A stretch of 64,000 nt of DNA from Diphasiastrum complanatum. Its lineage: Eukaryota > Streptophyta > Lycopodiopsida > Lycopodiales > Lycopodiaceae. Positions within the stretch are counted from its first letter, which is position 1; the number at the start of each line of letters is the position of its first letter. The notes below the pieces were generated by a model, which did no database searches, had not been told where the DNA came from, and worked only from the letters and a program-made list of their open reading frames with translations. Positions 1-64,000 of the stretch are shown piece by piece. The translations under genes and the position numbers were made by a program. The stretch is taken from contig CM055107.1 in assembly GCA_029204225.1 (NCBI GenBank), forward strand, positions 23,554,178 to 23,618,177. The letters run 5' to 3'.

Positions 1-19
1 ACGTTGTACACTGGATGAT

Positions 20-412
20 GTGGTTATCATGTTACCCAAAGCACATCGTGAACCCAAAGAACAAGTGCCAGAATTGAAAGATGTTTACGATGGCCCAACT
101 AGGACACAGCCTATGAATCTTGTTAGACCAGGAGAACCAAAAAAAATTGTACAAGTTGGATCACAACTTAATCTTGAACAGTTTCAAGCGCTCCGAACGT
201 TACTTATTAAGTATCAAGATTGCTTTGCATGGATTTATAAAGATCTCGAGGGTATTCCGACGTCAGTTATTGAACACACCATACCTTTAATACTTGATGC
301 AGTTCCAAAGGTTACAAAGTTCTATCACTGTAATCCTAATGTTGAGGATATGAAAAAAAAAGAGTTTCTGAGATTGCTTGACGTCGATTTCATTCAAAAC
401 ATGAAGCGTTAT
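20..412 (+). pseudogene. Gypsy pol fragment: region before reverse transcriptase and first RT residues
   Basis: This 131-codon piece resembles the part of a Tat/Athila-type Gypsy polyprotein between protease and reverse transcriptase. It contains the CFAWIYKDLEGIP segment, matching the usual CFAW-Y-DM-GI signature just upstream of RT, and ends in a remnant of the first RT strand (LLDVDFI). The catalytic RT palm that should follow is absent: the sequence jumps straight to RNase H, so roughly 0.8-1 kb has been deleted. The reading frame also changes at the junction. The left end of the element lies outside the window. Family placement as Gypsy is firm; the exact lineage is inferred. Confidence 0.75.
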
Positions 413-414
413 CC

Positions 415-1971
415 ATGATTTTTTCTGTACGAAAATTTCGACATTACCTCATGGAAACACACTTTGCATTTTATACGGATTACCAGCCATTACTTTTCTT
501 GGTAAACAAGACATGCAATACTGGGCGTATTGCAAGATGGTTACTGTTATTGACTGAATTTGACTTTCGAATTGTGGTTCAGAAGGGGAAGCAACATTAT
601 CTAGCTGATCATATTTCACGAATTGAGTCTGCACCAGTTAATACAGAAGTGGGTGATAAATTACATGATGCTGCATTATTCTATGTAGAGGCAGTACCTA
701 AGTGGGCAGTGGATATTGTTGAGTACCTGATGCTAGGACAACCGAATGACTTTTTGACAAAAGTACAGAAGAAGTAATTGATTCATAAGGCTCAACCTTA
801 TCAATTGATTGCAGGACAATTGCATCGTCATGGATCAAACAATATTCTACGTAGATGTGTTTTACCACATGAAATATTAGATTTAATCATGTTTTTACAT
901 GATGGCATGGGCGAAGGACACTTTTCTATATATATATTAATGTTCGCAAACTTTTGCAATTAGGTTGTTGGTGGCCTATGCTTCATAAGGACACACAAAA
1001 TTATATTCAGACATGTGATGTTTGCCAGCGAGCACAATGGCCTACTAGACAGAACTATGAATCCTCACATTTGGTTTTTATCGCAAGTGCCATTTGAAAA
1101 ATGGGGACTGGATTATGTTGGTCCTATTCATCTCGCGCGAGGATCTCAGGCTCGATACATTATCGTAGCAACTGATTATATGACCAAGTGGGTTGAAGCC
1201 AAAGCTGTCAAAGTTGCTGGTGCAAAATCTATGAGCAAGTTTCTCTATGAACATATTATTATCAGATTTGGATGTCTGATCGAGATTGTCATTGATCGGG
1301 GTACACACTTTGTTAATCAGACAACAAAGTGTTTACTGAAAGATTTTTTTGTTATACACAAATTTAGTACTCCATATTATCCTAGGGGGAATGGCCAAGC
1401 TAAATCTTCCAATAAGATTTTTTGCATTATTATGACAAAAACAGTTGAAGCGAGTCGGTCTGATTGGGAACATAAACTGCATGCAGCATTATGGGCATTC
1501 AAAACCACTTACAAAAGTGGTACAAATCAAACACCCTTTCAACTAGCTTATGGTCAAGATGTTGTTATGCGGATTGAGTTTTTAATATCACCTTTACGCA
1601 TAACAACAACAGAGCGGTTAAATGATGATAAGTCTGTACAACTATGTCATGAAACGTTGCACAAATTGTGTGAAACAAGATTGATGGCAGTCCATGCGTT
1701 AGTAGCAGAGAAAGCCCGTGGTAAGGCATGGCGCGATCGTCAGTTACACGAAAAGGATATGAAAGAAGGAGATCTAGCACTGATGTACAAAACCAAGCTG
1801 ATCAAGGGGAAATTGAAATTTATCAGTGAAGGCCCATATAGAGTTAAGGAAATTCTGAACTATCAAGCAGTGATTCTTGAACACTTGGACGAAAATTGTT
1901 TTGATACTCCCATGAATGGTAGCCGATTACGCAAGTTTTGGCAGCCTGTTCCGCCAGTTCAGCAAGCATGA
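415..1971 (+). pseudogene. Gypsy pol fragment: RNase H, zinc-binding domain and integrase
   Basis: One frame covers RNase H (KFRHYLMETHFAFYTDYQPL; LADHISRIES) and the integrase core, broken by stops at 775-777 and 961-963. The integrase zinc region (CDVCQRAQWP, from 1014) lies in another frame, so a frameshift separates it from the core beginning PFEKWGLDYVGPI. The catalytic aspartates are visible in GLDY and VIDRGT. The position of the third acidic residue reads GNGQAKSSNK where the family has Glu, so the DDE triad is broken. A C-terminal chromatin-type tail ends with FDTPMNGSRLRKFWQ. The order RNase H then integrase with no RT identifies a dead, internally deleted Gypsy element on the plus strand. 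Confidence 0.85.
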
Positions 1972-2708
1972 TCCAAATGATTTTTTATTTTGCTTTGTTT
2001 TCAAATTATTTTTTTCACTACTTAATTGTTAATTTCTTTTGGAAAAGACAGCATGAAAAAAAAAAAACGAAGAAAAATGAGAAAAGACTGATGAGCAAAA
2101 GTCAGAAATGTCATCAGATCAGAAGTAGTTAGATCTTTATGAAAAAATGACTTGGAAATTTACTTTTTTGGTCATCGAATGTTCTTTTCACCAGTTACTA
2201 CCTGTTTTTGAGTTTGGTGAATGATCAACAATATGTCATTCTGGGAACCTTCGCCGAGCACCTTGCTCTCCTCGGAAACCTTCTCGACATGCTAGATGGA
2301 CTTAAAATGTCAAAATTAGGTCAGCTATAGATTTAGATCCTGCAAATTTGCACTTATGACAATACTTGGGTGAAGGATCCTCTTGGACAAAGATTCATCC
2401 TTTGCCAGACCTTAAAAACGTTCGTCGGATAGGTTCAGAGCCTCAAAAATCTTTGTCGATATTTTTATAGACTATTTTCACAGTACTGAGTAAGCCTGCA
2501 AATTTTTGTTCAGAACTAATCAGCCAAACTAGTATTTGTGTAATGGACCCTCCAAATTCACCTATAAGTTGGTTGAATTTGATTCATTCCTCACTTGTGC
2601 TAGCGAAGCTCTTGCCAATTTTTCCAGCGACCAAAGTCTTCAAATTTTCTATATTATTTTCTGATATACACTCGTGCTCATTATTCTCAATTTCTGTTCT
2701 TTTCCATC
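1972..2708 (+). other. Non-coding region after Gypsy pol
   Basis: No convincing gene is seen. It is AT-rich, with A-rich tracts near 2060-2090, and probably holds the 3-prime untranslated part and possibly an LTR of the Gypsy element. No second LTR copy exists in the window to define its limits. Confidence 0.4.
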
Positions 2709-4346
2709 ATGTCTTCCACAGATACGTCTCAGTCATCTCGTTACACTATCTATCATGATGTCCCTTCTACAATAGATATCATGGTCCTTCCTAGCACAAG
2801 CATGGTCACTCAGTGGATGACCCTTGTGGAGCCTCTGCTTACTGCAATGGGTATTCATGAGAGAGCCTTCTCGGGGAGAATCAACATGGATTTTATCACT
2901 CTTCTCTTCAGTACTTGGAAGAAAGAGAAATCTAAATTTTACATTACCTTCCAAGGAGCCACACACAAGGTGTGTGTGATTGAGGCTGCCCTTGCTGTCA
3001 TAGAGATAACGTCTGGTACCCAAGCCTCACCGAATCATAAGCAAGCCAAACAGGCTATTAAGCCTTATATTGACATTACCAATGATCTACATTGGACTAA
3101 TGACGACTATCTTCTAGAGGCCATTACTGATCCTGCCATTCAGGCTGCTGCTCAGCTCCTCAACAATTTCTTGATGGTTGGCAACCTCAGGAAAGACCGT
3201 ATTACTTCCCAGATTTTGCGTACGATAGTTGAGTCTTAGGCCAAGATAGCCAAGGCTCCTCTAGAACCATATAACTGGTTCAAGACTATCTTTGGAGAGC
3301 TCAAACAAGCCATCAAGAGCAATAACAAGCAGCAAATTGTTGTTGGCCCGATGTTGTCACTCCTAGCAACCTCCCACCTTGAGAATAAAATCCATGGTTT
3401 TAGTATGGACGTCGTGCTCTCTATCTATAAAGAAGCACTGGCAGAGTCATCTCAATAGACATCGAGCTCACATAGTCGTTGTCATCCACGCATCGAGATC
3501 GTCATTTTTGACTCGCCTTCCTCATCACGACGTTGTAGTAGGCAGACATCTTCAGCTGCGCTTCCACCCCCTGCTACTATTTGCACTGGACTCCCTATTC
3601 TCCCCACCTCTGATATTTCCCTCACCTCTGCTTCCTCACAAGGTCAGTCTGTGACAATTGGATTTTCCATTCCAGTCACAGCTGCCCTGCAACAGGCCTT
3701 GTTGGTAGTCGGACAATTGGACTTAGGAGCATTGGAACGCGAACAACTTCAAGGTGAATTGGACGCGACCACCCTTGAACGTGATTCCTACTTATAGACC
3801 CAAGTGCGGCAACCACAAAGTCAGGCAAGGCCAAGACCATTATCAAGGATTGAAAAAGCCGCCGCCCAGGTGTTGGAAGCTGGGCCACAAATTCCAGTTC
3901 CATTGATGCCACAGTTCTCGCCTCAGCACCAGAATCAGGACAGAATGGATACAGAGTTGGATTCAGGCATGGAACAAGGTGGATCCCTAGAAGTCCAAGA
4001 AGAACAACAAGTTCCACAGGCAATGCAAGCAGGTCCATCTTCCTCAAGGACCACACCATTGTTCAGACGACCAATCGACGTCGAGGACCAGATCCAAAGC
4101 TTTTTAGTGCAACATCCTCATGAGTCCTTGCGTGGTGATTGGATTCTCAAGTTTAAGACCTCTGAAATTGAGGCCGACAAGGAATTGAATAAGATACCCG
4201 CATTTGGAGAGCAGCCAGCTTGGAGACTTATAGGTTGTGAGAAAACTTTGGAATCCATCAGGAGTTATGTGGCCAGCCTTTGCCAATTGCACGTAGATCC
4301 ATGTTACGTACCAATGCTGCACATGAATAAGTGGAAGGATTTGTGA
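2709..4346 (+). pseudogene. Unknown long ORF, 5-prime part, interrupted by a Copia insertion
   Basis: A single frame runs from the ATG at 2709 to 4346 with in-frame stops near 3237, 3456 and 3795, and is otherwise well behaved. The first about 250 residues are mixed helical sequence (MVTQWMTLVEPLLTAMGI; LHWTNDDYLLEAI). The middle is Ser/Pro-rich, and a Gln/Pro-rich stretch follows from 3804. It does not resemble gag, protease, RT or integrase. Position directly after a Gypsy integrase suggests an accessory ORF of that element, as some Tat-lineage elements carry extra ORFs, but an independent transposon gene is equally possible. The frame resumes beyond the Copia element at 10262. Function unknown. 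Confidence 0.5.
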
Positions 4347-4363
4347 TTGGCCATGGACAAAAT

Positions 4364-4614
4364 AGTTAAGAAAACACAATTGAAAGCACCCGACCGGATC
4401 AATCACCACAACACAACGTCAAGTGCAACAAGAATGCAGAATTACTCTCTTTAAACTGTATATTCAAGAACTACTAGTAAGTACAAAGATGAGTTTCTTA
4501 AAAACACTCAAAGGGCTTGTAAAAGAAAGATGGCCTGATAACTCTAGAACTAAGCACACGTGGTGCCGTCGAAATAGGAAAGCACTGTATAAGTCGATCA
4601 TTGCTATTTTAACT
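4364..4614 (-). repeat. 3-prime LTR of the 4.4-10.3 kb Copia element
   Basis: Same length (251 bp) as the repeat at 10006-10256, with a handful of substitutions. It is preceded in sense orientation by a short purine-rich tract and ends next to the AAAAT target duplication. Confidence 0.9.
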
Positions 4615-4705
4615 CTCTCGCTCAATGATCAACGTCACTTTTCATTTTAGAGTATACTCTATTCATGGAACATACCTCCATGATAGCATTACAAGTAAAA
4701 GCTTT

Positions 4706-6094
4706 TTACATAACTTGGTCTAAGCCAAGTTTAGCTCTCAAAGTTTCAAACTTTTCTTTACTTAATGCTTTTGTAAATATATCAGCAACTTGTAACAACA
4801 TAGAACAATGTGCAATACCAATGTCTTCAGATTGTAATTTTTCATGCACAAAGTGATATTTTACTTCAATATGTTTTGTCCTTGCGTGAAAGATTGGATT
4901 TTTAGCTAATTGTATTCCGCTTTGACTATCACAGAAAATAATAGTGGGATTTTCCTGCTTCATGCCAATCTCACATAACAACTTACGTAGCCAAATAGCT
5001 TCTTGGGTAGTAGAACTCAATGCTTTATATTCGGCTTCTGTGGAAGAAAGAGAAATAGTATCTTGCTTCTTGCTAGACCATGAAAAATTGAAGGTATAAC
5101 CTGTTGTTGACTTTCTATCATCTATACTTCCAGCCCAATCAACATCAACATAACCTTGCAACTTAGGTAAAACACTTTGTCTTTTGTAGACTAGACCAAG
5201 GTTCGGTGTACCTTTTACATATCTCAAAATCCTTTTTGCAGCTTTCCAATGGTTCAAAGTGGGTGATGACATGAATTGGCTAATCAAACTTACAACATAG
5301 CATATATCAGGACGTGTAGTTGTAAGATATATTAAACTTCCAACTAGCTGACGAAATAGTGTAGTATCAACATGTGCACTATTATCAATACGAGATAATT
5401 TCTTACCAACTTCGCAAGGGGTGATGGAAGGTTTGCACTCTGTCATGTGAAATCTCTCCAATATCTCGCCTACATACTTGTTTTGACATAACCTGATATC
5501 ACTGCTAGTTTGCCATACTTCGACACCCAAGCAATAGGGCATAAGATCTAAATCTGTCATCTCAAATTGCTTGCACAAGTTAGCTTTGACAGAACGAGTA
5601 AGGTTCTCATCATTGCCAGTGATAATGATATCATCAACGTAAAGTACAATCAAGGCAATGTTGTCATCATTTATAAGAACATAAAGATTTGGATCTGAAT
5701 TTGTTCTTACAAATCCATGTGAAAGAAAGTAATTGTCAATGCGTCCATACCATGCGTGTGCTGCTTGTTTAAGGCCATAAAGTGCTTTGCGTAGTTTACA
5801 TACTTTCTGTTCTTGCCCTTTTGCCATGAAGCCCTGTGGTTGGACCATGTAAACTTCTTCTTCTAAGTCACCATTCAAAAAAGAAGACTTCACATCCATT
5901 TGATGGATTTTCCACCCAAAATGAGATGCTAAGGCAATGATAAGGCGTAGCATAGTCCACTTAGCCACTGGAGCAAATGTTTCTTCATAGTCAATTCCTT
6001 TGCTTTGCTCATAACCCTTCACTACTAGGCGTGCCTTATGCTTTGCTATTGTGCCATCGGCATGAAACTTTGTTCTAAACTCCCAATGTATCAT
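4706..6094 (-). pseudogene. Copia reverse transcriptase and RNase H
   Basis: A 462-codon open frame covers the RT palm and RNase H of the Copia polyprotein. Visible marks are DVKSSFLNGDLEEEVYM, the LYGLKQA motif, the YVDDIIITG catalytic loop, RTKHIEVKYHFVHE and the terminal ADIFTKAL. RNase H shows SSTEAEYKAL and FCDSQSGIQLA. This is the best preserved part of the element. Its first residues lie within RT, so the true start is upstream in another frame: a frameshift separates it from the integrase part at 6442-6708. Confidence 0.9.
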
Positions 6095-6441
6095 GTCTTT
6101 GGATGGATTCTATCTCTTCTTCCATTGCCCTTTGCCACTCTTTGTGATCTTTTGCCTCATCAAAGGTTGATGGCTCTCGACACTTCAAAATGTCAGTCAT
6201 AAGGGCATAGTTCACATGATAACGATCGCTTTGTGTGCTAGATTTTGCTTTGCGTCCTTCATGATCTTTTCATACCATTTTGGTATTTAGATTCAGGTGA
6301 TACACTACGTGGAGAGTACGTATCCCAAGGAGTGTCCAAGTAATGTCTCTTACTTCCAACCGGTTTCTCCTTCATTGCTCCTATTGGCAAGTATGTCCCC
6401 TTAGGCTCTTGAATAGGTGGTGTTCTTTCATATTCGCCCTC

Positions 6442-6708
6442 TCAACTTTCGTCCTCACGTGCATCATTTTGTGGAGCATCTTCATCATTTTCTTCCTCCA
6501 GAATTGTGGAAAGTCTCTTGATGCTTTCACCTTTTGCATGGTCTTCATCTTCATACCTATGCGTTTCATCAAAGATCACATCTTTGCTAATGTGAATTTT
6601 GTTCATTACAGGATCAAAACACTTGTAAGCTTTTGTTCTTTCATCATAACCGATGAAGATACACTTGATTGCTTTGGCATCAAGTTTCTTTCGCTCCTCC
6701 TTTGGCAC
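6442..6708 (-). pseudogene. Copia integrase C-terminal part and linker
   Basis: This piece carries the end of integrase (KLDAKAIKCIFIGYDERTKA; PVMNKIHISKDVIFDE), a segment common to Copia integrases after the core, then an acidic linker. A frameshift separates it from the core at 6754-8247. It continues the same minus-strand element. Confidence 0.8.
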
Positions 6709-6753
6709 ATGTACATAGGCCTTACATCCAATGACACGAAATTTGTCGATTTT

Positions 6754-8247
6754 TTACTTTATTCTAGTAAATGCTTCTTCAGGAGTCACATTTGGAACCG
6801 CAACTGTAGGGCTTTTGTTTTGCAAGAACGTTGCTGCACTGCACGCTTCCGACCAAAGTGAATCGGTCAAGCCCATTTGCTTCATCATGGAGCGTGCACT
6901 CTCCATAATAGTTCTGTTTTTCCGTTCAGCTACACCATTACTATGCGGCGTGTGTGATTGTGTGAATTGTCTTTTAATGCCATGTTCTTTGCAAAAGTCT
7001 TCAAAATCATCAGATTTATATTCACCCCCTCTATCAGATCTTAGCACTTTTATGCGTGCCTCTAGTTGGTTCTCTACCAAAGTTTTGAATTCCTTGAAGC
7101 GAGCAAAAGCGTCATATTTCTTCTTCAAGAAATAAATCCATGTCCTTCTCGAGTAATCATCTATGAAAGTCATAAAATAATTTGCTTTCCCCAACGACAT
7201 GGTCTTCATTGGACCGCACAAGTCGCTGTGAATTAGTTCCAGCGGTTTCTTAGCTCTTGCAGCTCCACCTTTCTTGAATGTCTCTCTGTGATGCTTTCCC
7301 ATGATGCATCCTTCACATATTGCATGGTGATCATCCTGCAATGCTGGTAACCCTATTACCATCTTCAGCTTCGCCATCAATCTCAAGCTCCCATAGTTCA
7401 AATGACCAAGTCTTCTGTGCCATAACTCAAATTGAGATGCTGTTGAGATGGCCAAACCATATTCACCTGGTTTTGCAGCATCCAATTTATAAAGGCCACA
7501 GTTACTATCTCTATAACCCTTTGCCACCACTTTGTGGTTATGGTTCGTATCCTTCATAAGGCATCCATCCTTGACAAATTCAACTTTAAGATGTTGATTT
7601 GCCATTACACCAACAAAAAGCAAACTCTTTTTGAGTCCAAGAACATAAAGTACATTAGGGATATTTTTAATTTTGCCATCAAGAAATTGCACAGGTACAT
7701 TGCCCACACCCTTTATCTGGCATTCCTCTCCATTGGCTTGAGTGACCTTATTCCCATCATGGATTGGTGAGAATTTTTCAAACCAATCACGTTTTTCGGT
7801 CATATGCCTTGTGGCGCCTGAATCTATGAACCATCTGGCACCATCATCAACTTGGGATGCCAATGCCGATGAGAAAACACTTGTCTCGTCATCTTCTCCA
7901 TCATCTTTGGCAATGTTTCCTTGTTGAGTCACTTTTCCCACCTTTATCTCTGCTTTCTTCTTATAACACTCGCGTGTCCAATGGCCTGGTTTGTGACAAT
8001 AGTAACATATTTCTTTCTTCTTCTTTTTCCCTTTTGAAGACGATTCTCCTTCGTCATCATCATCCTTGGATTTCTTAGGAATCCTTTTCCATCCTTTCTG
8101 CTTGCCTTTAGCAAGCAAGGCTTGATCCTCCTGTGGAGTTTGTCTTGACTTCACCACTTCGCGACGCTGCTCTTCTTGCAACATGATTCCGTGGAAGTCT
8201 TCAAAAGTAGGCAACCTCTCCCTCGAAGCAATGCTGCTCACAAACAT
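6754..8247 (-). pseudogene. Copia gag zinc knuckle, protease and integrase core
   Basis: In order, the 497-codon frame encodes the end of gag (RERLPTFEDFHGIM), a CCHC knuckle (CYYCHKPGHWTREC), a retropepsin motif (WFIDSGATRHMT), the GAG-pre-integrase segment (LWHRRLGHLNYGSL) with HHCC-type residues, and the integrase core with FIDDYSRRTWIYF, VLRSDRGGEY and GVAERKNRT supplying the DDE triad. The first part of gag lies upstream at 8548-8736 in another frame. The fusion of gag and pol in one frame is usual for Copia. Confidence 0.9.
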
Positions 8248-8547
8248 CTATAGCCCTTTCGAGACACCGCTCATTGTGGTATGTACCAATTCAATATCTC
8301 TGATTGGTTCTCCAATTGCCACAAGTTGATTTCTCAGCTACTTTATCCTGGTGAAGAAGGATCCCACTGATTTATATTCTTCCATCCTTACTGTGTTCAA
8401 TCTCGACTTCAACAACATGGCTCAAGCTGGATTGCAAGTTTGAAATTGCATTCTAAGAGCTTTCCAAGCTCCCCTAGCCGTCGTGGCATCACTCATGTGA
8501 GTGATCACATGGTCTTTCACTGAAAGATTGATCAAGGATAATCCTCT

Positions 8548-8736
8548 CTATGCCTTTTTATCAAAGGCCCTTATGTCACCTGGAGTGGTATTTGGTCGGA
8601 CTTCAATACCTGCCACGATTTCCCACAACTCTTTTTCCATCAAAATGCTCTTCATTTTGAATTTCCAGATGTTGTAGTTAGAAGCCCCATCAAATTTGCT
8701 TGCATCGCCCAAAATTGCCTCATTGATGTTTGCCAT
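8548..8736 (-). pseudogene. Copia gag N-terminus
   Basis: Starts MANINEAILGDASKFDGASN and continues with YNIWKFKMKSIL, the standard Copia gag opening. It is cut by a stop, and the next 300 bases of gag (8248-8547) contain further stops. The 1.27 kb between this start and the primer binding site (8737-9993) is the leader and holds no gene. Confidence 0.8.
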
Positions 8737-10005
8737 CTCCGAACTGCTTTAAACTTCACCTGTAGGCTATAAAGTGTATGCTAGAGCCAACCGTGATGTC
8801 AGAATTCAATAATAATGACCTGCAATTTTTAGCTTACCAGGCCACCCGCCGCTATTTCGCCAAATTGAAAGCCAAACTGGCATCGTTTTCCAAAATGCTT
8901 CACGTCACCAACTCCCAGCTTCTTGCCCAGTAGAATGGTGAAATCACTTCTGGCACACTTCGAACACTTTCTCCATGACAATCACTCTGTTTTGGTGTAC
9001 CATACTTGCAAGTACAGTCAAGGTGCCTTCGTTTGGAGGCTATAGCCTTTCGTTTGGTCAAAATAGGCTAAAGGAGGTGAAAATAAGGGCAATTTGGGTT
9101 TTTGAACTGTTTCTTCAGTGTGAAGAAACTTCACCCTTCAATGACTTGGGACCCAACAATTTTTTCAGTCTGAAGATTTTTAATGAAGTTGCAATGCACT
9201 TTGCACTTCAGACCCCTTCAGACTCTTTCACTTCAATCCAACGGATCCTTTAGATCCAACGACCCACCCATTGTGAAATGACCATCGTTGATCTGTATGA
9301 ATCAAGATCAGACGGCTGTCAATGCGTTTGTGTGTTGATCAAAGGCCCTCAAAGTACTGAACACTTCGGGCCGCTAGCTGGTGATCATGACTGAGCGCAC
9401 GACAGCTCCCGCGACCTCTCCTCCTTCTCTCTCTACCAACGATGGAGTTTTCTCACTCCTTCACGGGCTATGGCAGCTCCTCATTAATCGCACTAGCTGC
9501 CTTCCTCCTCCACAGCCAGTCGCGGCCTTCCTACCGCAGAATCGCGCAACCAGGGCGCCCATTCACAATCTCTCACAGCTTTAAAAACATCCTCCTACAA
9601 GGAGATATCTCTAATTTTGTCTCTTGAAACCCTAGCAATTTTGAAGAGAAGAATATACTGAACTTTACTTAGGCTTTCCCTGAGCTTTCCTTTGCAGCTC
9701 CTAGCTGACTGAGGTCGCCCTACTGTAGGTTATCTTCTGCTCCAACCCACTCTTCAAACGATATTCAATTGGATTCAAACCAATCACAAATGCCAAGCAA
9801 CCCTCCAGAAGAATTTTTCAGCTTCAAACTTGCTTGCTTTTTTATTCAACCAACAATTCCCTGTCTCTAAATCCTTTTTACAGTTTTCAGCCGTTCCACG
9901 AATCTCCGCAGACTCGGTTTCGTGCTTCCTAGCCAACAAACCGTCGTGAATTCGCAGCTCTTTGTTCTTGTCTGGTGATTCCAGCCACCAAGGGCTCTGA
10001 TACCA

Positions 10006-10256
10006 AATTAAGAAAACACAATTGAAAGCACCCGACTGGATCAATCACCACAGCACAACGTCAAGTGCAACAAGAATGTAGAATTACTCTTTTCAAACTG
10101 TATATTCAAGAACTACTAGTAAGTACAAATATGAGTTCCTTAAAAACACTCAAAGGGCTTGTAAAAGAAAGATGGCCCAATAACTCTAGAACTAAGCACA
10201 CGTGGTGCCGTCGAAATAGGAAAGCACTGTATAAGTCGATCATTGCTATTTTAACT
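10006..10256 (-). repeat. 5-prime LTR of the 4.4-10.3 kb Copia element
   Basis: Followed in sense orientation directly by the TGGTATCAGAGC primer binding site. Its inner terminal bases read AATT where the outer end of the other copy reads AGTT on the plus strand, a single mismatch. Confidence 0.9.
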
Positions 10257-10261
10257 AAAAT

Positions 10262-10703
10262 TACTATCCATACGTCGAACTGGCCAATCATCCACCAACC
10301 ATATAGCTAGGAGATATCAGTGGACTTCCATCGATTCCTACAAGCTTACCAGCGAGAGTATATCCACTCTCCTGATCCCACTATTAGCCAATCGGCGTTG
10401 TTCACAAAAGATCTCACTCTCTTGGCGTCCTACTTTGGCATTGGATCCGAATAAGCCAATGGCGTTAGAGAGTATTAAGGATCAACTGCCAGTGACCAGA
10501 TTGTATTTTCGTGCAACAATGATGGGAGGCTCCTGGGAATCTCAATTCACAGCCCCTGGACAACATCAAAGTGGACTGATGGAGCCCACCGTTGGTTTTT
10601 GTCGCACAATTTAGATTTCAACACTGCCCGACTCGATTTCATGGAGAAGGTGCAGTATTATTTAATAAAGATCCAACGTGATACAAATAGAAGCCCACAG
10701 TAA
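10262..10703 (+). pseudogene. Unknown long ORF, 3-prime part
   Basis: Removing the Copia element and one AAAAT copy rejoins this piece in frame with the ORF ending near 4358. It reads through HRFLQAYQREYIHSPDPTIS and KDLTLLASYFGIG and ends with VQYYLIKIQRD before a stop near 10703. Several in-frame stops show decay. The region from about 10704 to 11000 holds only short broken frames; its G-rich run at 10741-10750 (GGTGGGGGAT) could be a polypurine tract, which is speculative. Confidence 0.4.
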
Positions 10704-11099
10704 CTGCATCTCGCAGGTGTCATGGGACCGCCACCAGTTTTGGTGGGGGATACTACTGGATTTGCGGATCTTGAGGCAACTCTAACCCTAGTTAATAAGT
10801 GAGAAGGATTTGGCACCCTACGGTGTAAGTCCAACCTAATGATTACATAGTTATTTGATTAATTAGAAAGTCAATAAAAGGACTTTAGGCCTTTTTGCGA
10901 GACTTGTAATGTCACAGGGCCTAAATGTCAAGTTAGTGAATAAAGTTGGGTTTCCCTCCAATTTTGAATGGTTCTTAGATTTTATAATCAAGGAGGCAGA
11001 AATGGACCAGTGCTAGATTGATTAGATCTTGGGTTGAGGATAGGCAAGGAAAGGAATCATGACAAATTTGCAGAGTACTTTAGACTAGCTCCTTCCTCT

Positions 11100-12748
11100 C
11101 CTCCAAAACAAGGTGCAGAGAAAAGAAAACGAAAGCAATCTCAACCATCTCGGCTTGTTTTTTGAGTACAAAACAGGAGTGTTTCAAAGAAGAGGAGGTC
11201 ATGTGGCCCTCCTAATAAAGCGAGGGATTTTTCAAAGCCTTCTCCTCTGCATGAGATTCTAACTGCTCGACAATCTCCTCCTAAGTCTCCTTCTTCTTCT
11301 CCTAGAACTCAATTTCCATCTTTCCTCCTAAATCTTTCTCTCTTGATAAATCTCCTCCTCCTTCAAAATCTTAGTCTCCTCCTACCCTTACAAATATTAG
11401 TTCCCAACCTCCTATTTCAGGAAAAGATTTAGATGATTTTGTAAATTTAAAGGTCGAATCAATTTTGAATGACAATTCTTTTAGTGGTTTATCTGTATTA
11501 ATTCCTTCACCTCCTGCACTTGCCTTTGTAAATACTCCTCAATATGTACAATATGACCAATTGCTAAACACATATCTTAAAGCTTTAGGTCCTCTATATA
11601 GTTTTAAGATGCTGAAGACCAATGATGGTCTTCCCCTTTCTAAATTAGATACATGTGAATTAGAAAGTAGAGATAAAATGCTAGGGAACAATGTAGAAGG
11701 GGGGGGCAATTTAGTACTGGATGGAGTTTTTCCAGACCCCACTGTTTATAGATGTAGCATTGTTTCCGTTTCAATTCATGGCTGCTTTTGATTTTCCTGA
11801 TTTTATAAGTCTGCATGATGATATGCTCCAATACGTCAGATTGGGAACTCCAATTCTCGTGCTCACATACATAACAAAGTAATTGTATTTCTATCAGATT
11901 TTATGAAGTTGGATTTTTTTATATGAACTTTGATTTGACATTCATTCTCATAAATTTATTGTTTTCTAATTGCAGTACATGTGTTGTCCTTATATGTGAA
12001 TGATGAGGGTGTGTGTAATCCAGTTTGTTTGAAGATGAATTCTATTACACACACACACACATATACACTAAATTGCCAAGAGCCATATCCAGAAAATATT
12101 GAAAGGCTTTCCAGTACCACATGCAATAGCCTATACGAAGCTGAAAATGGTTGATGCAGAGGTAAAAATTTTATATCGATTCTTTGTAGTTGTTGCATGG
12201 TTTCTTTTCATATCGTGCACGCTGATCCGATATTTAAACATTATTTTTTGGATATCAGTTCAACGCGCACTTGTTTCCGTTGTAGATTTTATTATAACCT
12301 CCAACACGTTGATCTCATATTACATAATGTTAAAATTTTGTTACTAACTTTCGTTTATATTGAATATTGCAGTCCTCCCAGCAGGTTGATTATGTCAGCT
12401 GTGGTTGGTATAGGGCATGCAATGCCAAATTCTTTTTCAATTGCTTGCACTACAAGATGGACTTCCCAATCTGGAAGAGATAATCTTCGATTAATAACAT
12501 TTAATTGTGTTTTTGTTTTTTTTTCATAATCACATTCCCAATAACTAATCTTTGATTAATAACATTAACTGTGTTTTTGTTTTTTTCAGTTTAAATGTCC
12601 GAAGATCTCCCCAATGGAGATAATGCACTTCGGGCAGGAGACCATAAAGCTTGTGATCGAAAATTCATATCCAGTTGCAGTGGCAGAGTGTTCTCTACCC
12701 AAGTTACTTCCAATTGGAGAAATGGATGTAGAGATCATAGAAAGTTGA
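11100..12748 (+). pseudogene. Gene A': decayed Ulp1/C48-type cysteine protease gene with introns
   Basis: Homologous to gene A at 27.2-29.3 kb. A Lys/Arg-rich and Ser/Pro-rich segment (GAEKRKRKQ, from about 11116) leads into a frame around 11465-11791 matching the pre-protease part of A. Exon 2 (11976-12161) contains VNDEGVCNPVCLKMN, equivalent to the strand after the catalytic His of A, but the His-Trp pair itself is corrupted. Exon 3 (12373-12479) has QQVDYVSCGWY, the Gln and nucleophile Cys (12400-12402) of the C48 fold. As in A, exon 3 ends Lys-Arg followed by a stop codon. A further open stretch (12590-12748) begins FKCPKISPMEIM and has a counterpart in A. No H3-like part was found upstream. 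Confidence 0.6.
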
Positions 12749-13164
12749 TACTGATAAAAAGTTGGTCTCCCTTGATGTGGATGAGATACATGTACATAAA
12801 TTTTTATTGAAATATATTTACAGTTCTCTATGGTTGTTCTTACATGTTTGTTTTCCTATTATTGATTCAGGTTATTATTCATTCATCTTCAATTTCTATG
12901 GTTTTTCTATATGTTTGTTTTTCATAGCCTTGGTCTGCCTTGCCTTTACCATGGTTTGGATAAGTTTAGAAAGATGATCTGATCGAAACTTTGCCATGAC
13001 CAATCCAAACATGTGACATAAGTTCACTTATATTTGTTGCGACAAAGCTTTGTTCAGATCATCTTCTGAATATATCCAAAGATACCAAGACATTGACAAT
13101 ATAGACCAAGGCAATGAAGACCAAAAATACAGCCGATATATCCACTCATGTTATCCAGTTGCAA

Positions 13165-14764
13165 TTACATTGTGTTCTGCACCATGAAAATGGAGATCAT
13201 AGAAATGAAAGAGCCTCGTAGAAAAAGTGGTTCATATATTTTCAAAAATGATGTATACAACAACTTGTAAAAGATTCCATTATTCATAATATATGGATCT
13301 TCAATTTCGATGGATGTTCCAATGTCTTTGTATTTTATATGCTCTTTCTGCCTTACTCTTACATGCACAATAGAAATTGTTTTAGTGAATATATTTTTTG
13401 AAGCTGATTCACTTAGAATAAGAAAAGAAAAAATATTTTCATGTGGCATAACGTACCTTTACACCATTCATTTGAAATTGATAATACTGAGGTAGATCGA
13501 ATTGCAACATGTCTAGTTCTGATTGAATGTGATTGAGACACCAATCTTCCTCAACCTCAACCATTGCAAGAATGTTGTCATTTCTTTTCGCTGTTATTTG
13601 AAGTTGCTCTTGAGGGTTTATATCAAAATCTTGATCAAGTGACTTCCAAACATTTTTGCATTTAATCCATCTTCTATAATACAGTAGCAAAGTGAGCATT
13701 TGTTTTTCGATGTGATACCTAAATGTCATTGATGAGTAACGTAATCTGCACTCAACTTGCTGATTTTTTTTCGTATCCTAACCATTGATATCCCATCCAT
13801 TTCGATGTGATATCTAAATGTCATTGATGAGTAACATACTCTACACTCAACTTGCTGATTTTGTTTTGTATCTAAATGTCATTGATGAGTAACATACTCT
13901 TCACTCAACTTGTTGATTTTGTTTCGTATCCCAACCATTATCCAACAACTCGGCGATTATTTCAGCACTCAAGTCCGTACAAATAAACATTGTTTTTGTT
14001 CTCCGAATATTGCATTTGAAAAAAAAATCAACAAAAATAGTAAAAGATAGATACCAACTTAATCTATTATTCTTTGATCCAGTGCTACATTTAATATACT
14101 CTGAATATCAATATATAGTATCGATCAAAAACTTTCTGAAATTGCTACATCAAGAGAAATTCATTGTTCACTCGAAAAATCTGGTAGAGGATATGGCTCT
14201 AACCTACCAACTAAACCATTTTTATCAGGAAAAGAGGTGTGATCATAAATGAAAACTCCCGACTCTAAAAGTGATTTTGGAAAACGACCTTTATACTATA
14301 AAATACCGATATCCAAATGTATGACATTGATTATTCCTGCAATCGATTGAACTGTTTGTCATTCAACAAAATTTGATGGATACAAATCTGCAAAACCAAC
14401 AAAAATATCACAAGAAAAATATAATTTAAAGAAAATGCTAACTCTAAAGAAATTAAATCTAAAAACTTACAATTGCATTTTCTTCTATCATTTGGATTCA
14501 AATCATGAATGTTGAGCTCATTGTGAAGATAAGCATGCTGAACTAAAACTTTCGTGATAGATTGATCGACAAGTGATACTTTGAAATCTACTATCTTGCC
14601 TTTCCAAGAGCTTCACCATAGACTTTGCAAGGGTCAGTAAAGATTTTAAGAAATCTGACTGGATCTAATAATCCATTATACCTAGGCATCTCTAGATGAG
14701 GAGGTCTTCTAATAATAGGATGGGGTTGAGGTCCAACAAGATCCCGCGGGGTCTCCAAAGTCAT
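13165..14764 (-). pseudogene. Gene C': unknown protein with suspected ubiquitin-like C-terminal fold
   Basis: Converges on A'. The first exon (about 14764-14468) begins MTLETPRDLVGPQPH and includes AYLHNELNIHDLNPNDRRK, ending at a GTAAGT donor; a frameshift lies inside. Later exons contain GVFIYDHTSFPDKNGL, MFICTDLSAEIIAELLDNGW and MTFRYHIEKQMLTLLLYYRRW. The last coding parts (to 13456, then 13407-13165) read ILAMVEVEEDWCLNHIQSEL, YYQFQMNGVK and KYKDIGTSIEI, a strand-helix-strand pattern with an F-x-x-x-NG turn that looks like a ubiquitin-type beta-grasp. That fold is my inference. Gene C at 29.5-30.3 kb is homologous, and gene B at 24.8-26.3 kb matches its first part. Stops and frameshifts show it is dead. 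Confidence 0.5.
13711..13938. repeat. Three-fold tandem repeat inside gene C'
   Basis: A unit built on TAAATGTCATTGATGAGTAA, followed by a CTCAACTTGYTGATTTTGTTT-like segment, occurs three times (about 89, 70 and 68 bp). It lies in the coding region of C' and duplicates the codons around the conserved MTFRYHIEK motif. Confidence 0.8.
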
Positions 14765-15599
14765 CCATTTTTTAAAAATTATTCTTCCATAAAAATGAAA
14801 AGTTTATAAGGTAATTCTTGTAGATATAATCAAATCTGGATTTGAATGAGATTGGATCTATATTTTTTATAAACTGGATCTATTTTTCAATTAATTCTCA
14901 TTTCATGACCTGACTTGCAACAACTTGATCACTTGATAATAATCAAATTATAAATTTTGAAAAAAAATCTTGATCAAGTGATCGATACTCTAAAAATAAG
15001 AATTTCTAAAAATCAGTATCAAATTAATCCAAAATCTTTCAAAAATTTGATAGTAACGAGATCAGATAGATAAAACTCATAAATGGTACTAGTGATGATT
15101 CCCTAGGCCAAGGTTAACTATCTTGAGTAAAAAATCACTTAACTGGCTGTTTTTGACAAATATGAAAAAACTAATCTGCGCTTGTCTGATAGAAGGTAGA
15201 TCTGACAAAAACATAGCTAGGGTAGAACTGGCGAAGGTTATTTTGGTGAACAATAATTTTTTTGCGGCTTGGCGAAGGTTAAAATGACTTTTTTGAACAA
15301 TTCTGATGGAACTAACCTTTGCAAACTCAAAAATAATGGATCACTAAGTTTGGAAACTTTAGGAAAGTAGGCAAAGATTGAAGAGTGATTTTGCAAAAAA
15401 TGGTACTTTTTTGACAAAAATAACTCTATATAACAAATAACCTTGAATTAATGTTCGTCCAACTTACTGATTATAAAAAATAGCGGACTGACTGTGACTC
15501 AAACGAAGGTTCTGGTGAAGTTTCTTCTCGAAGAACTGATATTCTTGCAGAAAGGTGTGAAACTTTCTACAAAATGTTACCAGCAACTAGTGGAATAGT
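14765..15599. other. AT-rich spacer upstream of gene C'
   Basis: No gene is seen. Near 14930-14990 there are self-complementary TGATCACTTGAT and TTGATCAAGTGATC segments. This should include the promoter side of C', but no TATA element could be placed with confidence. Confidence 0.4.
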
Positions 15600-15684
15600 A
15601 ATTAGAGAAAATATCGGCCTGAAGAGGGCCTTTCTAAAAAATGATTTTTTATTTATTTTTCATTTGTGTTGCCATGTGGACCAT
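15600..15684 (+). repeat. Terminal-inverted-repeat-like sequence, left orientation
   Basis: Starts ATTAGAGAAAATATCGGCC, passes through GAGGGCCTTTC, a T-rich run and GTTGCCATGTGGACC. The reverse complement of 30620-30722 follows the same order (TTAGAGAAA, GAGGGCATTT, T run, GTTGCCATGTGGACCA). The inverted-repeat elements at 45855 and 47760 share it more loosely. At 15682 a second start of the same kind (CATTAGGGGATATTAGAAC) begins, so two ends abut or nest here. Confidence 0.6.
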
Positions 15685-16029
15685 TAGGGGATATTAGAAC
15701 TCAAAATGGGCCCTTTGTCAAGATATTGTTTTTGACTTCGCACACTTTCAACGCTTATGTGTCCCAATGAATGGTGTCCATCTGTGACGAACTGTAACAG
15801 TGGCTGACATATGGAAATTGTATTTAACTTTCCCGGCCAAATTTTTGTGATTTTTAAATATCCCGCGGGACGAAACAAACAATTGTGATTGGACCACAGT
15901 TACTGCCCGATTACTCTTATGTTGCCCGTCATTGTACACTCGAGGTTGATTTGACGTCAATAGTCGTAAACTATAGTTAACTAATTCTTGTAGTTTAGGA
16001 ACTTCTTGTCATTCATAGGTCTACCTCTC

Positions 16030-16132
16030 ATTCTCTTCATTCTATCTCTTATTTTGAGTTGTCATTCTTAGGTTTACCTCTCAATCTCTTCATTCTCTCC
16101 GTTCTCAGCTTGCATACACGTATTTTCGACTA
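16030..16132 (+). repeat. Tandem pyrimidine-rich repeat before a small ORF
   Basis: A 50-bp unit with TAGGTYTACCTCTCAWTCTCTTCATTCT occurs twice in the CT-rich leader just before the ATG at 16133. It could be a 5-prime untranslated region. Confidence 0.5.
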
Positions 16133-16315
16133 ATGGCTACACATAATCGGAGACCAAGAGGAACCATTGATGCAATCAATATTTGCAATGAAAAAAATGC
16201 AGAAGATCAATGGATACCAAGAATATATCGAAAATATCAATGGATCTTGATGCATCCCTCTGCAAAAGGCTCATTCTGGAAAAGAAAAAGATCGGATAAC
16301 ATATATAAAAGTTAA
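16133..16315 (+). CDS. Small ORF of unknown function, possible gene start
   Basis: A 60-residue basic ORF begins MATHNRRPRGTIDAIN. It follows a CT-rich leader and lies divergently from gene C', with about 1.4 kb between, recalling the divergent B and A pair further right. There is no clear similarity to A and no continuation after 16315. It may be the first exon of a lost gene or chance. No function is assigned. Confidence 0.25.
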   Translation: MATHNRRPRGTIDAINICNEKNAEDQWIPRIYRKYQWILMHPSAKGSFWKRKRSDNIYKS

Positions 16316-16458
16316 TTTAAAGACAAACTTAGACTATTTCATATGAGGGGATAAAATTCAAGACGGGAATCTCCCTCCCCCCTTCTCCGATCTTTTTTGT
16401 ACTTTGTTTAAGTTGACACCATGTGATAGAATTAACAGGCAAAGGCCATTTGCAACAC

Positions 16459-16634
16459 CTTATGCTAGTCTTTGCACGGACTTTTAATGCCAAGTACAAG
16501 AAAATGCCCATCCAAAGGTGCACATGAAGTGAGAGAGTGGCAATGCCACTATTTCACTTGATGTGCATTGCCACTCTCTGATGTGCACACTTGATGGGCA
16601 TTTTTTTGTACCTAACATTAAATACTTATGCAAG
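16459..16634. repeat. Foldback (imperfect inverted repeat)
   Basis: The left arm includes AAAATGCCCATC, GTGCACAT and GAGAGTGGCAATGC; the right arm carries their reverse complements in reverse order (GCATTGCCACTCTC, ATGTGCAC, GATGGGCATTTT). Arms of about 70-85 bp are separated by a short spacer, as in a small miniature transposon. Confidence 0.75.
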
Positions 16635-18425
16635 ATTCATGGTGAGGCCTTTGGAACTCATAGACAAGTGGATATGGTCTTTTTGGGACCTTGCTGAACT
16701 GCTTTACATAACTTAAAGGAAAAGACACCAATGGCAAGGCAAGAACCAATCAAGCCTTGCAAAAGGGTTGTGCTCCTGTCCATGTCAATCTCATTTGGAG
16801 CAACCTAAAAGATAAGTATGCCAATCCTTTGCTTGCATCTCATTTGCCAAAGCTTCAAAAAATGGATGATGAAGGCCAGGCAATGAAGTTGACGCTGGTA
16901 AGAAGCCACCATTTAACCTTGAGTCGTTGTAAACGGCTCTCAACATCGATGGGACCACGGTCCCAGTCAGAAACAGCTCAACGCAGGCATTGGTGACAAT
17001 AACACCATTTTATTTGGTTATTCACTCTTCGTTACAAGGCATTGATTAGACATGATTATGAGACGGTAGCAAGCCACTGATCCAGTAAACAAAAAGATCA
17101 TCGCAATCTGTCGTTATAAAGCATTAATTAGATATGATTATGAGATAGTAGCAGACCAGACCTAACCAGTGATCCAGTAAACCAGAAGATCATCACAATC
17201 TGTCGTGGTAACTCGGATTTATTATCCTTCATGCCTGCCACTAGCAAAAAGCTCACTCGCGGCTATTTGTTGTTCTTCTGATTTGCTTTTACGCAGCGTT
17301 CCTTACGCCCTTTCGTCCCTCAGCGAGTACTCGTGCGCTGCAGCTTTTCCGGACTTCTCTTCTCTGCGGTATCTGCCGTTCCATCCAGGCTTCCCTCACC
17401 GTCGGTTGCCCACATCCAACACTCGTGAATAAATGCCTCTATTGATTCAGTATGTAACGATGCTCAATTGTGCCAGACTCTCCCGGGGTAAACTGTTATA
17501 GTGAGAAGAATGTCTGCTGCATTCCACCTCCTAGAACTGCAGCTAACACTCGTTGCTGCTTTCCAGTTATTTCAAGTTTTAAGCTTGTCTTTTTTCGTGT
17601 GCTCTACGCTCTAGTACTAGTCTTTCAACTTCCTTAGCACTTAGCATTGCATTTGTTGGTATAACACAATGGCCGGTTTATGAGCGTTGGATGCCACATA
17701 TATACGGGGGTTTCCTTTCTGCACTATCACTGCATTGCGCATCTTGGATACATCATTGTATCTAGTTAGCTGCATCTTGTGCCTGCCCACCTCGGATGAG
17801 ACTTATTTTTTCTGGGTAGGTCTTGCCGCAAGTCCGGTATCGTCCTTGAGTTTAGCTCATTGGGGATAGATCTTATGGACTGGCAAGAAAACAAAGCAAG
17901 GTTTATAGTTCTACGGAACTCATCATTGTAGTCTTATCCGTGTTACGATTTCTTTTCTCTGAACTAGATTCTGCACTTGACATCAAGATTTGCTCATGCG
18001 GCTCTTATAGTAGATTTGTATCTTCTCCAATCTTCTGATATGCTCGCCCTTTCATTGGAAATTTTCGGACATCTCTACACTAGAAGTGGAAGTCGTATAT
18101 TGGACGCCATTCTGAGGTACGCTGCGATAGACTTTATTTGAAAATGTTGATGAACAACTAAAGACACTGATCAGGCACTGACAATCTCCGCTATAGAGTG
18201 GAAACAAAGGACGATAATTGTAGTCAAAGCAGTAACGATTAAGATATTTTCTTCGAGATATGTGGTACATAGACCAATCAAGTGATGCGTTCAAATGAAG
18301 CGTGCATGCTTGTTATATTTGCACGATCTATTCTCTTGTGCGTAAAATTATATTAAGGCAAGTTTGATCCCCGATCAACCCTTCTGAATTCAGGAAACAC
18401 TCACATCTGCCAACGTGTTTCACCT
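16635..18425. other. Region upstream of the TPD1-like gene
   Basis: Only short unconvincing frames are present. It includes a tandem duplication at about 17030-17212 and then more complex, less AT-rich sequence from 17220. It may hold distal regulatory sequence of the TPD1-like gene, but no defined element could be recognised. Confidence 0.4.
17030..17212. repeat. Tandem duplication of about 90 bp
   Basis: Two consecutive units share GATATGATTATGAGA-like sequence, then TGATCCAGTAAAC, AGATCATC and CAATCTGTCGT, with substitutions and a short insertion in the second unit. Confidence 0.75.
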
Positions 18426-18431
18426 CAGTGA

Positions 18432-18437
18432 TATAAA
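18432..18437 (+). promoter_or_regulatory. Possible TATA box of the TPD1-like gene
   Basis: GATATAAAG lies about 150 bp before the ATG at 18582, giving a plausible leader of about 110-120 bases. It is judged only from sequence and spacing. Confidence 0.35.
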
Positions 18438-18581
18438 GTCTGAAGAACGTCGCAGTTTCAGCTTAAACTTTCGGTTTTTGATCCGAGGACGCTTCATCAG
18501 AAAACCCATTGATTTTCTGAACTCTTTGAGGTCAGAGATCTGAGCGTAGTCGAGGCTCGTGAACGCCTGCACTCCTTTGCC

Positions 18582-19952
18582 ATGACTAACTCAGTCACGT
18601 TGTTAATGCCGCTAATTATGCTGCTTGGCTTGTGCTGGGTTTTCTGGGTTTCCATCCTTGGCATCCATCCAACTACAGGTTAAGATTTTAGTCTATGAAT
18701 TTTGAAATAGGTAGCAATCTCAAATCAGTTCGAAGTTCCAAGTTTGTGTATATTTGTCGGCTAAAGTCATTTCTGAGCTTTCCAGGTGCAGCAGCTAGGC
18801 CTCGTTAGAGATATTGTACTTGAAGCATCCAATGTATGCATTCCGGGCATTTTGAATAAGTTATTGACTCGGTTCGTACATGTATGGCAATTCTGTTGCA
18901 GGATTTCAAACTCAGGATGCCGTGTCACCGCGTTCTGATACTATACGGATACTTAACATTGCAGAGACAAATGCTTTGGCTAAGACCGCTGCTCCAAGTT
19001 TCCCCAGATATCAAGTTCCGGGACGGAAACTTTTAGCCAGTGAGTTCAAAACTTATTGATGTCCTTTAATCTTATTGTACTGGATTTTAGGTTGATTAGA
19101 AACGCAAATCTCACAAACCCTTCGAAGGAAGACCATAATTATCGAAACGAGCATCTATGGAAGATTGTTAGTGCAACTATCGTACGATTGTTTAGGTTCG
19201 AACCAAGTATCTCAAGTTTTTGTCAGATATGTTAAGTTCCGTTTTTGGCAACGAGGGCTTGATCATGCTTCATTCTGATCAAAAGATATACGTGATGATA
19301 ATAAATCGATTTTCAGACAATGATTGAAAACTTCAGTCCACTGGGTTAAGAATCGTTTATTTTCCCTTCAAAAAGCGATAATCTTGGGGGAAGATTTTCT
19401 GCAGCAAGTTCTTAAGATGATTAATATATTCTCTGTAGACGCTTAAGTTGTATTTTCTGTAAAATTTGTTCAATTTCCTCGCGTGATCATCACGTATTGG
19501 CCTACCGATCGAAGACGGACCAGAAGGTAAAAGGTCAGATATCCATGATAATCCATTTTTTGCCATGTCAAGAGAAATGCAGCTTGTCTTGTTGACATGT
19601 GCCTTCAGACTGATTTCACGTGTCATTGTTTATGGATGTTGAAATTGCAGGTGCATGTACAAACAAAGACCTAAGTATATCCCAGGCCCATGAAAGTTCA
19701 TCTGGAATCCCGCAATTTGTTGTCCAGATAGTGAATACTTGCTTGTCGAATTGTGCGCCTTCAGACATACATGTTTTCTGTGGCTGGTTTGCATCAGCTC
19801 CACTTGTCAATCCAAATGTGTTCAGGCGCATAGCTTATAATGACTGTCTGGTTAATAATGGAAATCCTCTTAGGCATGGAGAAGTTATCAGATTCGAGTA
19901 CGCGAATTCCTTCATGTATCCTATGACGTTCAAGTCCGCAAGATTCTGTTAG
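18582..19952 (+). CDS. TPD1-like: TPD1-like small cysteine-rich secreted protein (three exons)
   Basis: Exons 18582-18678, 18902-19039 and 19651-19952 join in frame at GT-AG introns to a 178-residue protein, the length usual for TAPETUM DETERMINANT1. Residues 1 to about 30 form a hydrophobic signal peptide (LLMPLIMLLGLCWVFWVSIL). A variable middle ends in PGRKLLAS, a dibasic-type site seen in the family. The conserved C-terminal domain has six cysteines, with HVFCGWFASAPLVNP, YNDCLVNNG and a final RFC. In Arabidopsis TPD1 is the ligand of the receptor kinase EMS1/EXS and sets anther tapetum fate; relatives occur across land plants. This is the only intact host gene seen, and no disabling change was found. 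Expression and exact role here are inferred. Confidence 0.92.
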
Positions 19953-22630
19953 CTGACTTTGGATTATGCGATTGCGGACCACCATAGTTTGCATTGTGCA
20001 TTGTGGTTAGTGTCTGATTGATCATCACAATTAAAGTACGCTGTTAAGATAAACATGTTGCTGTTGCAATATCTTGTCAGCATAATCAATTCTTAATTAG
20101 TATTGTTATTCACACCCTGCGAAACGGCACCCCTTTTTTCAGGTGCTTTCCAGTTATAAATGTCATCGCGTGTCTTATTGCTATTTTATACCTGACTGGT
20201 ATTCATACATTCTCCATTTGAGCCCCTAATTATATCGTAGTAAATCGTTCTTTCTGCAAAGCATCCAAGTTGATGACACAAGCAATAGGCATTTCTAATG
20301 TGGTGCTGTCCAGACTGAGTTTGCAATACGTTGCAGCGCTGCAGGTTCACCTGGGTCCTGGAGTCAAGATTGCCAAAAGTAAGAATTTATGGAAATGAAC
20401 AGACACGTTAAATTAGCATTTTTTTTGCACCGAGATTGTTGAATTGTTGAATGATCGAGGTCAAACCAAAACAATAAGCCTCTGAATAACTTCACTCAGA
20501 AGTCTTGTTCAAATGGATTGTGGGACGTCAAAGGATTTATGAGATTTTTATTTCAATTATCGTAATTGATTGACTATTAATAATGTCTATCATTTATTGA
20601 ATTTCAAAAAAGCAATAAGACAATAACGCATTAATGTAGTTCCAAAGGAAAAAAAAATCTTTAATATCACAAAATCAATTTCATTGGATCTAAAACTTCA
20701 ATATTGATCATTCTTATGAAATTCAATCTTGGGTCAAAATCTAGTTTAAACTATGTATATATCAACCTTGTGATAATAAGAGATGCTTGAAATTGAAAAT
20801 AAAAAGCTTAGGACTATCTAATAGTCTATTTTTAAAACACAGAGATTATTTAGAAAATTAAACAAATAACAAAAACATGATTGGAAGAAAGGCAAAAATG
20901 TAGAAGAAAGAGTGACATTGGGATTTGACTACCTAATTAGATAATTCAATAAAATCTAGATCAAGTACCTTACAAAATTAAAAAACAAAACAAGAAAAAA
21001 ACTCAAGTCGGTCTTTAAATTCAACAAATCAAAGAGAAAGAATTTTACTTGGAAACTTTGAAATCAAGAATATGGCAAGTATGGCACTATTTTGATATTT
21101 CGTTATGACTACTTCAAAGGAAATTTTTGAAAAGATGCCAACGTTATGTCTCCCAATTTAAATCAATAGCAACCAATAATAGAGAAAATTTGGACATTGA
21201 TAAATTAAACCATATTGTTGAGGAAGTCATAACTTGGTTTAATGAGATTGATCCAATACTAGTTACAATATAGATTGATCTAAAGATCGAATTCTTGAGG
21301 CAATTTGAAAAATTGAATATTTTAACTCAGATTCTTTCTCATCTAAATTTAATTTTAAAAGTAGAAAATGAATCATTAAGTAATTAAATCCAAAAGGTAA
21401 ATGAACTCATTGGACAATTGGCAAAAACATACCTTATACCCTTTTGAAGATGCAACAAAATAAGTCCAATTGATCCTAGAAATGATTGGAGAAAGCAGCA
21501 AAATAAGTTCAATTGATCCTAGAAATGATGGAGAAAGCACCTAATTAAGATCCAAACAAGATCCAATAGCTAGAGCACAAATCAATATATGATTTCTAGC
21601 TTATCTTGTTTCGAACTCCACTTTATGGCACCAAAATCATGCAAAATGGTTCACACGTGTGGATGTATGGCCCTGTTGCAACCTGTGTATTGTACTAGCA
21701 CCCTCCAATCCTTCTAATCGTTACAAAAAATGAAATGCATGATAACAATCATCAAGCAAATTGTAGGCAAAAACTAGTCATGAAGGAAGATCTCAAATTT
21801 ACTCATAGTTGTAGTTCATCACATATTTATACATAAATGCCTCAATTTGAACATTTAGGGCTACCTCTGATCCATCCATGACCATCGTCATGAAGTTTAT
21901 CTTTAGCTCATCATTCCTTTTGGTGTTTTTACTCATCAACGGAGTTACCTGAATTAGAACTTGTTCTCTCACGATTGTTTGCCACTTGATGGCATCAGCA
22001 CATGCAGGTTGGAATGAGATATATTTGTCTTGTCATTTCATCAATTGTTTAATTGTCTCAGGTAATTAGGCCATGAATATGGTTAGGATGCTACACAATC
22101 ACCACACAACCTCTTGATCCATTTAATATAGTTGCATATGGGCCTATTGTTATGGATGACAATGATGCGGGCTCATAGCGTGATGTTGCTTCTATAGATG
22201 CAAGTGACTGATCATAGGTCACTAAAAGACCAGAATGGTTTCTAAAACCTGTTTATGACAAAGGGATTCTAGAGAGTAGAGAGCAAGGGGGAGTTCACAA
22301 CTTGAGCGAAGGTTACATAAATTATGTTTTCATGCCTAATGTTTCAATTGAGAAGGAACCTTATACTTTTCAGAAAGCTGCATAGAACATATTCATTAGA
22401 AATATATTGTTAGCAATCTTTCTATGGCCAATAGTACTGACACGATAATCTTTGTCATAGAAAAGTTGCATATGTAGCAACAAGCATTTTAGAAGGCTCA
22501 CTTCTGACTTTACCATAGTCATTGACCAAAAGTTGAAAGGTTTGCAGCCTAGATCAACTCTAGCATATGTTAACATTGTGAACCATCAGGTTCAAGGACA
22601 ACAACGGCCTGCACACATTAGTCTCTTTGG
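19953..22630. other. AT-rich intergenic region with retroelement-like debris
   Basis: From 19953 to about 20400 lies the 3-prime flank of the TPD1-like gene. From 20400 to 21000 the sequence is very AT-rich. A decayed plus-strand frame around 21115-21450 reads DIDKLNHIVEEVITWFNEI with stops, possibly gag-like but unrecognised. From about 22090 to 22560 the sequence includes a fragment repeated near 44.25 kb. Confidence 0.4.
22425..22560 (+). repeat. Fragment repeated near 44.25-44.39 kb
   Basis: ACTTTACCATAGTCATTGAC followed by CAAAAGTTGAAAGGTTTGCA matches the plus-strand sequence near 44330-44375 with few changes, as does the upstream ATGGCYAATA segment. The parent element is not identified. 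Confidence 0.6.
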
Positions 22631-22894
22631 TGGCATCATAGCTATAAATCTACAAAGATGAAAACTTGTCTGGATGGAAGTGAGATGCTCAAGGAGGAGA
22701 TCCAAAGGTTGAAATCTTCTTTGCATCATTATAGAACTAATAATGATGAGATAAAAATTGCATTTCAATCCATGCATATCTCAGTCTCTTCTTAAAGATA
22801 TGGATGTGCTCAACAGAAAGGTCCGAAGCAACAAGAGGAAAAGACTGGTAAACAAGGATATATGTGATCTATCATCCAGATAAATAATAACAAA

Positions 22895-24730
22895 ATGAAA
22901 AAGATTAAGGCTTCAGTTATGGATAGCATTATGGATGAAGTTGGAAAAATATTAGACACTACATCATTGCTTCAGGGGGCATGTGACTTTTCTAGCATCA
23001 GTAGGGAAGCATCTGCAATAATGTTTAAGATGATAAAGGAGGCATTTGCACAGGTAAATATTAAAAAGTTTCCATTTTCGCGACCATAAATCAGTGGTAA
23101 TCCATTTAATATAGTTGCATATGGTAATCCATCTCATATCAATGAAGTGTATTGCTCGGAAGGAGAAAGTCTAGCTTATAACAATTCCAACAATTTATTT
23201 ATTGACATTCATCTGTTATTAACATTCATCATAAATTTTTACAGTATTACAAATGAGAATGTCAATAACAAGTTGATAGTTGTTCTCAAGTTAGATGAGT
23301 CTGAAATTATAAAAGGACAAAAAATGGAAAGAGTCAGTCTCACGATCATGAATGGAGCACTTTCAAATTCAAAAAACTCAGAAGGCCTCAATTTCAGTGT
23401 TCAATCAGAAAATGATATATGCTGGTTGGCAGCATTTCAAGTATAGCAGTTCCTTCGCATAATAAATAGGGATAATCATTTCAATATGGATTTCATATCT
23501 AAAATCTTCTCTGTGTTAATATTATGAGGCTAATCATGTTTTTGTATTCTCTTATAGGTGCTGAAAGAAGACCATAACATTCTCTCATGGATATTTAATA
23601 GAACATCATATCCTGCCACCATAAAAAATCACATGGAGGGAGTTCCACTCAATATTCCTAGAATTGGCACTTTCAACATTGAATGGCATTTAGCAGGAGA
23701 TCCGAAGACATTAAAATGTATGTTCAATGTATCTCTGGCGCTAACTCTAAACACCCTTGTTTGTACTGCATGAAAACAGATAGAAGACATAACAAGGAGT
23801 AAAGGAATATCAAGAGATCGAGAAGATCCTAATTGAAAACCTGTACTACCGATTCCTCTACGAAATGTTTATATTTGTACATTGCATACGGAGGTGCGTA
23901 TTATAGAAAAATAATATATCTTCACATCTTGTTTGCATGGAATTCCGAATCAGAGGCCTCTGCGAAGGAAGCTATTTTCATATTAAAGGATGTGTTGTCC
24001 AAAGCAGGCTTACATAAAGGCCACGTTAAAATAAAAAAAGATGAGAAGTTATCAGGTAAAACAAGAAATATTCCATGCAAGTCGAGCAATGGAGGATCTA
24101 AAGCTCGAAGATTTTTATCAAATTATTCTGGTAAACAGTCTAAGGTTCAATACACGGTTTGGAAATAAATTATCGCAGCAACTCAAGATTTCGAAGAAGA
24201 AGGTTCTACTCGTTTACACAAAGTAGAAGTTTGGAAAAAGTTAGACAACATGGTGAAATACTTGAGAAAAGATAAATATTCAAATACTGATGTACAAATG
24301 ATACAGAAAACAACCAATGAATTTGTGGATGCAGTTCAAATGGCATGGGGTGTTGATCATGTAACACATTATATGGTAAGATTTTGATTTTACACTACGA
24401 TAGACAAATACGTGCAATTAAATTAGATACTGATTTAGATTATGTTTTTATGATATGCAGCACATATTACGACATCATTCGACATTCTTTGCAAAAAATA
24501 GTGGAAGTATTAGCATATGGTCATTGCAAGGAATGGAAAAATCTCATTGGCAAGCAAGAGCGGCATTTCATAAAAGTACACAACATGGCGGGACTAGCAC
24601 AAAAAATAGCTATATACTGCAACTTTTCGAATGGTTTTATAGAAGAATCCAAATTCGTCATAATACAAAATCGATGGATTATAAAAAACTTCAAAAAGCA
24701 TGCAAATTTATACAAGTCAGTAGGCTATAG
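22895..24730 (+). pseudogene. Gene T: transposase-like protein (KDZ/Zisupton-like suspected)
   Basis: At least four exons: to 23053, 23245-23440, 23558-24375 and 24461-24730, at GT-AG borders. Coding may begin earlier, near 22660. Key segments are LKLDESEIIKGQKMERVSL (candidate first Asp), IEWHLAGDPKTLKCMF (second Asp in the GD-K motif), CLYCMKTD (a CxxC pair in a shifted frame), PVLPIPL then CTLHTEVRIIEKI, and SIWSLQGMEKSHWQARAAF (candidate catalytic Glu in QGxExSH). This order of D, GD-K, CxxC and QGxExSH resembles RNase-H-fold transposases of the KDZ type, by my recollection of that family. A frameshift near 23735 and stops near 23783, 23835 and 24167 show it is inactive. It converges on gene B. 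Confidence 0.55.
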
Positions 24731-24790
24731 ACACACAATAAAATTTTGTATATTAAATAAAAATATTTACAAAGTACAATTCAGCAGTAT

Positions 24791-26308
24791 CTAATCTGCT
24801 TCCGATATTTTTTTCAATGAAAGTTGCAACTTAGAATCATGCAACAATTTTCTTCTTTCATATGGATCCAATAGCTCATAGTTTTCATGCTTACTTGGAT
24901 CAACGTAAGCAGCATACACTGCAAAATGAGATGATCTGAGCATGGAATTTACTGGTCCATATCCTAAAATTTTAACCGCAGTAGTTTTTTTTACAAAAAT
25001 TATTTCATGCACCTTATTGAAATTATGTCCTCCAAGAAAATGAAACAATGTCTTGATTGCCATAATCATAGTTTCACCATGTTGATGAAACTTTGAATGG
25101 GCCACACTTATCTCATTATTCTTGAAGGACTTCAGATAGTGTCCCAGTGCATGATCTCTTGAAAATTCTCCAGCAGAAGATCTCTGCCCTCCTCAATGAA
25201 TTGCAAAATCATCAAGAAAAATTGTTTTCTGAAATGATAAAAAACAAAGTAAGCTCCAATATATAAACTGACATAACCAATCTACTAGTAATTGATAAGA
25301 TACAAAAACTTACGCATTCAGCTTTGTCTTCACTGATTACTGTCTCTCCATCAATATTATGTCCACCTTTCAATGTCAACATTGTTGGTGAAAAGACAGT
25401 TGGCTGTGGAAAACCAAGTTGACTTTGGATTCTAAGAAACTCCTCCTCAGAAGGTAGATCATCTTCTTTGTTGCACATTTCCTCCACAACCATTTTCAAG
25501 CAATCTTTCCTTGAATAAAACTTATCATTATGTACATCGTCAACACCAGGGAGAAGAATCAGCATCAAAATCAATTACATCCGAAAATTCATCTAGCTCT
25601 TTGCTCAAAATGCAAAGAGTCTCAGCTTCAGTGAAGTCAAAAACATCCGATATATTTGATATTGTCAAAAAGGAATTATTATCTATATTATAAGTAGGCA
25701 AAGTGATCAAAGATTTATCAGAAGGAGAAAGGGTAGTGGGGGTTCTAGGGCCTATAAACGTAGCCCTATTTCGAGCAGGATCAAAATCAGAACAATCATC
25801 TAAACTAACACTTGTATCAATAAAAAAAAGTATCTATATCTACAATCTTTGACTTTTCAGACTTTGTACCACTAGAAGAAGCTGCTTCAAAAGTGGAGGG
25901 AACAACCTCCGAATTGTTAGAAATATTTAACAAAAGAAAAAAAACAAAAGCGGATTGAAAATCAACAAATCTACATTTCTTATTATGAGTTGGCCACTCA
26001 TCTACAGACTTGAAATCATTATGTAACTTGGTAAACATTCTGTCAAGCTTAGCTTTATAGATATGCTTGTCGAGCGCCACCAGAACCTGATAATGAATCA
26101 TGTCCTTATTCTGAAATCTGAATAAGGGAGTACTGAGCAGGGACTCATATCTGAGATATATCTCAGAAAATGCCTCCACACCAGGGCCCTCAGTTATAGA
26201 AGGTAGAATAAAAAGAAAAGAAGAAATAAGAGATCTGAAGTACTCCAACCTATCAGTAATACCAAATTCATGAAAAAAAAAAAGCAAACTAGATTCAAAA
26301 TTAGACAT
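24791..26308 (-). pseudogene. Gene B: unknown protein, partner of gene A
   Basis: Two exons: 26308-25314 and 25228-24791, with a GTAAGT donor and a TTTCAG acceptor. An upstream ATG at 26389 is possible, but 26308 (MSNFESSLLFFFHEFGITD) leaves the repeated promoter motifs outside the coding region. The N-terminal half is helical (SLLSTPLFRFQNKD; ALDKHIYKAKLDRMFTKLH). A Ser-rich middle shifts frame near 25830 and again near 25560, and exon 2 contains one TGA. Exon 2 ends with AAYVDPSKHENYELLDPYER, related to AYLHNELNIHDLNPNDRRK in C'. It is not recognised as any known family. It is divergent from A across 0.9 kb and tail-to-tail with T, 60 bp apart. Confidence 0.45.
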
Positions 26309-26340
26309 ATTAAACAAAAACAATAGAACTAATGTTTTAA

Positions 26341-27115
26341 ATATCGCTCTCAAGCGCAAAACCCAGATCAGACAAGCACGACAAGGCAACGTGCACTCGA
26401 GAGAGATATTTTAAGTTGGAGTATCGGATCCGAGCGCAAGAACAAAGAGCAAAAAAGAAAAGAGATGCGAAGCGCGCTTGAATGTGATATCGGATGATGC
26501 AGTATCGGATCCAAGCGCAAAATAGTCAACGAATGGGTAATGAGAGCAAGCGGCGTGCTTGAAATCGATGTCCAGCAAAGCAATCGTAAATTTGCGTGAA
26601 AATTCGAGCCGAAGAAGACCTATTTATTAAAAAAAATTTGCACGTGTGGATTAGCGACGAGAACACGTGTCGACTTGTGATTGGTCAAAATAAATGCGCC
26701 GTACCTAGAATGATTGATCTGACATCTGTCACGTGTGAGAATAACACGCGTCGAGAGCGCATTCGCGCACGTGTCTCAGCCCACGTGGCCTAATAATAGG
26801 GTCATCATTGTCAGTACGGACAATCCACGTCGGCTAATAATCTATCCTCGCCGTCTTTTCACACGTGCAGAAATTTCATATATATAAGTCCTTGAAAATT
26901 TCATTTTTTTTTGCAAAATTTTTGCTTTTAGCTCCCAATATCGCTCTCAAGCGTGCTCTTTCACCGTTCTAGCTTTTGTCCTCTCACAGTGTCCTCGAGT
27001 CCGATACCGCTGAAATTCCAATATCGCTTTCGAGCGCGCATCTCGTTTCATAGAATAATCTCTATAGATCTTGAGCTCGAAACCGATATTCAGTTCTGGT
27101 ATCGATCTCTAGCGC
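26341..27115. promoter_or_regulatory. Divergent promoter of B and A with G-box cluster and phased motifs
   Basis: Six CACGTG boxes lie at 26641, 26664, 26730, 26768, 26782 and 26862. Around them a 17-bp motif, consensus RTATCGNNYYCNAGCGC, occurs in plus orientation at 26341, 26421, 26502, 26938, 27021 and 27099, that is two groups of three spaced 78-83 bp apart. Inverted relatives lie near 26472 and 26550. A TATA-like sequence (26879-26887) suits transcription of A. CACGTG is the known core of bZIP and bHLH sites in plants; the 17-bp motif is not one I recognise. Confidence 0.6.
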
Positions 27116-27197
27116 CCTTTCATCGCAAATTTTTTTGGTTTCATCCACTTTTCTTTTGTTCAAATTTTTTTTTGTTTATTTTCTTCCTCTGAGTATA

Positions 27198-29288
27198 ATG
27201 GCCATGACCAAATCCACTACTCGTGCCATAACCACTGTACAGCCATCCCATTCACGTGTTCCCCCTGGTACTAGTCGTAGGCATGGCAGAAAACAGGTCT
27301 GGCTGAGGGAGATCAGAAAACTCCAGAGATCAACTGAATTGTTAATCCCTAGAGCTCCTTTCGGCCGATCTGTACAGAATGTCACTCTATCACTTGGGCT
27401 GGATGTTCGTTTTGCCGTGACAACCATGCAGGCCTTGCAAGGTGTTGCAGAAGATTTTTTGTCCCAGTTTTTTGAGGATTTGTGCATGGTAAGCGTGTCA
27501 CCATCATGCCAAAGGATTTCATCATTCTCAAAAGGCTTCAGGACATATATTCTGGTCTGCATGTTGATAATGCCAGCACCTCTAGAGACCTACCTGTAGA
27601 TAGAACCGATTTGCCTACTACCTCTAGGAAGAAGAGAAAGCAGCCTGTCCCCAAGAAGGCTAGATCTTGAAGGCCAGCTGCTTCTCTTCCTCCTAGAGTT
27701 ATCTCGACCAAGAGACCACGTGTCTTCCTGAGCTATGAATCAGATGCTGGAGAATCTGACTCAGATCGAGAATCTTCACCCCTTCCTCCTCTTGTTATTC
27801 GTCCAGCTCCTCAGCAGGTTTCATCACCAAAAGTGTTGATTATCCAAGAAGGGCTAGACAAAATAACAGAAAAATTTGTAAATGTTGTTTCCACTTCTGT
27901 TTCTACTCCTGTACATAATCTTTTTGTGAGAATTTCATATGATCCAGCCCAGGTTTTTTCTTAATCTGACCATTATAATCAATATGAGGCCTACCTAGCT
28001 AACGAAATTGATCTTCTCGGCAACTTTTTTGATTTTTTTGTTCCAGATACACGTAGAAGCTTTAGATTAGGTCCCAAATTTTGTGCCGAGCTAAAAGATA
28101 AGACCTCAAAAATTTCAGATGCAATAGTAGAGGCCGAAGTTTCTTTTTTGCAAAATAGTATTAGTTTCGATTCTCATGGTGCAATTTTTGTAGTTAGTCC
28201 ATTTTTCATGGGAGCGGTAAAAGCGAAAGAAGCCAATTTTGAGAAGGCTATCTATTCTATCGAGTGCAATACTATGGCGAAATTCTATTTGATTCCATAT
28301 GAAAATAAGTAAGGATTGCTCTTTTGTTTTTGTTGCTTTAATTTGGATTGTTGCATGCCTCATTGCTTTAATAAGAACAAATTTTTTTCATAAACATGAA
28401 TTTATCGATCTTTGTATCTTGGTTGTTGCAGTCGGCATTGGAGCATAAACATTCTTTTTGTAAAGATAAATAAGGAGGGAGTATCAAATTTTCTGTGTAA
28501 AATTAAACTTAGCTGCAAATACACATAGACAATTTGATTCTCTACTTCATGATGCCGTTCGGGAAATACCGACAACGACAACTTCAATTGGAGATATAAC
28601 CATTAAATCTCTCAAGGTATATTCAATTTATCTCTTGTATACATGTATTTCTTTTTTAATTCAAATGTATCATCATAGCATAAATAAAATCTCTATAATA
28701 ATATTACTAATTTTTGTTCTATATATGCAGTGTGTACAACAAAATGACGCTTTTAGTTGTGCATGGTTTGTCCTGTACATTTCGAAGCTATTTTTTGAAT
28801 GGCTAATTTACAAACGGATATGTTTATTGAAAAGGTGATATTCTATTCATTTGTAGTTCATTTCATTCTGATTCATATTTTATTACTATCAGTGTTTGTA
28901 ATTTGCTAATTCTCGTGTTTTGTGATGATAGTTCACTCTTGAGCCGTATACTCCTAATGATGTATATAGATTTCGGCAAGAGTTGATCAGAACCATTGCC
29001 CAGTACGGAGTAAGCATTGCACCTACAATTGAGGGCCCTCAAAAAGAAGATGATCCTGTCTTAACAGCCTTTCAGGTTGTTCAGGATGCAGATTTTGTCT
29101 TATATGATAAAAAATGAATAAAAGTCCTTCGTAATACAGAGAAAGGCAATTTTGTAGCAGATATTCCTCTTGTCTTAAAAGGCATTGAGGCCCTTCCCGA
29201 AATAGAGGAGGACGAGATTATTATAGGAGTTGTTGCCTTATCAGTTGCTAATATTGATATAGAAAATATAGAAAAATTGATTGAATAG
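27198..29288 (+). pseudogene. Gene A: histone H3-like domain joined to Ulp1/C48 protease
   Basis: Begins MAMTKSTTRAITT, then LREIRKLQRSTELLI, FGRSV, MQALQGVAEDFL and, after a 7-base loss near 27485, KRVTIMPKDF: all helices of the H3 histone fold. Loop 1 has ordinary H3 length. The same frame continues through KKRKQPVPKKAR and an acidic Ser-rich linker, with stops at 27668 and near 27961, into a protease domain. Exon 1 ends at 28308. Exon 2 (28432-28616) has RHWSINILFVKI (His at 28436) and, after a frameshift, FDSLLHDAV (Asp at 28536). Exon 3 (28731-28834) has QQNDAFSCAWFVLY (Cys at 28758). Together these give the His-Asp-Gln-Cys set of SUMO/ubiquitin-type proteases. An in-frame TGA follows exon 3; open sequence at 28932-29288 may be a tail exon or lie downstream. 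Confidence 0.7.
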
Positions 29289-29488
29289 AGATCTATTTGT
29301 AAATAGAGAGACATAAAAAAAAAAAGGATACAATCATTTTACTTGTAAAGAACCCGTTTATGGGTTTTTTTTATTGATATCACAATAGATTCTTACAATC
29401 AGCTTGTGTCCATAGTCTAATACTGGAATGCAATTTTTCTATAATGATAAAAAGACATGATGATTGGCATGTATTTATTGATAGTGAC
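29289..29488. other. Convergent gap between A and C
   Basis: AT-rich. It includes AACCCGTTTATGGGTT (29350-29365), a short inverted repeat followed by a T run, perhaps a 3-prime processing region shared by the two convergent genes. Confidence 0.3.
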
Positions 29489-30266
29489 TCAATGTTTTTT
29501 CATAAGTTGGATTGTTTCACCAATATCTTTGCATTTGATCTCGAGCTCATGTCTTTTACGTACCTGCATAAAACTAATACAAAGTTAGTTAGAATTAGTA
29601 CAAAGTTTGTATTAGAAAGTTTTGATTGAAACTATTCGTAAAAGATCGAGTGTTTACAGTTACTTACGAGTTTACCATTGAAAATAAATATGAAGTCTGA
29701 AAGTACATCATCTTGTAGGAGCAATAGTTCCCACTGGCTTCCAAGTCTTGATCGAGTGGCAACCATTTACCTTTATTTTTTTTTCATCTTTGATAATGGA
29801 AGCATAAGCTCAACATTTGTTTTTCAATTTGATAACGGAAGCACATAAAAGACATTTTAATTCTACATTCTATTTCTCCATCTGATCTTTTGTCACAGCC
29901 TTCATCCATAAGTTCAGATAATAAACTATCTGATAAATTTTTGCATACAAACATCATTGGGGTTTTGTGTGCATTGACACTTAAAAAGAAATCCACAAAT
30001 ATATTCAAGGAAATAAACCAACTCAATCTGACTGTTTTTTATCTCGTGCTCATTTTTATTGAATTTTTTATATCATTATATATCTTGCAATGAAATGATT
30101 CTAAAACTGTAGCATCTGGTGCAATCCAATCATCACCCCAAGAGTTTTTTGAATATTTTCTTGGCACCCATAATCCATTATCATCTGTCTCGTTGAATAG
30201 AAGCACATAGTCGATTGAGGAGCACGGCTTCCTTGATGGCGCCATTCGTAATTTGCATGCAAAAAT
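29489..30266 (-). pseudogene. Gene C: partial homologue of C' with suspected ubiquitin-like end
   Basis: Convergent with A, about 200 bp apart. The upstream exon (from 30266) holds SSIDYVLLFNETDDNGLWVP. The next has MMFVCKNLSDSLLSELMDEG and CFRYQIEKQMLSL. A third ends FIFIFNGKL at a GTAAGT donor (29667-29662), and the last exon (29563-29489) reads VRKRHELEIKCKDIGETIQL. These align with C' segment by segment, including the intron before the last exon. A deletion removes most of the putative first beta strands and helix present in C'. The N-terminal half found in C' is absent, because the terminal repeat at 30.6-30.7 kb lies close behind. A dead gene of unknown function. Confidence 0.5.
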
Positions 30267-30619
30267 CTGAAACAATGAACTATGAATCTAAAAATTTGTG
30301 TAGAGAAAAAGCCATGAATCTGAAAAAAAATATTGGCGAAAATTTGAAACATTGATCTATTTGGCGCCACAAATTAGCTCTGGTTATCCCTGTTAATTAT
30401 GGTTTGACAATGCATATACATTAATGGTACATCATTTTTCTCACCTCAACCATCTGTCATATTCATTTTCAATATTTTTGGGTCTCTTCGGACAGTGATG
30501 AGCTGGAAGGGCAAGCCTCATCAACCAATAGCATTTCCACATGTTGCCCGACGAAATAACAATACATTTAAAAAGTTTTTATTTTATTTATATTTGGAAA
30601 ATTCTACGTTACATAGAAC

Positions 30620-30722
30620 CCCAAAGCTAAAGTTTCAATTGGTCCACATGGCAACGAAAATAAAAAAAATAAAAAAAACGTCTTTTTCAAATGCCCTCGT
30701 TGGGCTCTAAGTTTCTCTAATG
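30620..30722 (-). repeat. Terminal-inverted-repeat-like sequence, right orientation
   Basis: Ends GGGCTCTAAGTTTCTCTAATG. Its reverse complement matches 15600-15684 and, more loosely, the ends at 45855 and 47760, including the GTGGACCAATTGAAAC and TGTAACGTAGA segments shared with the 45.9 kb element. It marks a right end close to genes A and C. Confidence 0.65.
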
Positions 30723-30734
30723 TCTATATCGAAT

Positions 30735-32073
30735 TCTACCCTCTGACCAGAATCAGTGATTCTGCTTATAGAAAGTGGATTTTTGGTGAGGTTCGGAATT
30801 TACAAAACATTGGATAGCAACTTCGCAAAACCTTTCTAAAATTTGACCCTGACTCTTCCTTCACCTGCAATGGAATGAGTTGAGTTGCTACCAAGTTGTA
30901 CAACTCTAGAATGGGTGAAAGGGCTTTTGGAACCAGTCCCGATGATGGGTCATGTGCTGAGTCGCTTTTGAGTCAAGATACCATGAATCAACATCCTACA
31001 AATTTACGACCTTGGTCATGAAGGCAACTTCATCCTCCTCTTCTTGCTGGATCGAGTTATTGGTTGAGGCAGCATTGGCTTGCTATTGGAACTGCTTCTT
31101 CTTTTCATTGTTGTACTTGAGTGTTCTGCAATCCTTAATGAGATAGCTTGTCCTCTTACAGCTTGCAAAAGAGTTTCTGCTTTTATTGGAATGATGAAAA
31201 AAAATCCGAATTCGATCCAGAGCCAGAATTCGAGCTTGAGACAGAATTCGATCCAGGGTTAAAATTTGATCCAAAGCCAAAATTTGATCATGGCTGCATG
31301 TTGCTCTTTTTTTCTGAATGATCAAACTTTGTGGATTTCTTTGACTTAAACTTTTGATTATTCTTTGTGGAGAGAGCTTGAGGATCAGATCTTGAGCCTG
31401 AAGATGCATTCCTTATTATCTCCTCTTGTAGTAGCATTGAAATAACTCTAGATAGAGTGAGTTGCTACTAGGTCGAAATGGCCATGACCCATGTTTCATA
31501 GGCATCAAGGAGACTCGATAAAAGAGTCATTACTACATCTGAATCTTCAATGTTTGATCCAGTTGCAGTCATCTGCTCCATGAGATTTTTGAAGGTATTA
31601 TGATTGCTGGAAATAGTATCTGCTTCAAACATCCTCGATGTGAAGAACTTCTTCCTCAGATGGAGTTTAGATGTGACATTTCTGATTTCTAAAGTGCTGC
31701 TAGGATGTTCCAAGCATCCTTGGATGTTTGAGTAGACTGAATATGGCTGACCTAAGAGACTTTGATGCTCAGTGTGATTAAGACAAAAGCCTTGCCATCT
31801 CGTTGTCTCCATCTGGTGATGCTGGTTACATATCCCGCTAGTTTGACTTCAGTGCCATCAACAATGTCACATAGCTCCTTGGCTAATAGAGCAACTTTCA
31901 TCTTGAACTTCCAAAGATGGTAGTTCTAGAGGAACTAGAACTTGAATCTATTCTGGTATAGTTGGATATTGTTGGTAGAAACAACAATAGCAAAATATTG
32001 TTGGCTGTGTTCTTGTTGAAATGACTGAATCCACAGTAGAAATGCAGATTATAGAGACACCTGCTCTAATACC
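30735..32073 (-). pseudogene. Copia gag to protease fragment
   Basis: From right to left: a primer binding site close to TGGTATTAGAGC (minus, about 32062-32073), a gag region with DSDVVMTLLSSLLDAYETWV around 31468-31812, a damaged zinc knuckle (CKRTSYLIKDC near 31150) and a protease motif WYLDSKATQHMT near 30980, in which the DSG active site reads DSK. Multiple stops are present. Pol beyond protease is missing, because the fragment stops at the terminal repeat at 30722. Confidence 0.7.
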
Positions 32074-33000
32074 ATGTTGGAAATCAGAAAAATTTAACAC
32101 TATAGCGGAATTGAAGAGTAGGTGAATAAAGATCGGAAGCACAACAATTACCAACAAACATTCAAGATGAAAAAACCAATTCAGAAACAACAATAGAACA
32201 TTCACATGTAGACAGAAATCCGCATTCTGATTAATTACAAAAATGAGTACAATAGTTTGAAGTTGGCTACAAAACAGTAGGGTGCTCAACTTCAACAAAA
32301 ATGCTAATGGCTAGAAATAAAAAAAATTCTCTCTTCTCATTCAAACAAATTCTACATCCGCCTACTTAATTTCTAATAACTTGTTGAAGAATTTTTCCTA
32401 CACATCTTTCCATAATCGGCCTGTCAAACATTCACCTCCTCAATTTCTAATGCACAAGGTCCTATGCAGGCGTATTTACAATCCCTAAGAAGTCCACTAT
32501 AAATTAATGGTCACTGGATCATAATTTTTCAGTTGATAGTATCGAAAAATTTGACTAAAGGTCGGAGTTTTACAAAGGGTTGAAAATTAACAAGGGTCGA
32601 ATTCTATATATAGGGTCAAAAAATTAACAAAAGGGTCGAATTTATATACTTGGGTAGGATTTTTCTAGGGTCAAAAAAATAAGACCCAATCTGATCCGAT
32701 CTAGGGTTGAAGGTGCTCGGATAAAATTAGACCCAATCTGATCCGATCCAAGGTTGAAGACGTCCGAAAAAAATTTCACTTCAATCTGATCCGATCTAGG
32801 GTCGGAAAATCAAACTTTGACGGGATTTGCAATGGGTTGGCAAAATAGTCTTGGGTCAAAAAAATCCGATCCTGGATTTTTTTATCCTTCATATTTTTTA
32901 GTAGTTTTTTTTTCTAATAAATGTAAACAACAATTTTTAGGATGCTCATTAACAAATGAAATTGGGCTTGAGCATGAATTCCAATAGTGTTGTCAAATTG
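32074..33000 (-). other. Probable 5-prime LTR and spacer
   Basis: TGTTGGAAATCAG begins directly beside the primer binding site, as an LTR end should. Its other limit cannot be set because no second copy is visible. From 32680 to 32815 a unit with CAATCTGATCCGATCTAGGG occurs three times. No gene is seen. Confidence 0.45.
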
Positions 33001-33006
33001 TAGTCA

Positions 33007-33575
33007 ATGAGGACTCTCACTGCACTAGCAGCCGCCAAAGACCTCGAGATGCACCTAATGGATGTCAAAACAACCTTCCTCAATGGCTATGTCGAAGGTG
33101 AAGTGTACACTTTCCAACCCAAAGGCTTTGAAGTCGAAGGCCAAGAGCACAAAGTGTGCAAGCTACACAAAGAGCTATAAGGGCTTGGTTCAAACAAATT
33201 AATGCTTATTATATTCAATTAGACTTTGCAAACAATTCAGTTGACTGTAATGTTTATTCGAAACACATAGTTGTCAACTCAGTTTAAATAGCTCTATATG
33301 TAAATGATGCAGTTATACTGTCTAACGACACATTCTTGCTACACACTACTAAGAGTAATCTGTCAAAGGAATTTGACATGACCGATTTTGAAATTGTTCA
33401 TTCATTGTTAGGAATGCACATTACTAGAGATAGATTCATCAAAGCTCTTCCCAGGATCAAGCATCAGAAGTTCTTCAACATGCTAAAACTGACGAAGACA
33501 TTCAAGGCACCAACCGTGACTTTAAGGGGGGTAGCGACCTTGGTTCACATGTCACGCATCGATTCGTTCCCAAGG
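33007..33575 (+). pseudogene. Copia reverse transcriptase fragment
   Basis: Begins MRTLTALAAAKDLEMHLMDV and TTFLNGYVEGEVYTFQPKGF, standard Copia RT text, followed by stops; EFDMTDFEIVHSLLGM appears at 33370-33415. About 150 codons of RT survive and the catalytic YVDD loop is damaged. The plus-strand fragment has no gag or integrase attached. Confidence 0.75.
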
Positions 33576-33589
33576 TAATAATGCTTCCC

Positions 33590-34240
33590 TTGCGAAGTTA
33601 GCTTGCAAAGCCTACTCTAACCACACCTAACTAACAACACCTAACTACCCACACCTAGCTAACCACGAGTTAGCTTGCAAAACCTACTCTAACCACACCT
33701 AACTAACCACAAGCAAGAAGAGCAATGATGGAATACAATGGGGGAGGTGCTTACATCCTATCCTCTCTACTCTCTTAGAAATCATTAACAACATGCAAAT
33801 AGAGAGAAGAAGCAAATGGAAAGCAAATATAAAATATAAATGAGAGAGAGAGAGAGAAGGAAGCAAGGATGTTCAAATCACAATTGGGCATAATCTCCTC
33901 CTCCTATTGAACATGGAAATATGGTACAAATGGTGCCTTTTTATGGATGGGGAAGGCCCTTGCCCCTTTCTCCTATTGATTAATTACAATGGAAAGGATT
34001 CTAATTAAAGCTGTCTAAACTAACACAAAATGAATCTAGTGGTTCTAGGAAAGCACAAGGGCACTGACATGATTCATGTGAGTTCTCATTTGGGCCTTTT
34101 AGTTTTTTTATTAACAACTTGACTTAGGGCCTCTAATGTCATTTTAGAGTTTTAGGCTCCTAGTCACTTATTCTTAATTCTACAAATTCTACAAAACCAA
34201 ATTGCATTCTCATTGGGTTGGGCTTATACATGCAGGAAGC
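33590..34240. repeat. Repeat region shared with 42.2-42.9 kb
   Basis: Contains a tandem unit with TTAGCTTGCAAARCCTACTC and CACACCTAACTAAC, then a GAGAGA tract and GCATAATCTCCTCCTCCTRT followed by TGAACATGRAA, which recurs near 42525-42555. It is probably LTR or untranslated sequence of one element family; no gene. Confidence 0.6.
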
Positions 34241-34249
34241 TAGTGCCCT

Positions 34250-35202
34250 CACACTTTTGCATTCTATTGGTGAGCACATATGTGATGTGGAGCTGGTGCA
34301 CAATGCATTGTGTGGCATTACAGAACCCTATCAGATGTTTGTGAGCAGAATAGCATCAAGAGAAAGATTACCAACTTTGACGAGCTCATAGGAATCTTGA
34401 TGCAGAAGGAGCAATGACAAGAAATAGTGAAAGCTAGACATCAAAATACTGACGATCAGGCACTTGCGACATGCCAAAAACAAGGCAAGGTCAAGGGCAA
34501 GAAGAATTCAAAACAACAATTTGCCAAGACTTAGGAGGATGAGGGATCTTCCAGTAAGACCAAGAAGAAAGACAAGTGCTTCCATTGCAGTAAAAAGGCC
34601 ATTGGAAGAGTGAATGTCGAAAATTCCTAGTGGAACAAGGCAAGGGGAAACCAAAGCAAGCAGGTAACCTTGTCGATGAGGGTGAGATTGAAGACTCTGG
34701 CATCTTCATATCAGCATTGTCATCTAATCAAGATGATCAAGCATGGTATATTGACTCGGGAGCCACAAGGCACATGACAAGTAAAAAGGATTGGTTCAGT
34801 AGTTTTAAAGTGTTGGATAATGGAACGTCCATTTCACAAGCAAATGGTGATGTGTGCAAGATCAAGGAGATAGGCACCATTTCAATCCAACTACCTAATG
34901 GAAAAAGCAAGATGATCAGGGAGGTACTTTACGTACCACTTTCTGTTGGAGTCATTACTAATCAAAAGTTGAAATTAGAATTTGCCCATGATCGTTGCTT
35001 TGTGAAGGACGTGAACCAAAAGTTCAAAGTTATTGCGGATGGAATAAGGGAGCCCAATACTAAATTGTACAAGTTGAATGCTACAATCAAGGGGCAACAT
35101 GGACTTGTCTCGTCCATTCCATCGCAAACTGAATTGTGGCATAAGAGGCTTGGTCACTTGAACTTAGGAAATTGGAAATGGTACCATGATTGCCTACGAT
35201 AG
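34250..35202 (+). pseudogene. Copia gag end, zinc knuckle and protease
   Basis: The gag tail reads RIASRERLPTFDELIGILMQ with a stop soon after. The zinc knuckle (CFHCSKK, near 34579) is broken by a one-base loss in the GHW segment. Protease follows as WYIDSGATRHMTSKKDWF (about 34747), and the frame ends in the pre-integrase motif LWHKRLGHLNLG. It overlaps the next frame by 13 bases. Confidence 0.85.
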
Positions 35203-36440
35203 AAGACCACTTGAAATTGATGTGCAAATTATGTGTGTATGGGAAGCAGCATCAAGAGAAGTTCAACAAAGGTGGTGTTGCAAGGGCAAAGAACATTTTG
35301 GATTTGATCCACACAGATTTATGCGGGCCTATGAGGACCATGTCCTTAGGTAAAGCCTTCTATTTCATGACCTTTATTGCTAATATGTCACGTAAGATGT
35401 GGATTTACTTCTTGAAGAAGAAATTGGATGCATTTAACAATTTCAAGAGCTTCAAAGCATTGGTCGAAAATCAGACAGGTAGAAAGATCAAAGTTTTAAG
35501 ATCAGATAGTGGAGGTGAGTACAAGTCTAATGACTTCAAAGATCTTTGTGATCAATGTGGGATCAAAAGACAATTTATGCAAGCTCATACTCCTGCACTC
35601 AATGGTGTAGTTGAGCGCAAGAATCGTACGATTGTGGAAAGTGCCAGATCTATGCTAGCTGAGATGAAACTACGAAAAGATTTTTGGTCAGAAGCATGCA
35701 GTACGGCACTCTATCTTCAAAATAGAAGTTCTACCATTGCCATACCAAAGATAACACCTGAGGAGGCATTCACGAAGAAAAAGCCAAAGGTAAACCACTT
35801 GCGAATCTTTGGATGTAAGGCCTATGTATACATTTCTAAGGAAGAGAGACGTAAATTTGATGTGAAAGCTATCAAGTGTATATTCCTAGGATATGATGAT
35901 CGTGTGAAGGGCTATAGATGTTTTGATCCAGTGGAAAACATAATCCATGTAAGCTGTGATGTCATCTTTGATGAATCCAAGATGTATGAAGATGAGGATG
36001 CTGAGACGATAGAAACATCTAGTGGAAAAGATGGTATAGTGAGAATACCTCTTGATGATGATCCATTTATTGACTTTCCAAGTGATGGACATGAGGATAC
36101 ATCTCAAGATACTACTACTCAACCTCAAGAAACAGGTTCAGAGGTAGAGATAAACCTTTTAATGCAAGAACGATTGAAGTTGCAGGTGACAAACGCAAGG
36201 AGAAAGATGTACCGTAGAATACATTTTCACCAAGAAGCCGATAACCTAACAGGAAACTCCCTAAGTGGTTTGAAAGATTGTTGGAGAGCCGCGACATGGA
36301 TGACTTTCCAGGATCATCTAGCCAGGGAGAGCTACGAAGATCAACAAGAGAGAAGACACAACCTGAATGGTATGAAACAAATTATGCTCTCTTATCCAGC
36401 ATCATTCAACGCAAAGAACCTTCGACTTATGGTGAAGTGA
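35190..36440 (+). pseudogene. Copia integrase
   Basis: A long open frame holds the zinc region remnant (CKLCVYGKQHQ), DLIHTDLCGPMRTMSLGK, VLRSDSGGEYKSNDF and NGVVERKNRTIVESARSM, which supply the integrase catalytic residues, then CIFLGYDDRVKGYRCFD and the acidic linker. The usual FIDDYSR reads FIANMSRK, so one catalytic-region Asp is altered. Another frame takes over near 36278. Confidence 0.85.
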
Positions 36441-37085
36441 AGGATGATGACATTTGGGTCAAGGCCATGAGAGAGGAGATGGAGTCAATTGCTAAGCATA
36501 GCACATGGGACTTAGTGAAACCACCAGTTGGTAAGAAACCCATTGGATGCAAATGGGTATACAAGACTAAGTACCATGCAGATGGAAGTATAGCAAAGCA
36601 CAAGGTAGGATTGGTGATCAAAGGGTATACACAAAGTAAAGGCATCAACTATGAGGAGACCTTTGCGACACGAAGTGGGTTTAACACAAGTTAAGTATGT
36701 CAAAGAGTTGCTGCACAGGTTCAAGTTTCAGGATTGCAAACCAGTGAATACTCCTATTGAACCAGGTAAAAAGCTTTCTAAGCTTGATGAGTCACAGCCA
36801 TTTGATGTTACATTGTATAGGCAGTTAGTAGGGAGCTTGATTTACCTTACCACGACTAGACCAGATATATGCTATGTTGTTGGTATTGTAAGTCAGTTAA
36901 TGGCAGCACCTACAGAAATGCATTGGAAGGTAGCTAAGCACATTTGGTGTTATATCAAAGGCACTTCAGATTATGGCTTGATTTACAAGAAGCATGAGGG
37001 TTTACCTGAGTTGTGTGGGTATGTGGATGCAGATTGGGGAGGTGACTATGATGATCGTAGATCCACCACAGGGTATGTATTCTAG
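36278..37085 (+). pseudogene. Copia RT start joined to RNase H, RT core deleted
   Basis: The first frame ends in GINYEETFA, just before the RT palm. The next picks up at VKYVKELLHRFKF and LIYLTTTRPDICYV, which lie after the YVDD loop in intact relatives. About 0.6 kb including the RT catalytic site is missing. RNase H follows with YVDADWGGDYDDRRSTTGY and decays through stops from 37083 to 37440, ending near the purine tract. Confidence 0.85.
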
Positions 37086-37520
37086 CTTTGTGGCAGATGT
37101 TTTTCTTGGTCTAGTAAGAAGCAAAGTACGATTGCTCTATCCACCATAGAAGTAGTATAAGGCAATGTGTAGTGCAACACAAATCTTGGAGGAAGTTGGA
37201 ATGAAACAGAAAAATCCCACAACTATACATAGTGACAATCAGAGTGGCATTCAGCATTCAGCTAGCAAAGAATCCAATGTTCCATGCGAGAACCAAACAC
37301 ATTGAGATTTAGTATCACTTTATACATGAGAAGATGTTGAGTCGTGAAATTCATGTTGTTCATTGTAGTATAGAAGAACAACTAGCTGATATTTTCACTA
37401 AGCCACTTGTTAGAGAAAAGTTTGATAAGTTTAGATCAAAGCTTTTTGTACTTAAAGTTTGTTGACTTTAAAAGCTATGTATATGACTGTATAAAAAGTA
37501 GATTCTACTTTAAGGGAGAG

Positions 37521-37794
37521 AGTTAGAATTAAAGTAGAATCATTGTGCTACTGTATTGTGGTCCTATCAGTCGATAAGGATCAGTTGGCCTCGCCACGAG
37601 GCAAGTCGACGGCACATGTGTCCAGCCAATGGCAACCTGGGTCATGCACGGGTTGCCTGAGTGAAGAACTATATGTATAGTGTAATTTCATTTTGAGAAA
37701 TACAGTTGCTATGTGAGCTTGCTGTGGAGAACGGTTTTCTATCTGTGTTACTTTGTAGCATGATCTGTGTTCCTGTTCGAAGCAAATTCTAAGT
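37521..37794 (+). repeat. Probable 3-prime LTR of the 34-37 kb Copia element
   Basis: Lies directly after the TAAGGGAGAG tract and has 10-bp ends matching as an imperfect inverted repeat. Its first bases (AGTTAGAAT) resemble the LTR start AGTTAAAAT of the 4.4-10.3 kb element. Confidence 0.65.
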
Positions 37795-37809
37795 CTACTT
37801 CCATATAGT

Positions 37810-38190
37810 TGGCAGGGAGGAGGCTATGTTCTCAAAGGGCAAGTTCAAGGGCAAAGGCAAAGGAAAGTGGTGTAAAGGGCAACATCAACATGTGAGGCTT
37901 CTACTTTTGTTGTCAAGAAGAAATCTAGATCTAAGCTAGAATGTTTCTATTGTGGAAGCAAAGGACATTTTGCTGGTGACTGCTTCAAGAAAAAATAGAT
38001 CAAGGTGATAAGCAAGGCAATCTAACTCTTGATGAAGATGGTATTGGCGATCAAAACTCAAATCATGATGCTTTTGTGATGTCTTCATGTGCTAATGATG
38101 GAGATATTGATCATTGGTGGCATATGAAGGCACACATGACCTTTCACAAAGAGTATTTCTCATCTTTGTTGGCATATGAAGACACTACAA
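37810..38190 (+). pseudogene. Copia gag/protease fragment
   Basis: Contains FKGKGKGKW, a CCHC knuckle (CFYCGSKGHFAGDC, about 37950) and a decayed protease segment with AHMTFHKEYFSSLLAYEDT (about 38130). Stops follow the knuckle. It belongs to a different Copia lineage from its left neighbour. Confidence 0.75.
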
Positions 38191-38335
38191 GAAGACGCGC
38201 AATTTTCAGTGCTTTTTTTGAGCATTTTTTATAAAGATAAATTTAGAATGATTCACGGGGGGAGTGGAAAGCTTGAGCGTCGGGTCTGACATTTGGCCTC
38301 GGTATAAGCCTTGCAAATTTTAACGTGTTTTTCAA

Positions 38336-38412
38336 AGATGTATATGGAGGGTTATAGGAAGGGTTATACAAAGGGTTATAGGGAGGGTTATAAGAAAGGT
38401 TATAAAGAGGGT
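38336..38412 (+). repeat. Short tandem repeat encoding Gly-Tyr repeats
   Basis: A 12-bp unit GGTTATAnRnAR is repeated about six times. In the plus frame from 38311 it encodes GYRKGYTKGYREGYKKGY, but that ORF has no recognised homologue, so it is treated as a minisatellite. Confidence 0.7.
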
Positions 38413-39346
38413 CAAGCATACCAAAAGGCATTCCAGAATACTTTGTTCACTGAGGATAATACCATGACTGATGAGAAAAAGGCCCCTCGATATAAACCAT
38501 GGTATGTTATAGAATGTAAATGGATCTCACTTTTGAAAATTGTTTTCTATCAACACATTGAGTTCCATTTTCTATCAACAATAGTTTTCCATATCCACAA
38601 GTGATTAAAGAAATTTATGTATCACAAAAATATCATGACCACAATTCGTGTACTCACAAGCATCAAATTCTTGTTTGATGTCAACTAATCAAATAATAAA
38701 GTGCAAATGCATATGTGAGCAATCTGATTAATATTACAATGAGTTGGAATACATCGTACTGTCTCACTTATTCATTTAATGGTTCCTTGTTATCATTTGC
38801 CACATCATCATGATACAAATCCGCAAAACCAAATGAGTCTATCTCTAATTCTACCCAAATATCTCCTATAGTTTCATTATTAATAAGTTGATCTTCACAA
38901 GCTAATGGTGACAATGACAATGAGGGAGATCGAGAAGGTGTGTCATGTGTCATCGATCCATCCGATGATGATGCATCACGCTCAATATCATCATTAGCTT
39001 GTGAAGCTTGCACATGCTCCTCCGAAAATGTGTCATCGAGTCCATCATCACGATCTTGTTTATGTGCAGCAGTTCATAGCCCCATGTCCACGACATTTCT
39101 ATCTTCAAAAATTCTTTTACTTCAAGGAGCAACTTGAATCACGTACCACCATCTAGGATCCGAACGGTCGGGGTGAAAGACCACATGTAATTGATCGATG
39201 TTACCCTAAACATTGACTTGTAATTAGTATCTATAGTTATGTTACAATTGCTTAGGTATACAAACAATATACATTTCTTGCAGTATACTAAAACTCAATT
39301 GATTGACAACAAAAGAGCATAGACATCTTGAAGATATAAAAAAAAT

Positions 39347-39594
39347 TTACATGCTCATATTGTCGAGGAAAAACAAACGTATCGCTTTGATCCGTCCAAA
39401 TCTTGGTGGAGTCATTGGCAAAATAACCACTCTCATCTTTCTTGATAGTTGCATTGGGACCATTGCAAATGTGCATGCTCACATTGTTGAGGAAAAACAA
39501 ATGTATCGCTTTCATCGTCCAAAGCTTGGTGGAGTCAATGGCAAGATAACCTCTCTCATCTTTTCTGACAGTTGCATTGGGACCATTGCAAATA
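39347..39594. repeat. 124-bp tandem duplication within the CACTA remnant
   Basis: Two adjacent copies share GTTGCATTGGGACCATTGCA and AACAAAYGTATCGCTTT, with about ten differences. Confidence 0.85.
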
Positions 39595-39953
39595 AACTTG
39601 AACCATTTGACATCGAATATGAAAAAGTTGAATCGCCGAAATCCAACTTCGAGAATGTCATTGATTGTCCTACAATAATCAAGTTGAGAAGAGAGTAAAT
39701 TGGTGTCAGCCATGCTCGCTCAACTCTCTTGGGTAAAATTTGCCATGTCTCCACAATCATAGGTGTCTCTATTTTTGTCAATGCGTTCTGTACAAAAGTG
39801 TCATCCATGCATCCACAATGCATTTTATTTTTTTGTACTAAGCGAGAAAGAACAAAATGTGTTAGGAATATAACAAACGTGTATAAAATTATACGTACAA
39901 ATAGCTTAACATGTGAATGATGTACAAAGCTTACATGAAAATTGCACCCCCTT

Positions 39954-39958
<5 letters not shown>

Positions 39959-40028
<70 letters not shown>
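39959..40028 (+). repeat. (CT)n microsatellite
   Basis: About 34 uninterrupted CT units. They produce an artificial Arg-Glu repeat when translated on the minus strand. Confidence 0.98.
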
Positions 40029-40032
<4 letters not shown>

Positions 40033-40299
40033 CTTCCTCGTTGTTTGCCAAGGCATCTCTAAAGGCATATCATAGCCAATCAAACGTCATGTCCTTGGGT
40101 AGAAGGGCAAGGTCAGGTGGGTATGATTGTCTCTATGCCCTCTCCTGAAAATGGCTTGCGCGGTTTGTCTACGAGCCTTAGCCTCTTCGTAGCTCAAAAT
40201 CCACTTTTTTATTTCTTGGCTATTAAGAATGCAAAACTTATTCAACTTCTCCCTGAAGGACTCACTCATTCTCATGATCACTCCTTTCCCGTGAGGAAC

Positions 40300-43200
40300 C
40301 TTCCCAACAACATGTTGATCATCCTTATTATCCCAAAGATGAGGAATTATAGAAGGCTCACTATGAGCAAGGAACTCTGTGATATAGGAGTCTTACACTA
40401 GCCATCCTTCCACCATGCTATTTTTTTCTCTCAACTTAGATGATTGGAGTTTTGAAAACATTTTAATACCTCAAATCAATGACATTTATGATTTGCTTTG
40501 ATAAAGTAATATTTTAATACAACTTAATCCAAGATTATTATAAAATTAGGAAGCCCTTTGTGTTTGTAACCTCTTTGGGGTTTATCTCCAATTTTATGCA
40601 TTTTTTTAAGGGTTTTTAGCTTTTTGATAATTCTTGACATTTGAATCTTGCATCTCAATTTGCTTGTTCGCAAAATAATAAAAGGTAACATTAATAATTG
40701 ATTTTATTGACTCAATAAACCTATGTATCCTACCTTTTTATTTATATGGTACTTCTGTACACAAATTTAGTGCATATGAAATAAACAAACAAAAGATTAT
40801 TTTCATTTCAAAAAGTTGTTGATTTTTTAAAAGCCAATTTGCTATAAGTTTTTTTATGAAATTTACTTTAGAAGAAAGTTGCGGAGTTCCATTTTCAAAC
40901 AATGCATCACAAATAACAACGTTCTCATCGATAAAGGTATGTATATTTTTTAGCTTAATCATAGTGCAAATATAAAGTTAGGTCTTGCGAATTTGCAAAG
41001 CGTTAAAATTTATTACTTTTGTTCATTATATTGTACATGTTAATCATAGTGGGAATGTGAAGTTTTATCTCGCCAGGTTGCAAGCTTTAAAATTTTCTTG
41101 CTTTTTAGGGTTTTATACGAAATTCAAAGAATGCGTGTTCATGGTACTTGCTACTCGATCGTCGCCAATGATTTAAGAACCGTTGCTTGCCACCATTCTC
41201 CATTTTCGTTACGTCCAACCAATCCATGTGGCGTCCTAGAATCTAGAGGGGAAGCTCCAATTAGACCAAGGACAATATAATTAAGTAGTGTACTATGGCA
41301 GTACACCTAAACTCGTAGAAGTGACAGCAAGCGAGAAAACATGTAATTAAGTAGGGTTTCTGGGCCTGAGATTTAAAGCACTTTAGGGGCCTGGGCCTGG
41401 GGGAGGCAGGGCCCGGTGGGGACTGGGGAGAGAGTCGCGACGTCGCGACAGCGAGCGATCGAACGTGTAGGGAAGTCGAGTTTACTGGCCAGCGATTTGA
41501 AGTGTGAAGGACATGTTTTAGGGGAAGCAGGAGTAGCGCAGAACGCGCATGCGAAATAGAGCCCAAAGGACATTAGTTTAAACTTTAGGGGGAGGCAGGG
41601 GGCAAGCTGGGGCAAAGGACATAGTTTAGGGGGAGGCAGGGGGGAAGCTGGGCGCCTACGAGACTCGGTAATGGGTTGCGACGTTCTATGAACCAAATTG
41701 ACCGCTAGCTTTATGGACATTTATTGGGCGTTGGGCATTGAGCTCTCCGGAGCCCAAACACACTTCTCCGCAATCAAGATTGGGAATGTCCTTGGAGTTC
41801 CCCCTCCGTTGTACTACATTCTATAAAGGCTTTTTGGTTTTGCTCAATTCGTACCCTCTAAATCTTTCATTTCTAAAATTTTGTTGAGCTACTAGAATTT
41901 GTGTTTTTTCTTAGGTCTTGGCACCTGTCATACTCTAGTAGATATTGTTTCTACATTGTTTATATTTTTCAGCTTAACAAATCAAATGCATTCTAAAACT
42001 TAAGCTTTAGCATCTTATGAATATTTACCAGACATAATTTTTTAACCAAAATATAATAGTTAATGATTTAGGAAGTTGACATCTTTCAATTTTTTGGCCT
42101 TGCCTTGCAAAGTCAATACTATGTAATCAGTTGGTCAATATAATTTGTACAAAAGTTAATATTAAAGGAGATGCCTAAAATTTTGAGGGCCAACTATGTG
42201 TAGCGATCTTTTACACGGTCTTTTACACCTGACACACAATAGTCCACTCTGAAGGGAATAGTGATTTCCATTGTGAGATTAGCTTGACTCTGGTTTTTTT
42301 CCTAACTACCCACTCATAGTTTTCCTCCCTTCTTAGCAACACCACATGCAAATACAGAGTAGTTGGTGAAGGCAACTTGCAACCTCCCCTTTCTCACCTC
42401 TCTAAAATTAGCAAGAACACTCAATGGAAAATAAATAGCAAAACTTAGCAAAATAATCGACATAAAAATGTGAGAGAGAATGAAAGAGAGAGAGATGCAA
42501 GGATGTTCAAGATTTATTTCAGCATAATCTCCTCCTCCTGTTGAACATGAAAACATAGTATAAGAGGTGTCTTTTTATCCCTTCCCCTAATCTTTGATTG
42601 GCTAATACAACCTCAAACCGAAACATAAGTGCAAGCACACTCTCAATCTACTAACAAGCATTCAACTAACAAATGTAATCTACTACACACTCATTCTCTT
42701 TCAACTAACAATCAAACACTTAGCAAGAGCAAACATCACTAACTATGAATTTACCAACATCAAGCAAAAAAAAACCAACCATCATCAATCCACACTATGC
42801 TTAACCAACAATCAACCAATTTGCAAGAAGCTACAACCTTCCAACATCAATCAACAATGCAGTAACATCAAACAACAACAAACTACAAAAGGAGTGTCTT
42901 TTTTATACTAAAATCCCAATGGTTTCCCTCTTGCCAAGTGCCCACTCCCCATTGGAAATGTACTCCAAGTGGTATCCATAGTAAATTGGATAATAAATGA
43001 GGAGTGGGCCTTACAAGCTAAAAACCCTTTAAAAAGTACTTCCATTTGCCTTTGAGGCTTGACCATCTAGGATAGCTTGGGTGTACCCAAAGGCTAACCT
43101 TAAATGCCCCACTACCCCACTCTCATGGCGTACCTTTGGTCAACCCCTGTTTTTTAGGTGGTCTTTGTTTTTCTTGCTAGATAGCACTATACTTGGCCTT

Positions 43201-44250
43201 TCCTTGAATTTCTCAATTTGCGCACATAGGTTGGCCACTATGTTGTTAGTTTGTGTCGCTGGGTAACTAGCTTGGCATGTATAATTTGCTTAGTGCCCAA
43301 AATTTGCCCCTCCTTTGTTGTTAGGCTTTTCACAATTTTTCGACATTGTCCCAATATTTTGCTGTCATGTTTTTAACAAAACAAATTCTTTGTCAGATTT
43401 TTTCTTGCACTATATTTTTGTAGCATTCATGTATAGGGACTCCTTTGGTAACCGATTTTCTTGAAAACACACTGGGCAGTTTTTATATTGGTCAAAATAA
43501 ACTCAGTACATGGTGAAACTTTAGCGTGGCAATGCCGGCTATTTCAACTTTGTAACTGGCCAACTCTAAGGGCGCAAGATATAAAATGGGCCATTTCTAA
43601 GGCTGCAAAAAAATTTCTAGCCCCATTTTGGGCAGGCTGGGATCCCCTAACTACAGACAATTTTATGCGGGTTTTAACATTGATAGCCGGATTTTACATG
43701 CCGGTTTTACCATTTTGCAAAAATCACTTTCAATAATAGCCCAATTTTCCATATGAAATAATTGGGTAACAATATTACACTAGGCTATGATACTTTTGTA
43801 TCGGCCCTCAGTATGCTAATGCTAATGTGATTCTTTACAAACATCTAATATCAATTTCTATTATATGTTGAGCATAGTACATTCAATCAATAAAATACAA
43901 AATGAAAATGAAAATGAGCCTACTAGAGTTATCTTGAGTTATGATTGTGATTATTGTGAATATCAATTATGATTATTGTGAGTACTAGTGTATACTGATT
44001 GTGAATACTAAAATACTCTAAATATTGATTATGAATGTTTTTGAATCCTTGCCAACTTCAAGATGGACATATTTCAAAGCGATCAAAATATTAAACCCGT
44101 TGTGAGAAATTGTATCATCAAATGCAGGTCACATATTTTTTTGGTACAATCATTTCATATGCAACTCTTAGTCTTTTTAAATCCCAATCTGCATTATTTT
44201 TTTTACAATTGTAGAAAGTTTAACTACTTTTGTGATCATGCTTTCACCTG
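40300..44250. other. Gene-poor region with repeats
   Basis: No supported gene. From 41380 to 41660 there is a G-rich patch with the unit GTTTAGGGGGAGGCAGGGGG repeated. From 42230 to 43300 the sequence carries the family also seen at 33.6-34.2 kb, with Asn/Thr-rich chance frames. From 43440 to 43740 there are short unconvincing frames, and 43880-44040 is rich in GATTATTGTGA units. Confidence 0.5.
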
Positions 44251-44252
44251 AA

Positions 44253-44390
44253 TGGCTAATATCACCGACATGATTATATCCACCATAGAGAAGTTCCATA
44301 CTAGAATGAGCAATTTAGAAAGCTCTCCACTGACCTTACCACGGTTGTTGATCAAAAGTTGAAAGGCTTGCAAACTAGATCTACCCATGC
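44253..44390 (+). repeat. Fragment repeated near 22.43-22.56 kb
   Basis: ATGGCTAATATCACCGACAT through CAAAAGTTGAAAGGCTTGCA corresponds to the segment near 22425 with moderate divergence. A fragment of an unidentified element. Confidence 0.6.
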
Positions 44391-44757
44391 ATGTTCTAGA
44401 AGAGAGTCCACTTGGTGTCCACACCCAACCACAATTCTTAATCATAAACATTCAAGTCGACTATCTTTTTGTTATCTTTTTGTTGAATCATGACAAGAAA
44501 GAAACTTTACTCGCAAAATGCCAAGGCCCGAAGAAGGCCATTCATTTAAGATGTGTTCATTCAACATGTTAATATGCACTTGGAGCTGAATGTACACTCT
44601 GTGTTACGAAGTATTATTGTGAGTCCACTAACCGTAATAAGTATTTTGTGAGTCCTACAAGATTTGGATAGACTTATTACATGCACCCATGTGATAATAG
44701 AAATTGTAATTCTAAGTCGACTAACATTTTGATTATGTTATTTCACAAATAATTACT

Positions 44758-44900
44758 ATCATTTCTTGATGTTTGATGAATATAAATTTACAATTATACA
44801 AGAAATAATTTAAAATTAATATCACTATCTCACAAATAATAATTTCAAATTATTTCTTGTATAATTGTAGATTTATATTCATCAAACATCAAGAAATGAT
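44758..44900. repeat. Near-perfect 54-bp inverted repeat (hairpin)
   Basis: Arms 44758-44811 and 44847-44900 are reverse complements with one mismatch and a 35-bp loop. No gene is nearby, so it is either a miniature transposon or a hairpin RNA source. Confidence 0.9.
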
Positions 44901-45669
44901 AATTTGTACATTCACTCCGAAAATTGTTTATTGAGAATTTCAAGAAAAATAAAATTTAAAAACAACAAAAGTACTTGTAGATTTTGGAATATTTTCCTAT
45001 AAGATTTTTATTTATTTTCGATTTGGATGGAGTAAAAAAATTGCATCCCATGTCAATTATAAATTTTCAAGTGAGGAATGGATTGCCCCTTGCAAAAATT
45101 AAATACAATTATTTGCATCTAAAATGATGGGAATGGATGAACTATTCTTCTCTGGCCATAGCGAACATGAAAGGCCATCATCCCATCAGAGAAAAGACAA
45201 TGATGATAAAAGGATCTTGGATTACTTAGAGAACGGAATACTGATCACTTCTGATTTGTTTAAAGTCGATATAGGTGTCATAGACAACCGTAAAGAGAAT
45301 GTAAACAATTAGGCTTTTAAGACAATCGTGTTCTTCTCTGTTACTAATAGAAACAAATGTAAATCATTTAGGCATCAATGACTGCCATACATTTCTTCAT
45401 TAATAGGTTCTGATAATAGAGGAGAAAGAGTGACAAGCATTCAACATGAATACAATTTTTGTGAAAAAATTAGCACTTCTATATAAAAAGTGTTGTAATA
45501 ACAACAATCAGATCATAGAACAATAGCGCAAAGCGCGTTATCCTACTTACAAAAGGAAATAGTTGCAATATTTTTTAATACTCTTTAACTCTTTCTAAAT
45601 GATCACTAACTCTACTATCAGACACAGCCATGTGGATTGCACTCATGGCGGCCTCAGCTCCTCATCAAC

Positions 45670-45854
45670 CTAGGCCAACCAAGGCCAATAGGCACAGCAT
45701 GGCAGATTGGAAGGGAGTAAAAGGCTTATCAGTTCTTTGATGTACTTGGCAGACAATACGTGGTCAGACATTGCTTATGCAGTGTTTAGATTCAGCCAAT
45801 TCAATATCAATCCAAGTCCAACACACCACTGGAAGATCGCCAAGAGGATCCTGT
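45670..45854 (+). pseudogene. Copia RNase H region, left piece before an inserted element
   Basis: YLADNTWSDIAYAVFRFSQF then HHWKIAKRIL is Copia text just before RNase H. The frame stops at an inverted-repeat element at 45855 and resumes at 46631. Confidence 0.7.
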
Positions 45855-46630
45855 CATTAGAGAAAATTTGAACACAAAAGGGGCCTTTCAAAAAGATACT
45901 TTTTATTTTTTTTCTCAAAAGTTTCTTCCACATGGTCCAATTAAAACACTCAAATTTGAAATCTACATAACGTAGCTCCTTCAAATTGATTTTCTTTTCT
46001 TTTTAAAAGAACTGTAATTTTGCATTGGGGGCAGCTTGTAAATAAGCCATTTTATTTGTAGTATAGTATGCAACTCAGCAAAAAAAAAAAAAAAAATAGT
46101 GTAACTTTTGAACGACAACTCGGATTGAGACAATTACAGTGCCATTAGAAAGCCCATGACGAGAGCTTTTCAACGACATCCAACATGACCTAGTTTTGAG
46201 ATACGGTGAAGAAGTTATGGCCAGTCAAAGTTTTGGCCGGCCAACATTGGTCAACATTGGTCAAAACTTTGATGGGTCATACAGGTCAACTGCGCTTGAA
46301 AGAGATATCGGGTTGACCAATGTTGACCGGCCAAAACTTTGACTGGCCATAACATCTCCACAATATCTCGGAACTGGGTCATGTTGGGTGTCGTTGAGGG
46401 CTTTCTAATGGCACCGTATTCGTCTCAATCCGAGGTGTCATTCAAAAGTTATGCTTTTTTTTTTTCAGCCACAAACTATACTATGCACATAGTGGCTAAC
46501 CATTGAAGATTGTGTGGGCAGAACTGCGGGCAAAAAAAGATTTTATTTTAGTATTTTACATTGCCAAAAAATTGTCATCCTACGTGGAAATCTTTATAGG
46601 GCCCTTTCCAAGGCCAAATTTTCTCTAATG
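45855..46630. mobile_element. Inverted-repeat element (776 bp) with internal hairpin
   Basis: Ends CATTAGAGAAAATTTGRMC and its reverse complement, with AAGGGGCC/AAGGGCCC subterminal matches. It sits inside Copia coding sequence. A long internal hairpin occupies 46060-46490. No transposase gene, so non-autonomous. Its ends resemble those near genes A and C (30722) and at 15600. Confidence 0.8.
46060..46490. repeat. Long internal hairpin, arms of about 200 bp
   Basis: Segments such as GTTATGGCCAGTCAAAGTTT, TTGGCCGGYCAACATTGGTC, CTCGGATTGAGAC and TGCCATTAGAAAGCCC in the left half recur as reverse complements in the right half, in mirrored order. Confidence 0.85.
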
Positions 46631-47505
46631 TGTATCTGTGACACACAAAGGACTATGGCCTATGCTATTGTCGAGATGCAAGATTCAAGATTGAATCCTA
46701 CAATGATGCAAGTTGGGCATCCCTAAAAGATGATAGTACTAAGCGTCTCAGGAGGATGCACCATAGCAGCTGATGCAGCTGTTATCTGGATCAGTAGAAA
46801 GTAGACAATAACTGCCCAATCATTCTGTGAGGCAGAATACATTGTTGTAGCCACAATGGCCAATGAGTTGACATGGCTCAGACAGTTCCTAGATGGACTA
46901 GGATAGAGCACTGATGAACCGTTGATCCTACACATGGACAACACCTCTGCTATTCATCTGACAAAAGACCCAGTGTTTCATTCTAGAACAAAGCACATCG
47001 CCATCAAGTATCACTTGGTCAGGGATCTAGTTGAGAAAGACGAGTTGAAGACCGTCTTCATACCGACAAGGCAGATGGTAGTTGATATCTTTACAAAGGC
47101 ATTGGATAAGACAATGTTTGCAGAGAGCCAGTTTGGGAATCGGAAAAATACACGGTTTAAGAGAAAGCTGAAGAAACATTGCGTTTCTACTTTAAAGCCT
47201 TAGTATTTTTTCTTGTATTTGTCTTTTTTGCCACACACTCAGTTGGCTGACATTTTGGGTCAGGCCGACACTTCCAAGCTTCAATGGTGAGGACGAACTA
47301 TGGGGCACAGACGAATTATCAGACCTCAGCTGCTTGGGTGTGAAGTTTTTTAAACTATCACGCTCCACTGTCGCATGCAACGTCATCGAAAACGTACTTG
47401 AACAGACGTTTATCTTAAGCTTAGCTAATCAATTTTGTAATCTAATCCAGCATGATATATGTCCTAGATCAGAGACAAACATATACAGAGATAGACAGAA
47501 ACCTT
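46631..47505 (+). pseudogene. Copia RNase H, right piece, and 3-prime end
   Basis: Continues the RNase H: SGGCTIAADAAVIWISRK-type text in a shifted frame, then HMDNTSAIHLTKDPVFHSRT, KHIAIKYHLVRDLVEKDEL and IFTKALDKTMF. The following non-coding part to about 47505 matches 51780-52025, so it is the 3-prime terminal region (LTR) of the same family. Confidence 0.8.
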
Positions 47506-47759
47506 GCGGCTTCCATGAGAGTTCCGTTCTTTCTTTCTGCAATACCATTGTGTTGCAGTGTATAGGATGTTGTTCTTGTGTGAAGGATTTCTCGATCATT
47601 GCAGAAATCAGTGAATCAGTTTGAGATGTACTCTCCACCACGATCTATTCTGATCTGCTTCACCTTGTTTCATGTGCATCTTTCTGCCCAGTTCACATAT
47701 TTTGTGAACTTGTTGAATATCCTTGATTTGTTAAGAATGAAGTAGACTTGGGTGAACTC

Positions 47760-48135
47760 CATTAGAGGAGTTCTAAATCCAAAAAAGACCCTTTGTAAAG
47801 ATTTTTTTTATATTTTTTCTCAATTTTTTCTTAACATGGACCAATCTAAACACTCAAATTTGAAATCTACGTAACGTAACTTTTTGAGTCGACATTTTGA
47901 TTCCACACTAAAAATGGCATAACTTTTTAGTATTAAGTCCAAATTTAGCAGAGTTTGGTGCATTGGAAAGCGCTCAACAAGGGCTTTCCAATGATATGTT
48001 ACATGACATATTTTGAGCTATAAATAAAAAGTTATGGCAAGTCAAAAGTATTAGTGCTATAATATTTTAATAATATAAACTACATCTTGCACGAATTCTT
48101 AAAGGGTCTTTTTGGAGCCCAAAACTCCTCTAATG
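47760..48135. mobile_element. Inverted-repeat element (376 bp) in Copia integrase
   Basis: Ends CATTAGAGGAGTTCTAAATC and the reverse complement of CTCCAAAAAGACCCTT...; about 40 bp of terminal repeat with substitutions. An internal hairpin centres on GGAAAGCGCTCAACAAGGGC. It shares ACACTCAAATTTGAAATCTA with the 776-bp element, so the two are related. No clear target duplication. Confidence 0.8.
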
Positions 48136-48790
48136 GCTGTAGTCGTCAATGAAGGTTATATAGTACTTTGAGCCTCCTACTGAGATCACATCAAAAGGTC
48201 CACAAATATCCGAATGTACCAGCTCCAGAATCTTTGTTGTTTTGTAGGAGTCTCTGGTAAATGACATTCGGGATATCTTCCCTATCATGCACGCGTCACA
48301 AGTGGTCGAACTAGTTGCATTCGAGATGCTTACACGTGTGATAGCTCCATGTTGGCTTTCTTGATACAATGGCATTGAGTTCATGTGGCATAGTCGCATG
48401 TGCCATAGAACATCTACGGAATCATGGGCTTGATGTGCTTGATCTGCTGGTAGGCTTACTCTCAAATGATACAGGTTGCCCTTGAGTCTTCCTTGTGCAA
48501 TCAATGTACTGGTGCTGGCTTCAACGACATTACATGTTTTTTCTGAAAACGTCACATGCATCCCAACATCTGCTATCTTTGCTACTGACAACAAATATTG
48601 TTGTAGTGTGGGTACGAAGAGAACATATTCAAGTCGTCGATCACTGCCATTTGTATTGAGCCATAATAAACCAATACCATTCACTCAGTGTTTTGATCCA
48701 TCTCCAAGTACTATGAATCTTGATGGGTCAATACTTCAAAAATCAAACATTATTCGTCTTGATGTAACAAAGTGTGAAGTAGCTCCTGAA
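48130..48790 (-). pseudogene. Copia protease to integrase start
   Basis: The protease motif EVILDSGATSHFVT lies near 48780, followed by EYVLFVPTLQQYLLSVAKIA, the pre-integrase motif LWHMRLCHMNSMPLY and integrase opening ELVHSDICGPFDVISVGG and YYITFIDDYSH. The frame ends at the inserted inverted-repeat element. Confidence 0.85.
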
Positions 48791-49031
48791 TCAAGGATCA
48801 CTTCTTGTGTGTCAGATGTGAAGGCTAGATGTGGAGGCTACACACACATCTATACACATATAGGCCGTCAAATTTCTGTTGGTCAACTTATCTTCGCCCA
48901 TCTTCGAGCTTTTTGACTCTTCGATGTAAGAGGAATTGTTATTGTTCTCCCGTCTCCCTTGAGGCTACTTGTTCCTCAAGTTCTAGTAGCAATCCATGGC
49001 GGCATGACCCTTCTTGTGGAAATGGATACAC

Positions 49032-49970
49032 TCAATCTTTGGATTGAGTGAGCATGAATCGATAGTATGTCCTTCGCATCTGCATCTCACACATGTTTGT
49101 TGTCGCCATTCTACTGTTTAGGCTTTTCTTTGTTCTTACAACTGCCTTTGTTGGCTCCCTTTGATTGTTGGTCTCGATCTTGCTTTCGGTCTGACTCCCT
49201 CTTAGGCTTGAACTGCTTCTTTGGCTTGAACTGCTTCTTTGGCTTCTCCTTGTTGTCATAGAGAGCTTGATCACAAACATCCTTGTGATCAAGGTTCTCA
49301 CGGGCTTCGACTTCTTCTCAAATATCGATCACTACCTTTTCAAGTGTCATTGTTGGATCCTTCGCTAGCAATGTTTGGCTTGTTTGGAAAGAGCTTGCTA
49401 AAGCTCTTAACAGGTAGGTGAGCTGTTTATCTGCTGATATTGCATTCTTTGTTCTGGCATTGTGTAATGAAGGGAATAGATCATTCATCTTTCTGATAAA
49501 AGAGGTAAGGTCTTTGCCATCCCATCGCAGATTTGTCAACTGATCTTCAAGAAGCATGATCTGAAGGGAATAGATCCTTCATCTTTCTGATAAAAGAGGT
49601 AAGGTCTTTGCCATCCCATCGCACATTTGTCAACTGATCTTCAAGAAGCATGATCTGGCTATGTGATTTTGTCTGAAATCTGGTAAGCAATGTATCCCAC
49701 ATCTCTCTTGCATTAGAGAGTCATGAGGTCAAGCGTCAGGCTATCTTTGGTGGATGATGACAACACGGCTATTGCCTTGTCGTTCTTCTCTCTCCATTCT
49801 TGTAGCTCTTTGCTAGTAGTTATAGGCATCTCTTTGGTGCCATCTACCCAGGGCCATAGCCGTTCTCTTTTCAATATGAGAGAGGTCTTTATCTTCCATG
49901 CTAGGAAGTTTGACCCGGTTGAGTTGAGGATTGTGCAGACCTTCGACTGTATATTGTTGATCGATGCCAT
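49032..49970 (-). pseudogene. Copia gag with internal duplication
   Basis: Starts MASINNIQSKVCTILNSTGS with NFLAWKIKTSLIL, continues with DQLTNLRWDGKDLTSFIRK and LLRALASSFQTSQTLLAKDP, and ends in a Lys-rich stretch (KKQFKPKKQFKPKRESD) before the decayed knuckle. A 95-bp tandem duplication (about 49466-49656) and stops disrupt it. Confidence 0.8.
49466..49656. repeat. 95-bp tandem duplication in Copia gag
   Basis: Two copies of AGAGGTAAGGTCTTTGCCAT through TCTTCAAGAAGCATGATCTG differ by about two bases, so the duplication is recent. Confidence 0.9.
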
Positions 49971-50130
49971 TGTTGTAGATTGTGTTCTTCAGTTGTTCTT
50001 TTTGGTTTCATGTTCTAAATGCTTATCTCCTGGATCTGATAGCTCTTAAGCTATATCAAGTCTTGGATTTGAGCCTGCGGTGGCTCTGATACCACTGCTG
50101 GAGGAATCTGTCTGCTCTGATACCACTGAT

Positions 50131-50980
50131 CGAGCAATCTGGGTATCCAGACACAAATCGTTTCAGCCTCTGAGATACCCGCTGATGATATTCTCACATA
50201 AACAAACCCGGATGGAATTCGATTCTGCCCCCTGGTCTACTACCCTCTGTGACAGAATCTACAATCCTCAAAAGTGAGGACAAACACCATTGACCTACGT
50301 AGAAATTAATTATGCATTCAACAAGGTAAAACCAGTATGCGAAATAAGATTGAAACCAGTTGATACAAACATACAACTATCAAACAATTAAGCATTCGAT
50401 CATGTTCAAAATAAAAAAACTCTTCAGCATGAAACATCTACTGCATTATCAGACAATTTCTTAAGCTCTATTGTAACAGACCACATAGCACATTGGCGCA
50501 AAAGAAACTCTATCTTTCGCGAATATGTCGCGCTTACTAGCAAACTTCTTGAACCTTAGCTTGTTTGCTACACAATGCTTAGCTTACATTGGTTTCTTGG
50601 TCTATTTTACAAACTACTACCGCTACCTTGTTAGTAATTAGGATCTTCCAGTATTTAGAGAGGAGGACACGATTAGCAAAATCAGGAGATTACAAGAATG
50701 GTTGATTAGGCACGTCCTAACGGTTTTCTATCAGTTTTCGGAGGATGAAGTCCTACTGGTACTTCCGCAATCTCGTCTGTCCTTTCACATGTGGAGATCC
50801 ACCGTCGCTAGGGCCTTTGTGTCTTCTTGTGCCTTTGGCTTTGTCATTAGGTCGCCTATGGGTCCACGAGCCTTTTATCTTCGTGTCGTGTCATGTTTAT
50901 GTCTTCGGTCCTTGAAACCTTTCTGTTGGTTTCATCGTCTTCATGTCTTGTTGTGCTCGTGAAGCTTTTCTGTTCATGAT
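50131..50980 (-). other. Probable 5-prime LTR of the minus-strand Copia, and spacer
   Basis: Lies directly outside the two primer binding sites. No gene is supported; the open frame at 50702-50962 has no recognisable content. LTR limits are not defined. Confidence 0.4.
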
Positions 50981-51009
50981 CGTTTGATTGTCGTCTTTGT
51001 TCCTCTTTT

Positions 51010-52030
51010 TGCCTTGAGCTCTAAAGCTATCAAGAGGATTCTGCAATATCTGCAGAACACAAAGGACTACGGCCTATGCTATTGTCAAGATACAAAATTC
51101 AAGATTGAATCCTACAGTGATGCAAGCTGGGTGTCCCTGAAATATAATAGTAAAACCGTCTCAGGAGGATGCACCATAGCAGCCAATGCAACTGTTATCT
51201 GGATCAGCAGAAAGCAAACAATAACTGCCCAATCATCCTGTGAGGCAAAATATGTTGTTGTAGCCAAAATGGCCAATGTGATGACATGGCTCAGACATGG
51301 ACTAGGATAGATCACCAATGAACCATTGATCCTATACATGGACAATACCTCTGCTATTTATTTGACAAAAGACCCAGTGTTTCTTTCCAGAACAAAGCAC
51401 ATTGCCATCAAGTATCACTTGATCCTAGATCTGGTTGAAGAGGATGCCGCCTTTATACCGACAAAGCAGATGGTAGCTGATATCTTTACAAAGGCATTGG
51501 ATAAGGCATTGTTCGAAAGGCAGAGAGCCAACTTGGGAATCAGGAAGATACACGCTTTAAGAGGGAGCTGAAGAAACATTAAGTTTCTATTTTTTAAAGC
51601 CTTAGTATTTTTCTTTGTCCTTCTTAGACTGCTGCATATTTCAACTAGTTTTTTTTGCACAGTCTTCATATTTGAACTGTTTTTTGCATAGTTCACATGT
51701 TTTTTGCATTTTTTGTATTTTTGGTAAAAAGGCGACAATAGGTCTAAAACGACCCCAAATTTCGTTTTAGCCAACCTTTGGCTTTTTCGGCTTTTTGCCA
51801 CATACTCAGAGGGCCGACACTTCGGGTCAGGCCGACACTTCAAGATATCCATATGAAAGCCAAGGTGAGGACGAATTATCGGGCATGGACGAACTATCGG
51901 ACCTCAACTACTCAGACATAAAGTTTTTCAAACTACGACAATCCACCGTCACCAATCAATCTTGTAATCTAATCCAACATGATATATATTGGATCAGAGA
52001 TAGAAACATACACACATAGAGATATAGAAA
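51010..52030 (+). pseudogene. Copia RNase H and 3-prime terminal region
   Basis: SKAIKRILQYLQNTKDYGLC, SYSDASWVSLKYNSKTVSGG, QTITAQSSCEAKYVVVAKMA and HMDNTSAIYLTKDPVF-type text form a nearly open RNase H to 51571 with one stop near 51308. Sequence from 51780 to 52025 matches 47215-47505. Same family as the copy at 45.7-47.5 kb, but with no insertion. Confidence 0.85.
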
Positions 52031-52450
52031 AATCCTGAATGCAACACTTAGTGAGGTGTGTATCAAGGAAGAAATATAGTTCTAGCAATAGCTAGTTCCA
52101 TGTGTGAGAAGAAAACACCTCTCTCATGCCGACGTGCTGATTTGGGAAACAAATATCGCTCAAAAGAGAGCTTCATTGTACACTCGATTCTAATAATATA
52201 AGATGAGTACACTTTTTTTGCTCAATGTGCAACCTGTGAATGTTGTGATGCTTGTTCAATTTTATCAGTGGATATTATTCCACTATCATTAGATATTATT
52301 TGTTGTCCATAAACTTATCGTCAAATTAGCGAGAGCTATCTGCTCATTCGGAGGATGACTGATCACGCTTGAGGTAGTAGGCTTAACCAATAGATCGGCT
52401 CCATCTGAGCTCCAACTGAAATCACTCAAAGCCCGCTATATTTCCATCAG

Positions 52451-53570
52451 TGGTATCAGAACAACTAGCTTGCCATGCTCTTCCGGAGCGTTCCAGTTCA
52501 GAAGGATTTTAGTAGCTTTGTAGACTATAATGTATATTTCAAAGCTGTTAATCAATTCTCTGTCATCGTCACACTCTACATGGATGATACGTTGTTGTTT
52601 TACAACAATATCAAACTGACAAAGGACACAAAAAGGATGCTATCCCAAAAATTTGAGATGCCAGACCTTGGAGAGTCACATTACTATCTCGTGATTCAGA
52701 TCCATAGAGACAAAAGTAGAAGACTTCTCTACATAACCCATCAGAGGTACTTCTATAATTTGTTGACAAAATTCAATTTCATGAATTACAGGTTTGTACA
52801 TAATCCCATGGACACAGGTCAAAAATTATCTAAGGAGCAATACCCTTAGACCAATGAGTAGTAGGCCGAAATGAAGGGATATCCATATCAATTAATTATT
52901 GGATCCTTGATGTATGCAATGATCTCTACCAGGCTCGATCTTTCATATGCCATCAACTCCTTAAGCCAATGTATGGCTAATCCTAGTATGATTCACTAGA
53001 AAGCTCTTTTCAGAGTAATCAAATATGCAAGAGCTACCTTTGACCTTTGCATCTACTATGGTGATGTCAATTCATCCAATATCCATACAGTTCATGGATA
53101 TATGGACGCAAATTGGGAAGGCAATATCGACACCAGAAGATCGACCTATGGACTTGTCTTCCTACTCAATAATGGTCCAATATCATGGAACAATCAATAA
53201 CAAACCTCCATTGCAATGTCATCAACAGAATTAGAATACATTGTAGCCTCAAGCAATTTGGTTGAGAAATTTATTGTCTGATACTGGTCTTAGACAATCT
53301 ACTCCAACGTTCATTGAGAGCGACAATCAGAGTGCCATTTCTTTATGCATCAGTCCTAGATTTTACTCTAGAAGAAAGCACATCGAGATTAAGTACCACT
53401 ACATCAGGAGCAAAATGCTCAACAAGGAGGTAAGTTTGAAATTTTGAAGAACCTAGTACAAGGCAGTTGATATATTTACAAACAGGTTAAATTTGGAAGC
53501 ACACAAGAATTTTTGTGCTATCTTCAATCTCCAAATCAAAGCATTCAAAGATCCAGATTAAGGGGGGGTG
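52451..53570 (+). pseudogene. Copia element reduced to primer site, RT end and RNase H
   Basis: A TGGTATCAGAAC primer site (52451-52462) is followed almost at once by the RT palm (VIVTLYMDDTLLFYNN, 52560-52610), so about 3 kb of gag, protease and integrase is deleted. RNase H follows with stops (YPYQLIIGSLMYAMISTRLD; GYMDANWEGNIDTRRSTYGL; MSSTELEYIVASS). A TTAAGGGGGGG purine tract precedes TGTTGGATTTC near 53570, the likely LTR start. Confidence 0.8.
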
Positions 53571-53668
53571 TTGGATTTCTATCATTTCCATCCCTTATCT
53601 CATCACTAATCTAGATCCATTCATTATCTTTTGTAAATACTTGTACAGTCACACACTTTGTAGATCAA

Positions 53669-54500
53669 ATGGATAGGAAATTTATAGTTGCACATGCTAT
53701 TTTCATAGGTGATGGAGCTACCTCTTGGATGTCGAAAAAACAAACTACAATCTTATTATCATGCAGTGAGGCCGAGTACAAAGCTATTACATCTTGTACA
53801 AAGGAGATGCTATGGGTTAAAAGGGTGGCTGATATCTTCACCAAAGCATTGGAAAAATACTTTTTTATGAAGCATAGAACATCACTTGGAGTTCTATCTA
53901 GATCTATGCTAAAACTAGTTGAAGAGGGAGTGTGAAAAATTCAACTAGTTTGATTGTTTGATCTTAGCAATATTGAGGCCAAATTTAGATCTCAACTTAG
54001 AGATAAACTTTTGTACTATTTTTAGCAAGTAGATAAATTTTTGTACTATTTTTAGCAAATGGTTTGGACCCATTTTAATTGGCTAATTTGATACATTGCA
54101 TTTAGACTAGAATTTCTAGGTCATTTGGTGAGATACCAAGAAATTACCATTTAGGGCAAGATTAGGGCAAGTGGCCAAATGACATTTGAGAAGCTATAAA
54201 AGAGCAGTTGCAGCATGGAGAATATATCATTGTATTCTTTTTTAATGTGGAGAATTCATCTCTTATGATTCTATGTCCATCTCGTGTATTTCTCTTTATA
54301 TCTTGGTTTTCTACATGTAGAGCGTTGATTTTATTGTAGATCTTGCTTCCACACACTGTCCTATACTATTGTTGTATGGGCAAAGACAATACTAAGTCAT
54401 ATATAAGTGTTTATGATTAGATCATTATGCATTTCTAAGTTCTAGCACCCATAAAGTAGTGATTTCTATCTTCTAGCTATTTCTAGATGTGCAACCAAAT
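53669..54500 (+). pseudogene. Copia RNase H end and 3-prime LTR
   Basis: SWMSKKQTTILLSCSEAEYK and ADIFTKALEKYFFMKHRTSL lead to a purine tract (53921-53930) and an LTR beginning TGTGAAAAATTC at 53931, overlapping the stop codon. The LTR carries a CTATAAAAGA box at 54194, the LTR promoter, and a 30-bp tandem repeat (54001-54060). Its far end is not defined; near 54820 a TGTTGGATTTAGTCC start suggests another LTR remnant. Confidence 0.7.
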
Positions 54501-55289
54501 TTAGCTAAGATCTTGTTGATCCATTGAATATATTTTGGATTTGTATTTTTTACACGAGCTACAACAGAAATGTGCACATGCTATCAAGACATCGACAATG
54601 ACAAACTCCACCAACTTTGTGGATGCAAGTCAGGGAGGAGATACTTGTAAATTCACATCTGGAAATCCGATATCACTATTTCACTAAGAAAAATTATTGA
54701 CAGAGAGGTAGGCTTAATGTAGTGTTGAACGTAGGACATGACAACGAATGTATTTACCAACATATTTTGTGCATCGCTTAGTCTAAATATCAAGGCATTC
54801 ATGGATCCATATTAAAAGATGTTGTTGGATTTAGTCCTCTACTCTCCTAAATCCCATGTTAATCTAGTTCCATTCATATTGCTACAACTTTACACACATT
54901 GTCGCACAGTCTGCAAAAATACTCTAGTGTCGAAGATAAGCATCGACACAACAGTCAAACTGTTGAAGGTAGTCAAACTATCAAGCTAAGTCGGACTATC
55001 GAAAGCTATCGATAGAATCACTTGAACAAGCTCATTATCGTTAATGCCTTCATTAGTACTTGTTGAATCACCCGACTCTTAAGACATAGGTGTGAGCACT
55101 TTCACCTTCCTTTTATAAACTTTGAAAGCTTTGCCTTCTAAGGGACAATAGCCTTGAGGTGGACTTGGATTCATATACTTTTTAAAGAGATTTTCAAGCT
55201 TCAATTGCTTATGTGCACCTCCTAGCTTCTTTTAGAATTCATTGGTGACATTCATTTTTATGACATGAAGAGATTTTTTGGCTCTCTTG

Positions 55290-55484
55290 TCAAACCCGAG
55301 TTGATCTTGTGTTTCTTGTGGTTAGAGTTGTAACAATATCCATAAGATCATTCATTTCTAACAAGGACTCTATCGTTATCTTCCAAATTAAGTAGTTTGT
55401 GGTGTTGAGTCTATCACTTGCTTCCACCATGATTCTTCCATGAGTAGCCATGATGAAATATGTTTGCTCTCTTATCTTGGACAT
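55290..55484 (-). pseudogene. Copia gag N-terminal fragment
   Basis: RIMVEASDRLNTTNYLIWKI and TIESLLEMNDLMDIV match the opening of Copia gag. It ends after 64 codons, with no further gag or pol attached. Confidence 0.7.
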
Positions 55485-55489
55485 GTTCT

Positions 55490-56003
55490 TACAAACTTAA
55501 CAAATTGACTCTCAACAAAAGAAATTGAAATTAAATCACATAGATTTAGAACCCTCTAGTACTAGCCCTCAATGAGACTAGTTGAATTAGCAGTTAGTTT
55601 TTTTGAAACTTGATCAACACATCTTCTCTCAAAAGGACGAACCTAAGTCGATCTCAAAAAGCATTGAAAACAGTCTTGCATTACGTGGAACCTTTTCTAC
55701 AAGACCTCCAATCAAGACTTCAAAGAAATTAAAGCATTCGACATTATTGACTCAACAGAAAAAACTATATGCAAAATGCTGACATTCTTGCTCATGTACA
55801 AAACGGAGCTATCTCCTCCATGAGGGAGCTATCTCATCTATGAGGGAGCTATGCTCATTGTTTTGCTTATGCATAAGCTCTTGAACAAATGAAATCTATT
55901 TTTGACGAATCATGTGAATAAAATAGAAAATGAAGCACATTCAGATATGAAGCTTAACCTACTATTTGCGCAAGCCATTTAGCAGCTGAAGTGCACCCCC
56001 ATC

Positions 56004-56068
<65 letters not shown>

Positions 56069-59000
56069 TCGGGCCAGGATCTCTGTGCGCATGATGGATG
56101 GGAGGCCCGAGGAGCTTCATTTGGAGGGAAGAGAGAGAGGGGGGGGGGGGGGGGGGGAGGAGTGTAGCAAGTTTTTTTTCAGTAAAGTTGAGTGTTATGC
56201 ATGGTAGGTGAAAAGGAAGGTGGGGGGGGGGGGGGGCTAGAGGTTGATTAATGGGTTTTTTTTTGCGCATTTTGTTTTTTTGTTTTCCATGGGCATTTTA
56301 GTCATTTTTTGGACTACATACCTAAAATAAATTTGCTGGGCTATAAGATGCCAAGAATAGTCTCTTTAGATTGTTTTTGAATCGAAATTGTTTGCTATCA
56401 CTTTCTTTTAGCAGCAACACATCCAGTATCAATAGTGTGTGATAGTACACGGATGTAATGTTGTGGCACTTTAATAGACGTTGGCTTAGCACACATAGTA
56501 CTGTGATGCTAGCTACTTTAGCTATAAAAAAGAGTAATTGCCTCCCACCCTATTTCTCTAGGATAGAGTTCACAGCTCAAAAATATTCACTATTTCATCA
56601 TTACATAATTGAATGGTGGGTAACTAGTTTTCAAGCAACGAGGGATCCTTTTTCAGGTTAATCTTGGTGCACTACACGCCATTGCATGCCATTGTTTGCA
56701 ATCCTCTCCTTCCCCATTCCTGAATTCCTTCAGCCTTCTTCCTTCGTTGATTACGTGCTGCTTCGTCCTACTCGTTCATCCTCTCCACTTGAATAGCTAT
56801 TGTGGGGGAAGGATAGTGAGTTGCTTCACCAGAACAAAAACGTGGAAGCAATCGTGGGAGTCTAAGCGGACTTTTACTTGCTTCGGACAACTGTTCGCAA
56901 GGGAGGAGGGTCTGACCGTCTGTGCATTGACGTTACACACTAAAGCTGTGCACAAAAATACCTTATGGTAGTTGGTTTAAACTTTGACGGATTCTGTGAC
57001 TTCTGTCCTCTGATTTTGCTGACTCCTGTGCGGCATGCTGTACAAGTGCATGTACCAAGCTATCAAGTTTGTCCTGCCCGTTTACTGAACATCAATTTTC
57101 TGTGGGTGACAGACTGACAGTGCACATGAGGGCCCAATGCTTGTTCTTCTTGGAGTGCCTCGAGAGTCGAGAGTTATGTGATTTTGCAGCCATACTTGTC
57201 AACTTGAGTCTTGCCTTACTCACTGGAAGAGAATCTTTCTTCAACCAGCAACATCTATTATCAACGATGCACGGAGCATTTGAAGTGCTAACCTACGCTT
57301 GACCACAAGCTGTGCTTGACGGCCTTTCTTAAGGGATGCTGCTAAGTTTTAACTGGAAGTTACGAGTCTACTACAGTGCAAGACTCGAGTTATGAAAGTT
57401 ATTAGGCTATTAGCAAGCCTTGGCTTGTGGAAAAATAGATACCAAGGCCAAATATGTCGTGCAAAATTTATAGTATAAATCATTCTGAAGAGAGACATGT
57501 AGCTACGGATTAGACATGTCACATTTTTAACGTAGACTTCTTGGAGAGTTGTGTGAAAAACAGTTTTGAGCTTGTTTCAATCGGGATTGAGCTTTTCCTG
57601 AGAGGGAAAAGAATGATAGCAAGACTCGAGTTATGAAAGTTATTAGCAAGCCTTGACTTGTGGGAAAATGGATACCAATGCCAAATAAGTCGTGCAAAAG
57701 TGACAGTATAAATCATTCTGAAGAGAGACATGTAGCTACGGTTTAGACACATCACATTTATAACGTAGACTTTGGAGAGTTGTGTGAAAAAATAGTTTGG
57801 AGCTTGTCTCGAATCGGGATTGAGCTTTTCTTGAGAGGGAAAAGAACGGCAGTATGGCCGATGGTGCCAGGAAGGACCACTGTTGGTATGAGTTCAGGAC
57901 TCCTGAAGCCTGTAAAGTAAATTATAATGTGCCGTAGCCGGTTAAAAGTGACATGTTCATTGTTCACTAAAGATTTTGTCTGTAGCTGTCTATAGAGACG
58001 TTGGCTTTGAGCTCCTCCACTGGGATATGTATGTGGTCCTTCGCTGACATCAAGTTAGACCCACTAGAGGTGCAGTGTAGGACCTTCTCTAAGCTTTTGG
58101 CAGGTACTGAAAAGTTCATCTGCTGTTTCTTATTTTTATTCTTCCGTACCCCTCACCAAAAGGCCTAAAGAAGACGCCCTTTTTAATATATACACAAGTA
58201 TGACAACAACGACATCTTAAAAATGCTAACAATCCAAGATAGACGACAAGCCATGTCATCTGAGAAAGTGGTAACAACATTATCATCTCCCACAATTCCA
58301 TACTCTCCATATGCTAATGCAATGCATAATCCCTCTCAGATCAAGCATCAAAATATACTAGCATGGTTTGTGCAAGATCCTATTTCAAACGACACAAAAG
58401 TAATGGTTCTGCACCCAAAAGCTGAGAAAGAGCTCTCTTTATTTCTCTCTTTCTCACGCTATTTTACCTTCCCGTCCATAAAATCATTTTTTGCTTATTC
58501 ATGAAAGAAAAGGACGTGCAGAACACAATGTGTGTGCCCTTGATTCTTTTTTTTTACATGCACTTCTTTATCTATGTGGAAGATGGATATAAAAAAAAAT
58601 TGCTTTTTTTTGTTTAACATGACCACCTTTGCAAAAAGTGAGAATATCGCAAAAAGAAAGAAAAAGAAGTTTTCACGTCCTGGGTGGTCATTCCTCGGCC
58701 ATTTCGCCTTGGGAAGGGCCTTTCGAGGGTGACCTTCCCCATCGTGATGCAGACCTAGTGGTAACTCACCCTTGCATATTGCGATCCCCAGTAAATCCAA
58801 ATGATCGTTTTCACTTTAATATTGTGAGTCATCTTTATGTATAATTCCATTCAACTTGAGGAGGAGAGTCTCATAAAGGATATCTTAGATTTTTTCCATC
58901 ACCCACGCGATCAGCCTATGTGATCTTTCCACCTCCAAGACCTGATTTTTGAGAAAATTGCAAACCTGTTTAACAACCCATTCACATGTTCAGCAACCGT

Positions 59001-59200
59001 GCTATTGTGAAACGTCACTATGTACGGGTGAGAGGGTGAGCATGAAAAGGTGCTCTTAATGGGGAATGCAAGAGTGTGTTATGAGTTCCCTTGTACATTA
59101 ATCAATCTTTTAAAATAATAACTATTTTCATTTTTTTTTTTAATATTGATTATTTTCATAATAGTATTATGTTGTTTTTTTAGTGAGATTGGAGCTCATA
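55490..59200. other. Non-coding region with microsatellites and a tandem duplication
   Basis: No gene is supported. A (CT)n tract occupies about 56010-56064, and G runs lie at about 56139-56157 and 56222-56236. A repeated GAGGGAGCTAT unit lies near 55820-55850. Frames at 56.7-57.3 and 58.2-58.8 kb have no recognisable content. Confidence 0.5.
57378..57850. repeat. Tandem duplication of about 235-240 bp
   Basis: Copies start at 57378 and 57619 with GCAAGACTCGAGTTATGAAA. Both contain AATCATTCTGAAGAGAGACA and GGGATTGAGCTTTTC, with about 15% difference and small indels. Confidence 0.9.
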
Positions 59201-59936
59201 TGCTCTGGCAATGAACATAGATGAGTTCAATCAGTCACATGTAAAAATTACAGCAAATAAGAATCCTAAAACACTTGAAATGATGAGGGAAGCAATATAT
59301 TATGATCTCATAAGATTAGCACAAGTTGAACCATCAAAATACATCAAAAATCTATGCTTGAACCTCACTAAATGGCCCAAATCCTTGAAGAAGGCTTCAC
59401 ACGTGTGAAAGTACGGCCTCCCACAGTCTGAGTACTGTACACCAAACCTACATTCAATCCTATAATCATTAGTAATCACAAGTACTCAAACAATTATGAA
59501 CATAGAGAGCAATTGCACCATTATGAGAAAAAAAAACTTGAAATTGCTTGATTGATTTTGGTGAGATATCATCACCTATATATACATGATCCATCACGGT
59601 TTTGGGCAGGTATGAGTAGCCTTAAACCTATCCCTAATTCTAATTTTGGTGGATCTTTCATCCCTATCAAGTTAGGGTTGGAATCTTGGAGATCCCTCAA
59701 CAATGCAAAAATTATCAAAAATAGCTCCTATTTTTTCTCCCTTGTATCTTAGCATAATTTGGACTCATTCCAAAGGTTCTAACACTTAGGTCTACTTGAG
59801 AACATCCTTATGAATGAAATCCTATGCTATTTGGCACGTGTGACAAGCCACATCATGACCATCTAACTATTTACAAGTCATATGGCCAAAACTAGTCAAG
59901 CTAGAATTGTGAATTTTTAACACTTCTCCTCACTAT

Positions 59937-61516
59937 CTAGCTTGGTTCAATCATTGCTTTACTAATCACTCCAAGTGATGATCTGAACTTCATAAAAGGT
60001 GTCTTTTGAAGTGGTTTAGTAAGTAGATCAGCTACACATTCATTGCTTGGAAACATGCTCCAAAGCAATCTCCTTGGCTTGCACCATTTCTCTCACAAAG
60101 TGATGGCATATCTCAATGTGCTTAGATCTTGCATGGAAGATTGGGTTAGATGCAAGGTGTTGGGCTGATATATTGTCATTGTAGATGATTGGTGCCTCCT
60201 CTGAATCCATGATCTTTAGCTCCACCAACAATCTCTTGATCCAAAGTACCTCCTTTGTAGTGGTTGTCAAAGCTTTGTACTCGGCCTCGGTTGAAGATAG
60301 AGATATAGTTTCTTGCTTTTTTGAAAGCCATGAAACCACACCTTCTCCTATGAAAGTTGAATAGGCACTTGTTGATTTCCTATCCCTCTTATCCCCTGCA
60401 AAATCTGAATCACTAAATGCATGAAGGTTAATCACATCTCCTCTATATAGAATCCCAAAATCCAATGTACCCGAGATGTATCTTAGAATCTTCTTAGCCT
60501 TTTTCCAATGGATATTCAATGGCTTTTGCATGGATTGGCTCAACCTACATACACTAAAGCTAAGATCTGGTCTAGTTATAGTGATCCACATTAAGGAACC
60601 TATAAGTTGCCTAAACAAAGTGATGTCCATGAAGGATCTTTCATCATCTTCATTTGGCACTTTTACATCTTGCTCCATTGGTGTGTCAACACTTTTGCAT
60701 ACTTCCATCTTAAACTTCTTCAAAAGACTTTGAGCATAGTTTACTTGACTTATAGAGATAAAAGATGACCCTCTAAGTACTTCTATCCCTAAGATTAAGT
60801 GAAGACACCCTAGATCTACCATCTTGAACTCTAAGGATAGATCTATCTTGATTTTTTCAATACCATCAACACTATTTCCACTAATGATGATGTCATCTAC
60901 ATAAATGAGTAAAAGTACAATACCAACATCATCAAACTTAATGTAAAGAGTGGGATCATATTCACTTTGAACAAAAGAAAGTGAAATAAGATAGCAATGT
61001 AGTCTTGAATTCCAAGATCTCGAGGCTTGCTTCAAGCCATAGATGCTTCTTTGGAGATGACATACTTTGTTCTCCATTCCATGCTTGATGAACCCTTGTG
61101 GCTGCTCCATATAGATATCCTCTTTCAAAAAACCATTCAAGAAAGCATTAGAGACATCCATTTGACATAGAATTCATCCAAAATGTGATGCAAGTGCAAT
61201 TGACCATCTTGGCCACGGGTGCAAAAGTTTCCTCATAGTCTATCCCTCTCTCTTGAGCATAACCTTTTGCAACTAATCTTGTTTTATGTTTGTTAACACT
61301 CCCATTTGCATTTAACTTAAAAGCTTGAAGACCCACTTGCATCCTATTACATTCCTTTGAGGTCTCTCAACAAGCAACCAAGTTTCATTCTCAATCAAGG
61401 CATCATACTCATCCAACATAGCTTTATACCATTCTTTGGAGTTCAATGCATCTTCAACATTAGATGGTTCTTCAAAACTAGATAAAGCATAAGAAGTGGA
61501 TGAGATACCCTCAACT
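59937..61516 (-). pseudogene. Copia reverse transcriptase and RNase H
   Basis: After the TAG the frame continues ([30 protein letters not shown]), then shifts near 61195 with a Trp-to-stop change near 61170. From 61161 it is open: [42 protein letters not shown] and RNase H with SFSDSDFAGDKRDRKSTSAY-like text and SSTEAEYKALTTTTKEVLW. A stop at 60040 cuts the last 35 codons, which resume in another frame as ECVADLLTKPLQ. Only about four lesions are seen. Confidence 0.9.
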
Positions 61517-61518
61517 TG

Positions 61519-63894
61519 CTATCCTTTGCCTTGATATGTGAGCCTTGATGGCTCCACTTTTGCCCTTGAAGATCTCCTTGGTGTGATAGGTGGGTTTGGT
61601 GCTTGCTCCTCCATGAGCTCCTCCTCAAAACCAAGATCTTGCTCCTCGACCATCTTCTTCTTGATTGTTGGAGCACTTGAGCCTTCTTCAAGCATATGCA
61701 TGTGATGTTTATCAAAGATGACATCCCTTGAAACAACAAATTTGTTCAAGGATGGGAGATAGACTTTGTAGCCCTTGCTTGAGCTTGCATATCCAAGCAT
61801 GATCCCTCTTGTGGAAGATGGATCCTCCTTGGTTCTTGTTTCCAATGGCACATGCACATAACATATACACCCAAAAACTTTCAAGTGATTAAGATTGGGT
61901 TTCTTTCCATACAACATCTCATAAGGAGTTTTGCCTTCAATTGCTTTGCAAGACACCCTATTCATCAAGTAGTTTGCACATGCAAGACACTCACCCCAAA
62001 AGGATTTGGGCAAACAAGCATCTAATCTTAAAGCCTTAGAACATTCACATAATGTTCTATTCCTTCTTTCAGCAACTCCATTTTGTTGAGGAGTGTAAGG
62101 ACAAGAAGTCTCTTTCTTGATCCCTTCCTCCTCACAAAAGGCCTTGAACTCATTGGAGATGAATTCTCCACCATTGTCACTTCTAAGAATCTTGATGCTA
62201 TGATTATGATGCTTTTCCACAAACAACTTGAACTTTACAAAAGTATCAAATACTTGAGACTTGAAGGAAAGTAAGAACACCCAACAATATCTTGAGTAGT
62301 CATCAATGAAGGTTAAAGACATGGATGAACCTCCATTAGATTTGGTGCTAGCAATGTGCACATCCGAGTGTATGAGTTCAAGAGGATGAGATGACTTTGT
62401 GATGGAGTTAGGAAACACCTTCTTATGTGCCTTGGATAAGGCACAAGCTTCACAAACCTTGTCTTCCTTCCCAATAGACCTTGGCAGGCCTAAAGCATAC
62501 TCCTCCTTGATCATAGCCTCCATGGAACCCGAGTTGACATGTCCAAGTCTTTTGTGCCATAAAATAAAGGTAGATATCTTGCTCTTCTCGGCCAACATGA
62601 CAACATTAGTATCCACAAATGCATCCAACTTATAAAGTTTGCCAAGTCTAGTGTCTTTAGCCACTACCTTACCCTTCTTCTTGATGAAACATTCATTTGA
62701 AGCAAAGTCAACATTGAAACCATTGTCTACCATTTGGCCAACACTTAGTAGATTCTTTGTTATTGTAGGAATGTACAAAACACCTTCTATGTTGATCTTT
62801 TTGGAAGATCCTAAGCAAAGGGGAATGCTACCAACTCCTTCAATCTTACAAGCTTCATCATTTGCTGTATAGATAGACTTTATAGGTCCATCATAAGATA
62901 AGAGAGAAGAAAAAAATTCTCTTTTACTAGTCATGTGTGAACTAGCACCCGAGTCAATCCACCAAGGATCTTCTCCTTTGAAGCTTGTTGAAGACAATAT
63001 GGACATCATGAGAGAGTCCTCATGTGAACTCTCCTCCTCCTCCTCTTTGCTCATGTTGGCTTGGCTTTGATCTTTCTTCCTCTTGAAGCATTCCGAGGCA
63101 TAATGCCCCATCTTGCTACAATAGTAGCACTTCACCTTTGATTTGTCCTTCTTGACTTTGGTGGTTGATGGAGATGCCTTTGAGGGTCCTTCTTGATCCT
63201 CAAGCTTTGTAGACTTCTTGAATGTTGATCCTTTGCCTTTGGACTTGCCTTTGCCTTTGGTGAAGAGAGCTTGGTCATCTCCACCTTGGATGGAAAGCCT
63301 ATCCATCCTCTCTTGCATTTGGCTCCTTCTTGATTCCTCGGCCATGAGTGTGCCTTGGAGTTCTTCAAGTATGGGTAGCTTACCCATAATTGCATATCCC
63401 TGAACCAAATTGTCAAATTCAAAGCTTAGTCCATTCAATATGAGTTGAACAAGCTCTTCATCCTTGATAGGATCACCTATAAAGGCTAGCTCTTTGTTCA
63501 ATTCCTTTACTCTTAGGACAAAAGTATGTGCACTCTCTCCTTTCTTTTGATAGCTTCTATAGACTTGATTCTTCAAAGCTAACATTCTAGTTTGGTTCTT
63601 GGATTCATAGACCTTTTGCAAAGTCTCCCAAGCATCTTGAGCTGAAGTGCAATCTCCTACCTCTCTTAAGAGTTCATTTGCTACATTCATTTTTATGCAA
63701 TGTACTACAACATTGCACCTCTTGATGTATTTGGCTTTTTCTTGAGGATGAATAGGTTCACCCTCCTTACCATTTACAATTTCCATCAGATCTTGCATGA
63801 TCATGATGGATTCCATTCTAACTTTCCATATGGAATAGTTAGTTTTGTTGAGCCTTTCATTAGTATCCAAAAGATATGCATTTATAGATGCCAT
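61519..63894 (-). pseudogene. Copia gag, protease and integrase (791 codons open)
   Basis: In order: gag (MASINAYLLDTNERLNKTNY; DAWETLQKVYESK), a Lys-rich segment, a zinc knuckle CYYCSKMGHYASEC, protease WWIDSGASSHMTSKREFF, pre-integrase LWHKRLGHVNSGSM, and integrase with FIDDYSRYCWVF, ILRSDNGGEF and NGVAERRNRT forming DDE. It ends in the acidic linker and PRRSSRAKVEPSRL. A single TAG (about 61519) interrupts what would be a continuous polyprotein into RT. The intact catalytic residues suggest recent activity. Confidence 0.92.
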
Positions 63895-64000
63895 CTAGTC
63901 TCCTAATCAAGGACTTGACACAAATGAAGGTTACTTCTATTGATTTGATTGAAGATCTACCTTGTCCCACTTCTTAGGGACCTGAAAAGATCAGTAATAG

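Follow-up and report, generated by a model that had tools for sequence, protein, structure and literature searches.

In the literature covered here, Ulp1 domains recur in unrelated DNA transposons of plants, those of the VANDAL type with their KIU genes and those of the CACTA type. According to the excerpted text of PMC5735166, VANC proteins lift silencing and bind short motifs that are repeated in the non-coding DNA of the elements encoding them. Ulp1 is carried by some VANC genes, and its precise function in VANDAL-type elements is called unknown in the portion of a 2026 review that we draw on (PMC13317346). Among CACTA elements, Ulp1/Peptidase_C48 domains are described for Cactavine families, rice and Chenopodium in the passages used (PMC2528002, PMC8978399). 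An H3-like sequence has likewise been amplified by a DNA transposon, the hAT of Pseudocercospora fijiensis and its relatives; there, however, the H3 is RIP-inactivated, the transposase is of the hAT kind, the target duplication is 8 bp long, and no protease is mentioned in the excerpt (PMC6710886).

Here we describe an element from Diphasiastrum complanatum, found in a window of 64,000 nucleotides (the whole stretch of DNA that was analysed, to which all coordinates refer). Like the KIU/VANC system of the VANDAL Mutator-like elements in Arabidopsis and other eudicots, it has a Ulp1-like domain in a gene that is putatively accessory and a short motif repeated in its own non-coding DNA. It differs in that this gene, which we call gene C, contains H3, whereas the word "histone" is absent from the excerpted text of PMC13317346. 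VANDAL elements are classed in the same excerpt as non-TIR MULEs, while the present element has terminal inverted repeats and a relative of its transposase with a predicted RAG1 fold. Finally, VANC21 motifs lie in one orientation in the part of PMC5735166 covered, in contrast to those of the present element, which switch from strand to strand and recur about every 80 bp.

Gene C joins H3 to a C48-like domain

The sequence-only reading held that an H3 fold and a C48 protease stand together in one gene of a mobile element and that the copy in the window is dead; both claims are borne out. Gene C lies on the forward strand in four exons. Exon 1 encodes the H3 part (27198..27559), a basic and acidic linker (27560..27898, approximate limits from a codon alignment) and the N-terminal half of the C48-like domain (27899..28308, start approximate). 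The domain is carried on into exon 2 (28432..28616), with the catalytic His at 28436 and an Asn at 28506 near the usual Asp, and exon 3 (28731..28834), with Gln at 28737-28742 and Cys at 28758; exon 4 (28932..29288) adds a C-terminal tail and ends in a TAG stop at 29286-29288. Among 15 aligned rows, which include two near-duplicate pairs and one copy (c4) whose homology ends after exon 2, intron 1 has a GT donor in 15 and an AG acceptor in 14. The corresponding counts are 13 and 9 of 15 for intron 2, with AA in place of the acceptor in five rows, and 11 and 9 of 15 for intron 3, while the TAG stop is found in 8 of 15.

In the window, an ATG at 27198 opens the H3-like frame, and its first 98 residues (27198-27491) match the histone profile PF00125 at E 1.1e-14 and 55.2 bits, against a cut-off of 26.4; exon 1 of copy c4 reaches 8.2e-21 and 75 bits. 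Relative to copy L044, 13 bp are deleted from the H3 part of the window copy, and therefore the end of the fold (KRVTIMPKDF) stands in another frame, just as had been read from the letters. Stops at 27668 and 27962 interrupt the frame downstream.

The junction of the two parts recurs across the host genome (1.74 Gb searched). A query of 98 H3 residues gave 150 scored matches, with 5,671 first-look candidates, at 79-100% identity including the window itself; a query of 118 residues from the C48 part gave 150 scored matches of 4,527 candidates at 86-95%. We selected ten copies by their C48 part, taking by eye the first eleven C48 matches without a partner in the H3 listing, passing over one apparent duplicate and fetching 0.9 kb upstream of each. 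H3 precedes the C48 part in eight of these ten, covering 363-375 of 375 bases in seven and 202 in one, and the other two break off before H3 is reached. The sequence-only reading had allowed that other copies might always lack H3, which is contradicted by these eight. All eight carry stops or frame-breaking indels somewhere in the compared stretch.

Copies c3, c10, L044 and L045 have an uninterrupted exon 1 of 369-376 codons, which begins with H3 and reaches halfway into the C48-like domain. These are 4 of 25 copies ranked by similarity to the H3 of the window (L041-L046 having been picked for long open frames), and three are independent, c10 being a near-duplicate of c3. Reading through in one exon means that neither chance insertion nor splicing accounts for the junction. 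The notion that an H3 retrocopy happened to land in one transposon copy is hardly credible; it is refuted because many copies, differing from one another by about 6-11%, share this junction, and we rejected it. We are highly confident that exon 1 encodes, in a single frame, a divergent but complete H3 fold, a linker and the first half of a C48-like domain; gene C normally exists as this fusion. A fully intact gene C was not found among the copies read to the end (the window copy, c2, L044, L045 and L046).

Within the length and word limits of a search of 5.8 billion proteins, a set outside which plants lacking protein predictions fall, exons 1-3 gave 24 matches, all to histone-domain proteins and none with C48 listed, and none of 490 candidates matched the C48 part at E 0.01. 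Gene A of the same element (see below) has relatives there that are up to 72% identical, and the lack of such relatives for gene C suggests that the fusion may be confined to a lineage. H3 joined to C48 was likewise not found in open-licence PMC papers, among the matches listed.

The two parts of the fused protein

That the fold is that of H3 is certain from its sequence. All 60 PDB relatives listed, of 173, are H3-type chains by name, CENP-A included. A consensus of 125 codons from 30 copies shares 62 of 123 residues with canonical plant H3 and retains the ARTK start, LREIRK, STELLI, the RF of loop 1, FEDT and GKRVTIMPKD. The equivalents of H113, R116, D123 and R129 are also kept; the position of R63 holds Pro. 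Beginning ARTKSTAR, the tail falls about 13 residues short of that of canonical H3. K4 is present in 27 of 30 copies, and Ala takes the place of K9 in 28 of 30; gaps of the tail alignment, which is uncertain, cover the K27 and K36 stretches. In this alignment of the 30-copy consensus, the tail is thus not a canonical one with K9, K27 and K36. A further H3-like match of this family is located about 15 kb ahead of the window (C16:23538769-23539059).

The C48 label for the second domain is probable and, by profile, borderline. The spliced sequence of L044, with one X, scores 20.1 bits against Peptidase_C48 (PF02902), for which the cut-off is 20.7; the sequence of c2 with its lesions bridged reaches 21.2 bits, a value we do not rely on. 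In alignment A3, four of five rows match PF02902 at E up to 1 (best 0.006), these rows having masked positions that stem from the choice of columns; P0039 and P0056 were left out of alignment A2. The sole PDB sequence match of the bridged c2 is yeast Ulp1, a weak one at E 0.81, and alignment A3 gave no match in the PDB sequence search or in the accompanying NCBIfam search.

Of the protease residues named in the sequence-only reading, His, Gln and Cys stand where it placed them. The His codon CAT at 28436, within an HW pair, is kept in 15 of 15 rows, the two Gln codons at 28737-28742 in 14 and 13 of 15, and the Cys codon TGT at 28758 in 14 of 15. The Asp it named, at 28536, is kept in all 13 rows with data and lies downstream of the catalytic Asp in an alignment with Ulp1; it is probably not a triad residue. 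The catalytic position seems instead to hold an Asn, at 28506, which is found in 13 of 13 rows with data.

The element, its transposase and its motif array

The gene belongs to a plant DNA transposon family of hundreds of copies, of which the window holds a broken copy on the forward strand (22646..30722) that lacks its left part. In a blastn comparison with ten copies, each taken with 10 kb of flank on either side, homology with c2, c4, c7 and c8 begins at 22646, and 30722 is the right-hand limit shared by c2, c3, c5, c7, c8 and c10; c1, c7 and c9 are rearranged. The right terminal inverted repeat (30702..30722, forward strand) has the reverse complement CATTAGAGAAACTTAGAGCCC, and the left end in c7 and c8 reads CATTAGAGAAAATATGGGCCC. 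Element ends begin CATTAGAGAA, starting with CATTAG. Copy c8 measures 10.7 kb from end to end. The last 20 bases of the right end occur exactly 719 times in the genome and a 20-mer of the left end 843 times, whereas the reversed control of each occurs 0 times.

These 719 right ends do not represent 719 insertions, as a segmental amplification shows. Of the 55 right ends listed for contig C1, 22 lie within about 1.8 Mb (48.43-50.24 Mb), 19 of them in one orientation, and 19 of the 20 that were fetched (of 22) share an identical 60-bp flank; the cluster is therefore a single insertion amplified with its segment, which lies near the middle of the chromosome with irregular spacing. Pericentromeric targeting, considered from this cluster, was dropped on the same grounds. 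The same lesions recur within the pairs c3/c10, c9/L018, c4/L010 and L001/L002, on chromosome-sized and small contigs, and such pairs look as if they came from unmerged haplotypes or segmental duplication; L002 is 99% like the window copy.

Several other features of the window touch on the element or its surroundings. At 15600, 7 kb before the homology begins, 43 bp are 84% like the left end of the element and may represent a relative or a left end moved from its place. A MITE at 45855..46630 (strand not assigned) is a short non-autonomous relative, with similar ends, one motif site (2 mismatches) and TGT at both flanks. Retrotransposon frames at 2-1971, 4706-8247, 34594-37085 and 60040-63894 were named Gypsy- or Copia-like by eye from their translations.

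Gene A is represented in the window by a broken remnant on the forward strand (22646..24790, limits approximate), whose ORFs resemble pieces of the gene. It has 34 relatives in the protein collection, and a search of viral contigs found none. One relative was modelled, and Foldseek places its predicted structure with RAG1/Transib, as an RNase H transposase fold of the RAG1 type; by the fold of this model, gene A is a RAG1-fold transposase. The RAG1/Transib rows show 15% identity or less at Foldseek TM-scores of only 0.32-0.45. When the alignment of gene A was run against PDB sequences, one weak coiled-coil match was returned, and no Pfam match of the gene A pieces from the element itself reaches the cut-off. 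Transib and RAG systems make a 5-bp target duplication and have CAC-type ends. In the present element the ends start CATTAG and a 5-bp duplication was found in 0 of 12 paired ends, so that it also differs from RAG1, ProtoRAG and Transib in these respects.

To obtain the 12 pairs (L057-L080), left and right ends were paired by eye among the first 100 places listed for each; they were chosen by ends alone, irrespective of gene C content. None has a target-site duplication of at least 3 bp and one has a 2-bp match; the flanks of copy c7 also match over 2 bp. The missing duplication of 3 bp or more is unusual for a RAG1-fold transposase. A symmetric target pattern, CTNT/ANAG, suggested by 14 flank pairs, was dropped when it proved absent from 40 further flanks, which show no more than a weak preference for T at -1 (p 0.023).

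CACTA/EnSpm elements have CACTA ends and a target duplication of 2-3 bp. Membership in this group was our first guess, from the TGT flanks of the MITE and the C48 domain, and it was rejected for the lack of 3-bp duplications in the 12 paired ends and of Transposase_21 (PF02992), which has no match at E <=0.1 in the 32 of 34 gene A relatives scanned; the TGT flanks of the MITE and the 2-bp match of c7 point the other way. The element is further set apart from CACTA by ends that begin CATTAGAGAA rather than CACTA and by its H3 part. The same 32 relatives gave no Pfam match to a Mutator-type transposase at E <=0.1.

Gene B, also broken, lies on the reverse strand (24791..26308, far limit approximate), divergent from gene C and starting at 26308; its ORFs are shared with other copies, and none of its pieces reaches the curated cut-off of a Pfam family. 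The stretch at its start is duplicated in c2, c5 and c8, about 600 bp apart. Between genes B and C lies an array of the motif TATCGNNNNCRAGCGC on alternating strands (26342..27115), which is also present in the 1.4 kb before gene C of copies c2-c6 and c8. In the window alone, the first form of the motif has 7 matches against 0.16 expected. Counted in a 16-bp form, TATCG(N)4CNAGCGC with at most one mismatch, it has 90 sites in 11 stretches (near-duplicates c3 and c10 included) within the 4.5 kb that precede H3, and 5 in all in the other 15.5 kb per stretch, every one of them in the rearranged copy c1; copy c7 has none. With at most two mismatches and c10 excluded, the step from a plus to a minus site is 51 or 52 bp in 48 of 89 cases and that from minus to plus is 27 to 31 bp in 36 of 89. 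Of the 65 same-strand distances between 60 and 100 bp, 64 measure 78 to 83 bp, a period of about 80 bp. This geometry suggests a putative dimeric binder. About 80 bp is also close to one superhelical turn of nucleosomal DNA.

Tests for selection and possible roles of the fused gene

Signs of selection on gene C depend on how copies are chosen. Among 22 copies picked by H3, dN/dS is 0.53 for the H3 part, against 0.70 and 0.93 in shifted frames, and 1.10 for the linker; for the C48 part of exon 1 it is 0.69, against 0.56 and 0.75, with no sign of constraint. The H3 value is biased because the copies were picked by H3 similarity, and we do not rely on it. In eight C48-picked copies the H3 value is 0.68 +- 0.09, not distinct from 0.75 and 0.82 in shifted frames, and the purifying selection first read from H3 dN/dS left no clear signal in this second set. 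Indistinct ratios are expected if most changes postdate insertion. In H3, amino-acid changes make up a smaller share of the variants common to at least three copies than of the singletons. Without CpG sites, the counts are 31:27 for shared variants and 81:31 for singletons (normalised N/S 0.56 against 1.26, Fisher p 0.017), and with CpG sites they are 44:30 and 85:32 (0.68 against 1.23, p 0.08), p values being uncorrected for six comparisons. The C48 part shows no such signal (27:8 against 68:23). Near-duplicates c10, L010 and L018 were dropped from the dN/dS and variant counts, and L052 and L054, which have no H3, from the H3 counts.

We also simulated neutral evolution from canonical H3, with indels ignored and with tests chosen after the sequence had been seen. 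Over the fold region, 326 of 3,000 runs stay free of stops, 124 of 3,000 keep at least 11 identical residues in a run, and 3 of 3,000 do both and also reach the observed substitution score; a simulation over 123 codons leaves 93 of 2,000 runs stop-free. Conservative replacement in the fold is not above neutral, the observed score being reached in 1,126 of 3,000 runs. Together, these observations give modest support for a past function of the H3 part.

Our best explanation overall is that the fused H3-C48-like gene C of this DNA transposon supplies an anti-silencing accessory protein, a reading we hold tentatively and rate just short of an even chance. Taken by itself, the role of the product as an accessory, anti-silencing chromatin protein is possible and rather doubtful; we infer it from the missing K9, K27 and K36 and by analogy. 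In this proposal the H3 part would pair with H4 and so bring the fused protease into or onto nucleosomes, possible targets that the sequence-only reading had already raised. A nucleosome without K9 and the K27 and K36 stretches could not take the usual silencing marks, while K4 would stay available. The protease would strip SUMO or a similar tag from nearby silencing factors or histones. The motif array, bound by an element protein (B or C), may help to keep this action local, and movement itself would be carried out by the RAG1-fold transposase of gene A. A more elaborate version, in which the transposon makes its own nucleosome component, an unmarkable H3 with a deSUMOylase, positioned by the 80-bp period of the motif so that the element's own chromatin resists silencing, is improbable.

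Alternatively, H3 could be a captured passenger beside or inside a Ulp1-like gene, the fusion spreading by hitch-hiking without any function. Plant DNA transposons do capture gene pieces, according to the excerpt of PMC13317346, and a fungal hAT captured H3 and spread to hundreds of copies that were inactivated by RIP, as described in the excerpt of PMC6710886. The indistinct dN/dS of the C48-picked copies fits this account. It is harder to reconcile with a consensus frame that is open even though H3 has diverged by about 50% from the canonical sequence, with the scarcity of neutral runs that match the observed combination (3/3,000), and with the depletion of amino-acid changes among shared H3 variants, and we consider it somewhat unlikely.

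Two further accounts give the H3 part a role in placement. It might steer transposition, the protein or a transposase complex being tethered to nucleosomes and so directing insertion; the histone fold and several kept DNA-contact residues would suit this. H3 is fused, however, to a protease-like domain and not to the transposase, the CTNT/ANAG pattern was not repeated, and the one dense cluster goes back to a single insertion that was amplified, all of which make steering quite improbable. That H3 might aim the protein or the element at centromeres, as a mimic derived from CENH3, had been raised in the sequence-only reading and is very unlikely. Among the PDB matches, human CENP-A ranks first by a narrow margin (1.4e-20, the best H3.3 entry having 6.3e-20), and LLIP, AED and KDF match CENH3 of Arabidopsis. 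CENH3 and CENP-A have a longer loop 1 and a diverged tail, and neither was found in the consensus: its loop 1 has the length of canonical H3 and lacks two residues relative to CENP-A and CENH3, and its N-terminus is ARTKSTAR. Identity, moreover, is 62/123 with canonical H3 against 52/112 with the CENP-A stretch and 45/96 with the CENH3 stretch, and the C1 cluster, being one amplified insertion, speaks against the same idea.

Returning to the anti-silencing accessory protein, the tie between a domain of the Ulp1 kind and H3 points to chromatin as its site of action. By the fold of the modelled relative, the element would add a family of plant RAG1-fold transposases without a match in the Pfam copy used. 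Such a mobile element would moreover encode a histone variant of its own, and the fusion of H3 to a protease may let it act on the very chromatin that silences it.
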